The notes under the pieces: generated by a model
What the model was told of the DNA's origin: nothing
Database searches by the model: none
The model's input: only the letters and a program-made list of their open reading frames with translations
Made by a program: the position numbers and the translations under genes
Part shown: positions 1-64,000 of the stretch, one piece after another
Position numbering within the stretch: position 1 is the stretch's first letter
Layout: each line of letters begins with the position of its first letter
NCBI RefSeq assembly: GCF_020892095.1
Contig: NZ_AP024845.1
Coordinates: 1,364,001 to 1,428,000, forward strand
Direction: 5' to 3'
Origin: Claveliimonas bilis
GTDB lineage: Bacteria > Bacillota > Clostridia > Lachnospirales > Lachnospiraceae
DNA: 64,000 bases

Positions 1-1182
1 ATCGGTATAATCCAATCCTTTTTCTGAATCTTGTCCGCTGTTCCATTCTCCCTCTTCTCCCAGCCGGGACAGGGCGGACAACTGAAGCTGCCAGCTTTGC
101 CGATCTTTCGTTAAAGGTACTTTTCTTCCGTCCAGCAAAGCTCTTATATCCACCACGCTCTCTCCAAAGGCCCAGGCAAACAGAAGCGCCTGCATAACTG
201 CCTCCGTAATTGCCGGGACAGCCAGCAATGTGCACAAAGTAAGCGCCATCGCTCTTGCTTCCGCTTTCTTTGCACTGTCGCTTTGCAGATAAATATAATT
301 AGGAACTACTCGGATAGCCAGGAGCCGCTGTACAACATATTCCAGATTTTCTCTGTCGCTGCCTTTTCCGCCAAGTATGTATTCCAATTCATACTCCAGC
401 GCACTTGCTGATGCCCCGGTATCACTCTCCTTTTTTGAAACTGCCGATTTGAAGTGCTCTAAAAGATATACTCCCAGCGCCAGAGAAGAAGCGCCTGTCC
501 CATCTGAAACATCCTGGAAGTCTCCATATCCTTCTTCCAGGCTTCTGTGAAATACCATGGAAGAAAGTTCGACACTTTTCGCTGATACTGTTTTTTCCTT
601 CGGCATAACAAGGTTTAAAAGCGGAGAATTTTTCAGCCCGGAAACTGTATTTAAAGGATTATCTTCTGTCGGCAGCTGCTGTTCATTTTCCTTCAGCAAA
701 TCTTCCAGTGTCTGATTTTGATTTTCTTCCTCTTTCTGGAACTTCTTTGCCTCTTCGCTCTGGCTTTTCCAACTTTGCGCCTCTCCCAGCAGCCCATCCA
801 GCTTATCCAAACCGTATTTATGCTTTACCCACTGATTCACCTGTTCAAGAAAAGGTGCTCCTCCTCGGTCCGTGATAATTTCCATTCTTTTTATACTGTG
901 CTCCATATTTCCCGCACCATAATAGGAAAGCCGATCCATGATCCTATCCTTAGAATAGCTGCCACTTTCATAACTTCCTTCCAGAACAAACAGATCAAAT
1001 TCTTCCAGCATCTCTTTCTGATACTCTGCAAACACCGATTCCACCGCCCGGTTCATATCCGCTCTTCTGTAGTTTTTCGCGCTTTGTATAGAAACGCTTT
1101 CCATCAAAGAACCTGCAAAGGAAATCAGCAAAATAAAAATCAATGCTAAAAAAGCAGTCATTTCTCCCCGCAGGTTCTCCAA
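1..1182 (-). CDS. DUF5702-type Tad-locus protein, 3' part cut off by window edge
   Basis: The reverse strand is open from about 1200 to the window edge, so the C-terminus is missing. After a short lead (GEMTAFLALIFILL) comes one hydrophobic segment typical of TadE/TadG-like pseudopilins, followed by a long polar region rich in Glu, Ser and Lys (for example SIQSAKNYRRADMNRAVES) presumably outside the membrane. Lachnospiraceae Tad loci normally carry a DUF5702 protein in this place, after the Flp pilin, which is the basis for the name. The start is uncertain: ATG at 1161 behind a close GGGGAG, TTG at 1182, or GTG at 1200 are all possible; the last two touch or overlap the pilin gene. It is the last visible gene of the operon. 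Its molecular role is unknown; a minor pilin or assembly role is inferred from location only. Confidence 0.65.
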   Translation of the reverse strand, partial: MENLRGEMTAFLALIFILLISFAGSLMESVSIQSAKNYRRADMNRAVESVFAEYQKEMLEEFDLFVLEGSYESGSYSKDRIMDRLSYYGAGNMEHSIKRMEIITDRGGAPFLEQVNQWVKHKYGLDKLDGLLGEAQSWKSQSEEAKKFQKEEENQNQTLEDLLKENEQQLPTEDNPLNTVSGLKNSPLLNLVMPKEKTVSAKSVELSSMVFHRSLEEGYGDFQDVSDGTGASSLALGVYLLEHFKSAVSKKESDTGASASALEYELEYILGGKGSDRENLEYVVQRLLAIRVVPNYIYLQSDSAKKAEARAMALTLCTLLAVPAITEAVMQALLFAWAFGESVVDIRALLDGRKVPLTKDRQSWQLQLSALSRLGEEGEWNSGQDSEKGLDYTD

Positions 1183-1186
1183 CGTT

Positions 1187-1363
1187 TCAGATTCCTGCAC
1201 TTTCACTTGTAATTTTCTGAAATATAGTCTGGACCAGGCTGGTAAGCTGGGACTTAAAAATAATGACAAGCCCAATCAGCACAACTAAAATTAAAATCAC
1301 TTCCACTACGCCAATTCCCTTTTTTTCTTTCATCAAATGCATAAAATAATGTAGTCTCCACAT
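1187..1363 (-). CDS. Flp1-type type IVb pilin
   Basis: This 58-residue protein has a short basic N-terminus, the sequence EKKGIGVVEVILILVVLIGLV and a short polar tail. A Gly followed a few residues later by Glu and then a hydrophobic helix is the prepilin-peptidase cleavage signature of Flp pilins, so the mature pilin probably starts at or near IGVVEV and packs through its helix. The ATG at 1363 is chosen over an upstream in-frame start because AAGGAAGGAG sits seven bases before it. It follows the TadC-like gene by 22 bases and precedes the DUF5702 gene, as in other Clostridia Tad operons. It is presumably the main structural subunit of the surface filament. No prepilin peptidase gene is visible in the window. 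Confidence 0.8.
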   Translation of the reverse strand: MWRLHYFMHLMKEKKGIGVVEVILILVVLIGLVIIFKSQLTSLVQTIFQKITSESAGI

Positions 1364-1385
1364 ATGTTCTCCTTCCTTATAAACT

Positions 1386-2672
1386 CTACAATTGAATGGA
1401 CAAAAAGGCCGGAACAATAATGATGATCATAACAACCGCCAGCATAAAAGACATGGGAAGAAGAAGTTTTGTCCCCGCTTCTTCGCCTAATCTTTTTGCC
1501 AATGCTTTCCTCTCTTCAAAAGCATGAATCCCTTCCAGACGCAGCATATCTGCCAGCCCCTTCGTCCCTTTCCTCAAGTTCTGGGACAGCAGCGTCCCTA
1601 ATTTCATATATGCCTGCAGCCCGCACCTGCTTCCAAACTGCTCGTAACACTCTCTTTCCGGTACTCCGCTGCACATTTCATTCCAGGCCGCCTCCATCTC
1701 CTCATAGGCGTACCTTTTCTTTCCCTTTATCTTCTTTTTCTTATATTCATCTATAATCTTTTTCCATGCGCTTTTTGTACTCATCCCGGCGCTTAAAAGC
1801 AGATTAAGCTGGCTTACAATCCGGGGATAATCCTGCATCATCTGCCTGTCTCTGTCATCTTGTTCTTTTTTCCTGTTTTGTCTGTCCAGGAAAAACAGAA
1901 GTACTGCCACCACAATCCCCATAATCAACACAGTTAATCCCCGGAAGTCCATAGGATAGTAATACGAAATTTCCTTTCCATTTACTTTTTCAGGTAATTT
2001 TATTGTTTCTTTTGTCTTATTTTTCGTATCTATTCTCGAGATTTCTGTTTTAATGTCCGCGATTAGATTTTCTGTCTTTGTTTTCACTGGAGGATACACG
2101 CGAACTGTCATCTCATGCATAGCCTGCTTAGTCTCATCTTCTGTATAAGTCAGGCATGCCTTTAACTGTACCAGGATCCCCGTTTCGCCCTTTTGTTCCA
2201 ATTCTTCAACCGTCTCCTCATGAAGTTTCCCATTGATGTCCATGATATCGTAACGGTCCAGCTCCCACTCTACTTTTACAGGCTCATCCGGAATACTTGT
2301 AACCAGATTAAGATCCGTCTGCACCTTTTCCGCACTTTCATTTTCTGCCAATGCCAGTCTTTCTATCTGCTCTGCCGCTCGACGGAACACCTCCTGAATT
2401 TCTCCGGCTGTATACTGCCTTTCCATTATCTCAATCTCGATTGGTTCTTCTATTTTTTGACCGTCTGCCGAAATCTCCAGCTGCTTTTTTACCGTTCCTT
2501 CTCCATAGGAATTTCTTGAAATCGTTTTCTGCGAAACAATGGATTTTCTAATATCGCTTGCAAGAAGAACCGCTACCAGGATTCCGGTTATCACCAACAC
2601 CGCTACCATTAAATTTCTATATTTACAATTCTTTGTCCAAAATAGTAGGCTCCGGCGTATATCATCAGACAT
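1386..2672 (-). CDS. TadC-like pilus assembly inner-membrane protein (T2SSF family)
   Basis: The 428-residue protein has a membrane segment near residues 20-40, a long extracellular Glu/Lys-rich region to about residue 240, a second membrane segment (LTVLIMGIVVAVLLFFLD), a cytoplasmic T2SSF-type domain with the pattern YPRIVSQLNLLLSAGMSTK, and a C-terminal membrane helix. The LNLLLSAGMS motif is the hallmark of TadB/TadC platform proteins. The extended outer domain between the first two helices is larger than in classical TadC and is common in Firmicutes versions. The start at 2672 overlaps the end of the TadB-like gene by 64 bases, suggesting translational coupling. It presumably forms the membrane platform with the TadB-like protein that is driven by the TadA ATPase. 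Confidence 0.8.
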   Translation of the reverse strand: MSDDIRRSLLFWTKNCKYRNLMVAVLVITGILVAVLLASDIRKSIVSQKTISRNSYGEGTVKKQLEISADGQKIEEPIEIEIMERQYTAGEIQEVFRRAAEQIERLALAENESAEKVQTDLNLVTSIPDEPVKVEWELDRYDIMDINGKLHEETVEELEQKGETGILVQLKACLTYTEDETKQAMHEMTVRVYPPVKTKTENLIADIKTEISRIDTKNKTKETIKLPEKVNGKEISYYYPMDFRGLTVLIMGIVVAVLLFFLDRQNRKKEQDDRDRQMMQDYPRIVSQLNLLLSAGMSTKSAWKKIIDEYKKKKIKGKKRYAYEEMEAAWNEMCSGVPERECYEQFGSRCGLQAYMKLGTLLSQNLRKGTKGLADMLRLEGIHAFEERKALAKRLGEEAGTKLLLPMSFMLAVVMIIIIVPAFLSIQL

Positions 2673-3463
2673 ATACTCATCACTCCTACTCCTAAAACAT
2701 TTCCGTATAAGATTTCCATAAATTCCGGAAAACTGATTTTCATATATCCGATAATTCCAAAGGGAATCGCTGACATTACTTTAAATTCATACTTTTTAGC
2801 AGCGATCAGTGTTTCGATTTCTCTTTCCACTTCGATTTTGTCCCTGATCTGCCCAATAGAATCTCTGATAATAGACAGAAGATCCCCTCCGCTTCTTTTT
2901 GCTGTCACAAAAACATTTACAAAATTCTGCAGGTCTTCCTGCTTTACCCGGTCCGCCCACTCCTCCAAAATCTGTTCCGTAGGAATTTGAACAAAAATCT
3001 GGCGGATCATATAGGTAAACTCTCTTTGGATTGCCGTTTGTCCATTATAAAGTATATCAAGATCTTTTTTTGTTTCTTTTATAGCGTTCTCCAAGGAATA
3101 CCCTACATTCAGCGAAGCCAGCATCAAGCGGATCGCCTCCTGAAACTGCTGCCGAAATTCTCTTTCCTTTTGTTGTACACATTCCTGTTCCCAAATCTTC
3201 ATATATCCGACTATCGCCGGCGTCAGAAGAAAAAACGCCCATATAGATTCGTAATACAAGTATGCGATCAGCCCCAAAAGAGCCGCTGCTTTTGTAAATG
3301 CCACAACATATTCATATTTCCTGATATCCTGCTGAAAATAATTTTTCTTTGTGGAATAACTCAGCAGCTTTTTTCCAGCTTCCCTTAACCATTTCCCCCG
3401 GTTTTCCTCCTTCTGTTTCCTCAAATTCATAGAGTGGTCTTGTTTTAATCTGAGCCTCCTCAT
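2609..3463 (-). CDS. TadB-like pilus assembly inner-membrane protein (T2SSF family)
   Basis: The 284-residue protein carries two N-terminal membrane segments (about residues 55-85), a cytoplasmic T2SSF domain with FQEAIRLMLASLNVGYSLENA and AKRSGGDLLSIIRD, and two C-terminal helices. These motifs match the TadB/GspF platform proteins of type II secretion and type IV pilus machines. The ATG at 3463 has AGAGG nine bases upstream, but this start lies 150 bases inside the TadA reading frame; an ATG at 3430 is an alternative. Either way the genes overlap strongly, so the N-terminal 30-50 residues are uncertain. Function in pilus assembly is inferred from family and from the operon. Confidence 0.8.
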   Translation of the reverse strand: MRRLRLKQDHSMNLRKQKEENRGKWLREAGKKLLSYSTKKNYFQQDIRKYEYVVAFTKAAALLGLIAYLYYESIWAFFLLTPAIVGYMKIWEQECVQQKEREFRQQFQEAIRLMLASLNVGYSLENAIKETKKDLDILYNGQTAIQREFTYMIRQIFVQIPTEQILEEWADRVKQEDLQNFVNVFVTAKRSGGDLLSIIRDSIGQIRDKIEVEREIETLIAAKKYEFKVMSAIPFGIIGYMKISFPEFMEILYGNVLGVGVMSICLMIYAGAYYFGQRIVNIEI

Positions 3464-4529
3464 AATTCAGAACCTCTACCACCTCCAGTATTTTCCTGCT
3501 TTTATCACGCAGTCTGCCAATGTGTATAATGATATCTATAGCCGACGCAATCTGTCTTTGAACAGCTGCCAGAGGAATGTCCATTCCCATAATCACCATG
3601 GTTTCCAGTCTTTGAAGCATGTCCTTTGGACTGTCCGAATGTCCGGTGCTAAGGCTTCCTTTATGACCGGTAGACATTGCCTGTATCATGTCAATTGTCT
3701 CCGGTCCTCTGACCTCCCCTACAATAATCCGGTCCGGCCGCATCCGAAGAGCCGAGCGTATCAAACTGCGTATGGTGATTTCTCCGGTTCCTTCTGCATT
3801 TGGATTTCTTGCTTCCAGCCTTACCAGATTTGGAACCCCCTGGATCTGCAGCTCTGCGTTGTCTTCGATCGTAATGATTCTTTCATCCTTAGGAATAAAT
3901 TGCGACAGTGCATTCAACAACGTCGTTTTTCCAGAACCTGTCCCGCCGCTTATGAAAATATTGTATCCCGATACTACCAGCATTTTTAAAAATTCAGCCA
4001 ACTCTTCACTTAGAGCACCAAGTCTGATCAGTTCCTTCATAGTAATCTGCTCCTGTGGAAATTTTCTGATGGTTACAATGGGACCGTTAAGAGCCACGGG
4101 ATAAAGTACGACATTTACCCTGGATCCGTCAGCCAGCCTGGCATCCACGATGGGGGAAGCCTCATTGACCATGCGATTTGCTCCCGACACAATTTGCTGC
4201 ACCACATCTTCTAACCGGGTTCTGGATGGAAATCTTTTATCTGTCAGATAAAGTTTTCCTCTTTTTTCCACAAAAATATTTTGCGTTCCATTAATCATAA
4301 TTTCCGTAATTTCTTCGTCTTCAATAAAGTCCTGCAATACATCCAATTTTCGAAAAACATTGAATAATTCTCTTCCCAGGCTTACCTTTTTCTGCAGCGG
4401 AATATATTCCATCTCGCTTTCCTCTGCAAGCACGCGGAATATCAGCCCCGTCAGCTCATCATCTTCGATTTCCTTTGATAGATCGAGCCTTTTCATAATT
4501 TTTTCCTGCAGCTGTTCTTCTGAAATCAC
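3312..4529 (-). CDS. tadA: TadA/CpaF-type secretion ATPase
   Basis: This is the hexameric ATPase that powers Tad pilus assembly at the cytoplasmic face of the membrane. Visible motifs in order are the N-terminal domain (EEITEIMINGTQNIFVE), Walker A GGTGSGKTT (about residue 193), the Asp box IITIEDNAEL, the catalytic Walker B region RIIVGEVRG and the His box SLSTGHSDSP. The C-terminal ELFHKEKLFSAG resembles the usual end of CpaF proteins. A GTG at 4529 with AGGGTGG six bases upstream is preferred over the more distal ATG at 4652, which would overlap the TadZ-like gene by almost 200 bases; even so 71 bases overlap. An internal ATG at 4496 is also possible. Confidence 0.9.
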   Translation of the reverse strand: MISEEQLQEKIMKRLDLSKEIEDDELTGLIFRVLAEESEMEYIPLQKKVSLGRELFNVFRKLDVLQDFIEDEEITEIMINGTQNIFVEKRGKLYLTDKRFPSRTRLEDVVQQIVSGANRMVNEASPIVDARLADGSRVNVVLYPVALNGPIVTIRKFPQEQITMKELIRLGALSEELAEFLKMLVVSGYNIFISGGTGSGKTTLLNALSQFIPKDERIITIEDNAELQIQGVPNLVRLEARNPNAEGTGEITIRSLIRSALRMRPDRIIVGEVRGPETIDMIQAMSTGHKGSLSTGHSDSPKDMLQRLETMVIMGMDIPLAAVQRQIASAIDIIIHIGRLRDKSRKILEVVEVLNYEEAQIKTRPLYEFEETEGGKPGEMVKGSWKKAAELFHKEKLFSAGYQEI

Positions 4530-5433
4530 ATCGAACCACCCTCTCTGCTGTTTCACTGCTTCCCGACTGAAGCAGCATTCGCTCAAACTGACGGATTTTG
4601 GAAGCAGCAGACCGGTCATCTGAGACAGGCATGTATATTTCGTCGCAGACATTTAAAATTTTTACAATCCCCTGTATGCTCTCGCCTATGTCCAATATCA
4701 GCACATCATAAATGCTTCCTGTCAGAATTTCCTCAAAAAGCCATATCCACTCATCTGCTGAAATTTCTTTAAGATCATCCGGAATCTGAACCGGCGGAAT
4801 ATAGTCTACTCCTTCACACTGGCAGATCAATCCAGCCAATATCAGTCCCAGATTCCTCGTTTCCTGTTTCAGATAATACAGAAGTACAGATAAATTTTTC
4901 TGCGTTTCGTCCGGAAAGTATCCGTCTATGCCCGCGTAAGTTTCAAGATTCAGATACAATACGTTTTCCTTTTTCGATAACTCCCTGCTCATTTCCAACG
5001 CCATCGCTGTCTGTCCGAGACGGCGGACAGGAGAATAAAATCCTATGATCCTGCCTTCCTTGTCTTTTCGTATCTTCAGAATATCCTCCTGCTTTTCTTT
5101 CGCGCATATTTGCAGAAGCTCTGTAAAAATATTTTCCGCCGGCTGATATTTAAAAACTGACGGACAGGAATCGGCACAGATTTCCCTTTTTTCCGATGAC
5201 AGAAGAATAAGCTTGCCCGAAGTTTTTACCACTTCATCCGGGTATGGTTCATAAAACTCTTCCGCCAGCATGAGAAAATCGATGGTACCTTTTTCCAGGA
5301 TCGGCTGTATCTGCTGGGGACAACTGCATGTTTTCACTTGAAAGGCAAGTTCCCTTTTCCCGCTGAAATAGACAGCCAGCCTGGCAGCGTATTCTGAATC
5401 CGGATCACAGATGACCAAGTTTTTGCTGCTCAC
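4459..5433 (-). CDS. TadZ/CpaE-like pilus localisation protein
   Basis: The 324-residue protein begins with a receiver-like fold (NLVICDPDSEYAARLAVYF) and continues into a ParA/MinD-like region (IIGFYSPVRRLGQTAMALEMSREL, then DVLILDIGESIQGIVKILN). The Walker-like loop reads SPVRRLGQT and lacks the classical GKGGxGKT lysines, so ATP hydrolysis is doubtful; this is common in the TadZ proteins of Firmicutes. TadZ proteins place the Tad machine in the cell and are the usual first gene of the operon, as here. The ATG at 5433 has GGAGGG upstream. The gene follows a 215-base promoter region and overlaps the ATPase gene. Confidence 0.75.
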   Translation of the reverse strand: MSSKNLVICDPDSEYAARLAVYFSGKRELAFQVKTCSCPQQIQPILEKGTIDFLMLAEEFYEPYPDEVVKTSGKLILLSSEKREICADSCPSVFKYQPAENIFTELLQICAKEKQEDILKIRKDKEGRIIGFYSPVRRLGQTAMALEMSRELSKKENVLYLNLETYAGIDGYFPDETQKNLSVLLYYLKQETRNLGLILAGLICQCEGVDYIPPVQIPDDLKEISADEWIWLFEEILTGSIYDVLILDIGESIQGIVKILNVCDEIYMPVSDDRSAASKIRQFERMLLQSGSSETAERVVRCDFRRTAAGKNYEKARSIKGNRR

Positions 5434-5556
5434 AAGTTCCCTCCTGTTACTAAAAAAATAACTCCATATTCAGTTTTGCTTGCGTTTTTGAATTTCTTAA
5501 CCGAATGGCATAAGAACTCCAGAAACAATTCAGACGTTCAACAAGATTCAATCAGA

Positions 5557-5577
5557 TACAAGTTATGACAACTTGTA
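5557..5577. promoter_or_regulatory. 21-bp palindrome at the Tad operon transcription start
   Basis: The sequence has two perfect 8-base arms (TACAAGTT and AACTTGTA) around a 5-base centre. It lies immediately downstream of the predicted -10 box, at about +1 to +20, a classical position for a repressor site. The binding protein is unknown; a small RNA hairpin at the transcript 5' end is the alternative. Confidence 0.45.
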
Positions 5578-5583
5578 GAATGT

Positions 5584-5612
5584 ATTATATCCCTGTCTTC
5601 CATAAATGTCCA
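5584..5612 (-). promoter_or_regulatory. Promoter of the Tad pilus operon
   Basis: Read on the minus strand there is TGGACA, a 17-base spacer and a perfect TATAAT. Transcription would start near 5577 and give a leader of about 145 bases before the TadZ-like gene. This is the only strong promoter pattern seen upstream of the operon. Confidence 0.6.
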
Positions 5613-5648
5613 TAGCTTTTCGAAAGATATGTAAACTTTGTGAGATTT

Positions 5649-5858
5649 CTACAAAACTTTATAGAGAACAATACCATAAAGCAACGCAACCCCAGGAATA
5701 CCAAGGATTCCGGATGTCAAAAACGAAACCCCGTTCATCCCTACTGACGCTTCAATTCCCCTGCTGTCAAGAAAATAGTTTACAAAGAAAATAATTGCCA
5801 TTCCTATTAATGCTCTGATAAAAAAATTAAAAATTATTCCTGGTTTTTCTTCCGACAT
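5649..5858 (-). CDS. bofA: BofA family protein (pro-sigma-K processing inhibitor)
   Basis: The 69-residue protein has two membrane segments and the family signature GMNGVSFLTSGILGIPGVALLYGI at its C-terminus. In Bacillus subtilis BofA holds the SpoIVFB protease inactive in the forespore outer membrane until SigK is needed. In Bacillus bofA sits next to yaaL, a DUF2508 gene; here the DUF2508 gene is divergent and 115 bases away, which supports the identification. Whether a SpoIVFB system exists in this organism cannot be seen from the window. The start at 5858 follows a weak AAAAA-rich ribosome site. Confidence 0.8.
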   Translation of the reverse strand: MSEEKPGIIFNFFIRALIGMAIIFFVNYFLDSRGIEASVGMNGVSFLTSGILGIPGVALLYGIVLYKVL

Positions 5859-5972
5859 ATTTTTTCCTGCTTTTCCTCTTTTTCCATATATATCCTTCCT
5901 GACGGTATTTTATTCTACCTTTCTGGCTATACTAGGAATAAAGAGGAAAAAGCCATGGAGGTGACCGCCGCA

Positions 5973-6221
5973 ATGAAACTATTTCAACGGGGAAAAGCAG
6001 CTGAAGAGGATATTTATAGAAGACTGTCTTTCGACAAAGATAATTTTGATATTGCAGAAGAGATCGCTCTTGCCAGACAGGAAATTGAAGATGCCTACAA
6101 TAACTTCCAGAATGCTTCTGATCCTGATCTTATCGACTGTTACATTTACAGGGGAAACGCCGCATGGAAGCGGTATAGCTTTCTCCTCCGGCAGGCAAAA
6201 TCAATTTTACCCAGGGTATAA
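5973..6221 (+). CDS. DUF2508 (YaaL-like) family protein
   Basis: The small acidic, helical protein (82 residues) contains the DUF2508 pattern DIAEEIALARQEIEDAYNNFQNASDPDLIDCYIYRG broken over residues 25-60, including the conserved A..E...A...F....DPDLID region. The ATG at 5973 is chosen over an in-frame ATG at 5955 because GGAGGTGA, a perfect anti-Shine-Dalgarno match, lies eight bases before it. No biochemical role is established for the family. The last six codons and the stop overlap the beginning of a dispersed intergenic repeat (6201-6295), so the C-terminus (SILPRV) may have been altered by repeat insertion. Confidence 0.75.
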   Translation: MKLFQRGKAAEEDIYRRLSFDKDNFDIAEEIALARQEIEDAYNNFQNASDPDLIDCYIYRGNAAWKRYSFLLRQAKSILPRV

Positions 6222-6295
6222 CGCAGTTTTACCCACCACTTAATGCAATTTGGGACGTAACACTTTTAAAGTTTGTTACGTCCCAAATTGCATTA
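6201..6295. repeat. Dispersed repeat copy A: 22-nt degenerate units plus 22-bp palindrome
   Basis: From 6201 two 22-base degenerate units read CAATTTTACCCA... and CGCAGTTTTACCCA..., followed by a perfect inverted repeat with arms 6241-6262 and 6274-6295 and an 11-base AT-rich loop. The core GGGACGTAACACTTTTAAA recurs at 25414 and 27026-27047 (copy B) and, decayed, at 34529 (copy C). The right arm ends exactly with the stop codon of the dCMP deaminase gene. It may act as that gene's 3' hairpin, but it lacks a U-tract. It resembles a non-autonomous mobile repeat (MITE or REP-like), without a visible related transposase. Confidence 0.8.
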
Positions 6296-6781
6296 CAACT
6301 CTATTTCTATCTTTCTTCCCGTTCGCTTATACTGGTGATATTTCACTCCCGCCGCGTCGAACATTCTCTTTGATGCGGTCACAGACGGGGTCCCTTCATA
6401 TTTATTGCAGTCATAGATCACTTCTTTTATCCCACTTTGTATGATCGCTTTTGCACATTCATTACAGGGAAACAGGGAAACGTACAATTTAGCGCCTTCC
6501 AGGCTGCCTCCTCTGTAATTTAATATCGCATTTAATTCGCTGTGCACAGTATAGACATATTTTGTATCAAGGGGATCGTCTCCCTCTCTGTCCCAGGGAA
6601 ATTCATCGTCAGAACATCCGATCGGCAAGCCATTGTATCCCATGGAAAGAATCTTGTTATCCTGGCTTACGATACAGCACCCTACCTGTGTATTCGGATC
6701 TTTAGAACGCTGTCCGGATAAGATTGCCACTCCCATGAAATATTCATCCCAGCTTATATATCCTTCTCTTTTGCTTCCCAT
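6293..6781 (-). CDS. Deoxycytidylate (dCMP) deaminase family protein
   Basis: The 162-residue protein has the zinc-dependent cytidine/dCMP deaminase motifs HSELNAIL (zinc His and catalytic Glu) and PCNECAKAIIQSGI (two zinc Cys). The long insertion between the N-terminal part and the HxE motif (GCSDDEFPWDREGDDPLDTKY) fits dCMP deaminases such as ComEB rather than tRNA or nucleoside deaminases. It would turn dCMP into dUMP for thymidylate synthesis in the cytoplasm. It lies 20 bases downstream of upp, so a pyrimidine-salvage operon is likely. Its stop codon is the end of the palindromic repeat. Confidence 0.9.
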   Translation of the reverse strand: MGSKREGYISWDEYFMGVAILSGQRSKDPNTQVGCCIVSQDNKILSMGYNGLPIGCSDDEFPWDREGDDPLDTKYVYTVHSELNAILNYRGGSLEGAKLYVSLFPCNECAKAIIQSGIKEVIYDCNKYEGTPSVTASKRMFDAAGVKYHQYKRTGRKIEIEL

Positions 6782-6801
6782 CTCGTCCTTCCCCCTTTGT
6801 G

Positions 6802-7431
6802 CTATTTTGTACCAAAAATGCGGTCGCCGGCATCTCCAAGCCCCGGTACAATGTATCCATGATCGTTCAAATGATCGTCCAGCGCGCCTATATAAAGATC
6901 TACATCCGGATGCTCCTTCTGCATTCTCGCCACTCCTTCCGGCGCTGCGATCACACAGAGGAAACGGATCTTCTTTACTCCTTTTGCTTTCAAAAGCTCA
7001 ATAGCCGCGGAACAGGAGCCTCCGGTTGCCAGCATGGGATCTACAACAAAGACTTCTCTTTCATCGCAGTCTGCCGGGAGTTTGCAGTAATATTCCACCG
7101 GGTTCAATGTCTCCGGATCTCTGTATAATCCGATATGGCCCACCTTTGCCGCAGGTATGAGCTGAAGCATCCCTTCCACCATTCCCAGGCCTGCCCGAAG
7201 GATCGGTATGATCGCCAGCTTCTTTCCTTCCAGTTCTTTCGCCACGGTAGGACATATAGGCGTGGTAATCTCTACATCCTGCAGCTTCAGATCTCTCGTT
7301 GCTTCAAAACACATCAGCATCGCAATCTCACTGACAATAGCCCGAAAGTCCTTTGACCCCACCTCCTGCCGGCGGATAAAGCCGATTTTATGCTGGATCA
7401 GCGGGTGGTCCATTACATATACATTTGACAT
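6802..7431 (-). CDS. upp: Uracil phosphoribosyltransferase
   Basis: At 209 residues it has the normal family length. The PRPP-binding loop [22 protein letters not shown] and the uracil-binding tail [19 protein letters not shown] are complete. The enzyme makes UMP from uracil and PRPP. It is followed by the dCMP deaminase gene and preceded by the threonylcarbamoyl-AMP synthase gene, an order common in Clostridia. The start at 7431 has AGGAGG upstream. Confidence 0.97.
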
Positions 7432-7466
7432 TTGTTTTTTCCTCCTGGTTTTATCTTATTTTCCCA

Positions 7467-7493
7467 GCGCCGATATACAAGGGATCGGCGCTT
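7467..7493 (-). terminator. Hairpin between the Sua5-type gene and upp
   Basis: Nine-base arms (AGCGCCGAT and ATCGGCGCT) enclose a nine-base loop. It lacks a clear U-tract, so it may be a weak terminator or a processing hairpin. A second GC-rich imperfect hairpin lies at 7503-7528 next to the stop of the upstream gene. Confidence 0.35.
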
Positions 7494-7531
7494 GTTACCT
7501 CAGCGGCAGTATCACTGCTGCTGCCCCTTTC

Positions 7532-8590
7532 TTAAATTTTGATCACACGATGTCCGGCTGCTTTCAAAAGCCGGTTCATCACAGCGCTTCCGATCCCTTC
7601 TGCATCAAAGGATTCACTGTAAATATAATCCGTACCATCAGCGTCAAATTCCCGAAGAATGCCGTAAAGATTTGCCGCCACTGTACTTTCGTCTTCTCTG
7701 GTTCCAATACATTTTATATTACTGCCTGAATATCTGTTTACTGTTTCTTCTGTGGCGATGATACCTGTTCTGTATCCCTGCTCCTCTTTTTCTCCCGCCA
7801 TCTTTTGAATCGTACTTACAACAGATTCCAGCTCTCCTTCTATGACAGTCAATTCTGCCTTTGGCGCATAATGGCGGTATTTCATTCCCGGAGCCTTGGG
7901 AGGCGTTTTACTGTCTGCATCTAAGACAGCATGATCCACCAGGACCTGTCCGATTTCTTTTTCCAGCATTTCTTTTGTTACCGCACCGGGTCTTAAGATC
8001 ATAGGCGGCTCCGAAGTCATATCTACAATCGTGGATTCCACCCCGATATGAACTGCTCCTCCATCCAGGATCATTTCTATTTTCCCGTTCAGATCATCCA
8101 TCACATGTCCGGCGGTAGTGGGGCTTGGCCTTCCTGATGTATTGGCACTTGGGCCGGAAACATATCCGCCTCCGGCAAGGATCAGTGCTCTTGCAATCTC
8201 ATCATCCGGCATACGAACAGCAACTGTCTCCAGCCCTCCCGTTGTTCCATAGGGCACAATAGAGGTTTTTTCAAAGATCATCGTAAGCGGTCCCGGCCAG
8301 AATTTTCGCGCCAGAGTCTCTGCCTTCTCCGGCACATGCTCTGCCACCTCATATAAATCTTCCAGCCTGGCAATGTGAACGATCAGAGGATTATCAGATG
8401 GTCTTCCCTTGGCCGCATAAGTCTTTGCTGCGGCTTTTTCATCCAAGGCGTTTGCCCCAAGACCGTATACTGTTTCCGTCGGAAAGGCAACCAGTCCTCC
8501 TTTTTTTAAAATACTGCCCGCTTCACGGATTATTTCCATATTCATTTGTTCTCGATTTATTCTTTCTACTTTTGTTTCCATGTTTTCCAT
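7532..8590 (-). CDS. L-threonylcarbamoyladenylate synthase (Sua5/YwlC type)
   Basis: The protein (352 residues) has an N-terminal YrdC domain (KKGGLVAFPTETVYGLGANA, then KGRPSDNPLIVHI and SANTSGRPSPTT) and a C-terminal Sua5 domain after a linker that includes PKAPGMKYRHYAPKA. Sua5-type enzymes make threonylcarbamoyl-AMP from threonine, bicarbonate and ATP for the t6A modification at position 37 of ANN-decoding tRNAs. Length and two-domain layout fit the Sua5 rather than the short TsaC form. It lies 25 bases downstream of cwlD and upstream of upp. Confidence 0.93.
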   Translation of the reverse strand: MENMETKVERINREQMNMEIIREAGSILKKGGLVAFPTETVYGLGANALDEKAAAKTYAAKGRPSDNPLIVHIARLEDLYEVAEHVPEKAETLARKFWPGPLTMIFEKTSIVPYGTTGGLETVAVRMPDDEIARALILAGGGYVSGPSANTSGRPSPTTAGHVMDDLNGKIEMILDGGAVHIGVESTIVDMTSEPPMILRPGAVTKEMLEKEIGQVLVDHAVLDADSKTPPKAPGMKYRHYAPKAELTVIEGELESVVSTIQKMAGEKEEQGYRTGIIATEETVNRYSGSNIKCIGTREDESTVAANLYGILREFDADGTDYIYSESFDAEGIGSAVMNRLLKAAGHRVIKI

Positions 8591-8614
8591 TATAACATTA
8601 TTTCCTGCTTTTTA

Positions 8615-9319
8615 CTACCCTGCCGTCACTGCCCAGCTTTCTATCCCTTTGGCAATCGTTTTTGCCAGTTTCAACTGATATTCATCCTGGCTTAAAAGCT
8701 TTGTTTCCTCACTGTTGCTCAAAAATCCGCACTCCACAATAATGGTGGGAACTTCTGTTTTTTTCAGAAGATAGTATGTATCGTTCGCTTTTAACTCCCG
8801 CGTATTATCAGGAAATGCGGCAAGAAATTCCTCCTGCATTCTTTCCGCCGCCTCTTTTCCCTCCGCCGAATGAGTAAAATAGAAAATCTGAGACCCTTTT
8901 ACTGTTTCATCGGGATAACTGTTCTGGTGAATGCTCACTGTCACTGCCGGTTCATTGCTGTTAATAAGTTCAATTCTGTTTTTCAGATCTTCTACTTTTT
9001 TATTAGAAGCATCTTCCGAACAGAGCATCTCGTCTTTCTCTCTTGTCATAATGACTTCCAGTCCATCCTTCTCCAGTATTTTCTTCACCTTCTTTGCTAT
9101 GGCAAGATTCAGATCTTTTTCCAGGACATCCCCGACTCCCACCTTTCCCGGGTCTCTTCCTCCATGCCCCGGATCCAGCACAACCAGCTTATTGGCCTCT
9201 ACCTTCTGTGCCGACGCATACCGGCTGACTTCTCTTCCTGCAAAGACAAGCCCTGCAAGAACAGCCAGCGCCAAAATAAACTCCAATCCTTTCCGCAAAA
9301 AAACATCTCCTGACAACAC
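8615..9319 (-). CDS. cwlD: N-acetylmuramoyl-L-alanine amidase, CwlD-like
   Basis: An N-terminal membrane anchor (FILALAVLAGLVFAG) precedes an Amidase_3 domain with all zinc and catalytic residues: His52 in DPGHGG, Glu68 in LEKDLN, His132 in SIHQN and Glu197 in VECGFLSN. In spore formers CwlD cleaves stem peptides in cortex murein so that muramic lactam can form. The first in-frame ATG (9319) lies inside a terminator hairpin; a TTG at 9298 with AGGAGATG eight bases upstream is the better start, giving 227 residues. The gene follows the GH18 gene. Confidence 0.85.
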   Translation of the reverse strand: MLSGDVFLRKGLEFILALAVLAGLVFAGREVSRYASAQKVEANKLVVLDPGHGGRDPGKVGVGDVLEKDLNLAIAKKVKKILEKDGLEVIMTREKDEMLCSEDASNKKVEDLKNRIELINSNEPAVTVSIHQNSYPDETVKGSQIFYFTHSAEGKEAAERMQEEFLAAFPDNTRELKANDTYYLLKKTEVPTIIVECGFLSNSEETKLLSQDEYQLKLAKTIAKGIESWAVTAG

Positions 9320-9347
9320 ATATTTTATTTAATATATGTCTGTCAGG
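9305..9347 (-). terminator. Rho-independent terminator after the GH18 gene
   Basis: On the minus strand a long stem built from CTCCTGACA...TGTCAGGAG with an AT-rich upper part is followed closely by seven T. It sits between the stop of the GH18 gene and cwlD. Its 3' arm contains the AGGAG that would serve cwlD translation, so terminator and ribosome site share bases. Confidence 0.75.
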
Positions 9348-9356
9348 AGACGTTTA

Positions 9357-11153
9357 TTAATTTACATATTTCAAAATCAGTTCCCAGACATCTGATTCTT
9401 CCTGACCCAGGCGCCACGCCGCTGTACCTGCCAGTTTATAATCCTTCATAAGCTGAAGTCTCGGCTCAAGAGACTGGGTATCTTCCAACCATACTTTATA
9501 GGTCGCTCCATCTGCTTCCCACTCCGCGTAATTCTGTTTGGTCGTGTCATCCCACTGTGCAGTGGCTCCTGCCTGCTGCACTACGGCTTTTGCTTCTGCC
9601 ATGCTGTAAGCTGTGCTTTCTACTTTTGTAGTATACTGCTCCGCATCTGTTCCCTGGTCTGCTGCCAACTCCTCTTCTGTCTTAGGCGTTTCTTTCCATA
9701 CTCTCGTAAAGAACGGCACCGCATTGATCACCTTCTCTGCCGGCACTTCCTTGAGCGTATTCTCAATACCTGCCTTTACAAAATCATAAGAAGCAACTGA
9801 GCCTGCCTCCGGGGAACCGCTGTAATGTTCATCATAGCCCATGATGACTACATAGTCGGCAACAACTCCCTGTTCTTCCCGATGATACTGCTGATTATAA
9901 GACTGCGGCACATAATTATCCACAGAAAGTACTATACCGTTTTTCCGGCACTGTACAGACAGCTCCCGGATAAACTGAATGTAATGTTCTCCGCACTCAT
10001 CGGAAATTTTTTCAAAATCTACATTAATTCCATCCAGCCCTACTCTGAGTGCCTCTGACATGAGCTGGTTGATCAGATTTGTCCTGTTTGCAGTATGGCT
10101 TAATAATTCATAGGATTCTTCCGCGGAATTAATTCCGCCGTCGAAATCACGTATCGCCGCCCAGACTTCTATATCTGACTGATGTGCGTAATTCACATAG
10201 TCCGCTGTAGCAATGGATTCCAGGTTGCCGGATGTATCCGCCACATGGAACCAGGTAGGTGAAATAGTTGTCAGTCCTTTCGTACTGGCGATCATTTCCA
10301 GAACACTGCTGTTGGCATCGCTGTTTGTAACATTATGCCATGCCATGTTAATAGTATAATCCTTGGAAATATTGGTATATTCAGGCTCTTCAAATCCTCT
10401 GTCTATTTTCTGAGTCTCCTCATCGCGAAGCGCGCTTTTCTTTACATATCCAATAAATCCATCTTCCGTGCGGACTTTTTTCCAGTCGCCTTCGTCCTCA
10501 ATATAAGTTACGATGTCATTTTTACTGATTTCTGTAAGTACCGGACTCTTTACTCCGCCCTGATAACGTACCTGCGTATCTTTCTTCGCCTCTGCTACCT
10601 TCACTTCCCCGGTCTCTGTCACTACAACCACTCGACTGGGGTCGTCATAGACTTCATATTCCATATCCGTATACTGTTTCACAAAATCCAGCGCAATGTA
10701 AGCTGTACTTCCTTCTGTCTTTAAAATGACGTAATCCCCGGTGTTTTTCTGTTTTGAAACCGTATAATCCGTGCTTCCCACATCTACCGATACCGTATCA
10801 TTGGGCAGTGTATAAAGCAGAATGTTTTCGCTCGGATCCCAATAGAATCTCTGATTGATATAATCCCGGACAATGCTGTATTCTACGTAAGCTCTTCCAT
10901 CCGATATCATTCCTTTTGGTTCAAGAATATCATTATTTACAACGATAGCGAGCTGGTCTTCACTTTCTATTCCATAATATCCGTTTAAATCCGCCTGTTC
11001 TTTTGAGGGTCCGTATCTTCTCCACAAAAAGACAGCTGCAATAATTCCCACTATCAGTATTATGAAAAAACCTACTTTCAGAATCAGGTTACGCTTTCTT
11101 CTCCGTCTTGACTGCGGCCGCCTTCTACGGCGCCTTCTGCGTCTTTGTTCCAT
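9357..11153 (-). CDS. Membrane-anchored GH18 glycosyl hydrolase with SH3 domain
   Basis: The 598-residue protein begins with an extreme Arg-rich tract (about 16 Arg in the first 21 residues), then one membrane helix (VGFFIILIVGIIAAVFLW), a copper-amine-oxidase-like N-domain (LDPKGMISDGRAYVE region), a bacterial SH3 domain (about residues 190-250) and a GH18 domain with the catalytic motif DGINVDFE near residue 372. GH18 proteins of this layout in spore formers act on cell-wall glycans or bind them; the Asp-x-Glu pair is intact, so hydrolase activity is likely. The Arg tract is presumably a strong positive-inside signal. It is transcribed ahead of cwlD, from which a terminator separates it. 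Confidence 0.88.
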   Translation of the reverse strand: MEQRRRRRRRRRPQSRRRRKRNLILKVGFFIILIVGIIAAVFLWRRYGPSKEQADLNGYYGIESEDQLAIVVNNDILEPKGMISDGRAYVEYSIVRDYINQRFYWDPSENILLYTLPNDTVSVDVGSTDYTVSKQKNTGDYVILKTEGSTAYIALDFVKQYTDMEYEVYDDPSRVVVVTETGEVKVAEAKKDTQVRYQGGVKSPVLTEISKNDIVTYIEDEGDWKKVRTEDGFIGYVKKSALRDEETQKIDRGFEEPEYTNISKDYTINMAWHNVTNSDANSSVLEMIASTKGLTTISPTWFHVADTSGNLESIATADYVNYAHQSDIEVWAAIRDFDGGINSAEESYELLSHTANRTNLINQLMSEALRVGLDGINVDFEKISDECGEHYIQFIRELSVQCRKNGIVLSVDNYVPQSYNQQYHREEQGVVADYVVIMGYDEHYSGSPEAGSVASYDFVKAGIENTLKEVPAEKVINAVPFFTRVWKETPKTEEELAADQGTDAEQYTTKVESTAYSMAEAKAVVQQAGATAQWDDTTKQNYAEWEADGATYKVWLEDTQSLEPRLQLMKDYKLAGTAAWRLGQEESDVWELILKYVN

Positions 11154-11236
11154 GCTGCACCTCCCACATATACCTCATTATATCAACTTTTGTAGGTTCC
11201 GTCATTATTTATTTCGACATTTAAGAATATTTTTGT

Positions 11237-11280
11237 AACAGTTCAGCCACAGGGTTGCCACATGGCGCGGCTGGACTGTT
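11237..11280. other. Intergenic inverted repeat
   Basis: Twelve-base arms (AACAGTTCAGCC and GGCTGGACTGTT, one mismatch as inverted partners) enclose a 20-base loop. It lies between the small gene at 11320 and the GH18 gene on the minus strand and could end transcription of the former, but the following bases (ACAAAAATATTC on the minus strand) are a poor U-tract. Confidence 0.4.
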
Positions 11281-11319
11281 CTCCGTTATTCCGCGAGGGG
11301 TGTCTGCGCTTTTTTACTT

Positions 11320-11541
11320 TTAAATACTCTGGTTAACATGATAGAAGTACAACGCTTTCAGATCTCCGTTTTCATTTAAAACATAATCTCTCATATATCC
11401 GGAATCTTCACTCACCATATGCGCCTGTACGATCTGTGTCGGGCTTGCCGGTTTTCCCTCCATTGCAATATATACTCCCCGTTTTTCATACATGTTCAGC
11501 TCACTGAACATTTCCTGAAATTCCTTTCTTTCTTCCGGCAT
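11320..11541 (-). CDS. Small conserved-looking protein of unknown function
   Basis: The 73-residue product (MPEERKEFQEMFSELNMYE..., ending FYHVNQSI) has no membrane segment or recognisable motif. An ATG at 11541 lies five bases behind a strong AAGGAGG, which argues that the reading frame is real; a GTG directly before it is less well placed. The first half is acidic and helical, the second half (MRDYVLNENGDLKALYFYHV) looks beta-rich. I do not recognise the family. Confidence 0.6.
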   Translation of the reverse strand: MPEERKEFQEMFSELNMYEKRGVYIAMEGKPASPTQIVQAHMVSEDSGYMRDYVLNENGDLKALYFYHVNQSI

Positions 11542-11544
11542 CAC

Positions 11545-11962
11545 AGCCTCCTTTTTCCTGCTGCAAAGAAACCTTTTCCTTCCGTCTGCATAAAATGGAA
11601 TATAACTAAAACTTACATTCAGACATATCTCCTTATGGAAGTGCGTGATATATTAAAATATGTCTGATTACAGAAACAGCACTCGCTTCTTTCAACATTT
11701 TTCGAGCAGATCTTTTTCTTGTTGAAACATGTTTTTGAACTTTTTCTGATTAAATAAAACTTTCCTGTTGAATTGCGTCTGATCCGACTTGTTTGAAATA
11801 TTGTTGATTGGTTACTAGATTTACATTGAGATTACCTGATCGTAAATAAAATCTGATTGACAGATCTATTCTAAGAATGTATGATTTGGGAATACTAATT
11901 TCTGTATTGGTATTATAGCACTTGTTTTTATGTTAACGCAAGCTTTTTTTATTTTTATTTTA
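11545..11962. other. AT-rich intergenic region with one inverted repeat
   Basis: No gene is seen here. It contains inverted 9-base arms CAGACATAT (11620-11628) and ATATGTCTG (11658-11666), about 80-120 bases upstream of the small gene on the minus strand, which could be an operator or transcript hairpin. The rest is low-complexity AT-rich DNA leading to the mecA promoter. Confidence 0.4.
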
Positions 11963-11992
11963 TTGAACTCTGATCATCCCATATGATATACT
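11963..11992 (+). promoter_or_regulatory. Promoter of mecA
   Basis: TTGAAC, an 18-base spacer and TATACT lie just before the gene, giving a leader of only about 15 bases that contains the ribosome site GGAAGTGAT. Confidence 0.6.
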
Positions 11993-12013
11993 GTGAAAAA
12001 GGAAGTGATAATT

Positions 12014-12742
12014 ATGAAGATTGAAAAGATCAACGATAATCAGATTCGCTGTACTCTTACACGTGCTGATTTAGCTGACAGGCAGCTTCAGTTAAGCGAA
12101 CTTGCCTATGGAACTGAAAAGGCAAAATCACTTTTCCATGATATGATGCAACAAGCGGCATTTGAATTCGGTTTTGAAGCCGAGGATATTCCTCTTATGA
12201 TAGAAGCGATTCCCGCTTCTTCCGATTCAATCGTGCTGATAATCACAAAAGTCGAAGATCCTGAGGAACTCGATACTAGATTTTCTAAATTTGCCCCTTC
12301 TCCGGGAGGAGAATGGGACTCCGTAAAGGAATCAGCCCTTGAAAAGCTGGAAGGCGCCGAGGAGCTTTTAAATCTCCTGGGAAAAGTTAAGGAAAGTGTT
12401 TCCTCCGTGTCGGAAACTTCCGATAAGAAGTCAGAAAAGGAGCGCTCTCTTTCCCTCCGGCTGTTTTCTTTTACCAATATGGATCAGGTGATTCATGCAG
12501 CTCATCTGCTGCAGTCAATATATTTCGGTTCCAACACATTGTATAAAGATCATAAAGCCGATATGTACATTCTTGCCCTGACACAGTCAGACCACACAAC
12601 ACGGGAATTTAACCGAATCTGCAATATGCTGTCCGAGTACGGAACTTTGGAAAAAGCTTCCAGCGCCTCCCTGGCATATCTGGAAGAGCATTGTGAGATT
12701 ATACTGTCTGCGGATGCTGTACAGAATCTTTCACAGATTTAA
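12014..12742 (+). CDS. mecA: MecA-type adaptor protein for Clp protease
   Basis: The 242-residue protein has an N-terminal MecA domain (MKIEKINDNQIRCTLTRADL, then LFHDMMQQAAFEFGFE), a variable acidic/Ser linker (residues about 100-145) and a C-terminal domain (LRLFSFTNMDQVIHAAHLL). MecA adaptors deliver substrates such as ComK or Spo0A~P to ClpCP in Bacillus. The ATG at 12014 is preferred to an in-frame GTG at 11993 because the latter overlaps the -10 box and the former has GGAAGTGAT upstream. It is a single-gene unit between its own promoter and a terminator. Confidence 0.9.
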   Translation: MKIEKINDNQIRCTLTRADLADRQLQLSELAYGTEKAKSLFHDMMQQAAFEFGFEAEDIPLMIEAIPASSDSIVLIITKVEDPEELDTRFSKFAPSPGGEWDSVKESALEKLEGAEELLNLLGKVKESVSSVSETSDKKSEKERSLSLRLFSFTNMDQVIHAAHLLQSIYFGSNTLYKDHKADMYILALTQSDHTTREFNRICNMLSEYGTLEKASSASLAYLEEHCEIILSADAVQNLSQI

Positions 12743-12770
12743 TCAAAGACTTAAAAATCAATAATGACAA

Positions 12771-12811
12771 AAAAACATCCGGTCAGTCCAAGGACTTGTC
12801 CGGATGTTTTG
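12771..12811. terminator. Bidirectional terminator between mecA and the DUF1858 gene
   Basis: AAACATCCGG pairs with CCGGATGTTT around a 17-base loop, with A and T runs on both sides. It separates two convergent genes. Confidence 0.75.
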
Positions 12812-12836
12812 CTTTCCTGAATCCAGAAAACCTGAT

Positions 12837-13037
12837 TTATGCATTGGCATTGATAAACGCATTGATCTTTTCTACCAGCAGATTCGCATCGATCCCATGT
12901 ACCATGGCTGCCTCTTCTAATGTTTCACCCTGGGAAGCCGGGCAGCCAAGGCAATGCATTCCGATTTCCATGAGAATCGGTGCCACATCTGGATTTACAC
13001 TTAACAATTCGCCAATTGTCATTTCTTTATTTACCAT
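12837..13037 (-). CDS. DUF1858 domain protein (CxxC redox-disulfide type)
   Basis: The 66-residue protein consists of a single DUF1858 domain: [21 protein letters not shown], then the conserved MHCLGCPAS with a CxxC pair, then a C-terminal helix. Such domains occur alone or fused to hybrid-cluster and redox proteins; a thiol redox or metal-binding role is thought likely but is not established. GGAGG lies eleven bases before the ATG. The gene is monocistronic. Confidence 0.9.
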
Positions 13038-13254
13038 AATTCATTAATCCTCCTTTATCTTCCACGTAGTTTTTATTATATCTGCTTTCTTTCATTGTGT
13101 AAACATTTAAAATAAATTTCTCGTTAATTTCTGGTTATTTATTTGTCAAGTTTCTTTTCCTGTTTTTTCGACAAAAACTCATTTTTATCATTTCTTCACA
13201 AAACATTCGTTCTTTTATTTGACGTAAGTAATCCACCAAAAACCGGGATATCCA

Positions 13255-13334
13255 TGTGGATAATGTGGATAAGTTTTCAAAAACTTTGATTTTTCCACCT
13301 TTTTCATGGTTTTTTATGTGGATAACTTGGATAA
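13255..13334. promoter_or_regulatory. Tandem DnaA boxes in AT-rich intergenic DNA
   Basis: The strict DnaA box TGTGGATAA (complement of TTATCCACA) occurs at 13255-13263, directly again at 13264-13272, and at 13317-13325; a fourth copy at 13326-13334 reads CTTGGATAA. The four form two head-to-tail pairs. The surrounding 13048-13430 is gene-free and very AT-rich. No dnaA or dnaN is near, so this looks like an orphan DnaA-box cluster; promoter control or DnaA titration is inference. Confidence 0.65.
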
Positions 13335-13430
13335 GTCTTTTTTACAAAATTTTCCAGGTTTTTACAAATTTGTGTAAATTGTACATTATTTCGATTTTCG
13401 AAACATTACATAAGTTATTAAAGAAAAAGT

Positions 13431-13466
13431 GGACAAGAAAGGTAGCAAATACGCCCTTTCTTGTCC
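13431..13466. terminator. Terminator of the ABC transporter operon
   Basis: Twelve-base perfect arms GGACAAGAAAGG and CCTTTCTTGTCC surround a 12-base loop. On the minus strand it follows the permease stop and is followed by ACTTTTTC; on the plus strand GTTTTC follows, so weak activity in both directions is possible. Confidence 0.7.
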
Positions 13467-13471
13467 GTTTT

Positions 13472-16036
13472 CTACTCTATTCTTCTTAATTTTTCTACAA
13501 TGCTTCCTTTATTCCACATACGGTCGATCACCCACGCAATTCCTGCTGCCAGAAGGCTGCATATAAGGGCCGCCTCAAATGCAGGAAGGACTGATAAAGA
13601 GTACCTGGCAAACCACCAGTTAGATACGATTGCTTTTACTGCAGTAAGCGAAACTGCCGCACTGGCTGTTATACCTACTGCCCCGGCCAGGAGGGCGTAC
13701 AGGACACCTTCATAGATGAACAGCTTCTTAAGCTGTCTCTGGCTCATGCCGATACTCCGCATGACAGCAAACTCGTTCTGTCTTGCAATCGCTCCGGTCA
13801 AAATGACATTGATAAGATTCAGGATGCCGATCACGGCAAAGACCGCCGCCAGTACGATTCCCACGATCCGATAGGTACTCTGTATCTCATCGAACTCTCT
13901 TTCTTCCGACAATCGGGTGATCATGCTGCTGTTCAACTGGGATGTGATCTGTTCTGCCTCGCTGTTTACCTCGGCAAACGTACCTTCCTCGGCATCAAAT
14001 GCACAGACCAGCGGATCTGTATCATTCGGGAATATAGCCTGAAACTGTTCCTTTGAAAACACAACCGCCTCATATCCTCCCAAAGAAGAATCCAGTGTCA
14101 GATTATGCACTGCACCTGCCACAGCAAGCACTTCATACTCCTTTTCTTCCCCGCCAATATCCAGCCGGATTTTATCACCGGCATGGAACTCCTGAGACTC
14201 TTTCGCATAGAGGCCGTCATCTCCTAAAAATCCTGCCATGATCACGTAGTTTCCGCTGTTCAACTTGTCATAATCCAGTTCTCCTTCTATCAATATCACA
14301 TCATTCAGAATATTTCTGCTCCACCCGTAAGCTGTACGGCGCCAGTCAAACTCTGAAACTGCATTTCCAAATTCTTCTTTTGTGCCTTCGGTTACAATAT
14401 TCGTCCTTTTCCCGTTAATCTCTGTAATATTGATCAGGGACCCCTGCTCGATGTCCGTAACCTGTTCCGGCGGAAGAATATGGCAGTATACTTCCCCAAA
14501 ATTTTTTACATTTTCCATTTCACTTAGCTTTCCGGAAAGCTTCGGATTCAGTGTTTTTGTATAATCATCTACACTGAAATTCCCATAATTTCCGCTGTGC
14601 ACAATAAAATCAGTCACTGCGTTCCGGCGGACATATATCTCTTTATCAAAGCATCCTGTCGCACCAAGTACGCTGTTCAAAAGAATAAGGCTCAAGGCGA
14701 TGCTCATGACCACAAGGACTGTCTTCCCTCTGTTTCGTTTTAAATTTGCCGACGCCATCTGGAAAATCCGATGATGGGAATCTCTGCCTTTCTTTTTGGC
14801 TTTGCCGCCTTCCTCACCGTCCTGATATCGCAGCGCTTCCACAGGAGATACTCTGGCTGCCAGCTTTCCGGGGCGGCCGCAGCTGATCCACACGGTAAGA
14901 AAGGTAAAGGCTGCCGACACCACCCACACAGCGGGATGGGGCATGATAAATACAGACTCTCCCACTGTTGTACTTGCCATGATAAGGGGCAGAAGTACAT
15001 TTCCAAGAAGCCAGCCTAAGATAAGCCCTGCCGGAATCCCTGCCAGCGCCAGAAGATATCCCTGCCGCTTTACCATATATTTCAGCTGCTTCGGCGAGGT
15101 ACCGATCGTTTTGAGCTGACCGTACAGCCGAATATCTTTCAGTATAGAAATGCGAAATATGTTGTAAATAATAAGATAGCCTGCCAGGAGGATCATCAGT
15201 ACTCCAAAAACCGCCGCTGCTATCATTCCGCCTCCCATTTCATTCCTGTTCTCATAGGCCGGATTCGTGTGATGGACCACAAATCCCTCTTCTCCTCTTT
15301 CTGCGTCGGGATCAAATCCGGCGTTGGCGATCACCGTGTTTAACTGGCCTTCCACATCCTCATCCGTAGCAAAGCTTCCGCGGATACAGTAAGATCCCGG
15401 GACGCTGGCGTCATGGGCGATGGTGCTTTCATCAATCTTCTTTTCGAGGAATGCCTCCGACACCATCACTTCAGCAGTCTGTTCATATTTTTCTCCCTCC
15501 CAGTATCCGCTAAGCGTCATAGGTTCTTCTTTTACTCCCTCATCCGTCAGATACTGTATGTTCACCTTTGTTCCTGTTTCCTCCGGGATCCCCAGAAGCC
15601 GCAGAATCTCCGTATCACAGGCAAACTCGTATTCTTCCTCGGGCATATGCCCTTCCTCAATTTCCATATAACTGTTCTTTGCATAAGTTTCCTCCATCCA
15701 CGCCATGTTGACACTGATGTCCATAAGCTCCGGATTCACTATCTTCCAAAGTACCCGCTCTACACTCACGGTTTCCCACAACGGATCTTCCATAAGCTCT
15801 TTCGTTTTTTCAGCCGTTGTGAATTTAATCGAAGCCATAAATCTTGTTCCCGACTGGCGGATCGTCTGCTCCCGCACACTAATCTGAGTCCCCTGGAGAA
15901 TGGTCGCTACTGCCGTAAAAAGGAGGGCCGTCAGCATAATGGCAAGAAGAGCAATCGCATTGCGGATTTTATTTGCTTTCAGACAGTTGTTGGATAACGT
16001 CCGGATAAATTTTTTATTGTCATTTTCTAAAAGCAT
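13472..16036 (-). CDS. FtsX-like ABC transporter permease
   Basis: The 854-residue protein has the MacB/FtsX-family layout: an N-terminal membrane helix (NAIALLAIMLTALLFTAVATI), a large outer domain, three helices in the middle (about residues 270-400), a second outer domain and three C-terminal helices (IVLAAVFAVIGILNLINVIL onwards), that is a duplicated FtsX core. The start ATG at 16036 has GGAGG seven bases before it and follows the ATPase stop by 14 bases, unlike the more upstream in-frame candidate. Such permeases work with an MacB-like ATPase and often serve in peptide-antibiotic detoxification or export; the substrate cannot be read from the sequence. Confidence 0.88.
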   Translation of the reverse strand: MLLENDNKKFIRTLSNNCLKANKIRNAIALLAIMLTALLFTAVATILQGTQISVREQTIRQSGTRFMASIKFTTAEKTKELMEDPLWETVSVERVLWKIVNPELMDISVNMAWMEETYAKNSYMEIEEGHMPEEEYEFACDTEILRLLGIPEETGTKVNIQYLTDEGVKEEPMTLSGYWEGEKYEQTAEVMVSEAFLEKKIDESTIAHDASVPGSYCIRGSFATDEDVEGQLNTVIANAGFDPDAERGEEGFVVHHTNPAYENRNEMGGGMIAAAVFGVLMILLAGYLIIYNIFRISILKDIRLYGQLKTIGTSPKQLKYMVKRQGYLLALAGIPAGLILGWLLGNVLLPLIMASTTVGESVFIMPHPAVWVVSAAFTFLTVWISCGRPGKLAARVSPVEALRYQDGEEGGKAKKKGRDSHHRIFQMASANLKRNRGKTVLVVMSIALSLILLNSVLGATGCFDKEIYVRRNAVTDFIVHSGNYGNFSVDDYTKTLNPKLSGKLSEMENVKNFGEVYCHILPPEQVTDIEQGSLINITEINGKRTNIVTEGTKEEFGNAVSEFDWRRTAYGWSRNILNDVILIEGELDYDKLNSGNYVIMAGFLGDDGLYAKESQEFHAGDKIRLDIGGEEKEYEVLAVAGAVHNLTLDSSLGGYEAVVFSKEQFQAIFPNDTDPLVCAFDAEEGTFAEVNSEAEQITSQLNSSMITRLSEEREFDEIQSTYRIVGIVLAAVFAVIGILNLINVILTGAIARQNEFAVMRSIGMSQRQLKKLFIYEGVLYALLAGAVGITASAAVSLTAVKAIVSNWWFARYSLSVLPAFEAALICSLLAAGIAWVIDRMWNKGSIVEKLRRIE

Positions 16037-16049
16037 CTCTATTCCTCCT

Positions 16050-16748
16050 CTATCCCAGATTCTCCCTGACAGACGGCGCTCCTTTAACGATCCTTCCATC
16101 TTCGATGCGGATCATCCTGTCAGCCACCTGAGCAATTTCAGGATTGTGTGTGATCATTACCAACGTCTGGTCAAATTCCGTACTTGTCATCCGCAGAAGT
16201 TCCATCACCTCCAGGGATGTCCTGGAGTCCAGATTTCCTGTAGGCTCATCCGCCAGGATGATCGCCGGCTTGCTGGCAAGGGCTCTTGCGATCGCCACCC
16301 TCTGCTGCTGTCCGCCGGACAGATTATTCGGCAGATTTTCCAGCTTTTCTTCCAGGTGCAGCATACGGATAATTTTTTCCACATACTCCTTATCCACCTG
16401 ATTCCCGTCCAGCTCAATAGGAAGGACGATATTCTGATACACATTCAGAATCGGAACCAGATTGTAATTCTGAAATACAAATCCGATATTTCTCCTCCGG
16501 AAGATAGAAAGCTGCTCATCGTTCATCTTGGCAATCTTTTTTCCCCGAATAATAATTTCGCCAAAGTCCGGCACATCCAGACCTCCCAGCATATTCAGAA
16601 GCGTAGATTTTCCACTTCCGCTGGTTCCAATGATGGAGACAAACTCTCCCTGCCCCACTGCAAGGCTGACACCGTCCAATGCTTTTGTAATGTTGGGCTC
16701 TTTTCCATAATATTTTTTCAGGTTCTGTGCTTCCAAAATATAGTTCAT
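16050..16748 (-). CDS. ABC transporter ATP-binding protein (MacB/LolD-like)
   Basis: The 232-residue protein has Walker A GTSGSGKST, the Q-loop NIGFVFQNYNLVP, the signature LSGGQQQRVAIARAL, Walker B IILADEPTGNLDS and the His switch MITHNPE. The sequence LSGGQ followed by DEPTGNLDS is typical of ATPases that pair with FtsX-like permeases, as the next gene encodes. It lies downstream of a two-component system gene pair, but a terminator separates them. Confidence 0.95.
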   Translation of the reverse strand: MNYILEAQNLKKYYGKEPNITKALDGVSLAVGQGEFVSIIGTSGSGKSTLLNMLGGLDVPDFGEIIIRGKKIAKMNDEQLSIFRRRNIGFVFQNYNLVPILNVYQNIVLPIELDGNQVDKEYVEKIIRMLHLEEKLENLPNNLSGGQQQRVAIARALASKPAIILADEPTGNLDSRTSLEVMELLRMTSTEFDQTLVMITHNPEIAQVADRMIRIEDGRIVKGAPSVRENLG

Positions 16749-16812
16749 AATTCTTCTGTCCTTTCTGTCCTGCGATTTTTCCTGTGAAGGAAACCTCCGT
16801 TTTCTACATCAT

Positions 16813-16867
16813 AAAAAAAGATTATCTCAAACTGCTCTCAAAAATATCACAGTTTCGAGATAATCTT
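16813..16867 (-). terminator. Terminator after the sensor kinase gene
   Basis: On the minus strand AAGATTATCTC...CAGTTTGAGATAATCTT form a stem with one bulge, followed by seven T. It separates the two-component operon from the ABC operon. Confidence 0.8.
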
Positions 16868-16883
16868 ATGACTTCTGTCTGCC

Positions 16884-17837
16884 TTATCCCTCAAAAGTCT
16901 CCGGTACATCAGCAGGCAAATGCAGAGAAAAGACAGATCCGATCCCCTGTCGGGACAACGCCTCTACAAATCCTTTTTCCTGCATAATAATCTGACGAGT
17001 CAGATAAAGTCCGATTCCCACACCCTCTACATCATTGCTTTCCTTTTCCCGGTAAAACCTTTTAAAAATATTGGGAAGATTATCTTCCCGAATCCCTCTT
17101 CCCTCATCCTCCACACGGATCCTCACAAAATAGTCCGTCCTGTCAGCTCTGATCCGGATCCTGCTGCCCTTCCCGCTATATTTTACCGCATTATCAAGAA
17201 TATTGGCCAGCGCTTCCACTGTCCATTTTCTGTCAAACAGCGCCTCCAGGTTCTCACTGCATTCCACCTCTATATCTATCTCTTTTTTCTCCGCTTTCAA
17301 AGCGATGGTGCACACTGCCTGAAAAATCAGGTCGTAAACCTTATTTTTCAGCGGTTTTACTTCTATCAGTCCTGTCTCCAGCCTGGACATTTTTATCATA
17401 GTCTTCATGAGAAATTCCAGCTTATCAATCTGCCTTTCCTCTGCCTCTATAAATTCCCCGGCTTTCTCAGGCTCCTGGGCCGCCAGCTCATGATACATGC
17501 GCAGATTGGCAATAGGCGTCTTAACCTGATGGGAAATATCGCTGACAATCTCTTCCATCTGTTTTTTTTCTTCCCATCTCTGATCTGCCTGTGCCTGCAT
17601 AATCTCGTAGACCTGTCTCATTTTGACCTGTATTCTTCCGATCAGTGTCTCCTTTTCTTCCTCAAAGGCAATCTCCTTATCTCCGCTTATCATGCGATCC
17701 AGTGTATAGGAAAGCTTCCGACTGTATTCCGTCAGATTTTTTCTTGTCAAAAGCATCGCCAGCACGGCGAGCAAAAGTATGATCAAAGCAGCTCCCAGCA
17801 GGGTTCCCGCCACAATCAATTCCATACCCGGCCTCAT
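16884..17837 (-). CDS. Sensor histidine kinase
   Basis: The kinase (about 317 residues) has one clear N-terminal membrane helix (LIVAGTLLGAALIILLLAVLAML), almost no outer domain, a coiled linker, the H-box SDISHQVKTPIANLRM with phospho-acceptor His103, the N-box NILDNAVKYS and the G-box VGIGLYLTRQ. A short intramembrane sensor next to an FtsX-type ABC transporter is the BceS-like arrangement, in which the transporter itself senses peptide antibiotics; this is an inference from context. The ATG at 17837 overlaps the response regulator stop as ATGA, so translation is coupled. Confidence 0.88.
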   Translation of the reverse strand: MRPGMELIVAGTLLGAALIILLLAVLAMLLTRKNLTEYSRKLSYTLDRMISGDKEIAFEEEKETLIGRIQVKMRQVYEIMQAQADQRWEEKKQMEEIVSDISHQVKTPIANLRMYHELAAQEPEKAGEFIEAEERQIDKLEFLMKTMIKMSRLETGLIEVKPLKNKVYDLIFQAVCTIALKAEKKEIDIEVECSENLEALFDRKWTVEALANILDNAVKYSGKGSRIRIRADRTDYFVRIRVEDEGRGIREDNLPNIFKRFYREKESNDVEGVGIGLYLTRQIIMQEKGFVEALSRQGIGSVFSLHLPADVPETFEG

Positions 17838-18517
17838 ATTTCCATCCCCCTCCACTGGTATCCCATGCCGTACACCGTCTTAATATATTCGTGCCCGCTC
17901 CCTTCCAGCTTTTTCCGAAGACGGTTGATATTGACTGCAACAGTATGTTCATCTACAAAACTGCCTGATGTATCCCAGATTTTTTCCAGTAAAAGCTGCT
18001 TTGTCACTGTCCTATTTACAGTCATCAGTCTTAAGATCCGAAATTCCGTCGGTGTCAGCAGGAGTTCCCTGCCGTTCAGTCTGGCCTGCAGATTTTCAAA
18101 GTCGATAAGAAGCGCATCATCCCGGTATACAGAGTTCTCTCTTCTTTGCTCCTGTCGGCCGGTTTTGCGAAGCGCCGCCTCTATTCTCCGGCGAAGGATC
18201 GGCATATGAAAGGGCTTTGTGATATAGTCGTCCGCTCCGCAGTCAAATCCTTGCAGTTCATCCTGCTCCATATCCCTTGCCGTAAGAAAAATAACCGCTG
18301 TCTCCTTTTCTTTCTTCACCTGCCGGCAAAAATCAAATCCATCTCCATCCGGAAGATTTCCATCCAGCAAAATCAGATCTACTTTATTTTCTTCCAGATA
18401 TAACATTCCTTCCGATAAAGAAAAAGCTGGATATACCCTGTAATCATGCATTTCCAGGTCATATACCAGCCCTTTGTTCAAATCTTTGTCATCCTCGATC
18501 AACAATATGCGTTTCAT
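17834..18517 (-). CDS. OmpR-family response regulator
   Basis: The 227-residue protein has a receiver domain with the acidic pocket (IEDD), phospho-acceptor Asp52 (LILLDGNLPDGDG), Thr and Lys switch residues (FLTARD, YITKPF) and a C-terminal winged helix (LTPTEFRILRLMTVN, NRLRKKLEG). It is the first gene of the operon and probably controls the ABC transporter genes beyond the terminator. Confidence 0.93.
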   Translation of the reverse strand: MKRILLIEDDKDLNKGLVYDLEMHDYRVYPAFSLSEGMLYLEENKVDLILLDGNLPDGDGFDFCRQVKKEKETAVIFLTARDMEQDELQGFDCGADDYITKPFHMPILRRRIEAALRKTGRQEQRRENSVYRDDALLIDFENLQARLNGRELLLTPTEFRILRLMTVNRTVTKQLLLEKIWDTSGSFVDEHTVAVNINRLRKKLEGSGHEYIKTVYGMGYQWRGMEI

Positions 18518-18601
18518 CTGGTTTCCCTCATCCTGCTAATGATATCTTGTGCAATCCCATTTTATCATCCTGCAAATGCGCCTGACAAGGGAAACTTTCA
18601 T

Positions 18602-19561
18602 TTACAATACCCGTCGAACGGTCTTTATGCTCATGCAGGTTGCAGGAATGACTCCGATTCCTTTTGAAGGATTGATGGCATTTACTATCTGTCCATCTCC
18701 CATATAAATTCCCACATGTCCTTCGTACAGGATCAAATCCCCCGGCAATGCCTGGTCATAGCTGATGCCTGTACCCACATTTTCCTGATCCCAGGTAGTC
18801 CGCGGAAGGCTGATCCCAAAATGTGCATATACAGATTGGACAAAACCGGAACAGTCTGCTCCATTTGTAAGGCTTGTCCCTCCCCATACATACGGATTTC
18901 CGATAAACTGACAGGCATAATCTACAATTGCCTGTCCGGTACTTGATGCAGCCTGAGCCGCCTTGGCAGCTGCCGCTTCCCGGGCTTGTCTTTCTGCCTC
19001 TGCCCTTTCCTGTGCAGCTGCGGCGGCTTCTGCTGCTTCTCTTGCCAGCCGTTCCTCTTCCTCCTGCCTGGATTCGGCGTAGCGGAAGGGCTCCTCTTCT
19101 GTCTGGCCTTCAGAATTTTGTATGAGTTCCTGGGCTTTTTGCTGTGACTTATTTCCTATTATAATATAGTCTGTATATACATACCCTGTTACGGAACCCG
19201 ACCGAATTTTTGTCCATTCTCCTACTGGTCCGATAATCTGGGCTGCATAATCCGTATACAACTTTCCTACCCATTCACTCTGTGTCGTTGGTTCACTTCG
19301 CACAAACAGAAAAGTATCTGTCCCCACGTTTGTGAACGCCATATCTGAATACTCTCCTTTTTCTGTCGGCACTAAATAACTCTCCACATTAATCTTTTCA
19401 TCTGACGCGTAACAGTCATTTAATACCGCTTCAATTCCCACATTCGGAAGCGCTGCTTCTGTATCTTTATCCGAATCAGCTGCTTTTGCTGTCTCCCCGG
19501 AAATTGAAATTACTCCTGCCAAAGTAACTAAGAACAATCCTCTTTTAAGATTAGAATTCAT
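18602..19561 (-). CDS. Secreted NlpC/P60 cell-wall hydrolase with SH3 domain
   Basis: A signal peptide (MNSNLKRGLFLVTLAGVISI...) is followed by an SH3 domain (about residues 75-135), an Ala/Glu/Arg-rich coiled segment (about 160-205) and an NlpC/P60 domain with catalytic Cys237 (NGADCSGF) and His282 (YEGHVGIYMGDG). The family cleaves D-gamma-glutamyl-diamino acid bonds in murein peptides. The ATG at 19561 with GAGGAGG six bases upstream is the start; a TTG two codons earlier is not needed. Monocistronic; the response regulator gene follows downstream. Confidence 0.92.
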   Translation of the reverse strand: MNSNLKRGLFLVTLAGVISISGETAKAADSDKDTEAALPNVGIEAVLNDCYASDEKINVESYLVPTEKGEYSDMAFTNVGTDTFLFVRSEPTTQSEWVGKLYTDYAAQIIGPVGEWTKIRSGSVTGYVYTDYIIIGNKSQQKAQELIQNSEGQTEEEPFRYAESRQEEEERLAREAAEAAAAAQERAEAERQAREAAAAKAAQAASSTGQAIVDYACQFIGNPYVWGGTSLTNGADCSGFVQSVYAHFGISLPRTTWDQENVGTGISYDQALPGDLILYEGHVGIYMGDGQIVNAINPSKGIGVIPATCMSIKTVRRVL

Positions 19562-19806
19562 AAACAACCTCCTCGATCTTTCGTTTATGTTTTCTTATCT
19601 TTTGTAAATATTACAGAATTGTTACAAATGTTACGATATGATTATATCAACCGTATTATGCATTGTCAACTGAATTTCTTTGAATTTTCTCTACATTTTA
19701 TTATGTTTTTCTTAATATTTCTCTCTTTTTCAGTCGTAATTTGTTACAATTTGTTAAATTTCAGATTGTACAAATCAAAACAAAAAATGAACTGCCTAAA
19801 AAAGAG
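19562..19806. other. AT-rich divergent intergenic region
   Basis: No gene is visible. The region must contain the promoter of the NlpC/P60 gene, but I could not pick one with confidence. I looked for a c-di-AMP riboswitch, often found before such hydrolases, and saw none. Confidence 0.3.
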
Positions 19807-19862
19807 TTGACTTTTCCTCATAAAGATGTATAATTTAATTACAGTAATAATTATCATTATTA
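19807..19862 (+). promoter_or_regulatory. Promoter and Fur/PerR-type operator of the regulator gene
   Basis: TTGACT, a 16-base spacer and TATAAT (19829-19834) are followed at 19845-19862 by TAATAATTATCATTATTA, an inverted repeat with 7-base arms resembling Fur and PerR boxes. The site covers about +5 to +22, suggesting autorepression. Confidence 0.65.
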
Positions 19863-19906
19863 TATAATTCACATTGCATTTATTAACTAGGAAGGGAGGA
19901 TGCATC

Positions 19907-20302
19907 ATGGCAAATTTGAAATACAGCCGTCAGCGTGAGGCGATCAAAGAATTTCTCGCCAGCACAAAAGAACATCCCACTGCCGATACTGTCTATATGC
20001 ATGTGCGCGAAGAATTTCCCCGCATCAGTCTTGGTACGGTATACAGAAATCTCAATCTTCTTGCCGATATGGGCGAGATCAACAAGATCACGACTCCTGA
20101 CGGGGGCGACCGGTTTGATGGTACGATAGAACCTCACTATCATGTTATCTGTACGTCTTGCGGCAAAGTAATTGATTTATATATGGAACCTCTGGATTCC
20201 ATTGACAAACTTGCTGAAAAGTGTTTTGATGGTTCTATAGAGTCTCATACTGCAATGTTTTTCGGAACATGCGGCGATTGTTTGAAAAAGAAAACAAAAT
20301 AA
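19907..20302 (+). CDS. perR: Fur-family regulator, PerR-like
   Basis: The 131-residue protein has the Fur winged helix (REAIKEFLAST..., SLGTVYRNLNLLADMGEI), the regulatory metal region PHYHVICTSCGKVIDL and a second CxxC near the C-terminus (FFGTCGDCLKKK), forming a Cys4 structural zinc site. The Asp in PDGGDRFDG and His in EPHYH correspond to PerR regulatory ligands. Genes downstream are two rubrerythrins, classical peroxide-defence targets in anaerobes, so PerR is favoured over Fur or Zur. The ATG at 19907 has GGGAGGA upstream. Confidence 0.85.
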   Translation: MANLKYSRQREAIKEFLASTKEHPTADTVYMHVREEFPRISLGTVYRNLNLLADMGEINKITTPDGGDRFDGTIEPHYHVICTSCGKVIDLYMEPLDSIDKLAEKCFDGSIESHTAMFFGTCGDCLKKKTK

Positions 20303-20305
20303 CTA

Positions 20306-20361
20306 TTGACAATGCAGATAAAAAGTTGTAAATTAATATTAGTAACAATTACTAATATTAA
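20306..20361 (+). promoter_or_regulatory. Promoter and operator of the reverse rubrerythrin gene
   Basis: TTGACA, a 17-base spacer and TAAATT (20329-20334) are followed by a perfect inverted repeat at 20333-20361: 13-base arms (TTAATATTAGTAA and its complement) around CAA. The palindrome overlaps the -10 box, so a bound repressor, probably the PerR-like protein encoded just upstream, would block RNA polymerase. Confidence 0.7.
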
Positions 20362-20396
20362 AAATAAAATAAATCATAAGAAAGGAAGAAAGAACT

Positions 20397-20939
20397 ATGA
20401 AAAAATTTGTTTGTACAGTATGTGGTTATGTTTATGAAGGAGAAGCTGCTCCGGCTGAATGTCCAGTCTGTCACGCACCGGCTGAAAAATTCAAAGAGCA
20501 GACAGGAGAAAGAGAATGGGCTGCAGAGCATGTTGTAGGTGTTGCTCAGGGCGTTAGCGAAGACATCCTTGCAGACTTAAGAGCAAACTTCGAAGGAGAA
20601 TGTACAGAAGTTGGTATGTATCTGGCAATGGCTAGAGTTGCTCACAGAGAAGGATATCCGGAAATCGGACTTTACTGGGAAAAAGCTGCCTGGGAAGAAG
20701 CAGAGCATGCTTCCAAATTTGCTGAACTGTTAGGAGAGGTTGTGACAGACAGCACAAAGAAAAACCTGGAAATGCGTGTAGATGCTGAAAACGGAGCTAC
20801 CGCTGGAAAATTTGATCTTGCAAAACGTGCAAAAGCTGCTAACCTTGATGCAATCCATGACACTGTTCATGAGATGGCAAGAGATGAAGCTCGTCACGGA
20901 AAAGCATTTGAAGGACTGTTAAAGAGATACTTTGGCTAA
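20397..20939 (+). CDS. Reverse rubrerythrin (N-terminal rubredoxin domain)
   Basis: The 180-residue protein starts with a rubredoxin-like iron site (CTVCGY...CPVCHAP) and continues into a ferritin-like di-iron domain with two ExxH motifs (EEAEH and DEARH) and the helix glutamates EGECTEVG. Usual rubrerythrins carry rubredoxin at the C-terminus; this order defines reverse rubrerythrins, which reduce hydrogen peroxide and oxygen with NADH in Clostridium. AAAGGAAGAAAG precedes the ATG. It lies directly downstream of the PerR-like gene. Confidence 0.92.
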
Positions 20940-20947
20940 AAAACGCT

Positions 20948-20983
20948 GGGCTGCAGGATAAGTTTTTTTCTGTAGCCCTTTTT
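20948..20983 (+). terminator. Terminator after reverse rubrerythrin
   Basis: GGGCTGCAG pairs with CTGTAGCCC (one GU pair) and is followed by TTTTT. Confidence 0.8.
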
Positions 20984-21050
20984 ATCATTCTTAATCAGTC
21001 ACTTTACAAAAATCCATTATCACTTACTATAAACAAAAGGAGGATCAATT

Positions 21051-21587
21051 ATGTCTAAATATGCAGGAACAAAAACAGAAAAGAATTTAATGGAAGCTTT
21101 CTCAGGAGAATCACAGGCACGCAACAAATATACATATTATGCAAGTGCTGCAAGAAAAGCAGGATTTGTCCAGATGGCGAACATTTTTGAAGAAACTGCA
21201 AATCAGGAAAAAGAGCACGCAAAAATGTGGTTTAAAGAATTTCACGGAATCGGTGATGTTGCTGAAAACCTGAAAGATGCCGCTGCAGGCGAAAATTACG
21301 AATGGACAGACATGTATAAACGCATGGCTGAAGAAGCAAGAGAAGAAGGATTTGAAGAGCTTGCTGCAAAATTTGAGGGTGTTGCAAAAGTTGAAGCGGC
21401 TCATGAAGCCCGCTATCAGAGACTTCTGGATCACTATACAGCAGGAGAAACTTTCAAAGGCGACGCTCCTCTTGGATGGAAATGCGGAAACTGCGGATTC
21501 ATTTATTATGGAGAAGAAGCTCCGGAAGTTTGCCCGGTATGTGCTCATCCGAAGGCTTACTTTGAAAGAAAAGCCGAAAATTACTAA
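21051..21587 (+). CDS. rbr: Rubrerythrin
   Basis: At 178 residues this is the classical order: ferritin-like di-iron domain first ([13 protein letters not shown], then [10 protein letters not shown] and VEAAHEARY, two ExxH motifs) and a C-terminal rubredoxin site (CGNCGF...CPVCAHPK). It is a peroxidase protecting anaerobes from peroxide. AGGAGG lies 10 bases before the ATG. It follows the reverse rubrerythrin gene after a terminator, so it has its own promoter in 20984-21050, or relies on read-through. Confidence 0.95.
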
Positions 21588-21632
21588 AGCAAAGCTGTAG
21601 AAAAATATTTTTCTTGTAAACGGCCTTCAGTC

Positions 21633-21668
21633 AAAACCCCTGCTCCTCTTTTCGAGGGCAGGGGTTTA
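21633..21668. terminator. Bidirectional terminator between rbr and the ECF gene
   Basis: AAACCCCTGC pairs with GCAGGGGTTT around a short loop that itself contains CTC/GAG; it lies between convergent genes and has GGGGTTTTGA on the minus strand. Confidence 0.7.
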
Positions 21669-21699
21669 TAGCGCTGTTACAAATATTCTGCCTTTTCTC

Positions 21700-22317
21700 C
21701 TAATGCTTCAGCACTCCTGTTCTCTTTTCCTGCTTCAGCATAAGACCGCTCCTAAGAAGAATAGGACGCACTGCATTGTAGAGGACAGATACGAGGACAG
21801 TAGATACTACCGCATTGACAAATGTTGTGGCTGTGCTCCATTTTGCAAGCACTTCTGCCATCTGCTGCGGCTGTCCCAAAATGTACATCTTATAAAAATA
21901 TCCTACCAGCGGATCTGCAATGACATTAAATCCAAGTCCGGCAACCGCTGCAATTGTACTCCATTTAAAGACATACGCCTTATCGTCACTTTCATTGATC
22001 TTTGCTATTCTGTGAGCAACTAATCCCACGATCAGACCAATACACAGTTTAAGGAAAAATGTTTTCGGGGCTCCTGTAATGTAAATCGGATCCATGATAT
22101 CTGCAATTCCCATTCCGATCGCTCCTGCAAGCCCACCGTACCAGCCACCCAGAAGAAGCGCTCCCAGTACGCAGAATGCATTTCCAATATGGAGCGATGT
22201 GGCGTCACCGCCCGGCATTGGAATTTTTATCTGTAGATATGTGAATGACACATAACACAATGCTGCAAGAATCGCTGTCTGTGCTAGTTTTGTAACCGTC
22301 TGATTTTTTTGTTCCAT
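21700..22317 (-). CDS. ECF transporter S component (substrate unknown)
   Basis: The roughly 205-residue protein has about six hydrophobic segments and the S-component pattern KLAQTAILAALCYVSFTY near the N-terminus, which contains the Ala-rich helix that contacts the EcfT subunit. The loop MPGGDATSLHIGNAFCVLGALLLGGWYGGLAGA is typical of vitamin-binding S components. The vitamin cannot be named from sequence alone, and no riboswitch is seen in front. The ATG at 22317 has AAAGGA nine bases before it; an earlier in-frame start lacks a ribosome site. EcfA/EcfT are not in the window. Confidence 0.85.
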   Translation of the reverse strand: MEQKNQTVTKLAQTAILAALCYVSFTYLQIKIPMPGGDATSLHIGNAFCVLGALLLGGWYGGLAGAIGMGIADIMDPIYITGAPKTFFLKLCIGLIVGLVAHRIAKINESDDKAYVFKWSTIAAVAGLGFNVIADPLVGYFYKMYILGQPQQMAEVLAKWSTATTFVNAVVSTVLVSVLYNAVRPILLRSGLMLKQEKRTGVLKH

Positions 22318-22461
22318 TTCGATGCTTCCTTTCTCTGTCGTTTTCTTTCCTTTTGATGTGTCTATCATATCACCAGAGTGGATTTGTAAAAATAGCCAGT
22401 TATTTACTTTTTAACCAGTCCAGTTTTAATATTTCGATTTTCAAAATATTTCTTAAAATTG

Positions 22462-22489
22462 TTGCATTTTTGGCGTAAGCGTATATAAT
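22462..22489 (+). promoter_or_regulatory. Promoter of the TrhA-like gene
   Basis: TTGCAT, a 16-base spacer and TATAAT are followed by a 60-base leader with TAGGAGG before the ATG. Confidence 0.55.
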
Positions 22490-22557
22490 ATATGTATATG
22501 GATAATATAGTTTTAAAAACTACTTATTATGTTTTATATTTCTAGGAGGTAAAGATT

Positions 22558-23220
22558 ATGACACAAATGATCAAGTCACACGTAAAAGATCCTGGAAGCG
22601 CAATTACACACTTCATTGGAATGCTGATGGCAATTTTTGCTGCTGTTCCCCTGCTGATCAAGGCTGCTCATGAGCCGGGACGCATTTATATTATATCCAT
22701 AGCAGTATATGCAGTAAGCCTTATTTTGCTATATGCAGCAAGCACCACATATCATACCTTTAATCGTTCCGAAAAGATAAATACTGTTTTGAAAAAAATT
22801 GACCATATGATGATTTTTATTCTTATCGCCGGAAGCTATACTCCTATCTGTCTTCTTGTACTGAAAGGAAAAACCGGTATTATTCTTCTGTCCATTGTAT
22901 GGGGAATTGCTATTCTTGGAATTGTTTTAAAGGCATTTTGGGTATTTTGCCCCAAATGGGTATCTTCCGTTTTGTACATCGGAATGGGTTGGACGTGTGT
23001 GCTGGCATTTACACAAATTCTCAATTCCATGTCACCTGCTGCATTCGGTTGGCTGCTGGCCGGAGGAATCATCTATACTATTGGCGGAGTAATATATGCA
23101 CTGAAGCTTCCTCTTTTTAACAACCGTCATAAAAATTTCGGAAGTCATGAAATTTTTCACATTTTTGTTATGTTAGGAAGTGCATGTCACTTCGTTGTCA
23201 TGTATGCATTCGTCCTGTAA
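22558..23220 (+). CDS. trhA: TrhA/hemolysin III family membrane protein (PAQR)
   Basis: The 220-residue protein has seven hydrophobic segments and the PAQR hallmark residues: N-terminal HFIGM, the motif STTYHTF, KKIDHMMIFILIAGSYTP and C-terminal SHEIFHIFVMLGSACHF, whose His residues bind a metal. Bacterial members (TrhA, YqfA) act in membrane energy or fluidity homeostasis; the historical haemolysin name does not imply a toxin. The IS3 element has inserted about 50 bases after its stop. Confidence 0.92.
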   Translation: MTQMIKSHVKDPGSAITHFIGMLMAIFAAVPLLIKAAHEPGRIYIISIAVYAVSLILLYAASTTYHTFNRSEKINTVLKKIDHMMIFILIAGSYTPICLLVLKGKTGIILLSIVWGIAILGIVLKAFWVFCPKWVSSVLYIGMGWTCVLAFTQILNSMSPAAFGWLLAGGIIYTIGGVIYALKLPLFNNRHKNFGSHEIFHIFVMLGSACHFVVMYAFVL

Positions 23221-23332
23221 GCCGGTTGAATAAATTGTACCGAACGAAAAGCCAGAGGTTACAAATTGATATGCTCCCCTTTAGGTAGACAGTTGAAATA
23301 ATAAAACTGTTTATCTGGAGGGGAGTTTTATT

Positions 23333-24010
23333 ATGCCCAGAGGAATATTACCAGAAGTGAAGCTGCAGGCCGTAAAAGATTATATTTCAGGAAACGGATC
23401 CTATCTATCACATGCCAATGAACTTGGAGTGGATGAAAGCGTTTTTAGAAGATGGGTTAACAAGTACAAAGCATCCGGAGAATCCGCTTTCATCAGAACA
23501 GGACACAGTCAATCTTATTCAGCCTCCTTTAAAAAATGTGTTGTTGAAGCGTATCTAAACGGAGAAGGATCTTACAGGAAACTGGCAGTCACCTATAACA
23601 TTCCTTCCGAAATTACAATCAGACAGTGGGTTTTGAAGTATAATGGACATGAGAAGCTGAAAGCTTCTGGAACGGGAGGAATTGCTATCATGACCAAAGG
23701 AAGAAAAACTACCTTCGATGAACGGGTTGAAATCGTACAATACTGCATCGCCCATGATCATAATTATGCCAAGACAGCAGAACAGTTTGGGATTTCTTAC
23801 CAACAGGCACGTAATTATACAATAAAATACGAGAACCAGGGAGTGGAGGCTCTTCGTGACAGACGCGGAAAACGAAAACCAGAAGCAGAAATGTCAGAAC
23901 TCGAAAAGCTGCGGGCAGAAAACCGGATCTTACGCGCAGAAAAAGAACACGCACAAATGGAGGCGGATTTCCTAAAAAAACTTGCAGAAATCGAAAGGAG
24001 GCGGGGCTGA
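23333..24010 (+). CDS. IS3-family OrfA (DNA-binding part)
   Basis: The 225-residue protein contains two or three helix-turn-helix repeats (GSYLSHANELGVDESVFRRWVN, GSYRKLAVTYNIPSEITIRQWV, NYAKTAEQFGISYQQARNYTI, each broken here by context) and a C-terminal leucine-zipper-like coil (EMSELEKLRAENRILRAEKE). Such proteins bind the terminal repeats and dimerise. GGAGGGGAG lies upstream of the ATG. Near its end the codons CTA AAA AAA offer an A_AAA_AAA slippery site for a -1 shift into orfB. Confidence 0.88.
   Translation: MPRGILPEVKLQAVKDYISGNGSYLSHANELGVDESVFRRWVNKYKASGESAFIRTGHSQSYSASFKKCVVEAYLNGEGSYRKLAVTYNIPSEITIRQWVLKYNGHEKLKASGTGGIAIMTKGRKTTFDERVEIVQYCIAHDHNYAKTAEQFGISYQQARNYTIKYENQGVEALRDRRGKRKPEAEMSELEKLRAENRILRAEKEHAQMEADFLKKLAEIERRRG
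23974..23980 (+). promoter_or_regulatory. Programmed -1 frameshift site of the IS3 element
   Basis: Seven consecutive A are read as A_AAA_AAA in the orfA frame. A -1 shift here enters the orfB frame, which is open through 24909 and yields an OrfAB fusion (…DFLKKTCRNRKEAG…). A GGAGG follows about 15 bases downstream. Confidence 0.7.
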
Positions 24011-24039
24011 GCCGGCAAAGGAACAAACACATTTATCAG

Positions 24040-24909
24040 GTGATCAAAGAGGATCATGAAGAACACCATTACCCGATCCGGTCCCTATGTCAGCTTGGCA
24101 ACATTACAAGAGCGGCTTACTACAAATGGCTGAACCGTATAGAAACAGCAAATGACCGGCTGAACAAACAGATTTCCGGCCAACTGGAAGCAATCCATCA
24201 AGAACATCCAGACATGGGATATCGGAGATTGAATGACAAACTCCGTCACGATAACGGCATAAAAGTAAATGATAAGAGGATCCTGCGCATATGCAGAAAA
24301 CAGCAGATAAGATCAAACTTGAAATATCGTTATGACGGCTGCACCCGGCCATCGAAGAAACCAGCTTTTATAGCAGAGAATGTTTTAAACAGAGACTTTC
24401 ATGCAGATAGCCTGAACAAGAAATGGGTAACGGATGTAACAGAGTTTAAATATGGCACTTCATTTGACCATATCCATAAGCTTTACCTGAGTGTGATTCT
24501 GGACTTATGCGATCATCGTCCCGTTGCATATGTGTTAAGTGATCACAATAACAATCAACTCGTATTTGATACTTTCGATCTGGCAGTAAAGAACAATCCG
24601 GGAGCTCATCCGATCTTTCATAGTGACCGGGGATTCCAATATACCTCCCGTGTATTTCACCAAAAGCTAGTAGATGCGGGGATGACACAGAGCATGTCCC
24701 GGATAGCGCACTGTACGGATAATGGACCTATGGAGGGATTCTGGGGGATACTAAAACGCGAAATGTATTATGGGAAGAAGTATCATACCAGGGAGGAGCT
24801 TGTAGAAGCGATAACGTCATATATAGACTATTACATAAATGACCGCCCGCAAAGGTGCCTTGATGTATTAACACCGTTTGAATTTCATGAACGGTTATTA
24901 GCCGCATAA
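24040..24909 (+). CDS. IS3-family OrfB transposase (DDE integrase core)
   Basis: The reading frame has no good ATG start and is best read as the second half of an OrfAB fusion. It shows the IS3 N-terminal HTH_21 segment (PIRSLCQLGNITRAAYYKWLN) and an rve integrase core with catalytic Asp in WVTDVTEF, Asp in FHSDRGFQY and Glu in NGPMEGFWGILKRE (normal family text has ES at this place). The C-terminal segment INDRPQRCLDVLTPFEF is intact, so the element may be active. Confidence 0.9.
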   Translation: MIKEDHEEHHYPIRSLCQLGNITRAAYYKWLNRIETANDRLNKQISGQLEAIHQEHPDMGYRRLNDKLRHDNGIKVNDKRILRICRKQQIRSNLKYRYDGCTRPSKKPAFIAENVLNRDFHADSLNKKWVTDVTEFKYGTSFDHIHKLYLSVILDLCDHRPVAYVLSDHNNNQLVFDTFDLAVKNNPGAHPIFHSDRGFQYTSRVFHQKLVDAGMTQSMSRIAHCTDNGPMEGFWGILKREMYYGKKYHTREELVEAITSYIDYYINDRPQRCLDVLTPFEFHERLLAA

Positions 24910-24962
24910 ATATTGCCCGGCTTGTGCCGGGCAACACAAAAATTTTATATTTTTTTCATTGT

Positions 24963-25325
24963 CTACTTGACGGGTAGCACACCAAATTCCTCCGGCTTTT
25001 TTTCTTTGTCTTCTTTCTGACATTTCCTTTCAATAAGCTCCAGCTTCTTTTTTCTTCCCATATGTTTGATCTCATATTCCCGACGCATGGCCTCTTCCTT
25101 TGTCTCATATATCTCATAATATTCCAGAGTTACAGGCCGTCTGCTTCCGGTATATTTTGCACCTTTCCCCTCATTATGGGCCTGGAGACGTTTCGCCAGG
25201 TTGTTGGTCCATCCCGTATACAACGAACCGTCCTTACATTTTAAAATGTATGTATAATTTGTTTTCGACAAGTTTTCCACTTGCTTTTCCCCCATCTTTT
25301 GACAGTTTATCCACATCTTTTCCAC
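24963..25325 (-). CDS. GIY-YIG nuclease superfamily protein
   Basis: The core is TNYTYILKCKDGSLYTGWTN, then LAKRLQAHNEGKGAKYT and MRREYEIKHMGRKKKLELI, the usual UPF0213/YhbQ-like GIY-YIG layout with catalytic Tyr, Arg and Glu. Small stand-alone members are of uncertain function in DNA repair. Start choice is difficult: GTG at 25325 with GAGGTG six bases before it is favoured; ATG at 25316 and 25295 are alternatives. A TATAAT lies just upstream on the minus strand. The final residues (about LPVK) and stop are encoded by the right end of the IS3 element, so the natural C-terminus was replaced. Confidence 0.8.
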   Translation of the reverse strand: MEKMWINCQKMGEKQVENLSKTNYTYILKCKDGSLYTGWTNNLAKRLQAHNEGKGAKYTGSRRPVTLEYYEIYETKEEAMRREYEIKHMGRKKKLELIERKCQKEDKEKKPEEFGVLPVK

Positions 25326-25376
25326 ATTTTGCACCTCTATTATAACGAAACACACCGTTTTTTTCAAATAGGGACA

Positions 25377-25435
25377 CCGTAAAACGCAATTTTGCCCACC
25401 GTAAAAGGCAGTTTGGGACGTAACACTTTTAAAAA
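25377..25435. repeat. Dispersed repeat copy B, left half
   Basis: Two 22-base units (CGTAAAACGCAATTTTGCCC and CGTAAAAGGCAGTTTGGG) lead into the left arm (25410-25426) of the palindrome seen in copy A. The right arm is at 27035-27051 on the far side of the IS4-type element. Joining the halves at one copy of the 9-base duplication TTTTAAAAA restores a perfect palindrome with 17-base arms. Confidence 0.8.
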
Positions 25436-25468
25436 GCAATGTCATTAAGTTTAGAAATTAAGATTCGA

Positions 25469-25503
25469 AAAGCATGGAACAAGAAATATTCCATGCTTTT
25501 TTG
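25469..25503 (+). terminator. Terminator at the left end of the IS4-type element
   Basis: Perfect 11-base arms (AAAGCATGGAA and TTCCATGCTTT) and a 9-base loop are followed by TTTTTT across 25497-25502. It would stop transcripts entering from outside the element before the transposase gene. Confidence 0.75.
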
Positions 25504-25542
25504 ATGAAAACACTTGACAAATCATACAAAATTTGTGGCGAA

Positions 25543-25581
25543 GCCATTTGAATATATACTTTTTTGGAGGTTTCAAATGGC
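25543..25581 (+). promoter_or_regulatory. Hairpin enclosing the transposase ribosome site and start codon
   Basis: GCCATTTGAA (25543-25552) is perfectly complementary to TTCAAATGGC (25572-25581). The ATG of the transposase (25577-25579) lies in the 3' arm and GGAGG (25566-25570) in the 19-base loop. A transcript starting upstream of 25543 would hide the start codon; one starting inside the loop would not. Comparable control against outside transcription is known from IS10 and IS50. Confidence 0.6.
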
Positions 25582-26887
25582 TGATTATTCCCTTATCACA
25601 AAACAAAAATTAATACACATTATGAAAAAAATGTCCCGTAGTTCTGATTCTTATGTAAAACGTCCCGGAAAAGATTTTTCCCGTTCCAGAAAAATTTCCT
25701 TTTTTGATACCTTACGTTTCCTTCTTTCTTTAGGCGCTAAGTCTTTGGATAAGGAACTTTTGGACTTTTTCTCCTATCGCCCGGATCTTCCTACCTCTTC
25801 CGCCATGCTGCAACAGCGCGGCAAACTCAAGCCCAATACTATGAAAGTCCTCTTTTCTGTTTTTACGGCCTCTCTCCCCAAACATTCCAACTTCCATGGC
25901 TATCATCTTCTTGCTGCTGACGGTTCAGAGCTCTCCTTCCCGGAAAATAAAAAAGAACCTCTCTGCCATCGAAAGATCCCTAACACACAAAAAGGGAAAA
26001 ACGCAATCCATCTAAACGCTTTATACCATCTAAACAGCGGTATTTTTGATCAGGTCCTGTTTCAGCCTGTCCATGAAAAAGATGAACACTCCGCCCTTAT
26101 TACCATGCTGGCACAAACGGAAATTTCCAGCAAAGTCATCCTTACTGCCGACCGGGGATATGAAAGTTATAATACCTTTGCACATATCTTGGAAAAAGGA
26201 TGGAATTTTGTGATCCGGGGACGGCAGGGAGACAGGGGGATCCTTTCCAGTTTAGCCATTCCCGATCAGGAACAATTCGATGTGGAATGTCCTGTCGTCA
26301 TCTGTAAAAAACACTGCCGTGGCACCAAAGAACAGCCGGAACTCTACAAACGGATCCGATCCGGTGCAAAGTTTGACTTTTTTACGGAAGAGCAAACGGA
26401 ATATCCGATGAAACTACGAGTGATAAAGTTGAAAGTAAACGAAGATCTTTCCGAGATCCTTTTTACGAATCTGTCCAAAGAAGAAATGCCCGTTGGAATG
26501 CTCCAGGAACTCTACCGTATGCGTTGGATGATAGAGACAGCATTTTCCCAGCTAAAATATAATCTTGGGGCCAGTGCGCTTCATTCAAAAAGAATAGAGT
26601 ATGTCCTGCAGGAACTGTATGCAAAAGTCATCATGTTCAATTATTGTAAAAGCATCCTGTTTCACATCTCGCTTCCCCAAAAAACATCTTGGAAATATGA
26701 TTATCAGATCAGCCTGAGTACAGCAGTAGATATCTGCTTAAAATCATGGCGCTGTCCAAATGGGACAGCGCCGCCAGATGTTGAAATATTACTGCTTAAA
26801 TATAAAGTCCCAATAAGAAGGGAAAGAAGTTTTCCCAGAACACCTTCCCCAAAAGCAGTGATCTATTTCACTTATAGGATAGCATAA
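25577..26887 (+). CDS. IS4-family transposase (DDE, Tnp_1)
   Basis: The 436-residue protein has an N-terminal DNA-binding part and a DDE core: Asp in LLAADGSELSFPEN, Asp in ILTADRGYESYNTF, and the YREK signature YRMRWMIETAFSQLK that supplies Glu. The core order and long beta-strand insertion between the second Asp and Glu fit IS4 rather than IS5 or IS1182. The ATG at 25577 with GGAGG six bases upstream is the start; an in-frame codon at 25514 precedes the hairpin. All catalytic residues are present. Confidence 0.92.
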   Translation: MADYSLITKQKLIHIMKKMSRSSDSYVKRPGKDFSRSRKISFFDTLRFLLSLGAKSLDKELLDFFSYRPDLPTSSAMLQQRGKLKPNTMKVLFSVFTASLPKHSNFHGYHLLAADGSELSFPENKKEPLCHRKIPNTQKGKNAIHLNALYHLNSGIFDQVLFQPVHEKDEHSALITMLAQTEISSKVILTADRGYESYNTFAHILEKGWNFVIRGRQGDRGILSSLAIPDQEQFDVECPVVICKKHCRGTKEQPELYKRIRSGAKFDFFTEEQTEYPMKLRVIKLKVNEDLSEILFTNLSKEEMPVGMLQELYRMRWMIETAFSQLKYNLGASALHSKRIEYVLQELYAKVIMFNYCKSILFHISLPQKTSWKYDYQISLSTAVDICLKSWRCPNGTAPPDVEILLLKYKVPIRRERSFPRTPSPKAVIYFTYRIA

Positions 26888-27025
26888 AAGGGGAAAATAC
26901 GGAACAGGAATTTGAAGCAGACAGCGGTCTGCTTTATCGGTCTGCATAAAAGAATGACAGCGTAGATTTGGATATCAACACTGTCTTTCTTTTGAGGACT
27001 CATTTTCTAAACTTAATGACATTGC

Positions 27026-27051
27026 TTTTAAAAAGTGTTACGTCCCAAACT
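27026..27051. repeat. Dispersed repeat copy B, right half
   Basis: The second copy of the 9-base target duplication (27026-27034) is followed by the right palindrome arm (27035-27051, GTGTTACGTCCCAAACT). The arm ends on the first base of the stop codon of the SpoIIQ-like gene, the same placement relative to a gene end as copy A. Confidence 0.75.
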
Positions 27052-27857
27052 TACTCCATAAACGTTACCGGATCAATTGGCTGTCCGTCTTTTCTCATTT
27101 CAAAGTATACATTGCAACCCTCAACACTGTAATATTTTGTAGGCTGGCTCACATATCCCAGTACCGTCTTGGCCTCCACATAATCTCCGGTATTAACAGT
27201 CACATCTTTCAGCTGGCCGTAAAACAGCTCATATCCGTTCCCTATATCAACGTTTACTGTTGTCCCCGTCTCGGCATTTTCATCAATGGATTTTACTACT
27301 CCCGCCGTACTGCTGATGACCTGGTCTCCTTCAGCACCGGAAATGATCAGTGCCGGATTGTATTTGTACTGATCCAGTGTAGAAAAGTATACGGTCTCGT
27401 CCATACTGTAATTCATCAGTACATTTCCGTCTACCGGCCACAAAAGCTTACTGCTTTCTGTAAAATTTACAGACGAGCTGTTTCCGGCTGTCTGCGCAGA
27501 TATCCCTGCAGAAGATGAGCCGTTTTCTCCGGCTGTCCCATCTGTATTTTCTGAAATTTGGGCGTCTTCCTGTTCCTCTGACTCTTCTGCAGCGCTGCTG
27601 CCGGCAGCAGTGGGATCTTCTTCTGTATTGATCACAAGATTACTGCCTGCCTCTTCTTTTGTTCCATCCTCCGGCTCTTCCTCCCGCATATCTTTTTCCT
27701 TTGTCTCATCCTCTGACAATGCCAGCTCCTGCCGCTTTGCTTCCTGATAATCCCGAAGCGTATATGTTCCAACCATGATAATTGCGGCTACAAAGCAGAC
27801 AGCGATTCCAATACCGGCACCCTTCCTCTTTTTTGAAGGCTTTTGTCTTTTATTCAT
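27051..27857 (-). CDS. spoIIQ: SpoIIQ-like protein with degenerate LytM (M23) domain
   Basis: The protein (about 268 residues) has a Lys-rich N-terminus, one membrane helix (GAGIGIAVCFVAAIIMVGTY), a long Glu/Ser/Ala-rich linker and a C-terminal M23 fold (LLWPVDGNVLMNYSMDETVYF, then GYELFYGQL and NVYFEMRKDGQPIDP). Zinc ligands are missing: the first His site reads NYSMDET and the HxH site reads NVYFEM, so it should not cut murein. SpoIIQ of Bacillus is similarly non-enzymatic and forms a channel with SpoIIIAH across the forespore membranes. The neighbour spoIID supports the name. ATG at 27857 follows AGAGGTGA. Confidence 0.75.
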   Translation of the reverse strand: MNKRQKPSKKRKGAGIGIAVCFVAAIIMVGTYTLRDYQEAKRQELALSEDETKEKDMREEEPEDGTKEEAGSNLVINTEEDPTAAGSSAAEESEEQEDAQISENTDGTAGENGSSSAGISAQTAGNSSSVNFTESSKLLWPVDGNVLMNYSMDETVYFSTLDQYKYNPALIISGAEGDQVISSTAGVVKSIDENAETGTTVNVDIGNGYELFYGQLKDVTVNTGDYVEAKTVLGYVSQPTKYYSVEGCNVYFEMRKDGQPIDPVTFME

Positions 27858-27899
27858 ATTCATCACCTCTGGCTATATTTTTGCCAGAAGCTGATATCA

Positions 27900-28796
27900 T
27901 TATTCTGTATTACCAGAATTTCTAATAATTTCCGCAACCTCCCTTATTTCTGTTCCTTCAAAAAAATACTGCAGGATTTCTTCCGTTGCTTTTTCCTCTT
28001 TCGCCATCTCATTTGCCGTATACTGGCTAAGTCCCAGACCATGACCGACTCCCCGGGTTGTAATGCGCATTTTCCCATCATACTTCTGGAGAATAAAGCA
28101 GCTGGAATCTAATTTATACTTTTCCCGAAATTCCTCGCCGCTCATAGTCTCCTCTCCCACTCGGACACTGGTGACATAGCCCGCCGTATCCGTTTCTTTT
28201 ATTTCTGCGTCCATGTCCTCTGTTGTGACTGTCCTGATCTGGTCTTTTGATTCAATATCGAGGGGACATTCTTTGATTTTCAAATAAGGATAATCCTCGC
28301 TGCCCAGCACTTCTTTCCCATCCCTTGTACTGCCGTTTGTCAGCCTGGTAAAAGGTGTGTTTGCCAGTTCTTCGCCGTACATTACAACTTGTCCCTCTGT
28401 CTCCTGCCAGGCATTTTCCATTTTTCGGTAATATTCGGAAAATTTCCTGCTCCCCCACTCTTCTTTCATTTCTTTTTCTGTCCAGAAATCGTCTGCAAGA
28501 ACTGCCTCGCTGCCTTCTTCCTTCAATTGCTTGTATACGGCAGTCCGGACAAGTATTGCCTGGACTTTGATGGCCTCCTCTTCGTAGGATGCCGGAATCT
28601 CCTTTGCCATCCTGCCAATTCCGTATTCATCCAGAGGAAGCTGTATTTCTTTTTCCCCCTGCTTTACCATAACCTCCATTTCGTCTGCCGGAGCCGCTGT
28701 TTCTATTGATGGCCCGTTTAGGAAAACGGTCACTACATAAGGGAGCAAAACAATAATAATGATATAGCATCCCATTTTTTTCAACTTCTGCCGCAT
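27900..28796 (-). CDS. spoIID: Stage II sporulation protein D (SpoIID/LytB type)
   Basis: The 298-residue protein has an N-terminal membrane helix (GCYIIIIVLLPYVVTVFL) and the SpoIID domain: LDEYGIGRMAKEIPASYEEEAIKVQAILVRT with the catalytic Glu of EIPASY, and a C-terminal ITTRGVGHGLGLSQYTANEMA. SpoIID is a lytic transglycosylase that thins septal murein during engulfment with SpoIIP and SpoIIM. It is followed by the SpoIIQ-like gene 42 bases downstream, an order frequent in Clostridia. Confidence 0.93.
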   Translation of the reverse strand: MRQKLKKMGCYIIIIVLLPYVVTVFLNGPSIETAAPADEMEVMVKQGEKEIQLPLDEYGIGRMAKEIPASYEEEAIKVQAILVRTAVYKQLKEEGSEAVLADDFWTEKEMKEEWGSRKFSEYYRKMENAWQETEGQVVMYGEELANTPFTRLTNGSTRDGKEVLGSEDYPYLKIKECPLDIESKDQIRTVTTEDMDAEIKETDTAGYVTSVRVGEETMSGEEFREKYKLDSSCFILQKYDGKMRITTRGVGHGLGLSQYTANEMAKEEKATEEILQYFFEGTEIREVAEIIRNSGNTE

Positions 28797-28802
28797 AAAA
28801 TA

Positions 28803-28834
28803 AACCCTCCCATACCTTAATGTATGAGAGGGTT
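28803..28834 (-). terminator. Terminator after glgP
   Basis: On the minus strand AACCCTCTCATAC pairs with GTATGGGAGGGTT (one mismatch) around a six-base loop and is followed by TATTTTAT. Confidence 0.75.
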
Positions 28835-28867
28835 ATCTCTTTTATACCCTTCAGGATTCCTGACCTT

Positions 28868-31333
28868 TTAAATCTCCACTGTCACCTTATCCAGATGCCA
28901 GATATCATCCACGTATTCCTGAATCGTACGGTCAGAGGTAAACTTACCGCAGCATGCTGTATTAAGAAGAGCCATTTTCGCCCATCTTTCTTTATCCTTA
29001 TACGCCTCTTCTACTTTCTTCTGTGCCTCGGCATAAGCGCGGAAATCTTTCAGGATAAAATACATATCTGCCTTTGATCCGTCTTTCGGACAGAGAAGAG
29101 AATTATAAAGATCCCGGTACATCTCGTGATCTCCGTTGGAGTAAGTTCCATTGATCAGCTGATCTACCACTTTGCGGATATCCGGATCGCTGTTGTAAAT
29201 ATCCTGCGGATGGTAACCGCCGTTATTTTCATAATTGATGACTTCTTCAGAGCTTAATCCGAAAATAAAGGCATTCTCCATTCCGACTTCTTCCACAATC
29301 TCTACATTGGCTCCGTCCATAGTTCCAAGCGTAGGCGCTCCGTTCAGCATAAACTTCATGTTTCCTGTTCCGGAAGCTTCTTTTGATGCTGTGGAAATCT
29401 GTTCGCTGACGTCTGCTGCCGCAAAGATGATCTCTGCATTGGAAACACGGTAATCTTCAATAAATACCACCTTCAGCTTTCCGTTAATGCTGCGGTCATT
29501 ATTGACTATATCAGCTACAGAGTTGATCAGCTTGATGATCTCTTTTGCCCTGATATATCCTGCGGACGCCTTTGCTCCGAAAATAAAGGTTCTCGGGAAG
29601 AAAGACATCTCCGGATGTTCCTTGATCTGATTATACAGGTACATAACATGAAGAATGTTGAGAAGCTGTCTCTTGTACTCATGCAGCCTCTTTACCTGTA
29701 CATCAAAAATAGAGCGTGGATCCACTTCGATTCCGTTATGCTTCCTGATATATTCTGCCAGACGTACTTTATTTTTATATTTAATATCCATAAATTCTGC
29801 CAGCGCTTTGGAATCATCCGCATATTTCTTCAATCCGGACATAAGTGACAAATCTGTGATCCAGCCTTTTGTACCTATTTTTTCTGTTACCCAGTCTGCA
29901 AGGAGAGGATTTCCATGCATCAGGAATCTTCTCTGTGTGATTCCGTTTGTTTTATTATTAAATTTCTCCGGCATCATCTCATAGAAATCGCGCAGCTCCT
30001 GATTTTTCAAGATCTCTGTGTGCAGTCTTGCCACACCATTGACAGAAAAACCGGCAACAATGGCAAGATGAGCCATTCTCACCTGGCCGTTGTAGAGGAT
30101 TGCCATCTTACGGACTTTCTCCTCATTGCCCGGATATCTTTCCCTTACCTGAATAAGGAATCGGCGGTCGATCTCCTGGATGATCTGGTAAACACGGGGA
30201 AGCAGTCTGGAGAAAAGGTCGATAGGCCATTTTTCCAATGCCTCTGCCATGATCGTATGATTTGTGTAAGCACATGTCTTTGTTGTAATATCCCAGGCCT
30301 CATTCCAGCCGAGCTCCTCTTCATCGAGAAGGATCCTCATAAGTTCAGCTACTGCCACCGTCGGATGTGTATCATTCATCTGGAAGATCACTTTCTCCGG
30401 AAGTTTATGAATATCATCATGTGTCTTTTTGTATTTTGTAATGGCAGCCTGTATGCTTGCTGAAATAAAGAAATACTGCTGTTTTAAGCGAAGCTCTTTT
30501 CCTGCATAGTGATTATCGTTAGGATAGAGCACCTCAACAATGGTTTTTGCAAGATTTTCCTGCTCTACTGCCTTGTGGTAATCTCCTCTGTCAAAGGAAT
30601 CCAGCTGGAAATCAGTAATAGCCTTTGCATCCCAGATTCTTAACGTATTGACATGGTGGTTTCCATAGCCCACGATCGGCATATCATAAGGAATGGCAAG
30701 TACAGATTCATAATTTTCCTGTACAAATTTCGTCCGGTTTGTAGAATCATCATATTCTACGCGGATATTTCCGCCAAAACGCACTTCCTTGGCATATTCT
30801 TCCCGGCGAAGCTCAAATGGATTCCCCTCTTTCAGCCAGTTATCCGGAGTCTCTACCTGATATCCGTTTTCGATCTTTTGTTTGAACATACCATAGCGGT
30901 AGCGGATACCGCATCCGTATGCCGCATATCCAAGTGTTGCAAGAGAATCAAGGAAGCAGGCAGCCAGACGTCCAAGACCGCCGTTTCCAAGCGCCGGATC
31001 CGGCTCCTCATCCTCAATCACGTTCAGATCGATTCCCATTTCGTCCAGCGCCGCTTTCACTTCTTTGTAAGCAGTCATATTGATCAGGTTATTTCCAAGC
31101 GCTCTTCCCATGAGAAATTCCATGGACATATAATATACTGTTTTTGGATCATCCTTTTTAAACTGATTCTGTGTTGCGATCCAGTCATCAATAATAACCT
31201 CTTTTACCGCATAGGACACAGCCTGAAAAAGCTGCTGCGGAGTCGCCTCCTCTATTGTTTTGCGGTAAAGAGTCTTTACATTATGCTTTACCTCTTTTTT
31301 AAAAGTTTCCTTTTCAAATCTCGGATTATACAT
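28868..31333 (-). CDS. glgP: Glycogen/maltodextrin phosphorylase
   Basis: The 821-residue protein has normal family length. The active site and pyridoxal phosphate region EASGTGNMKFMLNGAPTLGTMDGANVEI contains the cofactor Lys (near residue 660); other motifs are DEEPDPALGNGGLGRLAACF and NDTHPTVAVAEL. It releases glucose-1-phosphate from alpha-1,4-glucans in the cytoplasm. AAGGAGG stands before the ATG. The gene lies 23 bases downstream of ileS and may be co-transcribed. Confidence 0.97.
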   Translation of the reverse strand: MYNPRFEKETFKKEVKHNVKTLYRKTIEEATPQQLFQAVSYAVKEVIIDDWIATQNQFKKDDPKTVYYMSMEFLMGRALGNNLINMTAYKEVKAALDEMGIDLNVIEDEEPDPALGNGGLGRLAACFLDSLATLGYAAYGCGIRYRYGMFKQKIENGYQVETPDNWLKEGNPFELRREEYAKEVRFGGNIRVEYDDSTNRTKFVQENYESVLAIPYDMPIVGYGNHHVNTLRIWDAKAITDFQLDSFDRGDYHKAVEQENLAKTIVEVLYPNDNHYAGKELRLKQQYFFISASIQAAITKYKKTHDDIHKLPEKVIFQMNDTHPTVAVAELMRILLDEEELGWNEAWDITTKTCAYTNHTIMAEALEKWPIDLFSRLLPRVYQIIQEIDRRFLIQVRERYPGNEEKVRKMAILYNGQVRMAHLAIVAGFSVNGVARLHTEILKNQELRDFYEMMPEKFNNKTNGITQRRFLMHGNPLLADWVTEKIGTKGWITDLSLMSGLKKYADDSKALAEFMDIKYKNKVRLAEYIRKHNGIEVDPRSIFDVQVKRLHEYKRQLLNILHVMYLYNQIKEHPEMSFFPRTFIFGAKASAGYIRAKEIIKLINSVADIVNNDRSINGKLKVVFIEDYRVSNAEIIFAAADVSEQISTASKEASGTGNMKFMLNGAPTLGTMDGANVEIVEEVGMENAFIFGLSSEEVINYENNGGYHPQDIYNSDPDIRKVVDQLINGTYSNGDHEMYRDLYNSLLCPKDGSKADMYFILKDFRAYAEAQKKVEEAYKDKERWAKMALLNTACCGKFTSDRTIQEYVDDIWHLDKVTVEI

Positions 31334-31356
31334 GATTATCCTCCTTCTTCAGACCC

Positions 31357-34300
31357 TTATCTTTCGACACCGATCGTCACTTTTTCTCCGTTGATATTCC
31401 ATTCCTTCACATAGCCTGCCGGAGTGGATTTTTCAACAGAAAGTGCAAGTGTTTCACTGCTGATTTCTGAAGCATGATCTGCAAATACTTTTTCGGCCTT
31501 TTCGCTTCCTTCGTAACGGATGTGAATCTTGTCTGTCACTTCAAAATCCGCTTCTTTTCTCATTGTCTGTACCTTACTTATGATCTCACGCACAAAACCT
31601 TCTTCAAGAAGTTCCGGTGTCAGGTTTGTATCAAGAACAACTGTAATTCCATTATTATCCTCTGATACATATCCCTCCATCTGTGCTGTATCGATAAGAA
31701 GATCTTCTTTAAACAATGTGATTTCCTGTCCATTTACATTGAGTTTCAAAGCTCCTGTTTCATTGACTTCATCCATTGCTGCATTTCCGTCCAGTGATGA
31801 CAAAGCAGCTTTGATTCCACCCAACATTTTACCATATTTTGGTCCTACTGTCTTTAACTGCGGTTTAAATGTATATGAAGTAAAGGAACGTACATCCTGT
31901 GTAAATGTTAAATTCTTTACATTCAGCTCTTCTTTTATAATATCCTGGTAAAATTCAGGAAGCTGTGTTCCTGTCTTGACAAACATCTGTCCGATTGGCT
32001 GACGGTTTTTGATATTGGCCGTATTTCTGCAGGCACGACCCATAACGACAATCTTCAGAACCTCATCCATGTTTGCCTCAAGTTCTTTGTCAATAAATGC
32101 CTCGTCTGCTGTCGGGAAGTCGCACAGATGAATGCTCTCCGGAGCAGACTTGTCAATGCTTCTTACCAGGTTCTGATAAATTTCCTCTGTCATGAAAGGA
32201 ATCATAGGAGCTGCCACCTTGCAGAGAGTCACAAGCGCCGTATAAAGAGTCATGTACGCATTGATCTTATCCTGCGGCATTCCTTTTGCCCAGAAACGCT
32301 CCCTGCTTCTTCTGACATACCAGTTGCTCATGTCATCTACAAAATCCTGCAGCGCTCTTGCTGCTTCCGGGATCCGGTAATTTCCAAGGTGGTCATCCAC
32401 TTCCTTGATCAGTGTATTCATCTTGGACAGAAGCCATTTATCCATAACCGGCAGTTTGTCATATTCCAGTTCATATTTTGATGCGTCAAATTCATCAATA
32501 TTCGCATAGAGAACAAAAAATGCATACGTATTCCACAATGTTCCCATGAATTTGCGCTGTCCTTCTACAACCGCTTTTCCGTGGAAACGGTTCGGAAGCC
32601 ATGGCGCACTGTTTACATAGAAATACCAGCGGATCGCATCTGCGCCGTATGTCTCCAGAGCGTCAAAAGGATCTACCGCATTTCCTTTGGACTTACTCAT
32701 CTTCTGACCATTCTCATCCTGCACATGCCCAAGAACAATAACATTCTTATAAGGAGCCTTGTTGAAGATCAGAGTGGAAATAGCAAGCAGAGAATAGAAC
32801 CATCCTCTTGTCTGATCCACTGCCTCGGAAATAAAGTCCGCCGGGAACTGCTGCTCAAACAGCTCCTTATTTTCAAATGGATAATGATGCTGGGCAAACG
32901 GCATGGAACCGGAATCAAACCAGCAGTCGATCACTTCCGGCACGCGGTGCATTTCCCCGCCGCACTTCGGACATTTGATAGTTACATCGTCAATATAAGG
33001 ACGGTGCAGTTCAATATCATCCGGACAGTTGTCAGACATGGATTTCAATTCCTCAATGCTTCCAATGGAATGCTGATGTCCGCATTCACACTCCCAGATA
33101 TTTAAAGGAGTTCCCCAATAACGGTTTCGGCTGATTCCCCAGTCCTGAACATTTTCCAGCCAGTCGCCGAAACGTCCCTTTCCGATACTTTCCGGGATCC
33201 AGTTAATGGTATTGTTATTTGCGATCAGGTCGTCTTTTACCGCTGTCATTTTGATAAACCAGGACTCACGCGCATAGTAGATAAGCGGTGTATCACATCT
33301 CCAGCAGTGGGGATAACTGTGCTCGAATTTCGGCGCGTCAAAGAGCAGCCCTCTCGCCTCCAGATCCTTCAGCACCTCCGGATCCGCTTTCTTTACAAAC
33401 AGGCCGGCAAATGGCGTTGTCTCTCCCATGTTTCCTTTTTCATCTACCAGCTGTACAAACGGCATATCATATTTGCGTCCTACCTTGGCATCATCTTCAC
33501 CAAAGGCCGGTGCAATATGAACAACACCTGTACCGTCTGTCAGGGTAACATAGCCGTCGCATGTTATGAAAAACGCTTTTTTATTCTGTTTTGCTGCACA
33601 GTCATAAGCACACTGATACAACGGCTCATATTCTTTATATTCCAGTTCCTGTCCTTTGTAAGTCTCCAGAACTTCATAGGCCGGTTTTCCTTCTTCTGCC
33701 AGTTTTCCAAGCACTGTATCCAAAAGAGCCTGCGCCATGTAATATACATAGCCGTCTGCTGCCTTTACTTTCGCATAATCTTCTTCCGGATTCACACAAA
33801 GACCGATATTGGACGGCAAAGTCCACGGCGTTGTGGTCCATGCCAGAATGTAAGCATCCTCATCCTTTACCTTAAAACGGACGATAGCTGAGCGCTCTTT
33901 TACATCCTTGTAGCCCTGCGCCACTTCCTGGGCTGAAAGCGGAGTTCCACAGCGGGGACAGTAAGGAACGATCTTAAAGCCTTTATACAGAAGTCCTTTA
34001 TCCCAGATCTGTTTCAGCGCCCACCACTCGGATTCGATAAAATCATTGTGGTACGTAACATAAGGATTATCCATATCTGCCCAGAAACCTACTGTTCCGG
34101 AGAAATCTTCCCACATCCCTTTGTATTTCCAAACACTTTCTTTACACTTATTAATAAAGGGTTCCAGACCATATTCCTCAATCTGATCCTTTCCATCAAG
34201 ACCGAGTAATTTCTCAACTTCCAGCTCTACCGGAAGACCGTGCGTATCCCAGCCTGCTTTTCTTGGAACCATATATCCCTTCATGGTGCGGTATCTTGGG

Positions 34301-34503
34301 ATCATGTCCTTAATAACACGGGTCAGGACGTGGCCGATGTGCGGCTTTCCGTTTGCAGTCGGAGGGCCGTCATAGAAGGTGTATGTCTCGCCTTCTTTGC
34401 GGTTTTCCATACTTTTTTCAAAAATGTGATTCTCTTCCCAGAACTTTTCTACTTCTTTTTCGCGGTCAACAAATTTCAGATCAGTTGAAACTTTCTTGTA
34501 CAT
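31357..34503 (-). CDS. ileS: Isoleucine-tRNA ligase, type 2
   Basis: The 1048-residue class I synthetase has HIGH at residues 55-58 (NGKPHIGHVL), KMSKSKGN near residue 600, the editing CP1 region (ILAWTTTPWTLPSN) and a C-terminal anticodon-binding region that ends without the Cys4 zinc finger of type 1 enzymes. Length, KMSKSKGN and the C-terminus match eukaryote-like (type 2) IleRS, a class that is often naturally insensitive to mupirocin. A T-box leader with an Ile specifier precedes it, separated by a repeat copy. GGAGGAAA lies before the ATG. Confidence 0.97.
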   Translation of the reverse strand: MYKKVSTDLKFVDREKEVEKFWEENHIFEKSMENRKEGETYTFYDGPPTANGKPHIGHVLTRVIKDMIPRYRTMKGYMVPRKAGWDTHGLPVELEVEKLLGLDGKDQIEEYGLEPFINKCKESVWKYKGMWEDFSGTVGFWADMDNPYVTYHNDFIESEWWALKQIWDKGLLYKGFKIVPYCPRCGTPLSAQEVAQGYKDVKERSAIVRFKVKDEDAYILAWTTTPWTLPSNIGLCVNPEEDYAKVKAADGYVYYMAQALLDTVLGKLAEEGKPAYEVLETYKGQELEYKEYEPLYQCAYDCAAKQNKKAFFITCDGYVTLTDGTGVVHIAPAFGEDDAKVGRKYDMPFVQLVDEKGNMGETTPFAGLFVKKADPEVLKDLEARGLLFDAPKFEHSYPHCWRCDTPLIYYARESWFIKMTAVKDDLIANNNTINWIPESIGKGRFGDWLENVQDWGISRNRYWGTPLNIWECECGHQHSIGSIEELKSMSDNCPDDIELHRPYIDDVTIKCPKCGGEMHRVPEVIDCWFDSGSMPFAQHHYPFENKELFEQQFPADFISEAVDQTRGWFYSLLAISTLIFNKAPYKNVIVLGHVQDENGQKMSKSKGNAVDPFDALETYGADAIRWYFYVNSAPWLPNRFHGKAVVEGQRKFMGTLWNTYAFFVLYANIDEFDASKYELEYDKLPVMDKWLLSKMNTLIKEVDDHLGNYRIPEAARALQDFVDDMSNWYVRRSRERFWAKGMPQDKINAYMTLYTALVTLCKVAAPMIPFMTEEIYQNLVRSIDKSAPESIHLCDFPTADEAFIDKELEANMDEVLKIVVMGRACRNTANIKNRQPIGQMFVKTGTQLPEFYQDIIKEELNVKNLTFTQDVRSFTSYTFKPQLKTVGPKYGKMLGGIKAALSSLDGNAAMDEVNETGALKLNVNGQEITLFKEDLLIDTAQMEGYVSEDNNGITVVLDTNLTPELLEEGFVREIISKVQTMRKEADFEVTDKIHIRYEGSEKAEKVFADHASEISSETLALSVEKSTPAGYVKEWNINGEKVTIGVER

Positions 34504-34528
34504 GTTTTTCCTCCTTGTTATTATTTTG

Positions 34529-34622
34529 ACAGGACACGTAACACTTTTAAGGTTTACTACGTGCCAAATTACAATTTGCCATGTGTAAAACTGCGAATTA
34601 CCCTGTGTAAAATTGTATTGAA
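34529..34622. repeat. Dispersed repeat copy C, decayed, inverted orientation
   Basis: Read on the minus strand it starts CAATTTTACACAGGGTAA, continues CGCAGTTTTACACATGGCAA and then a weakened palindrome (GGCACGTAGTAA ... TTAAAAGTGTTACGTGTCC). Unit spacing is again 22 bases. It lies in the transcribed leader between the T-box terminator and ileS. Mismatches in the palindrome arms mark it as the oldest of the three copies. Confidence 0.7.
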
Positions 34623-34902
34623 TAAAAAAGCTTCCATCCTGTGTATTAGGATGAAAGCTTGCATTCCTTCATTTATAAACCACCTAACATACCAACATAT
34701 GCCTTCCGGTAACGGCGGATCCCGTCAGTTCCTACTAAGAATTTTATGCTGCCCTTTCGGAAACTGCGACTCTAAAGTGATATTCAGATATATGCTACTT
34801 GCACCGGCCTTCCACCATCACCGGCTCGCTTGAACGTTCCCATATATCCTACTGTCTTCGTCATAGTCTTTTACGCATGGTCAATTCTTCTGTTTTTACG
34901 TC
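34623..34902 (-). promoter_or_regulatory. T-box riboswitch (Ile) with terminator
   Basis: The leader RNA shows the Stem I features: lower helix GATATATG with CATATATC, a distal loop region GCCGGTGATGGTGGAAGGCCGG, and a specifier context TGAATATCACT with ATC (Ile). Near the 3' end TTAGGTGGTTTATAAATGAA carries the TGGT that pairs with tRNA ACCA; TTAGG and ATGAA can pair with CCTAA and TTCAT to form the antiterminator. The competing terminator is AAGCTTTCATCC / GGATGGAAGCTT followed by TTTTTT. Uncharged tRNA-Ile should favour read-through to ileS. The T-box lacks the usual ACCGCG. Confidence 0.85.
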
Positions 34903-34908
34903 TTTAAA

Positions 34909-34937
34909 ATTATAAACGGAAACCCTCGACAAGTCAA
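34909..34937 (-). promoter_or_regulatory. Promoter of the ileS T-box leader
   Basis: On the minus strand TTGACT, a 17-base spacer and TATAAT place the start near 34902, just before the T-box Stem I. Confidence 0.75.
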
Positions 34938-34947
34938 GTGCCTGCGT

Positions 34948-36327
34948 TTATCTTCCCCGACGATTCCGGCGCCGTCTGCGCCGCCTTCTTCTCGATCGGC
35001 GCTGTGCTGCTATCACAAGCCAAACTGCCAGTAAAACGATAATAATGAGAAGGCATATCAGAAGAAGCTGCCACACCGGCATTTTACTTTCTTCTATTTT
35101 TTCCTCTCCGGAAATATCTTTAAACGCTTTATCCCCTGAAAGCTTCACAACTGCCTCTCCTACCGGGTTATCTTGATAAGTGTAACTTAACAGACCTTCT
35201 TCGCCGTTTTTCATACGGCTGAGCTCACTGTCCAGATCAGAAAATTTCACATTTTCAGGAAGTGTTACACAGGCATCGTCGGGAATAGATGTTATCTTTT
35301 CACTGTCATTCTGCCCGGAAATCTTCACTTTTTTAAAATTGTTAAATCCATATTCCAGAAGTGCTTTTGTATCAGAATACACGTGGCCGGGATAAGTCTT
35401 CAATGTAACACATACCAACTTCATTTCTCCGTTATCCGCCAGAGTCACCAATGTATTGTTTGCCTCTGTTGTATATCCGGTCTTGCCGGCCACCGCATAG
35501 TTGTAATACTCAGAATTTCCCTCAAGCAGCATTTCATGCTTCTGCTGAAAGATATGTTCCTCCGTTGTACTTGACGCCGGAATTGTATAACTTGCCGTCT
35601 GGCAAATCTGTAAAAATTCCGGATATTCAAATAATTCACAGGCAATCAAAGCCATATCTTTTGCACAGGTATAATGCTGTTCGTCCTGCACTCCATTTGC
35701 ATTGACAAAGTTAGAATTGGAACCGCCCAGGTCCCTGGCTTTCTGATTCATCTGATCCAAAAACCACTGGTAGTCTTCGCCCTGCCCTTTTGCTACCGTT
35801 TCTGCCACTGCATAAGCCACTTCGTTGGATGATGCAAGAAGCATGGCATACAACGCCTGTTCCATTGTAATGACATTTCCTTCTTTCATTCCGATAGAAG
35901 CATATCCTGACCCCAGACAGGTAAGACTCTCCGCCGTGATCTGCACCTCATCTGTCATCTCCGCATACTCCAGCGCCAGCAGTGCTGTCAATATCTTCGT
36001 AATACTTGCCGGGTACTCCTTTTTATCTATGTTTTTTCCATAGAGAACTGCTCCGGTTTCCGCGTCCATTACTATTCCTGCATCGCCATAAATGCCCGGG
36101 CCTTCCGCCCATCCGTCCAGCTCATTGGTCTGAACCTTTTCCTTGTAGGTATTCTCCAGTTCTTTTTGGTATGGATCTATCTCCTCCTGTGTACCATCAA
36201 CTGCTCCCTCCTGCTGTACTGTATCTGTACTGCCTGACTCCGGGGCGGCATAGAGTTTTGGCGCCGCTGCTGTGAAAATATTTACAGCAATAAGCGCGGC
36301 GGCAGCTGCCCGTATATATTTCTTCAT
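34948..36327 (-). CDS. D-alanyl-D-alanine carboxypeptidase (serine S11, DacF-like)
   Basis: A signal peptide (MKKYIRAAAAALIAVNIFTAAA) is followed by the penicillin-binding catalytic domain with S108-ITK (PASITKIL), the SxN motif (ASSNEVAYAV) and KTG (AVAGKTGYTT), a beta-rich C-terminal PBP5_C region, a membrane anchor (LLLICLLIIIVLLAVWLVI) and an extreme Arg tail (about 14 Arg in the last 19). It trims the terminal D-Ala of murein peptides. In spore formers DacF/DacB homologues act in cortex synthesis, but a housekeeping role is equally possible. The Arg tail mirrors the Arg-rich start of the GH18 protein at 9357. Confidence 0.9.
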   Translation of the reverse strand: MKKYIRAAAAALIAVNIFTAAAPKLYAAPESGSTDTVQQEGAVDGTQEEIDPYQKELENTYKEKVQTNELDGWAEGPGIYGDAGIVMDAETGAVLYGKNIDKKEYPASITKILTALLALEYAEMTDEVQITAESLTCLGSGYASIGMKEGNVITMEQALYAMLLASSNEVAYAVAETVAKGQGEDYQWFLDQMNQKARDLGGSNSNFVNANGVQDEQHYTCAKDMALIACELFEYPEFLQICQTASYTIPASSTTEEHIFQQKHEMLLEGNSEYYNYAVAGKTGYTTEANNTLVTLADNGEMKLVCVTLKTYPGHVYSDTKALLEYGFNNFKKVKISGQNDSEKITSIPDDACVTLPENVKFSDLDSELSRMKNGEEGLLSYTYQDNPVGEAVVKLSGDKAFKDISGEEKIEESKMPVWQLLLICLLIIIVLLAVWLVIAAQRRSRRRRRRRRRNRRGR

Positions 36328-36466
36328 TCCTGATATTCTCCCTGCTATATCATAACATTTATGCCTTAATTTACGCTCTAATTATGCACTATTATAAATG
36401 ATTCGGCCTGTATATACAAGCCGAATCTTATTATACCCCGCCAAATACCCTGTCAGCGCCTGCTTT

Positions 36467-37213
36467 TTAGCCGGTAATCAATTTAAATATTGCAATCAAA
36501 ATAGAAAATATCGCCACTCCTTTTTTCAGCGGCTGCGGCTTTATCATATCCGCGTTGCGGCTCCCGATCCAGACGCCCGCGCCATGACTGATCATAGAAA
36601 CCACAAGCAACAGCGCCATAGAGGACGCATCACACTGCATACTATAACCTATGCAGGAAGGGATCGCAATAAAGATAGAATTAAACAGAGCCACTCCCAC
36701 TGCCGTTTTGACCTGTACGCCGAACGTCACAAGAAGCGGCATTACAAGAATAGGGCCCCCTGCTCCGGAAAGAGCACAGATACACCCTGTCGCCAGACCG
36801 AATAAGATGGCCGCAGCAGCCGGAATCTTCCGTTTCCCTGCTTCTTCCCTCTCTTTATCCTTGCGCACCAGTATGGAGATTCCGGAGAGCAGCACTACCA
36901 GATAGAGAATCCGTTTCACAATACTTTCATTAATAAGAAGATTCATCCACACCCCGGCAATTGCCCCGATGATACTTCCGATACTGATAGTAACAGCAAG
37001 TTTCACATCTAAGTTATCGGACTTATAGTAATTCCGGGATCCCAAAATCCCGGAAATCAGAAAAGCAAAAAAGCTAAGAGCCATCCCCTGGGCTGCCGGC
37101 ATTCCCATAAATCCGCTGTACAGCATAGGGAGGAGAAATCCGGCAATCCCTGTCAGGCCGATCATTCCCCCTATTATTATATTTGCCGCTATAATAATCA
37201 GATACTCTATCAA
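36467..37213 (-). CDS. TauE/SafE (TSUP) family membrane permease
   Basis: The 248-residue protein has about eight hydrophobic segments and the paired TSUP motifs GLTGIAGFLLPMLY and ALSGAGGPILVMPLL. Members export or import sulfite, sulfonates or organic acids; the substrate here is unknown. Its start overlaps the stop of the amidohydrolase gene by four bases, so coupling to that enzyme is likely and the permease may carry its product or substrate. Confidence 0.85.
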   Translation of the reverse strand: MIEYLIIIAANIIIGGMIGLTGIAGFLLPMLYSGFMGMPAAQGMALSFFAFLISGILGSRNYYKSDNLDVKLAVTISIGSIIGAIAGVWMNLLINESIVKRILYLVVLLSGISILVRKDKEREEAGKRKIPAAAAILFGLATGCICALSGAGGPILVMPLLVTFGVQVKTAVGVALFNSIFIAIPSCIGYSMQCDASSMALLLVVSMISHGAGVWIGSRNADMIKPQPLKKGVAIFSILIAIFKLITG

Positions 37214-38535
37214 TTGCTTTCCGCCCTTTCCTGATAACTTCTCAGATCATGCAGGATCCTTTCTTCATCCAGTGTCTGTATCTCGTAATCTTTCATCAAA
37301 ATCCTGCCGCCGCTGACAGAATCCCTGATATCTCCCGCATTCACGCTCTCCATGATCGTGTTGGAAATCTTTCCGTATTCTGCCATATAAATGCGGCTTC
37401 TGTCAATGCCGACGATATCAGCTCTTGCTCCCTTTTTCAGAAAGCCGTCTACGCCGTCCTGTCCTCCCAGACACTGCTGTCCTTTTTCTGTTGCCATAGA
37501 AAGGATCGTTTTTGCCGGCATAATGGCAGGCTCGCTTAGAGGCACGCCCCAGGTCAGATTCATTACCGAACGGAAAATCTTCATTTCATTAAAGAGACTT
37601 AATCCTCCGTGAGCTGCCCCATCCGTCCCAAGCGCAGCTGTAATACCTTTTTTCAACAATTCCGGCGTGTGAGGCGCTGCTTTTCCACAATTGCTGAAAG
37701 GACAGTGACATACTTTTATCCCTCGCTTTTCCAGGATCTCTTTCTCGTTTTCCGAAAGGAGAAGACTGTGAGCGCCCAGAAAATTTTCATTCAGCACGCC
37801 AAGTTTTTCCAAATATTCATAGGGACGCATTTGAAAACGTTCCATATAAAAATTAATTTCTCCCGGATATTCATTCATATGAGCCTGCAGCATAGTTCCG
37901 CGCTCCTTGGCCCTCTGCGCTGCTGCCAGTATCAGCTCCCTGGAGCAGGAGATCAAAGAGCGCAGAGAATAATAGACCTTCAGATTTCCTTTTCCATGGA
38001 AGCCGTCATACAGCTCATCCGTCCTTTTTACAGCCTCTTCTGCATCCATGGCTATGGACCGGGGAAGTCCTTTCTGATCCATGGTCGAATAGGAAATCGC
38101 TCCTCTAAGGCCGCTTTCTTCATAAACTGCTGCCGCCTCCTCCATGTAATAGCTTCCAGCGTCGATAAATCCGCATGTCCCGGACCGGATCATCTCAACC
38201 GCTGCCGCCTGGGTACTTAAGCGCATTTTTTCTTTTGTCAGAGTACTTTCATAGGGAAGCATGATCCTTGTCCAGATCATAGGCATTTCGTCCAGAACTC
38301 TGCCCCGAAGAAGCTGCTGTCCCGTGTGCATATGGGCGTCTACAAGCCCCGGCATGTAAATGCATCTGCTTCCGTCTATTTCCTCTGTCCACTGATACTT
38401 CTTTTCCAGCTCTTCTGCCGTATCAATATCCAAAATCTTTCCGTCCCGGATCAGGATACTCTTTCCTTTTTCCAGTTCAAATTCCTCATTTAAAAAGTCA
38501 CCATCCCGGATCATCAGATCTGCCTGCATTTTCAT
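37210..38535 (-). CDS. Metal-dependent amidohydrolase (MtaD/SsnA-like deaminase family)
   Basis: The 441-residue protein has the amidohydrolase metal ligands HxH (GLVDAHMHTGQQLLRG), a His in LQAHMNEYPGE, a His in FLGAHSLLLSENE and Asp in LGTDGAAHGGLSLFNEM. This set fits subtype III enzymes such as S-adenosylhomocysteine/methylthioadenosine, guanine or triazine deaminases. The usual MTA/SAH motif around the third ligand is only partly kept, so the substrate is open. The neighbours are membrane proteins (DUF3100, a small permease-like protein, TauE) and a Crp-type regulator, suggesting uptake and breakdown of an amino-group compound. Confidence 0.85.
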   Translation of the reverse strand: MKMQADLMIRDGDFLNEEFELEKGKSILIRDGKILDIDTAEELEKKYQWTEEIDGSRCIYMPGLVDAHMHTGQQLLRGRVLDEMPMIWTRIMLPYESTLTKEKMRLSTQAAAVEMIRSGTCGFIDAGSYYMEEAAAVYEESGLRGAISYSTMDQKGLPRSIAMDAEEAVKRTDELYDGFHGKGNLKVYYSLRSLISCSRELILAAAQRAKERGTMLQAHMNEYPGEINFYMERFQMRPYEYLEKLGVLNENFLGAHSLLLSENEKEILEKRGIKVCHCPFSNCGKAAPHTPELLKKGITAALGTDGAAHGGLSLFNEMKIFRSVMNLTWGVPLSEPAIMPAKTILSMATEKGQQCLGGQDGVDGFLKKGARADIVGIDRSRIYMAEYGKISNTIMESVNAGDIRDSVSGGRILMKDYEIQTLDEERILHDLRSYQERAESN

Positions 38536-38551
38536 CTTCCTATCCTCCCGG

Positions 38552-38998
38552 TTAAATTGCGTTTGTTAAGCCAAGTACAAGCTGGGCAATACATGCCGAT
38601 CCCAGAAAAGTTCCTGTCATAACAAGGACGCCGATAATGATCATCTTCCAGCCCTGCTTTACAAAGGATTTAATCTGATCACTGATAGAAATCCCCGCAT
38701 ACGCTCCCACTAATGTAAGAGGCGCTGTGAAATTGATCTTGTCGGCAGATGCAATGATAAACTCTCTTGCCGGACAAATTGGGCTTGCCACAAGAAGTCC
38801 GATAATAGAACAATATGCAATGATCGGAAGTTTCAGGGGCACTACTTTACTGATCACCACAGCCACAGCGGAAATCGCAAGTAGAATGAGGATTCCCGGA
38901 AGAGAATCCATGAATCCGACCTCAAATCCCACAAAATTTGCAAGGGCAATTCCCAGCCCGGATATAATCAACAAAAGTCCCCACTCTGCATATCTCAT
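38552..38998 (-). CDS. Small multi-pass membrane protein, partner of the DUF3100 protein
   Basis: The 148-residue protein has four to five hydrophobic segments (LLLIISGLGIALANFVGF, ILILLAISAVAVVISKVV, IIIGVLVMTGTFLGSACIA). I do not recognise a named family. It begins at the base following the DUF3100 stop and ends 17 bases before the amidohydrolase, so it is embedded in the operon. A two-subunit transporter with the DUF3100 protein is a reasonable inference from size, hydrophobicity and coupling. Confidence 0.75.
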   Translation of the reverse strand: MRYAEWGLLLIISGLGIALANFVGFEVGFMDSLPGILILLAISAVAVVISKVVPLKLPIIAYCSIIGLLVASPICPAREFIIASADKINFTAPLTLVGAYAGISISDQIKSFVKQGWKMIIIGVLVMTGTFLGSACIAQLVLGLTNAI

Positions 38999-39907
38999 TT
39001 ATTCTTCCTCCACAGTAATTTCTTCTATTGTTTTCTTTGCATCTTCCGCTTCCTGCTTCTTTCTTGTCAGCACCTCGCTCGGCTCCTTTCTAAGCCTTGC
39101 AATAGGCGGCTCCAAAAGTTCATAAAGCTTCTGGGTCAGCGGGATTCCCACAAAAATTGCCACGTAAATTCCTGTCAGTCCCGATAACGTCTCGCTTGTA
39201 CTTGCAAGCGCCGATATCTGGGTTGCCATATCAGGATATACCAGCGTAAGACTTGCCACAGAACTTGCCATCAGGATACCGGCTCCCACACCGGACGCCA
39301 TTCCCAGTGCATAGGGATGAAACACGTTCAAAGAGGCGATCATCGTTGCCAGAAATCCGAAATAAATCGTTCCAACCATACCGCCTACAACATAAATTGA
39401 AAGACTTCCTCTTGTTTCCGGCGAATCCGGTCCGAACATATCTGTAATCAGCGCCAGATTAGACTCTCTGTTGATAGAATGAGTTGCCCCGATAGCCTCT
39501 CTCTTCAATCCAAGAAGGAGCGCTACCGGCAATGCAAAAAATATCGTTCCCAAATTTCCCACTTCCTGGAACAAAAGAGCCGGACCGGCCGAGAGCACTG
39601 TTTCCAGGCTTGCCCCCGCATTGATCCCAAGCTTTGCAATAAAAGGGCAGATTGCCACAATAACCAGCTTGGAAGCTGCTTTTACTTCTTTTTTCTTAAA
39701 AATCTTCAACACTTCAGGACCGGAAATAATTCCCAGAAGAAGCGAGTAAAAAATAGGAAATAAGATCAGTGTCCCCGGACCAAGCGGAACTTTGATCTGT
39801 CCGATGGAATCGGCGATTACAATAAAAACAAAAGCCAGAAGAAAGATCTTATATTCTGCCTGAAATCTCGCTTTTGTCGACGGATACATGTAAATTTCCT
39901 TTTTCAT
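38999..39907 (-). CDS. DUF3100 family membrane protein
   Basis: The 302-residue protein has about nine hydrophobic segments. The segment GPGTLILFPIFYSLLLGII and the conserved polar stretch GLKREAIGATHSINRESNLALI, followed by MFGPDSPETRGSLSIYVVGG, are typical of DUF3100. Its function is not established. The ATG at 39907 has GGGAGGG six bases upstream. It is the first gene of the operon and divergent from a Crp-family regulator. Confidence 0.8.
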   Translation of the reverse strand: MKKEIYMYPSTKARFQAEYKIFLLAFVFIVIADSIGQIKVPLGPGTLILFPIFYSLLLGIISGPEVLKIFKKKEVKAASKLVIVAICPFIAKLGINAGASLETVLSAGPALLFQEVGNLGTIFFALPVALLLGLKREAIGATHSINRESNLALITDMFGPDSPETRGSLSIYVVGGMVGTIYFGFLATMIASLNVFHPYALGMASGVGAGILMASSVASLTLVYPDMATQISALASTSETLSGLTGIYVAIFVGIPLTQKLYELLEPPIARLRKEPSEVLTRKKQEAEDAKKTIEEITVEEE

Positions 39908-40091
39908 AGATACCCTCCCATTTCTCTTCCATACTTGTCTTTTATCTATTATTTTCACTTATAACACGCGAGTATTATATAAGAATCTCTTCATTTAAAA
40001 AAGGACAAATGGGATGTTTTTGACACATTTCCATAAAATTATGTCGGAATTTGTAGTATACTATAGGAAAAGAAAATGTGGGGGAAATGAA

Positions 40092-40772
40092 ATGACACTG
40101 GAAGAGCTTCTTTTGAAGGTTCCTGAACTGGAAAATTACATTCGCTATATGCCGGAAGAGTTGAAAAACCGGTACACGATCAAAACCTATGCGCCAAAAA
40201 CGATCATCCATCAAAAGGATGAGCTTTTGGATTATTTCGGTATTGTGTGCGAAGGTTATCACCGGGTTATCAATGAATTTGAAAATGGAAATGTCTTTAT
40301 GATCGAAAGAAATGATCCTATTGATTTTGTAGGAGAAGTCACTATACTGGCCGGGAAGGAACGAACCTCTGTCACGATCGAAACGCTGACAGAATGTACG
40401 GTCCTCTATTTTTCCAGAAAAGATTTTGAAGACTGGATCTCAAAAGATATCCACCTCCTAAGATTAGTTTCTCAGAAGGTGGCCTATAAACTGTACCGTT
40501 CTTCTTATAATAGAGGAAACCGCCTCTTTTATCCCCCGCAGCACCTGCTTTTAAAATATTTTCTTCAATATGCGGACGAATATCAAACTTTCGTCATCCG
40601 CCGCACGCGGGAGGAAATGCACGAGGAAACAGGCATCTCCGTCAAGACATTGAACCGCACCATACATGCTTTAAAAGAAGCCGGACTGATCGGCATTACG
40701 AGAGGAAAAGTCTCCTTTACTCAGGAGCAGATTCGGGCGGTCAGGGAATACCTTGCTCAAAAGACACCCTGA
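40092..40772 (+). CDS. Crp/Fnr family transcriptional regulator
   Basis: The 226-residue protein has an N-terminal cyclic-nucleotide-like beta roll (IHQKDELLDYFGIVCEGYHRVI, then DFVGEVTILAGKERTSVTIETLTECTVLYF) and a C-terminal winged helix (TREEMHEETGISVKTLNRTIHALKEAGLI). The classical cAMP-contact residues and the Fnr cysteines are absent, so the ligand is unknown. The ATG at 40092 follows GGGGGAAA. It is divergent from the DUF3100-amidohydrolase operon, which it most likely controls. A TATACT (40057-40062) lies before it; no good -35 is visible, consistent with activator dependence. Confidence 0.85.
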   Translation: MTLEELLLKVPELENYIRYMPEELKNRYTIKTYAPKTIIHQKDELLDYFGIVCEGYHRVINEFENGNVFMIERNDPIDFVGEVTILAGKERTSVTIETLTECTVLYFSRKDFEDWISKDIHLLRLVSQKVAYKLYRSSYNRGNRLFYPPQHLLLKYFLQYADEYQTFVIRRTREEMHEETGISVKTLNRTIHALKEAGLIGITRGKVSFTQEQIRAVREYLAQKTP

Positions 40773-41221
40773 TTCCCGCACCATGTCATCGTATAGTCAG
40801 GCTCTTTTGTCTCCTCATCTGTTCCTTCAGCAGAAATCGTCAGACCTTCCCGCAGATAGAAACGGACTGCAGCCTCATTTTTCTGATAAACATTTAAAGA
40901 AAAACTGTCATGCTTTCCCTTCACATAGTCAAGCAGAGTTTTTCCGATTCCCATAGACCGGGACCGGCGATCCACAAAAATTCCGGCAAGATAGTCTCCC
41001 GCCATACCGACGAATCCCCGGATGGCCGGAGTCTGCATTTTATCTTTCTTTTCTGTTTCTTCCTCATATACGTAAATCTCTGCCTCCGGAAGCTGTTCCT
41101 GTACCGAGTCATAGTGAGATTTCCAATAAGACGCATCTATAAAATCATGGGCTTCCACATTGCCATCAAGCCATATCTGCATCACCTGATGTATGTCTTC
41201 CGGTTTAAATTTTCTGATCAT
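40757..41221 (-). CDS. GNAT-family N-acetyltransferase
   Basis: The 154-residue protein has the GNAT fold order: MIRKFKPEDIHQVMQIW, a central strand AGIFVDRRSRSMGIGKTLLDYVK with the acetyl-CoA loop RSMGIG, and SLNVYQKNEAAVRFYLREGL. The acceptor is unknown. Its 3' end overlaps the convergent Crp gene by 16 bases. Confidence 0.88.
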   Translation of the reverse strand: MIRKFKPEDIHQVMQIWLDGNVEAHDFIDASYWKSHYDSVQEQLPEAEIYVYEEETEKKDKMQTPAIRGFVGMAGDYLAGIFVDRRSRSMGIGKTLLDYVKGKHDSFSLNVYQKNEAAVRFYLREGLTISAEGTDEETKEPDYTMTWCGNQGVF

Positions 41222-41246
41222 CTTTTTGTCTGTCCTTTCTCAAATT

Positions 41247-42236
41247 TTAACTGTACTGCCGCGCCAGTCTTTGGATTTCTTCCTTCATTTGAGCCACGAC
41301 TTCCTCCGGCCCGAGAATCTTCACCCTCTCTCCAAGGGAAATGATCCATCCGAAAAACTGTGTGCTGACATGGACATCCACATTGACTGTAAAATGTTCC
41401 TCATCCGACGGAATCAGCATGATATCCTTTCCAAACCGGTCAATGATCACGCCTGCCAGAGTATTTTCCACCAGGAGCTTCACCTTCTCTTCCCTTCCGC
41501 CAAACATGCCAAAGCTCTTTTTCGCATAATCTGCCATATCCAGCTTCTTAAAATGTTCCTTTCCTTCCCGCTTCTCATCAGACATCTGAAGCCGCAGCAT
41601 CTTATCTACACGATAGTGTTTAATTTTCCCGGCCTCGGAATCGTACCCGATCAGATAATAATTTTCAGCGTCCCAGGAAAGTCCCCACGGGCTGATATGG
41701 TAATAGGCGCCGTCATGACGCAGTTCCATCTCCTTTTTCACATTCCACTGAAAATACTGGAAGCGGATCTTACGGTTTTCGGAAATCGCATTGTGGATCG
41801 TATCTACTGTATAATAAATACTTTCATTCATTGTTTTGATCCGCCCGGAAACATATACCTGCCGCTGGAGCTTCATGGCTTCGTATTTGCTGACCAGCTT
41901 CTCCAGCTTCCGTATCAGCGCATTTGTCTTCCGCTCGGTAATAAATTTTGACGACTGGATCGCATCCACCAAAAGCTTTAATTCCGGCAGCTCAAAAGGT
42001 CTTTCCACAACATGATACCGGTATCCGCCGCCGACAGGCTCTCCTTCTACCTCGATCCCCAGTGCTTCCAGATCTTTTAAATCCGCATAGATCGTTCTCC
42101 GGTCAGCAGTAACCTCATATGCTTCAAGAGCGCTCATGATCTCCGGCATTGTAATATAGTGGTCATCATCTGTATTTTCCAGCATGATCTGCGCAAGATG
42201 GTATAACTTTAATTTCTGGTTGCTTCCTTTTGGCAT
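41247..42236 (-). CDS. WYL-domain transcriptional regulator
   Basis: The 329-residue protein has an N-terminal HTH_11 winged helix (ITMPEIMSALEAYEVTADRRTIYADLKDLEALGIEV, with polar breaks) and a WYL domain (SPWGLSWDAENYYLIGYDSEAGKIKHYRVDKM) that may bind a nucleotide or nucleic acid ligand. The target is unknown. It is followed at 26 bases by the GNAT gene, so the two may be co-transcribed. Confidence 0.88.
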   Translation of the reverse strand: MPKGSNQKLKLYHLAQIMLENTDDDHYITMPEIMSALEAYEVTADRRTIYADLKDLEALGIEVEGEPVGGGYRYHVVERPFELPELKLLVDAIQSSKFITERKTNALIRKLEKLVSKYEAMKLQRQVYVSGRIKTMNESIYYTVDTIHNAISENRKIRFQYFQWNVKKEMELRHDGAYYHISPWGLSWDAENYYLIGYDSEAGKIKHYRVDKMLRLQMSDEKREGKEHFKKLDMADYAKKSFGMFGGREEKVKLLVENTLAGVIIDRFGKDIMLIPSDEEHFTVNVDVHVSTQFFGWIISLGERVKILGPEEVVAQMKEEIQRLARQYS

Positions 42237-42332
42237 GTCTTCTTCCCTCTCTTTACAGGGTATGTATCATAAGTATAACATAGCTGGTAAAATTATTGTA
42301 CACCAAAAGGAGGACGCAGACTCTTTTTTCTT

Positions 42333-42434
42333 TTACTCTTCCATCCACTCTGCATAATCCGCTTCACTTGCAAACAACTGATATTCTCCGTCAACATATC
42401 CCATATAACCGTTTTCTGTATTGTAACCTTTCAT
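42333..42434 (-). CDS. 33-residue small protein (GYMGYVDGEY...ASEADYAEW type)
   Basis: A 34-codon reading frame starts ATG at 42434, eight bases behind AAGGAGA, and encodes an acidic Tyr/Gly-rich peptide beginning MKGYNTENGYMGYVDGEY and ending EADYAEWMEE. The periodic aromatic/Gly pattern and good ribosome site suggest a real gene. I have an impression that similar tiny proteins occur in other Lachnospiraceae, but cannot verify it here. It lies between the MFS gene and the WYL regulator, on the same strand; a perfect inverted repeat lies 54 bases upstream. Confidence 0.6.
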   Translation of the reverse strand: MKGYNTENGYMGYVDGEYQLFASEADYAEWMEE

Positions 42435-42487
42435 CGTTCCACTCTCCTTTTTTGTTCCAATCAACTTGTTTAATCATAAGATACCGC

Positions 42488-42517
42488 AATAGGTGTCGTA
42501 TAAAAACGACACCTATT
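42488..42517. promoter_or_regulatory. Perfect 12-bp inverted repeat between MFS and small-protein genes
   Basis: Arms AATAGGTGTCGT and ACGACACCTATT enclose six bases. It could be the 3' hairpin of the MFS transcript or an operator for the small gene; no U-tract follows on the minus strand, which weakens the terminator reading. Confidence 0.5.
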
Positions 42518-42588
42518 AAAAATTTCAAAAAATCTTATTTTTTGATTTTCACATAGAAAGCGGAACGAAGCGAATATCTTACAGATAA

Positions 42589-43827
42589 TTAAAGTCGGGC
42601 AAATATGTTCTTTGTTTTCATAGCAATAGACAAAGAGACAATTCCGGAGAATAAAATGACGGCAAATTCCGCCCCTTTTCCCAATTCAAACAAAATACCG
42701 TAAAGTGCATTGCCTAATGGCTGGGCGCATGTAGAAACAGTGATCATGACCGCAATCACCTTTCCTACTAAATTTTTTGGCGTCTCCGTCTGTATAAATG
42801 ACATCATCTGTACGGAAAAAACAGTGGAAAACACCATAACCGCAAAACAGCATAATACAATGACTATATAATTTATCGTTTCAGATGGAGTCAGCAGTAA
42901 AGTGAAACTCATGGGAAATACAGATAAGGCGCAGGCGGTCAGCAGATTGCCTGCTCTTTTAATCGTCAGCTTTTCTCTGAATATACCTGCACACATGGCT
43001 CCTGCCAGTCCTCCTCCCGCAAGAGCTCCTTGCGCGAAACCGTAAAGTGTATTTGCCCGGGTTTCTTCAAAACTCAAGACTTCTGTTATCAAATACGGCA
43101 GTGCAACCACGATCATAGCAGATAAAAACAAATTGATTCCGCTGATCACAAGGAGACATTTGCCCACAACCGGCTTTTCTCTGCGAATAAAATAAACGCT
43201 TTTGGTAAAATCCTTTTTCACAGTTTCCCATATATTTCCTCCGGAAATCTGTTTCTGAAATGGTATTTTTATAAAAATTTCCATGACCGCTGACAGGAAA
43301 AAGCAGATTCCGCAGATCAATAATACCGCTTCTAACCCATAGGCGCTGTATAAGATACCTCCAATCACAGGTCCCGTCAAGGAAGAAAAAGAGTTGACCG
43401 TATTAATAACAGAATTTGCCGCCATGAAATTCTCCTGGTCAGTAAGATCCGGGATACTTGCCTGAACAGACGGCTGATACGTCCCCGCAATTCCATACAA
43501 AAGCATTAATGTGACCGTAATCAAAAGGACAATGTTTATTTCCTGCATAAAAAACAAAAATCCTAAAATCAATGCGCTGGTCAGAAAATCCAGGACTACC
43601 ATAATGTTTCTTTTATTCACTCTGTCTGAGATCATTCCTCCTACAGGAGATAAGAGAATAGATGGAATAAATGCACATGCTGTGACTGTTCCATAAAGTG
43701 CAGACGAACCTGTCAGATTCAGCAGATACAGAGGCAATGCAAATCTTACTGCCGCATTTCCGAATAAGGAAATAATCTGCCCGATAACAACCAGTGTAAA
43801 ATCTTTCGTGAACAATTTTTTCTTCAT
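42589..43827 (-). CDS. MFS transporter (drug-efflux type)
   Basis: The 412-residue protein has about twelve membrane segments. The MFS motif A region reads GGMISDRVNKRNIMV and the N-terminal IGQIISLFGNAAVRFALPLYLL fits the MFS_3/macrolide-efflux-like group. The neighbouring TetR gene on the same strand upstream and palindromes near both genes suggest ligand-induced efflux. The substrate is unknown. AGGAGG stands before the ATG. Confidence 0.85.
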   Translation of the reverse strand: MKKKLFTKDFTLVVIGQIISLFGNAAVRFALPLYLLNLTGSSALYGTVTACAFIPSILLSPVGGMISDRVNKRNIMVVLDFLTSALILGFLFFMQEINIVLLITVTLMLLYGIAGTYQPSVQASIPDLTDQENFMAANSVINTVNSFSSLTGPVIGGILYSAYGLEAVLLICGICFFLSAVMEIFIKIPFQKQISGGNIWETVKKDFTKSVYFIRREKPVVGKCLLVISGINLFLSAMIVVALPYLITEVLSFEETRANTLYGFAQGALAGGGLAGAMCAGIFREKLTIKRAGNLLTACALSVFPMSFTLLLTPSETINYIVIVLCCFAVMVFSTVFSVQMMSFIQTETPKNLVGKVIAVMITVSTCAQPLGNALYGILFELGKGAEFAVILFSGIVSLSIAMKTKNIFARL

Positions 43828-43848
43828 TTAGATAAATTCCTCCTTTTA

Positions 43849-43866
43849 ATACCGCACGTTGGTATG
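43849..43866. promoter_or_regulatory. Possible TetR operator before the MFS gene
   Basis: ATACC and GGTAT lie as inverted partners seven bases apart, 22 bases upstream of the MFS start. They resemble the CATAC/GTATG half-sites before the TetR gene but with different spacing, so this is tentative. Confidence 0.35.
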
Positions 43867-43885
43867 TATAATTTTAAAAAAAGAG

Positions 43886-43939
43886 AACTGTCCGGTAAAT
43901 TGGAGCATATCAATAATCTGCTTATTTTGCCGGACAGCT
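43886..43939 (-). terminator. Terminator after the TetR gene
   Basis: On the minus strand AGCTGTCCGG pairs with CCGGACAGTT over a long AT-rich loop and is followed by CTCTTTTTTT. Confidence 0.7.
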
Positions 43940-43943
43940 CCTT

Positions 43944-44597
43944 TTATTTGTTTTTCTGATAAATCGTTGTCAGCTCCTGTATCCTCTCGATCATTTCCTC
44001 GTCCATGATATCCAGTCCGAAGCCTCTCATCATCTCACTGAATACCATAAATTTGGAATAGGTTTCCTCTTCTGTATTTCCGAATATCATAGGATTCATC
44101 CAAATGTTAGCCACGAGTATGATCAGCTCCGCCAGCTGCTTTGGATATTCTGTCCGGATACTTCCATCGAGAATGCCCTGCTCAATGATGGGAAGAATAT
44201 AGTTTGGCGCCACTTCTTCTATCGTGTCACTTAGCAGCGAAAAGAGAAGTTTTGGATTATTACTGAAATTCGGAGCAACTGTAAAAATATCATTCTGCAC
44301 AGGACGGCAGATCGATGCTTTGAAAATTGTCTTTAACTTTTCTTTTCCGTTAAGATCCTGCCGGTCTCGAATTTCCATCAAAGTCCGGTTGGATTCCTCC
44401 GTCATACGATCCGTCACTGCCATTAAGATCTCTTCTTTTGATTTAAAATGATGATAGATGGCTCCTTTGCTAAGTCCTCCCAAATTATCAATAATATCCT
44501 GAATAGAGGTATGCTCATACCCTTTCTCCATGAACAGCCGGAAAGCAACATCTAATATGAGATTGACTGTCTCTTCGGGATGTTTATTTCTTGCCAT
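43944..44597 (-). CDS. TetR/AcrR family regulator
   Basis: The 217-residue protein has the TetR helix-turn-helix (ILDVAFRLFMEKGYEHTSIQDIIDNLG, LSKGAIYHHFKSKEEIL) and a variable ligand domain. The ATG at 44597 with GAGGTGA five bases upstream is preferred to a GTG three codons earlier. Two CATAC-N5-GTATG palindromes overlap its promoter, indicating autoregulation, and the next gene on the strand is an MFS pump. Confidence 0.9.
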   Translation of the reverse strand: MARNKHPEETVNLILDVAFRLFMEKGYEHTSIQDIIDNLGGLSKGAIYHHFKSKEEILMAVTDRMTEESNRTLMEIRDRQDLNGKEKLKTIFKASICRPVQNDIFTVAPNFSNNPKLLFSLLSDTIEEVAPNYILPIIEQGILDGSIRTEYPKQLAELIILVANIWMNPMIFGNTEEETYSKFMVFSEMMRGFGLDIMDEEMIERIQELTTIYQKNK

Positions 44598-44616
44598 TTT
44601 ATTCACCTCTCAAATA

Positions 44617-44664
44617 CATACTATTAGTATGTATACAGTATCATACCGTCAGTATGTTTGTCAA
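44617..44664 (-). promoter_or_regulatory. TetR promoter with two CATAC-N5-GTATG operators
   Basis: TTGACA (44659-44664, minus strand) and a GATACT-like -10 box 16 bases on are overlapped by CATAC-N5-GTATG at 44642-44656 and again at 44617-44631. The centres are 25 bases apart. The second site extends to a near-perfect 21-base palindrome. Confidence 0.65.
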
Positions 44665-44697
44665 TTGGTTTCTCTTTCCAAAAATATTTTTCGTCAA

Positions 44698-44726
44698 AAA
44701 ACGGAGGCTGTTTATACCTCCGTTTT
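44698..44726. terminator. Bidirectional terminator after the DeoR gene
   Basis: AAAACGGAGG pairs perfectly with CCTCCGTTTT around nine bases. On the minus strand it ends the acid-sugar operon. Confidence 0.8.
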
Positions 44727-44728
44727 AA

Positions 44729-45475
44729 TTAAACACGTATAATCCTGACTCCGGATTTTTTCGCTTCTTCCTTTTCCTCTTCCGTGAAATTCCTGTCTGT
44801 AATAACCGCCGTGTAATCTGCCAGATGACTGACCTTTGCCATGGCCTGTTTGCCAAACTTTGATTCATCTACTACCAGATATCCCCGGCTGCATCGTTCC
44901 AGAGCCATTCTTTTTAAAAATGCCTTGTCTACCGTCGGCGTCGAAACTTCTAACTCTTCATTAATGGAAGCAGCGCCGAAAAATCCCACATCAAATCTGA
45001 AATTTTCCAGCATTTGAGTTGCATAATATCCAAGCATACTTCCTGTACTTTTCTGTACCACCCCTCCGCAGAGCAGAATCTCTGCCGGGCTGTTTTTCAG
45101 AAGTCCTGCTATTTCAAGATCGTTTGTCACAACCATAATATCCGATACATCCTGAATCACTTTTGCGATTTCATATGTAGTTGTCCCCGCATCCAGGTAG
45201 ATATTATCTCCGTCTGAAACCAGCGACCGGCAGGCCGCTGCCAGTTTCCGCTTCTCATCTTTATGGCTGGTACATTTATCTGCATAGGCTACCTCCTGCT
45301 TTGCCACCGCACCTCCGTGGCACCGCTCCAGTAAATCGTCCTCCTGCAGTTTTTCCAGATCCCTTCTTATTGTCATAGTGCTTACCTGCAGGTTCTGCGC
45401 CAGATCTTCTACCTGTGCGCTCCCCTGCCTTCTGATAATTTCCACTATTTTAGCCTGTCTCTCTGCCGCCAGCAT
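44729..45475 (-). CDS. DeoR/GlpR family transcriptional regulator
   Basis: The 248-residue protein has the DeoR N-terminal helix-turn-helix (RQAKIVEIIRRQGSAQVEDLA, VSTMTIRRDLEKL) and the phospho-sugar sensor domain (IYLDAGTTTYEIAKVI, VVTNDLEIAG, FFGAASINEEL). It is the last gene of the threonate/erythronate-type operon and probably senses a phosphorylated C4 intermediate. The ATG at 45475 with GAGGTGA upstream is preferred over GTG at 45484. Confidence 0.9.
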   Translation of the reverse strand: MLAAERQAKIVEIIRRQGSAQVEDLAQNLQVSTMTIRRDLEKLQEDDLLERCHGGAVAKQEVAYADKCTSHKDEKRKLAAACRSLVSDGDNIYLDAGTTTYEIAKVIQDVSDIMVVTNDLEIAGLLKNSPAEILLCGGVVQKSTGSMLGYYATQMLENFRFDVGFFGAASINEELEVSTPTVDKAFLKRMALERCSRGYLVVDESKFGKQAMAKVSHLADYTAVITDRNFTEEEKEEAKKSGVRIIRV

Positions 45476-45507
45476 ACAAATCACCTCTTACTGGTCATTG
45501 TACACGA

Positions 45508-46911
45508 TTACATGAAAATACTCAATACGAGAACTTCAACAACACCGACAGCCCATGCGATTGTGGATGTCACTGACCATACCTGCAGCTGGTCTTTTGC
45601 TTCTGTAACACCCAGCGTTCTGTTTACTACCCAGAAATAACTGTCATTAAAGTATCCGAAGAACAGGGAACCAACACAGCATGCGATCGCGCCAAGTGTC
45701 GGATTTACGCCCGCTGCTACAATGATCGGAGCAGAAATACTTGCTGCTGTTGTCATGGCAACAGTTCCTGATCCCTGGATAAAACGCATTAAAGTGGAAA
45801 TGATAAGCGGCAGCACAATGATCGGAATCGCTGTCTGTGCCAGTCCCTCTGCCATATAGGTACCAAGACCGGAATCTTTGATGATCTGTCCGAGAGCTCC
45901 GCCTCCGCCGGTTACAAGCATGATAATACCGGCAGACTGCATTCCTTTTTCCATTTCTGTCAGAGCAGTATGTCTGTCAAGATTCCTTCCAAGTGTAAAG
46001 ATAGCAAGAAGAAGTCCAAGACCTACCGCGATGATCGGCTGTCCGAGGAAGATAAGTACTTCCCATACTCCTGTTGTCGCTCCCATAGCAGTGGCTACTG
46101 TATTGATCAGGATAAGAATAATAGGGAGAAACAGCGGTGCAAAAGATTCAAATGTGCCCGGCATGTTCTCATCACCCATATGGAACGCATTCTCATAATC
46201 CGGTTCACGGTAAGGCATCTCTACGATTTCACCGTCATCGTTTGGAATACGGTAAAATTTCTTCGGCAGAATCTTCTTTGCATAAACGATACAGGCAATT
46301 GCCATTGGGATAGCAAGAACCAGTGTCATTAAAATAAATGTACCTACATCAATTCCAAAGATACCGCATACGCCTAAGGGGCCCGGAGTTGGCGGAACGA
46401 GGGAGTGTGTGATAACAAGCCCTGCTGCCAGCGCAACGCCAAGACCGATGACGGACTTCTTCGTTGCTCTTGAGATCGCCTTTGCGATAGGTGAAAGAAC
46501 CACAAAACCAGAGTCACAGAAGATCGGAATAGATACAAGGAAACCTGTCAGGCAAAGAGCCTCCTCTTCTCTTTTCTTTCCAAAGAGCTTTAAGAATGTA
46601 TGCGCCATCCTCTTTGCAGCTCCCGTCACTTCAAAGATCTGTCCCATCATAACACCAAATCCGATGATGATACCGATACTTCCAAGTGTGCTTCCAAAAC
46701 CTCCGGTGATAGAGTTAATAATTCCAAGTGTAGTGCCGTCCTCCAATGTGGTGTTTGCCAAAGGCATACCGCCTACAACTCCCACGATAACGGTACAGAT
46801 GATAAGGGCAAGAAATGCCTGCACCTTTGTTTTTAATACCAGGACAATAAGAATAATGATACCTACTGCGAGACCCAGCAGCATTCTGTTGCCATCAAGT
46901 CCTCCTACCAT
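45508..46911 (-). CDS. GntP family sugar-acid:proton symporter
   Basis: The 467-residue protein has 12-14 membrane segments and GntP motifs (TGGFGSTLGSIGIIIGFGVMMG broken near residue 70, and THSLVPPTPGPLGVCGIFGID). GntP proteins import gluconate and other sugar acids. Its place behind PdxA2 and the DUF1537 kinases points to threonate or erythronate as substrate. Confidence 0.92.
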   Translation of the reverse strand: MVGGLDGNRMLLGLAVGIIILIVLVLKTKVQAFLALIICTVIVGVVGGMPLANTTLEDGTTLGIINSITGGFGSTLGSIGIIIGFGVMMGQIFEVTGAAKRMAHTFLKLFGKKREEEALCLTGFLVSIPIFCDSGFVVLSPIAKAISRATKKSVIGLGVALAAGLVITHSLVPPTPGPLGVCGIFGIDVGTFILMTLVLAIPMAIACIVYAKKILPKKFYRIPNDDGEIVEMPYREPDYENAFHMGDENMPGTFESFAPLFLPIILILINTVATAMGATTGVWEVLIFLGQPIIAVGLGLLLAIFTLGRNLDRHTALTEMEKGMQSAGIIMLVTGGGGALGQIIKDSGLGTYMAEGLAQTAIPIIVLPLIISTLMRFIQGSGTVAMTTAASISAPIIVAAGVNPTLGAIACCVGSLFFGYFNDSYFWVVNRTLGVTEAKDQLQVWSVTSTIAWAVGVVEVLVLSIFM

Positions 46912-46957
46912 AATAGAACCCTCCTTTAGATAAGTTTTCTCTCTTTACTTTTCTCTT

Positions 46958-47956
46958 TTACTTTACAAAATGAGGTGCGTATTTTGCGGCCAGCCGGATG
47001 GCTTCGATCATGCTCACGGCACTTACCTTTCCGGTTCCCGCTATATCAAATGCAGTGCCGTGATCTACAGAAGTCCTAAGAATCGGCATTCCATTTGTTA
47101 TTGCGATTGTTTTTTCAAAATCCAGCGTCTTTGTAGCGATATGTCCCTGGTCGTGATACAGGGAAAGAACGCTGTTGTATTTTCCAATGGCTGCCTGATG
47201 GAATACAGAATCCGCTCCTACAGGCCCCGCCACATCATAGCCCATTTTCTTCAGTTCTTCGATAGCCGGAATAATCTCTTCCACTTCTTCCCAGCCAAAG
47301 AGTCCATGCTCTCCACTGTGCGGATTAAGTCCTGCGATCGCCATTGTTCCTTCATTGACTCCCAGCCTTTTTAAAGCCTCCGTGCACCGCACTACATAGT
47401 CGATGATCCGGTCTTTCTTGATCATATCAAGCATCTGCCGCAGGGAAACATGCCTTGTCAGGAAAAATACTCTCATACCATTTGTCTCGAACATAGTCAG
47501 AGGATCTTCCGTCCCGGTTAAAGCGCCGAAAATCTCGGTATGGCCGATAAAGTTTACATTTCCTGCCTTCAGGGCTTCCTTGTTGATCGGCGTTGTAGAT
47601 ACTGCGTCTACTTCTCCTGCATTTGCCAGCTCAATGCTTTTTGCAATATACTCATATGCCGCTTTTCCGCACATGCCGCTGACTTTTCCAAAAGCAAACT
47701 CATCCATATTAATATTGTCAAGGTCGATCAGATTGAGTACGCCTTTTTCGTATCTTCCATCCGCCGGCTTTTCCACTACATTGACTTCCAGCTTCACACC
47801 TGTGATGTCAATTGCATTTTCCATGCATTTTTTGTCTCCTACAATAATGCAGTCTGCTACATCTGTCACCTCTGCAGATGCAAGCGACATTGCTACAATC
47901 TCCGGACCAACTCCGGCCGGGTCTCCCATCGTTACTGCAATCAGTGGTTTTTTCAT
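46958..47956 (-). CDS. pdxA: PdxA2-type 4-phospho-threonate/erythronate dehydrogenase
   Basis: The 332-residue protein has the PdxA motifs [19 protein letters not shown], the metal-binding [10 protein letters not shown] and the C-terminal [16 protein letters not shown] and [14 protein letters not shown] with metal His residues. True PdxA makes pyridoxal phosphate; the PdxA2 subgroup oxidises and decarboxylates 4-phospho-D-threonate or -D-erythronate to dihydroxyacetone phosphate. The context of DUF1537 kinase and GntP favours PdxA2. It follows the kinase by 19 bases. Confidence 0.88.
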
Positions 47957-47975
47957 CTTTTCATTCCTCCCTGTC

Positions 47976-49280
47976 TTAAATATAAAGTTTCTCTTTCAGA
48001 TAAGTAATACAGCGGTTGATCGCATCATTTTGTCCCTGGCTTCCGCCCTTTGTAATGATGTGTACACCTTCAAATTCTCCCTTTAAGAACTGTCCGTAAG
48101 CTGCCAGTGGAAGTACTTCATCCATAAGGCTTAATCCTGCGGTATTAAATCGGGCACACACAGATACCGTAATATCCCCGCCGCTTGTGTAAAGACCCTT
48201 GAACTCCGGCTCGGCCTTGAAAATGCGGTAGGTAATCTCTGCAAATCCCGAATTGATCCGCTCTGTCACTTCATCCATGGAGCAATGATATTTCTCCATA
48301 TAGGGTTTAAAATCTATACGGTTTTCCGGATATATACCGTCCCCTGTCACAGTGGATACCATATTCAGCTTGCACTCCCTTAGGATTTCCTCTGTCACTC
48401 TGGAAATTTCCTTTTCCCTTCTTGTTTCATCCTCCAGAAGTTCCTTTGTATTGACAAACACGTTGTGAGTTCTCTGGGACAGCCACAATTCCTCCATCTG
48501 CTTCCTTGTATTAGGATGGACGCTTCCTACTACCGCCAGAATGCGGCTCTTCTCCTTCTTCTCGGAAGGTGTGATCAGCTTTCTTGAAAGAGTTGCCGTA
48601 AATACGCCCGGATCTACTGCAACTATCTTCAATTTGCTGGTGATCACTGCGTCTGCAATCAGATCCAGGTCTTCCTGAGTCACGCAATCAACGACCAGGA
48701 TCCTGCAGCCTTCTTCCACATGTTTCTTCATCAGATCCGCCAGATAATGCTTTCCGTGCATCAGATCTTTCATAAGGATAGACGCTACTTTGTATTTGCT
48801 CTGCTCTGCAAAAAGAACGGCGTCTTCCGAGATCTTAACAGGTGTTTTCGGATCAATGGCGATATCTGTTTTATGTAAAGGCAGCCCGTTTACCAGCATG
48901 TAACCTCCGATCACGATACGTCCCGAAGAGGGAAAGCACGGTGCAACAACAGCCACATAATCTTCTCCAAGACAATCCAGCATGGCATCTGTCTCACTGC
49001 CGAGATTTCCTCTCAATGTACTGTCAATCCTTTTAGAATATACCTTAACCTCATCATTCTTTAACAGATCACAGACATTGTACACCCGGTTATAAGCAAT
49101 CCCGGGATCTACCCCCCGGCTGTCTGTAGGATACAATACACAATCGCAGTCCTTCAGCGTACTTAGTTCAATCCGCTCTGTGTTCATGACCGTATAGGCA
49201 GTGTAGTTCATCTTTTTCAGGAGCACACCTGTGGCATTTGCTCCTGTCAGATCATCCGCAATCACTACACACTGTGGCAT
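47976..49280 (-). CDS. DUF1537 four-carbon acid sugar kinase (first copy, DtnK/DenK-like)
   Basis: The 434-residue protein has the N-terminal substrate domain ([40 protein letters not shown]) and the C-terminal nucleotide domain ([29 protein letters not shown]). DUF1537 enzymes phosphorylate D-threonate, D-erythronate or 3-oxo-tetronates. Directly preceding PdxA2, this copy most likely supplies the 4-phospho acid for it. It has its own promoter at 49321-49349. Confidence 0.88.
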
Positions 49281-49320
49281 TTCTCATTCCTCCTTCGCCT
49301 CAATGTTCTTTTATGTTTAT

Positions 49321-49349
49321 ATATTACTCCTAATGTTTATTTTTGTCAA
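49321..49349 (-). promoter_or_regulatory. Internal promoter before the first DUF1537 gene
   Basis: On the minus strand TTGACA, a 17-base spacer and TAATAT form a strong promoter; it lies in the 307-base gap between the two kinase genes. Confidence 0.7.
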
Positions 49350-49412
49350 TTTAATCTATTTTTTATCAATATTTTTAGAAGTTTTTTACAATTATTATGT
49401 TTGTTTTTGTCA
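49333..49412. promoter_or_regulatory. Direct repeats ATGTTTRTTTTTGTCA, candidate DeoR operator
   Basis: The 16-base sequence occurs at 49333-49348 and, with one change, at 49397-49412. The first copy overlaps the -35 box of the internal promoter. DeoR-family regulators often bind spaced direct repeats, and a DeoR gene ends this operon. The rest of the gap (49350-49587) is AT-rich with a short hairpin (GGGGCTG/CAGCCCC near 49537-49556) after the second kinase gene. Confidence 0.4.
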
Positions 49413-49587
49413 TTTTTCATCTTTAATTTTGTTTACTTTTTGTTTCAAAACATTTGATTTAAACTGTAAGAATTTGGCAAAGAAGATATTAAGAACCAAC
49501 TTTATTTTAAAGACATGATTAGAATAGTACGGCCGTCGGGGCTGTAAAAGTCAGCCCCTGTCTGCCTGTAAATGTTAAATGATCCAT

Positions 49588-51012
49588 CTATTTCTTCAAT
49601 AAGATTTCTACCGCTTCTTTCAGCGTACTGTCATCACCTACATTACCCGGAAAGATGACGTATGGAACAGAAGGAAATCTGCTTTCCTCCCCTGTCTGCC
49701 ATACCGGGATACCCGGCCTGATCTGTCCAAGCACATTTGCCTTTTTTACTGCCAGCGCCTTTGTTCCCACATCACTGGATGTAATGCCGCCTTTTGCAAT
49801 CACAAAGGCAGGCGTAACGGTAAGACGCCCCACCAGGGACTGCACTGCATCTGAGATTTTCACAGAAAGGCGAAGTTCATCTTCCTTATCTCCTGTATCT
49901 GCTGTAATAAGTGTGCGGGTCGTACTGCAGCATACGGTCTTTCCGGCGCGGATACATTCTTCCTCTTTTTCCAGACAGCGTTTTACTTCTTCCTCAAACG
50001 CCGCGTCATCCTTCACAAGAGCTGCATTTAACTCGATAAATTCAATGTCTTTCAGCTCTTTCAGTGCCTCCAACTGGCGGGTTGTCTTGTCAGTGTGAGA
50101 CCCTACCACAATGATACCGCCGTTGTCTGTCTCTTTTACGACCATCTTTTCTCTTGTAAGAAGCGGCTGGCTCGTCACACCGCCCATAACTTTTACAATA
50201 GCGGCCGCCGTACGCATCATAAAGGTCTTTCCCTTTGCCATTGCCCGGTACAAAGCCACGCAGAATACTTTGATATCCGCATAATCCACAGCATTGACAA
50301 TAATCTTATTAAAATCTTTTACTGCCAGAAGCTGCTCCTCTATCCTATCTACAGCCATATCATGGATATCTTCCAGAGAAATACAGGTAACATCCTCTTT
50401 CTTATAAGCTCCTTTTGTTTTCTCCTCTACATAGGATGGCAGATCAGCAGCTGTATAGCCAAATGTCTTGTCTTTGGCAAATTCTGTCTCATTGGCAGGT
50501 ACAAGAGTATCGCCGTATTTCACATAATGTACGTTGTTAATGGTAAATCTTCCGCCTTCTTTAAAGAAAGGGCAAAGGATCTCGCCGTCTACGGTTTTCC
50601 CTGTATATTTTTCATAATCTGCTTTCAAAAGCTCTGTCTCTAAAGGATAATGTCCCCGAAGCGTACTGTCGCTTCTGCTGATGTAAATGTACTCTTTTCC
50701 TGTTGCTTTGGCCGCCTCGTCTGTCACTGCGGAAATTTCATGGTGAGCTTTTATTGTCTGTTCTTCCGTGAATCCCCTGGAATTAGTCAATACATAGAAA
50801 AGGCTGTTTTCTTCTTCAAATCCCTGGCGGATGCTGTCCTTATCCCATCCTGTATATACAGAAATATCATGAACCGTCTGTACTCCTGTAGGATCATCGT
50901 CCAGCACAACAATTTTTTTATGGTTCTTTTCAATCTCTTTTTCTAAGAGACTATCGATATATGCCTCGTCTATTTTTTTATAGGAAGTCAAAATATCTGT
51001 ACTGATCGCCAT
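49588..51012 (-). CDS. DUF1537 four-carbon acid sugar kinase (second copy, long form)
   Basis: The 474-residue protein has the DUF1537 N-terminal motif KKIVVLDDDPTGVQTVHDI and SRSDSTLRGHYPLETELL, and the C-terminal FVIAKGGITSSDVGTKAL and FPGNVGDDSTLKEAVEIL. It is clearly divergent from the copy at 47976 (DDDPTGVQT versus ADDLTGANA), so the two probably act on different acids or stereoisomers. It follows the dehydrogenase gene by 34 bases; the product of that enzyme may be its substrate, as in OtnK systems. Confidence 0.88.
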   Translation of the reverse strand: MAISTDILTSYKKIDEAYIDSLLEKEIEKNHKKIVVLDDDPTGVQTVHDISVYTGWDKDSIRQGFEEENSLFYVLTNSRGFTEEQTIKAHHEISAVTDEAAKATGKEYIYISRSDSTLRGHYPLETELLKADYEKYTGKTVDGEILCPFFKEGGRFTINNVHYVKYGDTLVPANETEFAKDKTFGYTAADLPSYVEEKTKGAYKKEDVTCISLEDIHDMAVDRIEEQLLAVKDFNKIIVNAVDYADIKVFCVALYRAMAKGKTFMMRTAAAIVKVMGGVTSQPLLTREKMVVKETDNGGIIVVGSHTDKTTRQLEALKELKDIEFIELNAALVKDDAAFEEEVKRCLEKEEECIRAGKTVCCSTTRTLITADTGDKEDELRLSVKISDAVQSLVGRLTVTPAFVIAKGGITSSDVGTKALAVKKANVLGQIRPGIPVWQTGEESRFPSVPYVIFPGNVGDDSTLKEAVEILLKK

Positions 51013-51046
51013 TTTTGTTTCCTCCTTCTCCTCTGCTCTCTCTGCC

Positions 51047-51934
51047 CTAATCCACTTTTTTCACTTCCACGTCTGCCAGCTTTTCAAAATACTGTACGAT
51101 TCCGCCGTGGTCATCCTCCATATGTCCATGAATTTTCAGAGTCTGGAGAATTTCATAGAGCTGTGCCGTGTATGGAATCGGAACATCGATCGCATGAGCT
51201 GTATTTACCACATTTTTAATGTCTTTATGATTGATGCGGATCGGTCCGCCTGGTTTGAAATTCCTCTCCACGATCATAGGAATCTTGGAATCAAGAACAG
51301 CGCTTCCTGCCAGACCGCCCCGGATCGCTTCATATACTTTAACCGGATCAGCTCCGGCTTTTGCCGCCATAACAAACGCTTCGGATACAACAGCGATCGT
51401 ATTGTTGACAATGATCTGATTTGCCAGCTTTGTCACGCTTCCGCTTCCCGGACCGCCGATCAGCAAAGCGGAAGATCCCATGATGTCAAAATATGTTTTC
51501 AGGGCATCAAAGTCCTTTTGATCTCCTCCCGCCATAATAGCCAGTGTTCCGTTGATGCCACCTGTTTCTCCTCCTGATACAGGGGCGTCTACAAAACCAA
51601 CGCCGATCTCTTTCAGCCTTTCATAGCACTCTTTGGACTCAACAGGCGTAACAGAGCTCATATCACATACAATGCTTCCTTCTTTTATAAAAGATGCCAC
51701 TCCGCCTTCTCCGAAAAGGATGGATTTTGTAATATCACCGCTTGGCACCATAATAAATACAACACCACATTCCTTTCCGATTTCCTCGTATGTACCCTCC
51801 TGTGCTCCGGCTGCCACTACATCTTTTACCGCCTCTTTGTTCAGATCTGTTACGATCAGATCCACTCCTGCTTTGAGCAGATTTTTTGCCATTGGTCTTC
51901 CCATGATTCCCAGTCCGATAAATCCTGTTTTCAT
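51047..51934 (-). CDS. NAD(P)-dependent beta-hydroxyacid dehydrogenase (LtnD/GarR-like)
   Basis: The 295-residue protein has the dinucleotide motif GFIGLGIMGRPMAKNLLKAG, the substrate motif DAPVSGGETGGINGTLAIM, the catalytic Lys region GSVTKLANQIIVNN and KAGADPVKVYEAIRGG. L-threonate dehydrogenase (LtnD) and tartronate-semialdehyde reductase (GarR) belong here; context favours an acid sugar. The ATG at 51934 with AAGGAGAG upstream is the start; the frame is open for 72 further codons that cross the promoter region and are not counted. It is the first gene of the operon. Confidence 0.88.
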   Translation of the reverse strand: MKTGFIGLGIMGRPMAKNLLKAGVDLIVTDLNKEAVKDVVAAGAQEGTYEEIGKECGVVFIMVPSGDITKSILFGEGGVASFIKEGSIVCDMSSVTPVESKECYERLKEIGVGFVDAPVSGGETGGINGTLAIMAGGDQKDFDALKTYFDIMGSSALLIGGPGSGSVTKLANQIIVNNTIAVVSEAFVMAAKAGADPVKVYEAIRGGLAGSAVLDSKIPMIVERNFKPGGPIRINHKDIKNVVNTAHAIDVPIPYTAQLYEILQTLKIHGHMEDDHGGIVQYFEKLADVEVKKVD

Positions 51935-52007
51935 ACTTTCTTCTCTCCTTTTTGTTTTTTTTCTTTCTAAAGTGTTCTTTTTTGTTCCTGTCTTCACTCT
52001 ACTACAT

Positions 52008-52021
52008 ACCGGTATACCGGT
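52008..52021. promoter_or_regulatory. Operator palindrome ACCGGTATACCGGT before the acid-sugar operon
   Basis: A perfect 14-base palindrome overlaps the likely minus-strand promoter (TTGACC, 17 bases, TAGAGT). It lies in the divergent region shared with the GntR gene and is the best candidate for GntR binding. Confidence 0.55.
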
Positions 52022-52156
52022 CAATCCCTCAAATTCTCTTTCTCCGTTTTCGCTAATTTTACCCCTTATTTTTTGAGCAAAATCCACAGAAAATTGTTGG
52101 ATTTTCCCATAGTTTTTGATAAAATATAGACAAACACAGCAAAGGAGCATCTACCA

Positions 52157-52801
52157 ATGATGACACTCAACGAACAGGCCTATGAACATTTAAAGAAAAT
52201 GATTTCCGAAGGAGAGCTTTCCTATCACGAAATCTATTCTGAGACAAAGCTTTCCAGAGAACTTGGCATTTCCCGCACTCCTTTCCGCGATGCGATCCAC
52301 AGGCTGGTGCAGGAAGGCTATATTGATATTATTCCAAGCAAGGGATTTCGCCTTCATCAGCTTACCCGGCAGGATGTGACAGAAACATTCCAGGTCCGCT
52401 CAGCTCTGGAAACTTACTGTACCATGGAGATTACGCGCACTTTCGCTTCTAAAAAGGCAAAGCGCCTCTTTAGCGAGCTTCACTTTATTATGGATGAAAT
52501 GAAAGAAATCCTGGAGGTTTCTCAGTCCATCCAGGATTTCTGTACTTACGATTTTCAATTTCATATTTCCATCGTTCACTACCTTGAGAACCAGCAATTC
52601 TCTGCTATTTTCGATACCTTTATGTACCGGATGCAGCGGCTGGCCCAAATGTCCCTTTCCCATCCGGGAAGAATGAAAGATACATATGATGAGCATCTTG
52701 CTATCCTGAATGCCATGGAGCAGGGAGATATTGCACATATCTATGACATTACTCTGCGGCATATGGATGTACCAAGAGGTATTAATCTGGAAGATCTCTA
52801 A
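52157..52801 (+). CDS. GntR-family regulator (FadR/FCD type)
   Basis: The 214-residue protein has a GntR winged helix (AYEHLKKMISEGELSYHEIYSETKLSRELGISRTPFRDAIHRL, with ISRTPFRDA) and an all-helical FCD effector domain whose metal/ligand residues include His in DFQFHISIVHYLEN and HLAILNAMEQGD. FCD-type regulators sense small organic acids. It is divergent from the acid-sugar operon and presumably controls it. Its stop overlaps that of the convergent Rrf2 gene by four bases. Confidence 0.9.
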   Translation: MMTLNEQAYEHLKKMISEGELSYHEIYSETKLSRELGISRTPFRDAIHRLVQEGYIDIIPSKGFRLHQLTRQDVTETFQVRSALETYCTMEITRTFASKKAKRLFSELHFIMDEMKEILEVSQSIQDFCTYDFQFHISIVHYLENQQFSAIFDTFMYRMQRLAQMSLSHPGRMKDTYDEHLAILNAMEQGDIAHIYDITLRHMDVPRGINLEDL

Positions 52802-53199
52802 GGTCTTTGTATCTCCTGTAAAGTGACGTTAAAAAGCCCTTCCTCCAGCTTCTCCTGCAATGCCTGATAAAAGCATCTGGCATTGCATTCTTCTTTTTTT
52901 CCAAAGGTGCACCCACCTCCATCTTCCAGGCATTTACTTATCTTGATGCTCTGTCCCATAGCTTTAGCCACATCTCCGAAACTGATCTCATCCAGCCCTC
53001 TTGCCAGATGATAACCGCCTTTCACTCCGGCGCGTACCTCTACCAGGCCGGACTCTTTCAATCTGTTGAGGATTTTAATTGTATATCTTCTTGGAATGTG
53101 GAGGCGCTCCGACATCGTCGCTGCATTGATCCTTTCTGTCGTTTTTCCCAAAAGTGTAAGAATCCACATAGCATAATCTATTGTTAATGTAACCTGCAT
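52798..53199 (-). CDS. Rrf2-family transcriptional regulator
   Basis: The 133-residue protein has the Rrf2 helix-turn-helix (TIDYAMWILTLLGK, LHIPRRYTIKILNRLKESGLVEVRAGVKGGYHLAR) and a Cys cluster (CLEDGGGCTFGKKEECNARC) that could hold an iron-sulfur or similar cofactor. The spacing differs from the C-x5-C-x5-7-C of IscR, so the signal is uncertain. GGAGGGAG precedes the ATG. No target operon is adjacent apart from the divergently placed surface-protein terminator. Confidence 0.88.
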   Translation of the reverse strand: MQVTLTIDYAMWILTLLGKTTERINAATMSERLHIPRRYTIKILNRLKESGLVEVRAGVKGGYHLARGLDEISFGDVAKAMGQSIKISKCLEDGGGCTFGKKEECNARCFYQALQEKLEEGLFNVTLQEIQRP

Positions 53200-53237
53200 C
53201 GGTTTTCTCCCTCCTGCTTTTTCGGCATGTAAAGAAA

Positions 53238-53283
53238 TATCCCGACGCCTGCTGCAAAGATCAGCAGGGCGCCGGGATATTAA
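53238..53283 (-). terminator. Terminator after the FctA-repeat surface gene
   Basis: On the minus strand AATATCCCGGCGCCCTGCTG and CAGCAGGCGTCGGGATATT form a strong stem with two weak points, followed by TCTTT. It also separates the Rrf2 gene. Confidence 0.75.
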
Positions 53284-53294
53284 TCAATTATGTC

Positions 53295-55286
53295 TTATCT
53301 GCTGCGTCTGCGTATCATGAGTACTACAACTGCTATCATAGCTGCCAATGATACGATCATTGCCAATACCACCGGAATAATCGGTGCCGCATCACCGGTC
53401 TGTACCGTCTGCGGTGTGTTTTTGTCACCTTTTGTTCCATCCGGTTTCGCAGGTTCTGTGTACTTATTGGTGAAGACAATATCTTTTCCTTCTTTGTCCA
53501 CAGATGCCTTCAACGTTCCGGTTCCATCATCTGTAACGGTGATCGTCACATTGTATACAGTCTTGTCATAGGTAATCGTTTCGTCGCTTCCCGCCGTTTC
53601 TGAAACGGTGTACTGATACGTTCCGGCCTCTTCAAAGTCAAGTGCCGCAAAGCTTATACTTCCGTTTTCATCATTCTTTGCTTTGGATATGACGTTTCCA
53701 TCTTTATCTTTCAGCTCAAATGTAAATTCACCGGCGTTCAGGTCACGGCCGTTCAGGATCTTCGCTGCCCCAAGACTTACACTTGTGGACGCTGCCTTAT
53801 AGGTGTTAGTAAAGGTCACTTCTTTTTGTGCCTCATCTCCTGATCCTCTGATCTCCCACGCAACGGAAAGAGTTCCGTCCTGATTATCTTTAACTGTAGC
53901 AATTGCTGTATAAACGCTTTCGTCATAGGTTACACCGCCAAGCTGGCCGTCTGCCTCATAAATGGTGTAGCTGTAGGTGCCCGCTTTGTCAAATCTCACT
54001 GCAGGCAGCTCCACATTTCCGTCAGCGCCGTTTACAGCTTCGGATACTACATTTCCATCTTTGTCTTTCATCTGGAAGGTGAACTCGCCTTCTTTCAGGT
54101 CGCGGCCTTTCAGAACCTTTTTGATGGTTACACCTCCCTCTCCGGTCGGTGTGGATTCCTGCGGAGTTACACCATAGGTATTGGTAAATGTGAAGTCATT
54201 TCCAGTCTGTGTCCCCTCTGTAACCTTTGTCACTGCTGCTGTCAAAGCACCGCCTCCCTGATCGGTTACGGTTACTTCTACTGTTTTAGTCGCCTGCTCA
54301 TTTGTTACACCCGGCAGACTTCCGGACTCTGAAATCGTATAAGTAAATACTTTCGTACGTCCTGCTGTCTGAACTTCAATATTTCCTGCCTCTTCCGGAA
54401 CTGCTCCATCTGTTCCTTCAACTGCCATTTCATTCGTAACGGCTGCTTCGGCTTCCGCCTGTGCTGCAGCGGCATCTTCTGCTCCGAATACATTTTCCAT
54501 CGTATACCTGATCGGGCCGAAACTTACAGTTGCCTTTTGATTGGATACCGTTGTGGTCTCCGGCATCGGCGCTCCTTCAGAACCTGTAATGGTAAACTGG
54601 TACTCGCCGCCGTTCAGTGTCGGAGGATTCAGTCCGTCTGCTGCTGCGATTACTTTATTGCCAGTCAGGCTGAGAGCAAACTCGGCATTTGCACCATAAG
54701 TATTTTCAAATGTCAGTTTATCGGAACCATTGTCATATGCTACGCTCACAGTCAGCTTTCCGACACGGTCGTCTGTTACAGTAACCGTCACTCCAAAGTT
54801 TCCGCCATTGTAGCTTATGCCGCTGGCAGGATCTGGTGTGGTCTCTGAAACAGTGTAGTGGAATGTATAAACATCCTTATCTCCTGTCCGGTCTACAGTC
54901 GCCTTGCCGACTGTATCCGAACCGGCTTCTGTCACTGCCGCATTCAGATTCTCTGTCGTATAGCTGATGTCTGTAAATGTAATGTTTCCTGCTCCATCAT
55001 TGGTTCCTGAGGCAACCTGTGCATTATTTGTTCCTGTTACAAGGAAGTTAAATGCACCTGCATAATTTGCAATATCATCATTATTCAGGACTTTCTGTGC
55101 ATGGATCTGCGTCTCACCGGATGCTCCCACTGTCGTTGTTCCGGCGTCGTAGCTGTTATTGAATGTCAGCTGTGCAGGAAGTGCATTGGTCGCTACTCCT
55201 CCCTGTGTCACACCCTGGCTTGCGCCATCAACAAATGTCTCTACCAGCAGTGCGCCTTTGCCGTCCTCAGTTACTGTAAATTTCAC
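53295..55286 (-). pseudogene. FctA-repeat pilin/adhesin-like surface protein, 5'-truncated
   Basis: The 663-residue reading frame holds one partial and four complete FctA/Spy0128-type domains, each ending in an (F)(T)NTY-like strand (LTFNNSY, LTFENTYG, FTFTNTYG, VTFTNTYK, IVFTNKYT). These domains form Lys-Asn isopeptide bonds in Gram-positive pili. The C-terminus has VQTGDAAPI, a membrane helix and RRRSR, a sortase-type anchor. No signal peptide or first domain exists: the frame begins inside a domain (KFTVTEDGKG) with a TAG six codons upstream, and the MFS terminator follows within 50 bases. A GTG is the only start, so this is probably a remnant or silent cassette. Confidence 0.75.
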
Positions 55287-55333
55287 TTTGTATCGCCGTT
55301 TATACTATATACTAAAATCTGCCTTCATGACGA

Positions 55334-55369
55334 CAAAAAAACACCTGCTTGGTAAAATTAAGCAGGTGC
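55334..55369 (-). terminator. Terminator after the MFS gene
   Basis: On the minus strand CACCTGCTT pairs with AAGCAGGTG and is followed by seven T. It lies between the MFS gene and the truncated surface gene. Confidence 0.85.
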
Positions 55370-55414
55370 CATTATTTCCTTTATTCTATTTTCAGTATTC
55401 TTCCAGGATTTGAT

Positions 55415-56626
55415 TTAAGACTTGAAAGACTTTAGCAGAAATACCGGTACCAAAATCAGAACAATTCCGGATCCGATCATGATCCATTGCAGTAATATTC
55501 TATCTGCCATCAGGCCGAAAACTGCCATTCCCACCGGATAACATACAGCATACATCGCTCCCATGAATCCCAATATCCGCCCCTGTATGGAACTTTTGGT
55601 ATATTCCTGAATCAAAGTAGTAATGGTTGTCTGCACAGTCGTCAGCGCAACACCATATATTCCCATAAAAATAAGATAAAATGCAAAACTTTTTACAATG
55701 CCCATCCCGGCAGACATGATGCCAAACACAATGAATCCGGCAAAAAGTATATTCCGGCGCTTTTTCAGACCGCTGCAGGAATTTCCTAAAATACTCATCA
55801 GGATCCCTCCCGCTGTCATTCCCCCGAATCCCCACACTTCAGTCAGGGTTAAATACCAGTATGTTCCACCATAAACCCGGCTGACAAACAGACCGGAAAA
55901 ATAACCTGCCGGAACACACAGAAAAGTGAAAATTCCATAGCTCATAAGCAGGCTGCCTGTCATCTTTCTTGAAAAAGCGTATCGGATCCCTTCTCTTATA
56001 TCCGAATATACCGAATCCGAAGGTATCTTCTCTTCCTTCTGCGGCAGCAAGATATGTCCGAATATTCCTATTCCGATAATAGCTGTAAAAACGTCGATCA
56101 GCAGGGCAAAACGCAGCGTTCCCATAGTAAGGATCACGCCTGCAGCTGCAGGAGATAAAAACTGCACTGTCGACTGCAGTACCGCATTGATACTGTTGTA
56201 TCGCATAAGCGATTCTTTTGGAACAATCTGAGGAATTACCGCATTCACTGCCGGAAATTGGATTCCCGCGCCAATAGAACGTAAGCCAGACATTGCCAGC
56301 AGTGCTCTAAGCAGTGTATCTCTTTCCGAAATCTGCGGAATAAGTAAGAACATCCCAAGTGTTATCACTGCAATTCCCGCATCCGCACCGATGATGAGCA
56401 ACTTTCGATCATACCTGTCCGCCCATGCTCCGCCGGGAAATGTAACAAGAAACTGCGGCAGATAAGAACATATGGAAAATGCGGCAATCCAGCTCCCGCT
56501 TGATGTCTGAAGCGTCACATACCATACGATTGCCATTTGAACAACCTGTGAACCAAATAAGGTGATACTTTGACTGACAAAGAAAGAAATGATTTTATTT
56601 CTCCAGCTATTTTGAAATTTCTTCAT
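55415..56626 (-). CDS. MFS transporter, partner of the AraC-GNAT protein
   Basis: The roughly 403-residue protein has about twelve membrane segments with IISFFVSQSITLFGSQVVQMAIVW at the N-terminus and the motif-A-like FPGGAWADRYDRKLLIIGADAG; this fits MFS_3 macrolide-efflux-like carriers. The ATG at 56626 lies inside the last codons of the AraC-GNAT gene (20-base overlap), so the two are translated together. The substrate is unknown. Confidence 0.87.
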   Translation of the reverse strand: MKKFQNSWRNKIISFFVSQSITLFGSQVVQMAIVWYVTLQTSSGSWIAAFSICSYLPQFLVTFPGGAWADRYDRKLLIIGADAGIAVITLGMFLLIPQISERDTLLRALLAMSGLRSIGAGIQFPAVNAVIPQIVPKESLMRYNSINAVLQSTVQFLSPAAAGVILTMGTLRFALLIDVFTAIIGIGIFGHILLPQKEEKIPSDSVYSDIREGIRYAFSRKMTGSLLMSYGIFTFLCVPAGYFSGLFVSRVYGGTYWYLTLTEVWGFGGMTAGGILMSILGNSCSGLKKRRNILFAGFIVFGIMSAGMGIVKSFAFYLIFMGIYGVALTTVQTTITTLIQEYTKSSIQGRILGFMGAMYAVCYPVGMAVFGLMADRILLQWIMIGSGIVLILVPVFLLKSFKS

Positions 56627-57473
56627 TTTGCGTTTTCCCCCTGTTTTCCGGTGAAAGCACAAAACGCTGTGTCGGATAACCATATTCTGTCAGCAGCTCT
56701 CTTTCCTGAAAACCAAGAGAAATATATTTTTTGCGATATCCGGTATCTGCTCTGTCTCCCTTGCGGTATGTAGTCAGGCTTATCTCTTTTCCCACGATCA
56801 GTTCATCCATCAATTTATCAATAAATATTTTTTCCATTCCCAAATTTCGATATTGGGGATGTATTGCCAGAAAATCAATACTGCTTTTTTCAGTGGAAAA
56901 TCCCATAATACCGATTGCTTTGCCTTCATCCCGAAGGATAAGAGCCTGTTTATCAGAAATATAACGATACAGATTTTCAAGATATTCTCTCTCATTCAGA
57001 CAGGGATATCCGTCAACTGTAAGGCAGACCAGATCCATCCAGTCATTAACATCCGATAATGCCGCAAACCGGATATCATTTTGAGTAATATCCGGTTTTT
57101 TATAATTTTGTTTCAGCTGCATTTCCAGCTGCAAAGGATAAAAGTTTGCTGCTGTCCTGTATCTGGCAGGCGTAACCTTGTACATTTTCTTAAAGATGTC
57201 CGTAAATGCCTGCTGACTTTCACAGCCGCTCTCAAGCGCAATCTCCATGATCGGCTTTTTTGAAAAAGCCAAAAGCTTTGCTGCCTCTGTCAGCTGACGT
57301 CTCTGAACATAATCATGTATTGTCAAGCCCACTGTTTTTGCAAAAATCCGATGAAGGTGATATTTCGAGTAATGTAGCGCTGACGCAACCATTTCCAGAT
57401 CCAGCTTATGTTCCAGATGTTCTTCTATGTAGCAGACTGCCTCTGATACGATATAAACTTCCTGACTCTGCAT
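56607..57473 (-). CDS. AraC-type regulator fused to a GNAT acetyltransferase domain
   Basis: Residues 1-110 form an AraC/XylS double helix-turn-helix at the N-terminus (VASALHYSKYHLHRIFAKTVGLTIHDYVQRRQL, ESGCESQQAFTDIFKKMYKVTPARYR). Residues about 130-280 form a GNAT domain (ILRDEGKAIGIMGFSTEKSSIDFLAIHPQYRNLGMEKIFIDKLM, where RNLGME replaces the canonical Q/RxxGxG/A loop). The order DNA-binding then acetyltransferase is unusual. The gene is preceded by a long leader hairpin and overlaps the MFS gene. Sensing and possibly modifying a compound that the MFS protein exports is an inference. Confidence 0.85.
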   Translation of the reverse strand: MQSQEVYIVSEAVCYIEEHLEHKLDLEMVASALHYSKYHLHRIFAKTVGLTIHDYVQRRQLTEAAKLLAFSKKPIMEIALESGCESQQAFTDIFKKMYKVTPARYRTAANFYPLQLEMQLKQNYKKPDITQNDIRFAALSDVNDWMDLVCLTVDGYPCLNEREYLENLYRYISDKQALILRDEGKAIGIMGFSTEKSSIDFLAIHPQYRNLGMEKIFIDKLMDELIVGKEISLTTYRKGDRADTGYRKKYISLGFQERELLTEYGYPTQRFVLSPENRGKTQNEEISK

Positions 57474-57496
57474 TGTGCTTCCTCCTTTCTGGAAAT

Positions 57497-57564
57497 ATAG
57501 CGTCGGTGTACAAGGGAAAATTACGCGGCCTGGAGCGTATTGTCCCCTTGTACACCGATGCTAT
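57497..57564 (-). promoter_or_regulatory. Long leader hairpin before the AraC-GNAT gene
   Basis: Twenty-base arms (57497-57516 and 57545-57564) match as inverted partners except at one position and enclose 28 bases. A TGTTATAAT box on the minus strand lies just upstream, so transcription should begin at the hairpin's first bases, leaving AAAGGAGG and the ATG shortly after it. Confidence 0.6.
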
Positions 57565-57671
57565 TATAACACAAAAGAAATACTGTTCTTTTCATTATTC
57601 TTGCTGAATTTCTGATATTTTTGCAGAGAAAATTACTGCAACTCCAAAGAAATTCTGCCAGATAAAGAAGC

Positions 57672-58655
57672 TTATGCAGCGTCCTCTCCGACCTGATCAT
57701 AAACATGAATTGCATCCAGAATATGAAATTGTTCTGTTTCATGCGTTCCATTTGCTTTAGCAGTTACAAGAATATATTCTTTTCCCTTAATCTGCGCCAG
57801 ACTTGCAAGACATAAACCTGCTTCCTCCGTATACCCTGTTTTTCCTCCTATGATTTCTCCCCCTGTAACCTGTGTACTGTCCATATCTTTGAACATTGTA
57901 CTGTAAAAGGTAAATCCGTCAGGATGCTCATTTGAAGGCTGCGTGCTGTATCTGCTGCTTGTAAATACAGCTCGGAAATCCTCGTTCTTTAAGGCATATT
58001 CCAAAAGAACGGAAATATCTTCTACTGTTGAATAGTGTTCCGGATCATACAGTCCTGTTGAATTGGAAAAATGTGTACGTTTCATTCCCAGTTCTTCAGC
58101 CTTTTCGTTCATCAGCGATACAAACTGTTCCTCTGATCCTGCCACCCATCTTGCAAAACCAATACAGCACTCCGCTCCGGAGGGGAGCATGATTCCATAA
58201 AGCAGATCTTTAAGGGATACTTCTTCTCCCGGCTGGAATCCGGCCATGGAGGCATTTTGAGCATACAATGGAGGAAAGATTTCATAGGGGAGCGTAATTC
58301 TTTCTTCCAAATCCTCCGTATTTTCAATCGCTACAATTTCCGTCATGATCTTGGTAAGAGAAGCTGGATAAATTTTATCCCTGCTGTTACATTCGCTCAA
58401 AACATTACCGGAACTTACATCTGTCAAAATAGCATAAGGGCTATATAGGTTGTCCAAATCAATATTCATAGACTGTGAGTCATGCCCGGTTACTATCCTC
58501 TCTGAAAACAAAAACTCAACGCCTTTATTCCCAATAAATCCAACCAATACAATAAACAGCGCCCCTATCAATACCCCGGAAAAGATCCGGGAATTTTTCC
58601 GACGGTACCGTTTTTTTATCGAGGAGCGGCGTTTTCTGTTCTGTTCTTTTTTCAA
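57672..58655 (-). CDS. Serine D,D-carboxypeptidase (S11, VanY-D-like)
   Basis: A basic N-terminus (KKEQNRKRRSSIKKRYRRK) and one membrane helix precede an S11 penicillin-binding domain with S99-LTK (PASLTKIM), an altered SxN motif reading SGAECC, and KTG (IGGKTGYTEEAG). There is no C-terminal anchor. The gene follows vanS/vanR-like genes in the order R-S-Y known from VanD-type clusters, whose VanY(D) is also a PBP-type carboxypeptidase. Start is TTG at 58655 with AGGTG eight bases before it. It would remove terminal D-Ala outside the membrane. Confidence 0.82.
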   Translation of the reverse strand: MKKEQNRKRRSSIKKRYRRKNSRIFSGVLIGALFIVLVGFIGNKGVEFLFSERIVTGHDSQSMNIDLDNLYSPYAILTDVSSGNVLSECNSRDKIYPASLTKIMTEIVAIENTEDLEERITLPYEIFPPLYAQNASMAGFQPGEEVSLKDLLYGIMLPSGAECCIGFARWVAGSEEQFVSLMNEKAEELGMKRTHFSNSTGLYDPEHYSTVEDISVLLEYALKNEDFRAVFTSSRYSTQPSNEHPDGFTFYSTMFKDMDSTQVTGGEIIGGKTGYTEEAGLCLASLAQIKGKEYILVTAKANGTHETEQFHILDAIHVYDQVGEDAA

Positions 58656-58687
58656 TGGTGATACACCTGCCTTTTCTTTAAGAATAA

Positions 58688-58727
58688 TAGCTTCTGCACA
58701 GTATCCATTTTACTGAGCAGAAGCTAC
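58688..58727 (-). terminator. Hairpin between vanS-like and carboxypeptidase genes
   Basis: On the minus strand AGCTTCTGCTCAGT pairs with ACTGTGCAGAAGCT with one mismatch, then ATTATTCTT follows. It may weaken rather than stop read-through into the carboxypeptidase gene. Confidence 0.5.
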
Positions 58728-58789
58728 CTGTACTTTAATATTCCGTTGTTTAATTCCTAAGAAAAGGCTAAGATAAAGTTGATGTTTTC

Positions 58790-59944
58790 CTAAATCTCCA
58801 GAGGCAGCGTAACACAAAAGGTCGTTAATTCATCATGACTTTCGGCAGTGAGTGTTCCTTTGTGCAGTGTAACGATTTCCTTTGCAATTGCAAGTCCTAA
58901 TCCGGAGCCTCCTGTATTGCTGGTGCGCGCTTCATCCAGACGGAAAAACTTTTCAAAAATAGTCTCCAGTTTATGGGCCGGTATGGTTTTTCCTTTATTT
59001 TGAAAATAGATTTGGATATTCCCGTCATTCTTCTCTGCCCATATCCGGATCACTGAACCGGGATAGCTGTATGCCGCCGCATTTTTTAGTATATTATTAA
59101 ATACCCTTGCCAGCTTGTCCGCATCTCCATAAATCGTCAGATCTTCATCTATGTCTGATTCCGTTGTATTTCCATGGGCCTGCAGCAGAGGATAAAGTTC
59201 ATCTGTCAACTGAACCATCATATAACAAAGATTGATGGTTTCTTTTTCAAGCTCAATGTATTGAAGATTGTATCTGGTAATCTCAAAAAATTCATTGATA
59301 AGTGTTTCCAGACGCTTTGCCTTGTCCAAAGTAATATTTACATACTTTTCCTGCTGCTTCGGAGGCATATCCTCCGCCTCGCTTAAAAGACTTAAATATC
59401 CGATAACAGATGTAAGAGGAGTTTTCAGATCATGTGCGAGATATGTGATCATGTCATTTTTTCGGTTGGCTTCTTCTTTTAACATCTGTTCTTTCTGCCA
59501 CATAGCAGACTTGATCTCGACCATCTGCGTGGAAATCTCAGCATATTCTTTCGGAAACAGATCAGCAGCGTCTTTTTCACTTTGCATAAATTCATTCATC
59601 GTCTTGCTTATTTCTGTAACTGCTTTTCTGACTTTCGATTTTGCATGAAAATGAGACACAGCTACAACGACAACCAGAAAGATTTCCAGACTGATCGTTA
59701 AAATCCAGAACAGTAAAACTTTCAATTCTGAATAGATAGGCTGGCGGACTAAAGTATAGGCCTCTGTCTCCGGACTATATTGTCCCTCTGTTATCATATA
59801 ATTCTTTTCAAACCAATTTACAAAAGAACCGTTTAAAATATAATCTATCAAAAAGTAAACTCCTATACTCAGAAGGATCCCTGCAAAACAGACGGAAAGA
59901 ATCATAACGGGCTTTGAAATTTTATTTTTCAATTTTATATCCAC
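58790..59944 (-). CDS. VanS-like sensor histidine kinase
   Basis: The 384-residue protein has two membrane helices (about 13-35 and 76-97) around a roughly 40-residue outer loop, a HAMP-like coil and a kinase core with His171 (TYLAHDLKTPLTSVIGYLSLL), FNNILKNAAAYS (N-box) and GGSGLGLAIAKEI (G-box). The start DIKLKNK and the core phrases, including NEFFEITRYNLQ and DKLARVFNNILKNAAAYS, closely resemble the enterococcal VanS proteins I know. The start is a GTG overlapping the regulator gene by 23 bases. Its ligand could be a glycopeptide or a cell-wall stress signal. Confidence 0.88.
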   Translation of the reverse strand: MDIKLKNKISKPVMILSVCFAGILLSIGVYFLIDYILNGSFVNWFEKNYMITEGQYSPETEAYTLVRQPIYSELKVLLFWILTISLEIFLVVVVAVSHFHAKSKVRKAVTEISKTMNEFMQSEKDAADLFPKEYAEISTQMVEIKSAMWQKEQMLKEEANRKNDMITYLAHDLKTPLTSVIGYLSLLSEAEDMPPKQQEKYVNITLDKAKRLETLINEFFEITRYNLQYIELEKETINLCYMMVQLTDELYPLLQAHGNTTESDIDEDLTIYGDADKLARVFNNILKNAAAYSYPGSVIRIWAEKNDGNIQIYFQNKGKTIPAHKLETIFEKFFRLDEARTSNTGGSGLGLAIAKEIVTLHKGTLTAESHDELTTFCVTLPLEI

Positions 59945-60617
59945 ACCCCCACACTGTCTTTATGTATTTTGGATTTTCAAAAGAATCTCCCATCTTTTCA
60001 CGAAGATGGCGGATATGAACCGTAATTGTATTATTGCTTTTACTGAAATATTCATTGCCCCATATTTCATGAAAAAGTTCCTCAGAACTTACGACTTCTC
60101 CCTTCTTTTGGCATAAAATACGCAAAATCGAAAATTCTGTCGGTGTAAGAGAAAGGGGTTTTTCGTTCAGGGAGCATTCATGTGTCCTGATGTTCAGTAC
60201 AAGACCTGAATAAGTGATCACATCATCATCGTTATCTGCACCCGCATTATATCGCTTATACCGCCTTAATTGAGCCTTCACGCGGGCTACCATTTCCAGT
60301 GGCAGGAATGGTTTCGTAATATAGTCGTCTGCTCCAAGAGCAAGTCCGTTGATCTTATCGATTTCCTCTCCTTTGGCTGTCAGCATAATAACCGGATATT
60401 GGTGCTCTTCACGAAGCTTCTGACAGAGTTGGAAGCCACTCATATCCGGGAGCATTACATCCAAAATTGCCAAATCCAACTTTTCGGTTTGGATACAATT
60501 CCATGCATCGGTTCCATTAAAGAACTTAAATACCTGAAATCCCTCATTTGTCAGGTAAAGAGAAACCAAATCTGCAATTTCCTGTTCATCGTCAACAATC
60601 AATATCTTATCTTTCAT
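59922..60617 (-). CDS. VanR-like response regulator (OmpR family)
   Basis: The 231-residue protein has a receiver with Asp53 (LDLAILDVMLPDMSG), ITKPFLPLE and a winged helix with LTPTEFSILRILCQKKGEVVSSEELFHEIWGNEYFSKSNNTITVHIRHL, which is nearly the textbook VanR wording (given here only as a family match, broken at QKKGE). It is the first gene of the R-S-Y trio. Targets in known systems are the van promoters; here only the carboxypeptidase gene lies downstream. Confidence 0.9.
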   Translation of the reverse strand: MKDKILIVDDEQEIADLVSLYLTNEGFQVFKFFNGTDAWNCIQTEKLDLAILDVMLPDMSGFQLCQKLREEHQYPVIMLTAKGEEIDKINGLALGADDYITKPFLPLEMVARVKAQLRRYKRYNAGADNDDDVITYSGLVLNIRTHECSLNEKPLSLTPTEFSILRILCQKKGEVVSSEELFHEIWGNEYFSKSNNTITVHIRHLREKMGDSFENPKYIKTVWGCGYKIEK

Positions 60618-60684
60618 AGCTGCTATTTTATACTCCTCATTGTTTCTTTCATCTCTATTTTTCCGTCCAAAGACAGGACATACA

Positions 60685-60903
60685 TCAGATTAAAATAAAA
60701 ATCAGACCCACAGCCCCTGCCGCAGACAGGACATGGAATACCGGAAGTCCGAGCGCCACGGAAAAGCCAAAATTATAAAAAAAGATATACGTATATATAT
60801 TTTCGATCCACTGCCCGAAAACATAAAACAATCCGAACCCAAGCGTCCATGCCACTGTAAGGGCAGCTGTAAAAGAGACAAATATGTATTTGAAGATATT
60901 CAC
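60685..60903 (-). CDS. Small membrane protein of unknown function
   Basis: The 72-residue product has two or three hydrophobic segments (YIFVSFTAALTVAWTLGFGLFYVF, AAGAVGLIFILI). Its start is a GTG overlapping the stop of the upstream 88-codon frame, so the two are coupled, or they are pieces of one frameshifted gene. No family is recognised. Confidence 0.45.
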   Translation of the reverse strand: MNIFKYIFVSFTAALTVAWTLGFGLFYVFGQWIENIYTYIFFYNFGFSVALGLPVFHVLSAAGAVGLIFILI

Positions 60904-61166
60904 ATTTCTGTGGACATTCGGCGTTTCAGAAGAATAGATATGCCATAGTCTGTAAGGTATATACGCTGCAAGTATATTACTGAAAAAACCGAGAACCGAC
61001 GTTTCATTAAATGTGCCGGAGCTTTTTCCAGAAAACGATACTGATTTTCTTTCTCTACAAGGATTGAATTCTGATTCAACTCTTCAAGAACCTCATCCAT
61101 AATGGATATGATATCAGATTCACTTCTATCGTCAAAGCTGTAGACCAAGGTCGTCTCTTCTGTCAA
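60900..61166 (-). CDS. Small protein of unknown function, start unclear
   Basis: The frame encodes an acidic N-terminal half (YSFDDRSESDIISIMDEVLEELNQ) and a basic, partly hydrophobic C-terminal half. No ATG is available; the only start is TTG at 61166, while the frame stays open for another 21 codons (…QQEEEAKAKVNETGT) to a TAA. Lack of a good start suggests 5' loss or an unusual initiation. It is coupled to the 72-codon membrane protein. Confidence 0.4.
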   Translation of the reverse strand: MTEETTLVYSFDDRSESDIISIMDEVLEELNQNSILVEKENQYRFLEKAPAHLMKRRFSVFSVIYLQRIYLTDYGISILLKRRMSTEM

Positions 61167-61239
61167 TGTTCCCGTTTCATTTACCTTTGCTTTTGCCTCC
61201 TCCTCTTGCTGTATTTTTTAGTTCCAAACAGAAAGAACC

Positions 61240-61283
61240 ACTATAAGTTTCCTGTTCCGGAAAACTCAGCGGTTCTTCTTTCA
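61240..61283 (-). terminator. Probable terminator after the STAS gene
   Basis: On the minus strand AGAACC...GTTTTCC and GGAAACT...GGTTCT form an imperfect stem followed by TTCTGTTT. Confidence 0.45.
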
Positions 61284-61300
61284 GCGACTGATGCCGCTGT

Positions 61301-61603
61301 TTACTCAATATTCAGGAATTTCACAAAACCTGTCATTTCAAATACTTCCATTATTTCTCTATTAACATTTCTCACAGTCATGGATCCTCCCAGCCCGTTA
61401 ATAATCTTCTGTGCTCTCAGGATTTCTCTCAGCCCTTCCGTTGAAATATATGTCAGATTTGATAAATCCAGCTCCAGTTTCTCCGTTGTCGCTAATTCCT
61501 TATCCAGGACTTCCCTCAATTTCAGCTCCATCTCCGCACATAGGCTGCCATCAAGACTGATCGTCAGAATATCTTGCTCTCTTCTGTTAACTTTAACCGG
61601 CAT
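61301..61603 (-). CDS. STAS-domain anti-sigma factor antagonist
   Basis: The 100-residue protein is a single STAS domain: QDILTISLDGSLCAEMELKL, KLELDLSNLTYISTEGLREIL with the phosphorylatable Ser/Thr region (YISTEG), and GGSMTVRNVNREIMEVFEMTGF. SpoIIAA/RsbV-type antagonists release sigma factors from a kinase anti-sigma partner. No such partner is adjacent. The ATG at 61603 follows AAGGTGAG; the frame is open further upstream but without a ribosome site. Confidence 0.85.
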   Translation of the reverse strand: MPVKVNRREQDILTISLDGSLCAEMELKLREVLDKELATTEKLELDLSNLTYISTEGLREILRAQKIINGLGGSMTVRNVNREIMEVFEMTGFVKFLNIE

Positions 61604-61766
61604 CTCACCTTCACCACCTGATATATGTATTCGTTTCCTACCGTTTTCAGGATCTAATATGATATAAATTTTATCATACAAAATTTTTTCTGTAAAGACA
61701 TTGCAATTCCCTGTTCCATAAACCAAAAATGAAATTTTAAATTCCACCTCTCCTACGGGTAGTAGC

Positions 61767-63206
61767 GTTTACTTCTGCACAGTTGATATTTACTCTTTCA
61801 TACATCCATGGTATGGTTATCTCTCCTTCTGACAGCAGTAGAAGGAGGCTCATCATGAGTAAATATATTCCTGGTAACCAAAAACATCTTACCCTTGAAA
61901 ACCGTATCTATATCGAAAACGAACTAAATAAGGGCACTTCCTTTAAGGATATTGCCAGGTTCCTGTGTAAGGATCCTACTACAATCTCTAAAGAAGTCAG
62001 GGCTCACCGTCTCTCAGACTGGTATCACAAAGGGACTTTCTATAATGCCAAAAACTTCTGTATTCACCGCTATCACTGTAAGAAAACGAACGCCTGTGGA
62101 AAGATTGTCCTGTGCGGAATCAAATGCGCATCCTGTCCTACCTGCAACCAAACCTGCAGAAACTTTGAAAAAGAGCATTGCGTAAGGCTTGACCGGGCTC
62201 CCTATGTCTGCAACGGCTGTACGAAAAAAATCAATCACTGCACGCTTGCCCACAAATACTCTTATAACGCCAGGTTCGCTGACAGGAAATACCGGGAAAA
62301 ACTCCGGGATTCTAGAACAGGTATTAACATGACCAAACGGGAGCTTCACAAAAAGGATCAGATCATTTCCCCTCTGATCGAACAGGGACAGTCTCCCTAT
62401 CATATCCTGACAAACCACCCGGAACTGGAGATGTCTGTCCGTACCCTGTATTCGTATCTTGACCAGGGCCTCTTTACAGCTAGGAACATAGATCTGAAGC
62501 GGAAGGTCCATTTCAAGCCAAAAAAGTGCCATAAAACACAGATCACGGACAGGACAGTCTTTACTAACCGATCTTATCGTGACTTCTGTTCCCTTTCCCT
62601 TACAGGCTATGTACAAATGGATACGGTTCATTCTTCCAGGGAATCAAAAAAGACCCTGCTGACCATATTTTTCACGAAAGAAAAACTCTTCCTTGCTTTT
62701 CTGATGAACCGCTGCACCAAAGGCGCTGTCCGTCTTGTTTTTGACCGTCTGGAAAAGCGTATGGGAACCTATGAATTTACTTCCGTGTTTGAATATATCC
62801 TCACGGACCGGGGCTCTGAATTTGGTGATCCGGATGCTTTGGAAACCGGAGTGGACGGAATATAGCGTTCCAGCATTTATTACTGTGACCCGATGCAGAG
62901 TGGGCAGAAGGGCGGATTGGAACAAGCACACACGATGCTGCGGATGATCCTCCCAAAAGGAACCAGTTTTGAATTCCTTACACAATGGGACGTAAACCTG
63001 ATTGTGAACCATATCAATTCCACACCGAGGGAAAGCCTGGGTGGGAGGACGCCATACAGCGTCGCGTTGGAAGCACTTGGAGAAGAGGTCTTAAACGCAT
63101 TTCAGCTTAGACCGATTGCCCCGGATGAGGTAAATCTGATGCCTAAGCTGATCCGCTTTAATCACTAATCAACTGATCGAAATCTGCTGTCAGACTGGAA
63201 GTAAAC
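61767..63206 (+). mobile_element. IS30-family insertion sequence with interrupted transposase
   Basis: The ends share GTTTACTTC at 61767 and its complement GAAGTAAAC ending at 63206, with weak similarity further in. Between them lies one IS30-type gene broken by a single in-frame TAG. No clear target duplication is visible. The element is about 1.44 kb. Confidence 0.7.
61855..63168 (+). pseudogene. IS30-family transposase with premature TAG
   Basis: ATG at 61855 follows AAGGAGG. The N-terminal helix-turn-helix (LTLENRIYIENELNKGTSFKDIARFL, CKDPTTISKEVRAHR), a Cys-rich segment and the first two catalytic Asp (YVQMDTVHSS, LTDRGSEFG) are followed by TAG at 62863-62865. The same frame then continues with YYCDPMQSGQKGGLEQAHTM, carrying the catalytic Glu, to a stop at 63168. 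The stop replaces what is probably CAG. The first product lacks Glu, so the copy should be inactive unless the codon is read through. Confidence 0.88.
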
Positions 63207-63571
63207 GTTTCACATTTTTTAGATGTGGCCGGTGGAATTCAGTCCCGCACACCGTATTCCAGCGGTCCGTTTCCCATGCCCAGAAATCAAGTATTTTTCA
63301 ATGAGTTTAGCTAATTATAACAGAAAACTGGAGATTTTGCTTAAAAATCCCCTGTAAAATCCGCGAAAAATAAAGTATGGTGGAATTTACCTCTTCACCG
63401 GAATTTAAAATTTCAATTTAGCCCTGTTCCATAAAAACATAAGGTAAATATCTTCCGCCTCCTTTTGGCTGCCTTTAGTATTAGTTTCCTTTGGCTATAT
63501 CCTTTCCACTACCGGGCAGATTTGGAACTTTCCTCCTTAAAAACCGTACGCCGCCAGGCACACAAAAAAGC
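63207..63571. other. Intergenic region without recognisable gene
   Basis: No reading frame with a ribosome site or known motif is seen between the IS30 end and the tRNA terminator. It may be remnant DNA of the insertion region. Confidence 0.4.
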
Positions 63572-63608
63572 CGAAAACTCCTGGCATCCCAGTGTTTTCG
63601 GCTTTTTT
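63572..63608 (-). terminator. Terminator after tRNA-Arg
   Basis: GCCGAAAAC pairs with GTTTTCGGC with further pairing inside, followed on the minus strand by six bases of the complement of A-run and TTTTTTG; it also has a T-run on the plus strand, so it is bidirectional. Confidence 0.75.
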
Positions 63609-63613
63609 GTAAG

Positions 63614-63687
63614 CGTCGCTAAGAGGATTTGAACCTCCGGCCTACCGCTTAGGAGGCGGTCGCTCTATCCAGCTGAGCTATAGCGAC
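63614..63687 (-). tRNA. tRNA-Arg (anticodon CCT)
   Basis: A 74-base cloverleaf: acceptor GTCGCTA/TAGCGAC with discriminator G, D-arm GCTCAGCTGGATAGAGC, anticodon stem ACCGC/GCGGT with loop CTCCTAA (anticodon CCT), and T-arm GGAGGTTCAAATCCTC. CCA is not encoded. It decodes AGG. Confidence 0.95.
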
Positions 63688-63800
63688 TTATTAAAATAAT
63701 GTCCCAGTTATCATTTCATAATAACTGCCGTACTAGTATAGTTTAGCATTTTGCAGATATAAAATCAATCATTTTTTCATGGAGATATCTTTATTTTAAA

Positions 63801-63830
63801 TTAGGACGGGATGAAAAATCCCGTCCTAAA
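63801..63830 (-). terminator. Terminator after the partial gene at the window end
   Basis: TTAGGACGGGAT pairs with ATCCCGTCCTAA around a short A/T loop, followed by TTTAAAAT on the minus strand. Confidence 0.8.
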
Positions 63831-64000
63831 CTAAAAGTTAATTCTTCCCTGAAGCCACATATTTGCTTTAAATCTTCTTCCAACTGCAGGTTCTCCCAGT
63901 ACTTCCTTTACAGGTACGCACACGTCAAACTGCAGTTCATTAACATCAAGCTTCATCACATACAGTTCTTCCCTTGTTTCTTCATTTTCAATTGTATGCA
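63831..64000 (-). CDS. C-terminal end of a DUF3881-like protein (5' part outside)
   Basis: Only the last 56 codons are in the window. The end reads CVPVKEVLGEPAVGRRFKAN, then MWLQGRINF and stop. The GRRFK...WLQG ending reminds me of the DUF3881 family of Lachnospiraceae, but the family call is from memory and should be treated as tentative. Function is unknown. Confidence 0.5.
   Translation of the reverse strand, partial: HTIENEETREELYVMKLDVNELQFDVCVPVKEVLGEPAVGRRFKANMWLQGRINF

Follow-up and report, generated by a model that had tools for sequence, protein, structure and literature searches.

A dispersed repeat in Claveliimonas bilis, combining a long palindrome with a tail of 22-nt units, is very probably a REP-like, non-autonomous element of a REP-associated tyrosine transposase (RAYT, of the HUH/Y1 type) encoded elsewhere on the same chromosome. 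A sequence-only reading of the window (the whole stretch analysed here, 64,000 nt) had proposed a MITE, a REP-like element or a family of structured RNAs. The REP-like option is supported because the sequence of the repeat also flanks a RAYT gene, and the MITE and structured RNA options are less favoured. As REP-like elements go, the repeat represents an unusual form of a known kind, with gene-end sites that are often common to species and a spelling that is species-specific.

The three copies in the window (A, B and C) lie where they had been described (Table 1). The arms of the copy A palindrome are indeed perfect over 22 bases, and the arm stays in the 22-nt register of the units (GCAATTT at 6245). 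The outer TTA of this palindrome (6293-6295) serves as stop codon for a minus-strand ORF (6293-6781), and copy B has its right arm directly beside the stop codon (27051-27053) that ends the minus-strand ORF 27051-27866; the reported meeting of the outer arm with a minus-strand stop codon is therefore true of copies A and B, and copy C is not at a stop. Copy B is split into a left half (25377-25436) and a right half (27025-27050) by a 1,588-bp insertion sequence (IS; 25437-27024), with CTTTTAAAAAG duplicated exactly over 11 bp at its borders. Copy C (34529-34622) runs opposite to copy A, has imperfect arms and lies just upstream of the minus-strand ORF 31357-34503, which we take to be ileS-like. 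Elsewhere in the window, two adjoining ORFs (23333-24909) look by eye like an IS3-type orfA/orfB transposase pair.

Table 1. Features of the three repeat copies in the window
Feature	Positions	Strand	Basis
Copy A, outer 22-nt unit (CAGGG type)	6201-6222	+	sequence, unit pattern
Copy A, inner 22-nt unit (CACC type)	6223-6244	+	sequence, unit pattern
Copy A, palindrome, 55 nt, perfect 22-base arms, 11-nt centre, core 6255-6281	6241-6295	.	
Copy B, degenerate 22-nt units (pattern match 25386-25401)	25377-25407	+	
Copy B, palindrome left arm and centre, including left target duplication 25426-25436	25408-25436	.	
IS4-family insertion sequence at palindrome centre of copy B	25437-27024	+	
Copy B, right target duplication 27025-27035 and right arm	27025-27050	.	
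Copy C, palindrome (core 34536-34562), upstream of the presumed ileS-like gene	34529-34575	.	
Copy C, two 22-nt units (pattern matches 34579-34594 and 34601-34616)	34576-34622	-	

Absence of further copies in the genome had been named as grounds for abandoning the repeat as a family. The palindrome core, ACGTARYA-N11-TRYTACGT with a fixed length of 27 nt, occurs exactly 45 times in the 3.04-Mb genome and the reversed control pattern not once, so the repeat is not a product of chance. With up to two mismatches allowed, the whole genome holds 49 cores against 13 for the reversed control; of the four additional cores, one (with one mismatch) is a real copy and three (with two mismatches) look like chance. 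Seven further sites hold or abut an IS, six of them whole IS copies and one a remnant beside half a palindrome, and a local search with copy A gave 77 matches genome-wide, both strands counted. The genome contains about fifty palindrome copies. Where the pattern found two units in a copy, their starts lie exactly 22 nt apart (15 of 15 pairs), and this register is common to the units and the palindrome arm. Most copies are single; inverted pairs at short distance occur at 2015067/2015251 in this genome and at three loci elsewhere (L141, L146 and L149). By inspection, the palindrome foot AATT(T)GGG is paired with CCC(A)AATT, and no unpaired GTAG/GTRG or CGTC foot was found beside the palindrome; where GTAG does appear, in some species, it is confined to the stem, and the C. 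bilis genome often has GTAACA. As the unpaired foot is missing, the element is not a classical GTAG/CGTC REP. Spelling differs between genomes: counted by hand, 40 of the 52 half-sites in genome G397 have the form ACGTAATA, which none of the 90 half-sites in the 45 exact C. bilis copies shows. In genome G323 (loci L087, L090 and L092), the palindrome is extended by further 22-nt units of palindromic type, such as ACACGTAACATTTTTCACTTTA, which suggests that the palindrome may itself consist of two 22-nt units meeting head to head.

The RAYT gene of C. bilis (ORF at about 2195614-2196414) contains the only PF01797 match of the genome (2195683-2196012) and lies between inverted palindromes at 2195559 and 2196468 whose tails point inward: the locus reads palindrome, GGTGT unit, CCTGT unit, gene and then the mirror image. 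The protein matches the NCBIfam family NF047646 ('REP-associated tyrosine transposase') at 86.8 bits with a cut-off of 80; among three relatives, two exceed the cut-off (80.8 and 82.7) and one, L250, falls below it at 68.4. The PF01797 search covered 37 chosen genomes, and a profile (A2) was built from 18 longer relatives among its matches, leaving out L222-L225, L244 and L247, of which two looked like another class and the rest were misread or short. The best sequence match of the profile in the PDB is 4ER8, TnpA-REP (E 1.5e-4), followed by weak matches, mostly to ferritin. The HUH motif (H71, H73) and the Y...NP motif (Y130, N134, P135) are invariant in 18 of 18 relatives. All 18 also carry a C-terminal part of about 120 residues, in which the scan of five proteins gave no Pfam HTH at E values up to 1.

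Association of this class of gene with the palindrome extends to other genomes. Every one of the 18 profile genes has a palindrome on at least one side. A survey of 50 genomes, among which some A2 rows recur, gave 34 A2 matches in 23 genomes; 30 loci were fetched and scored, and 29 had a flanking palindrome, on both sides in 23. Control windows of the same size were positive in 3 of 150 cases in the same loci and in 8 of 300 in loci of the yhaM set described below. Across 83 flanks with at least one recognised unit (some loci being counted twice under two handles), the step from GGTGT to CCTGT is 22 nt in 30 cases, 23 in seven and 21 in four. The C. bilis gene is single-copy, and seven genomes of the 50 surveyed contributed two fetched loci of the class each, with differently spelled flanks; G412, for instance, has two RAYTs, one flanked by ACGTAACA and the other mainly by ACGGAGG. 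A 266-residue Y1 protein in G138 has no palindrome nearby, and the hairpin in G207 is a different one. RAYT-like genes at L225 (in G384, where one of three RAYTs is flanked by GGGGTCAGACCCC palindromes), L244 (G036) and L247 (G353) have different long palindromes on one or both sides (GGGGTCAGACCCC; AACCAAAGGGTCTGTCCCC), and Lachnospiraceae therefore contain several RAYT-repeat pairs. At 24 of 53 RAYT loci, representing 17 distinct genomes once double handles were removed by contig and position, the genes on either side match those of the C. bilis locus, and across these syntenic loci the protein identity of the upstream neighbour is 94.9 to 100%. Because both neighbours are shared in 17 genomes, the RAYT looks like a vertically kept chromosomal gene.

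The palindrome core was found in 23 of 397 genomes of the family, of which 16 have at least two copies (up to 48). Single matches carry no weight, seven of the 23 positive genomes having only one; since one-match genomes are as frequent as genomes with one control match (seven each), the firm number is 16. Within the genus the core occurs in six of 11 genomes (23 to 48 copies) and is absent from the other five. PF01797 is present in all six palindrome-bearing congeners (frames of 266-293 residues) and in none of the five palindrome-free ones. Outside the genus, however, it also occurs in eight of 14 palindrome-free genomes tested, mostly as short IS200-like frames, so PF01797 alone is no marker. 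The A2 class, scored as a profile row, the same gene in a sister strain or a search match, is present in 14 of the 16 multicopy genomes. Flanks of the ACGTA type were found in 12 of these 14; in the other two, G191 and G352, the RAYT flanks that were found are spelled unlike the ACGTA copies counted there, which slightly weakens the link with the RAYT. Two further genomes speak against it: G231 has 15 copies and no RAYT of the class (the assembly is 82% complete), and G353, with 13 copies, has only a distant RAYT without these flanks.

A finding that would speak against a repeat family had also been named: sites conserved in position among relatives while the loci lack sequence similarity to one another. 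Many sites are indeed conserved in position, but the loci do share sequence. In a second C. bilis strain all 29 fetched copies (of 48) lie at the same sites, so that no empty site was available and no movement was seen. Counterpart sites, meaning that the C. bilis counterpart of a flanking gene lies within 100 nt of a full core or IS site there, account for 14 of 20 fetched loci (15 of 23 palindromes) in three congeners and for 12 of 31 palindromes in other genera (8 of 26 sites once double fetches and neighbours are merged). By a rough estimate from about 53 sites and some 2,500 spacers, about one site in fifty would be expected to be shared by chance.

One spacer, following a gene that we take to be yhaM, was surveyed across genomes. 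It was present in 52 loci, of which 50 were scored; the two left out (L155 and L201) both have a palindrome by eye. A palindrome occupies the spacer in 19 of 23 RAYT-positive genomes and in 3 of 27 RAYT-negative ones (Fisher p 4e-7, a value that, like the others given here, overstates independence because the genomes are related), and in none of the 1,471 further windows taken from these loci. This scoring used an anchor-based test adopted after the misses of the first hairpin finder had been seen; that finder, which missed palindromes with an unpaired centre, had counted 11 of 23 RAYT-positive and 3 of 27 RAYT-negative genomes (p 0.005). L189 (one anchor mismatch) and degenerate hairpins at L158, L178, L184-L186 and L204 were scored as absent. 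The exceptions are three genomes with a palindrome in which no RAYT was found and four with a RAYT and no palindrome at the threshold. The spelling at yhaM agrees with that of the RAYT flanks of the same genome at 4.9 of 6 positions on average, against 3.9 when shuffled (p 5e-5, n=19), and disagrees in G419 and G420. Across 20 yhaM palindromes, 12 of 19 pairs have changed on both sides, and covariation reaches 0.353 as compared with 0.156 after shuffling and at most 0.137 after sliding. Some genomes have ACGTA-type palindromes at this site and others the ACGG type, and therefore replacement or repeated insertion at a favoured spot must have acted, not descent alone. It is conceivable, if rather doubtful, that a domesticated, vertically inherited RAYT rewrites its chromosomal palindromes in place: a palindrome would be retained at orthologous sites across genera, each species converting these sites to its own spelling both at the RAYT and at genes far from it. 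If this is true, the transposase would be a long-term caretaker of genomic hairpins and not a mover, with the phased 22-bp tail as its docking array.

The IS within copy B belongs to the IS4 family, with a transposase ORF at 25514-26887 (ATG at about 25577). Every whole copy of this IS lies inside one of these palindromes, six of six in this genome and two of two in the second strain, and with the remnant that abuts half a palindrome there are eight distinct IS sites in all. The 11-bp duplications of the eight whole copies are exact in five cases, carry one mismatch in one and differ more in two, and four of the C. bilis IS sites are uninterrupted palindromes in the second strain. Of two relatives of the IS4 element, L291 (G399) and L292 (G403), the first, of 39% identity and with similar ends, lies between repeated CCATCCTCAG in a hairpin loop (AAAGAGCCC/GGGCTCTTT); since this relative too lies in a hairpin loop, it hints that the IS lineage may prefer such loops. 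Similar homing of insertion sequences to REPs has been described for ISRm22, an IS4-family element with nine copies in the REPs of Sinorhizobium meliloti, and for IS1397 (both PMC1525189), as well as for ISPpu9 (PMC8450116). Compared with these, as far as the excerpts of the two papers describe them, the present case differs in host phylum and repeat, in insertion at the palindrome centre and in the 11-bp duplications. The same physical union of an IS4-family IS with some copies, together with inverted ends and dispersed copies, is what an ordinary MITE of a DDE transposon would offer in its favour. However, the IS4 element is a guest, as it has its own ends and 11-bp duplications and is located inside the palindrome, and no target duplication was seen by eye around copies consisting of palindrome and tail. 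The MITE reading was rejected on this last ground and has next to no chance of being correct.

Gene context was assessed approximately, from ORFs of at least 75 codons and without a gene finder. Among the 45 exact palindromes of the genome, 27 lie between tandem genes, 12 between convergent and four between divergent ones, with two unclassified, a distribution that resembles that of REPs. Of the 43 classifiable copies, 31 are closest to a stop and 12 to a start, and the median distance from the palindrome centre to the nearest gene edge is 26 nt. In 26 of the 43, the centre has a stop codon within 45 nt; some copies are, by eye, upstream of ribosome-binding sites. Such proximity to stop codons would suit structured RNA elements or terminators, that is, hairpins that follow stops and end or stabilise transcripts, the transposase link being secondary. 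The compensatory changes at an orthologous site, the many sites conserved between species and the two multicopy genomes without the RAYT class point the same way. Nevertheless, the suggestion that the repeat doubles as a termination signal gains no support from the sequence: a terminator scan gave nothing terminator-like around copy A, and the sole such site around copy C is a separate hairpin (34628-34660). An intrinsic terminator was rejected, the scans being negative at copies A and C themselves, and so was a known RNA family, because an Rfam scan of the window at the gathering score returned a single tRNA and no family for the repeat. The same scan found no T-box anywhere in the window, which includes the presumed ileS-like gene with copy C directly upstream. 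The occurrence of copies upstream of ribosome-binding sites, the bracketing of RAYT genes by the same palindrome and the patchy distribution also argue against the RNA reading, which is improbable.

If the repeat served a DNA-binding protein with a regulatory or chromosome-organising role, which would bind at the phased 22-bp units, this would account for the exact phasing (all 15 pairs, with 22 nt also the commonest step in the RAYT flanks) and for a spelling common within species. However, a simple dyad needs no covarying arms beyond conserved half-sites, the presence of the repeat mostly follows that of a RAYT, and no gene other than the RAYT regularly has it on both sides; this explanation is accordingly given only a very slim chance. 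Mu-, Tn7- or IS21-like multi-site transposon ends, a candidate taken from the 22-bp units, were dropped after the Y1 gene had been found between two copies.

The repeat and its RAYT share several features with the REP/REPIN-RAYT systems of E. coli and Pseudomonas (TnpA-REP), as portrayed in part of PMC8266576: a Y1 HUH protein assigned to the NCBIfam REP family, one copy of the transposase, and inverted palindromes that flank it and are also dispersed between genes. In contrast to that portrayal, there is no unpaired GTAG foot here, the palindrome is about 45-55 nt long with near-perfect arms (classical REPs having a palindrome of 20-40 nt), the tail of 22-nt units is one-sided, and many orthologous sites are kept between species and some between genera. 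In the available portions of PMC3733652 and PMC6006769, the TIRtrons with their TIRYT transposases and the TnpA-Y1 subclass 2.1 (RAYT group 1), respectively, have a transposase that is likewise longer and carries a C-terminal part; it lies between long inverted repeats in place of GTAG REPs, and some of the inverted repeats are partly self-complementary and moderately abundant. The TIRYT consensus GGGGWSAS given there (PMC3733652) is unlike the palindrome foot found here, GGGGACGT; by eye, the CCTGT tail unit in reverse fits it in some genomes. The portion of PMC6006769 concerned reports that no REP-like sequences were found beside subclass 2.1; the present system, in contrast, has up to 48 copies per genome. 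Placed by description, the element appears most to resemble the TIR-flanked transposases of PMC3733652 or subclass 2.1 of PMC6006769. GTAG and CGTC REPs are predominantly reported from Proteobacteria, according to the relevant part of PMC3733652, and a partial literature search found no paper joining RAYTs with repeats of Lachnospiraceae.

By analogy with published TnpA-REP biology, the RAYT would bind the palindrome as a single-strand hairpin, cut beside it and rejoin it elsewhere. The anatomy of the repeat suggests that the phased tail, with about two helical turns per 22-nt unit, may form a double-stranded array on which the RAYT docks, perhaps through its C-terminal part of roughly 120 residues. 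Copies would persist by stops and ribosome-binding sites, where insertions would be nearly harmless and could function as hairpins at the 3' end of mRNAs, and the loop of the palindrome would in turn be the target of the IS4-family IS.

These observations answer the candidate 'new RNA family' raised for this stretch and expose an IS homing to the palindrome loop. They describe a RAYT-repeat system in gut Lachnospiraceae in which the transposase sits at one syntenic locus in 17 genomes and the target sites are common to species and to some genera, with visible changes of spelling. The system offers a natural series for the co-evolution of a domesticated transposase and its repeats, whether these are replaced in place or re-inserted.
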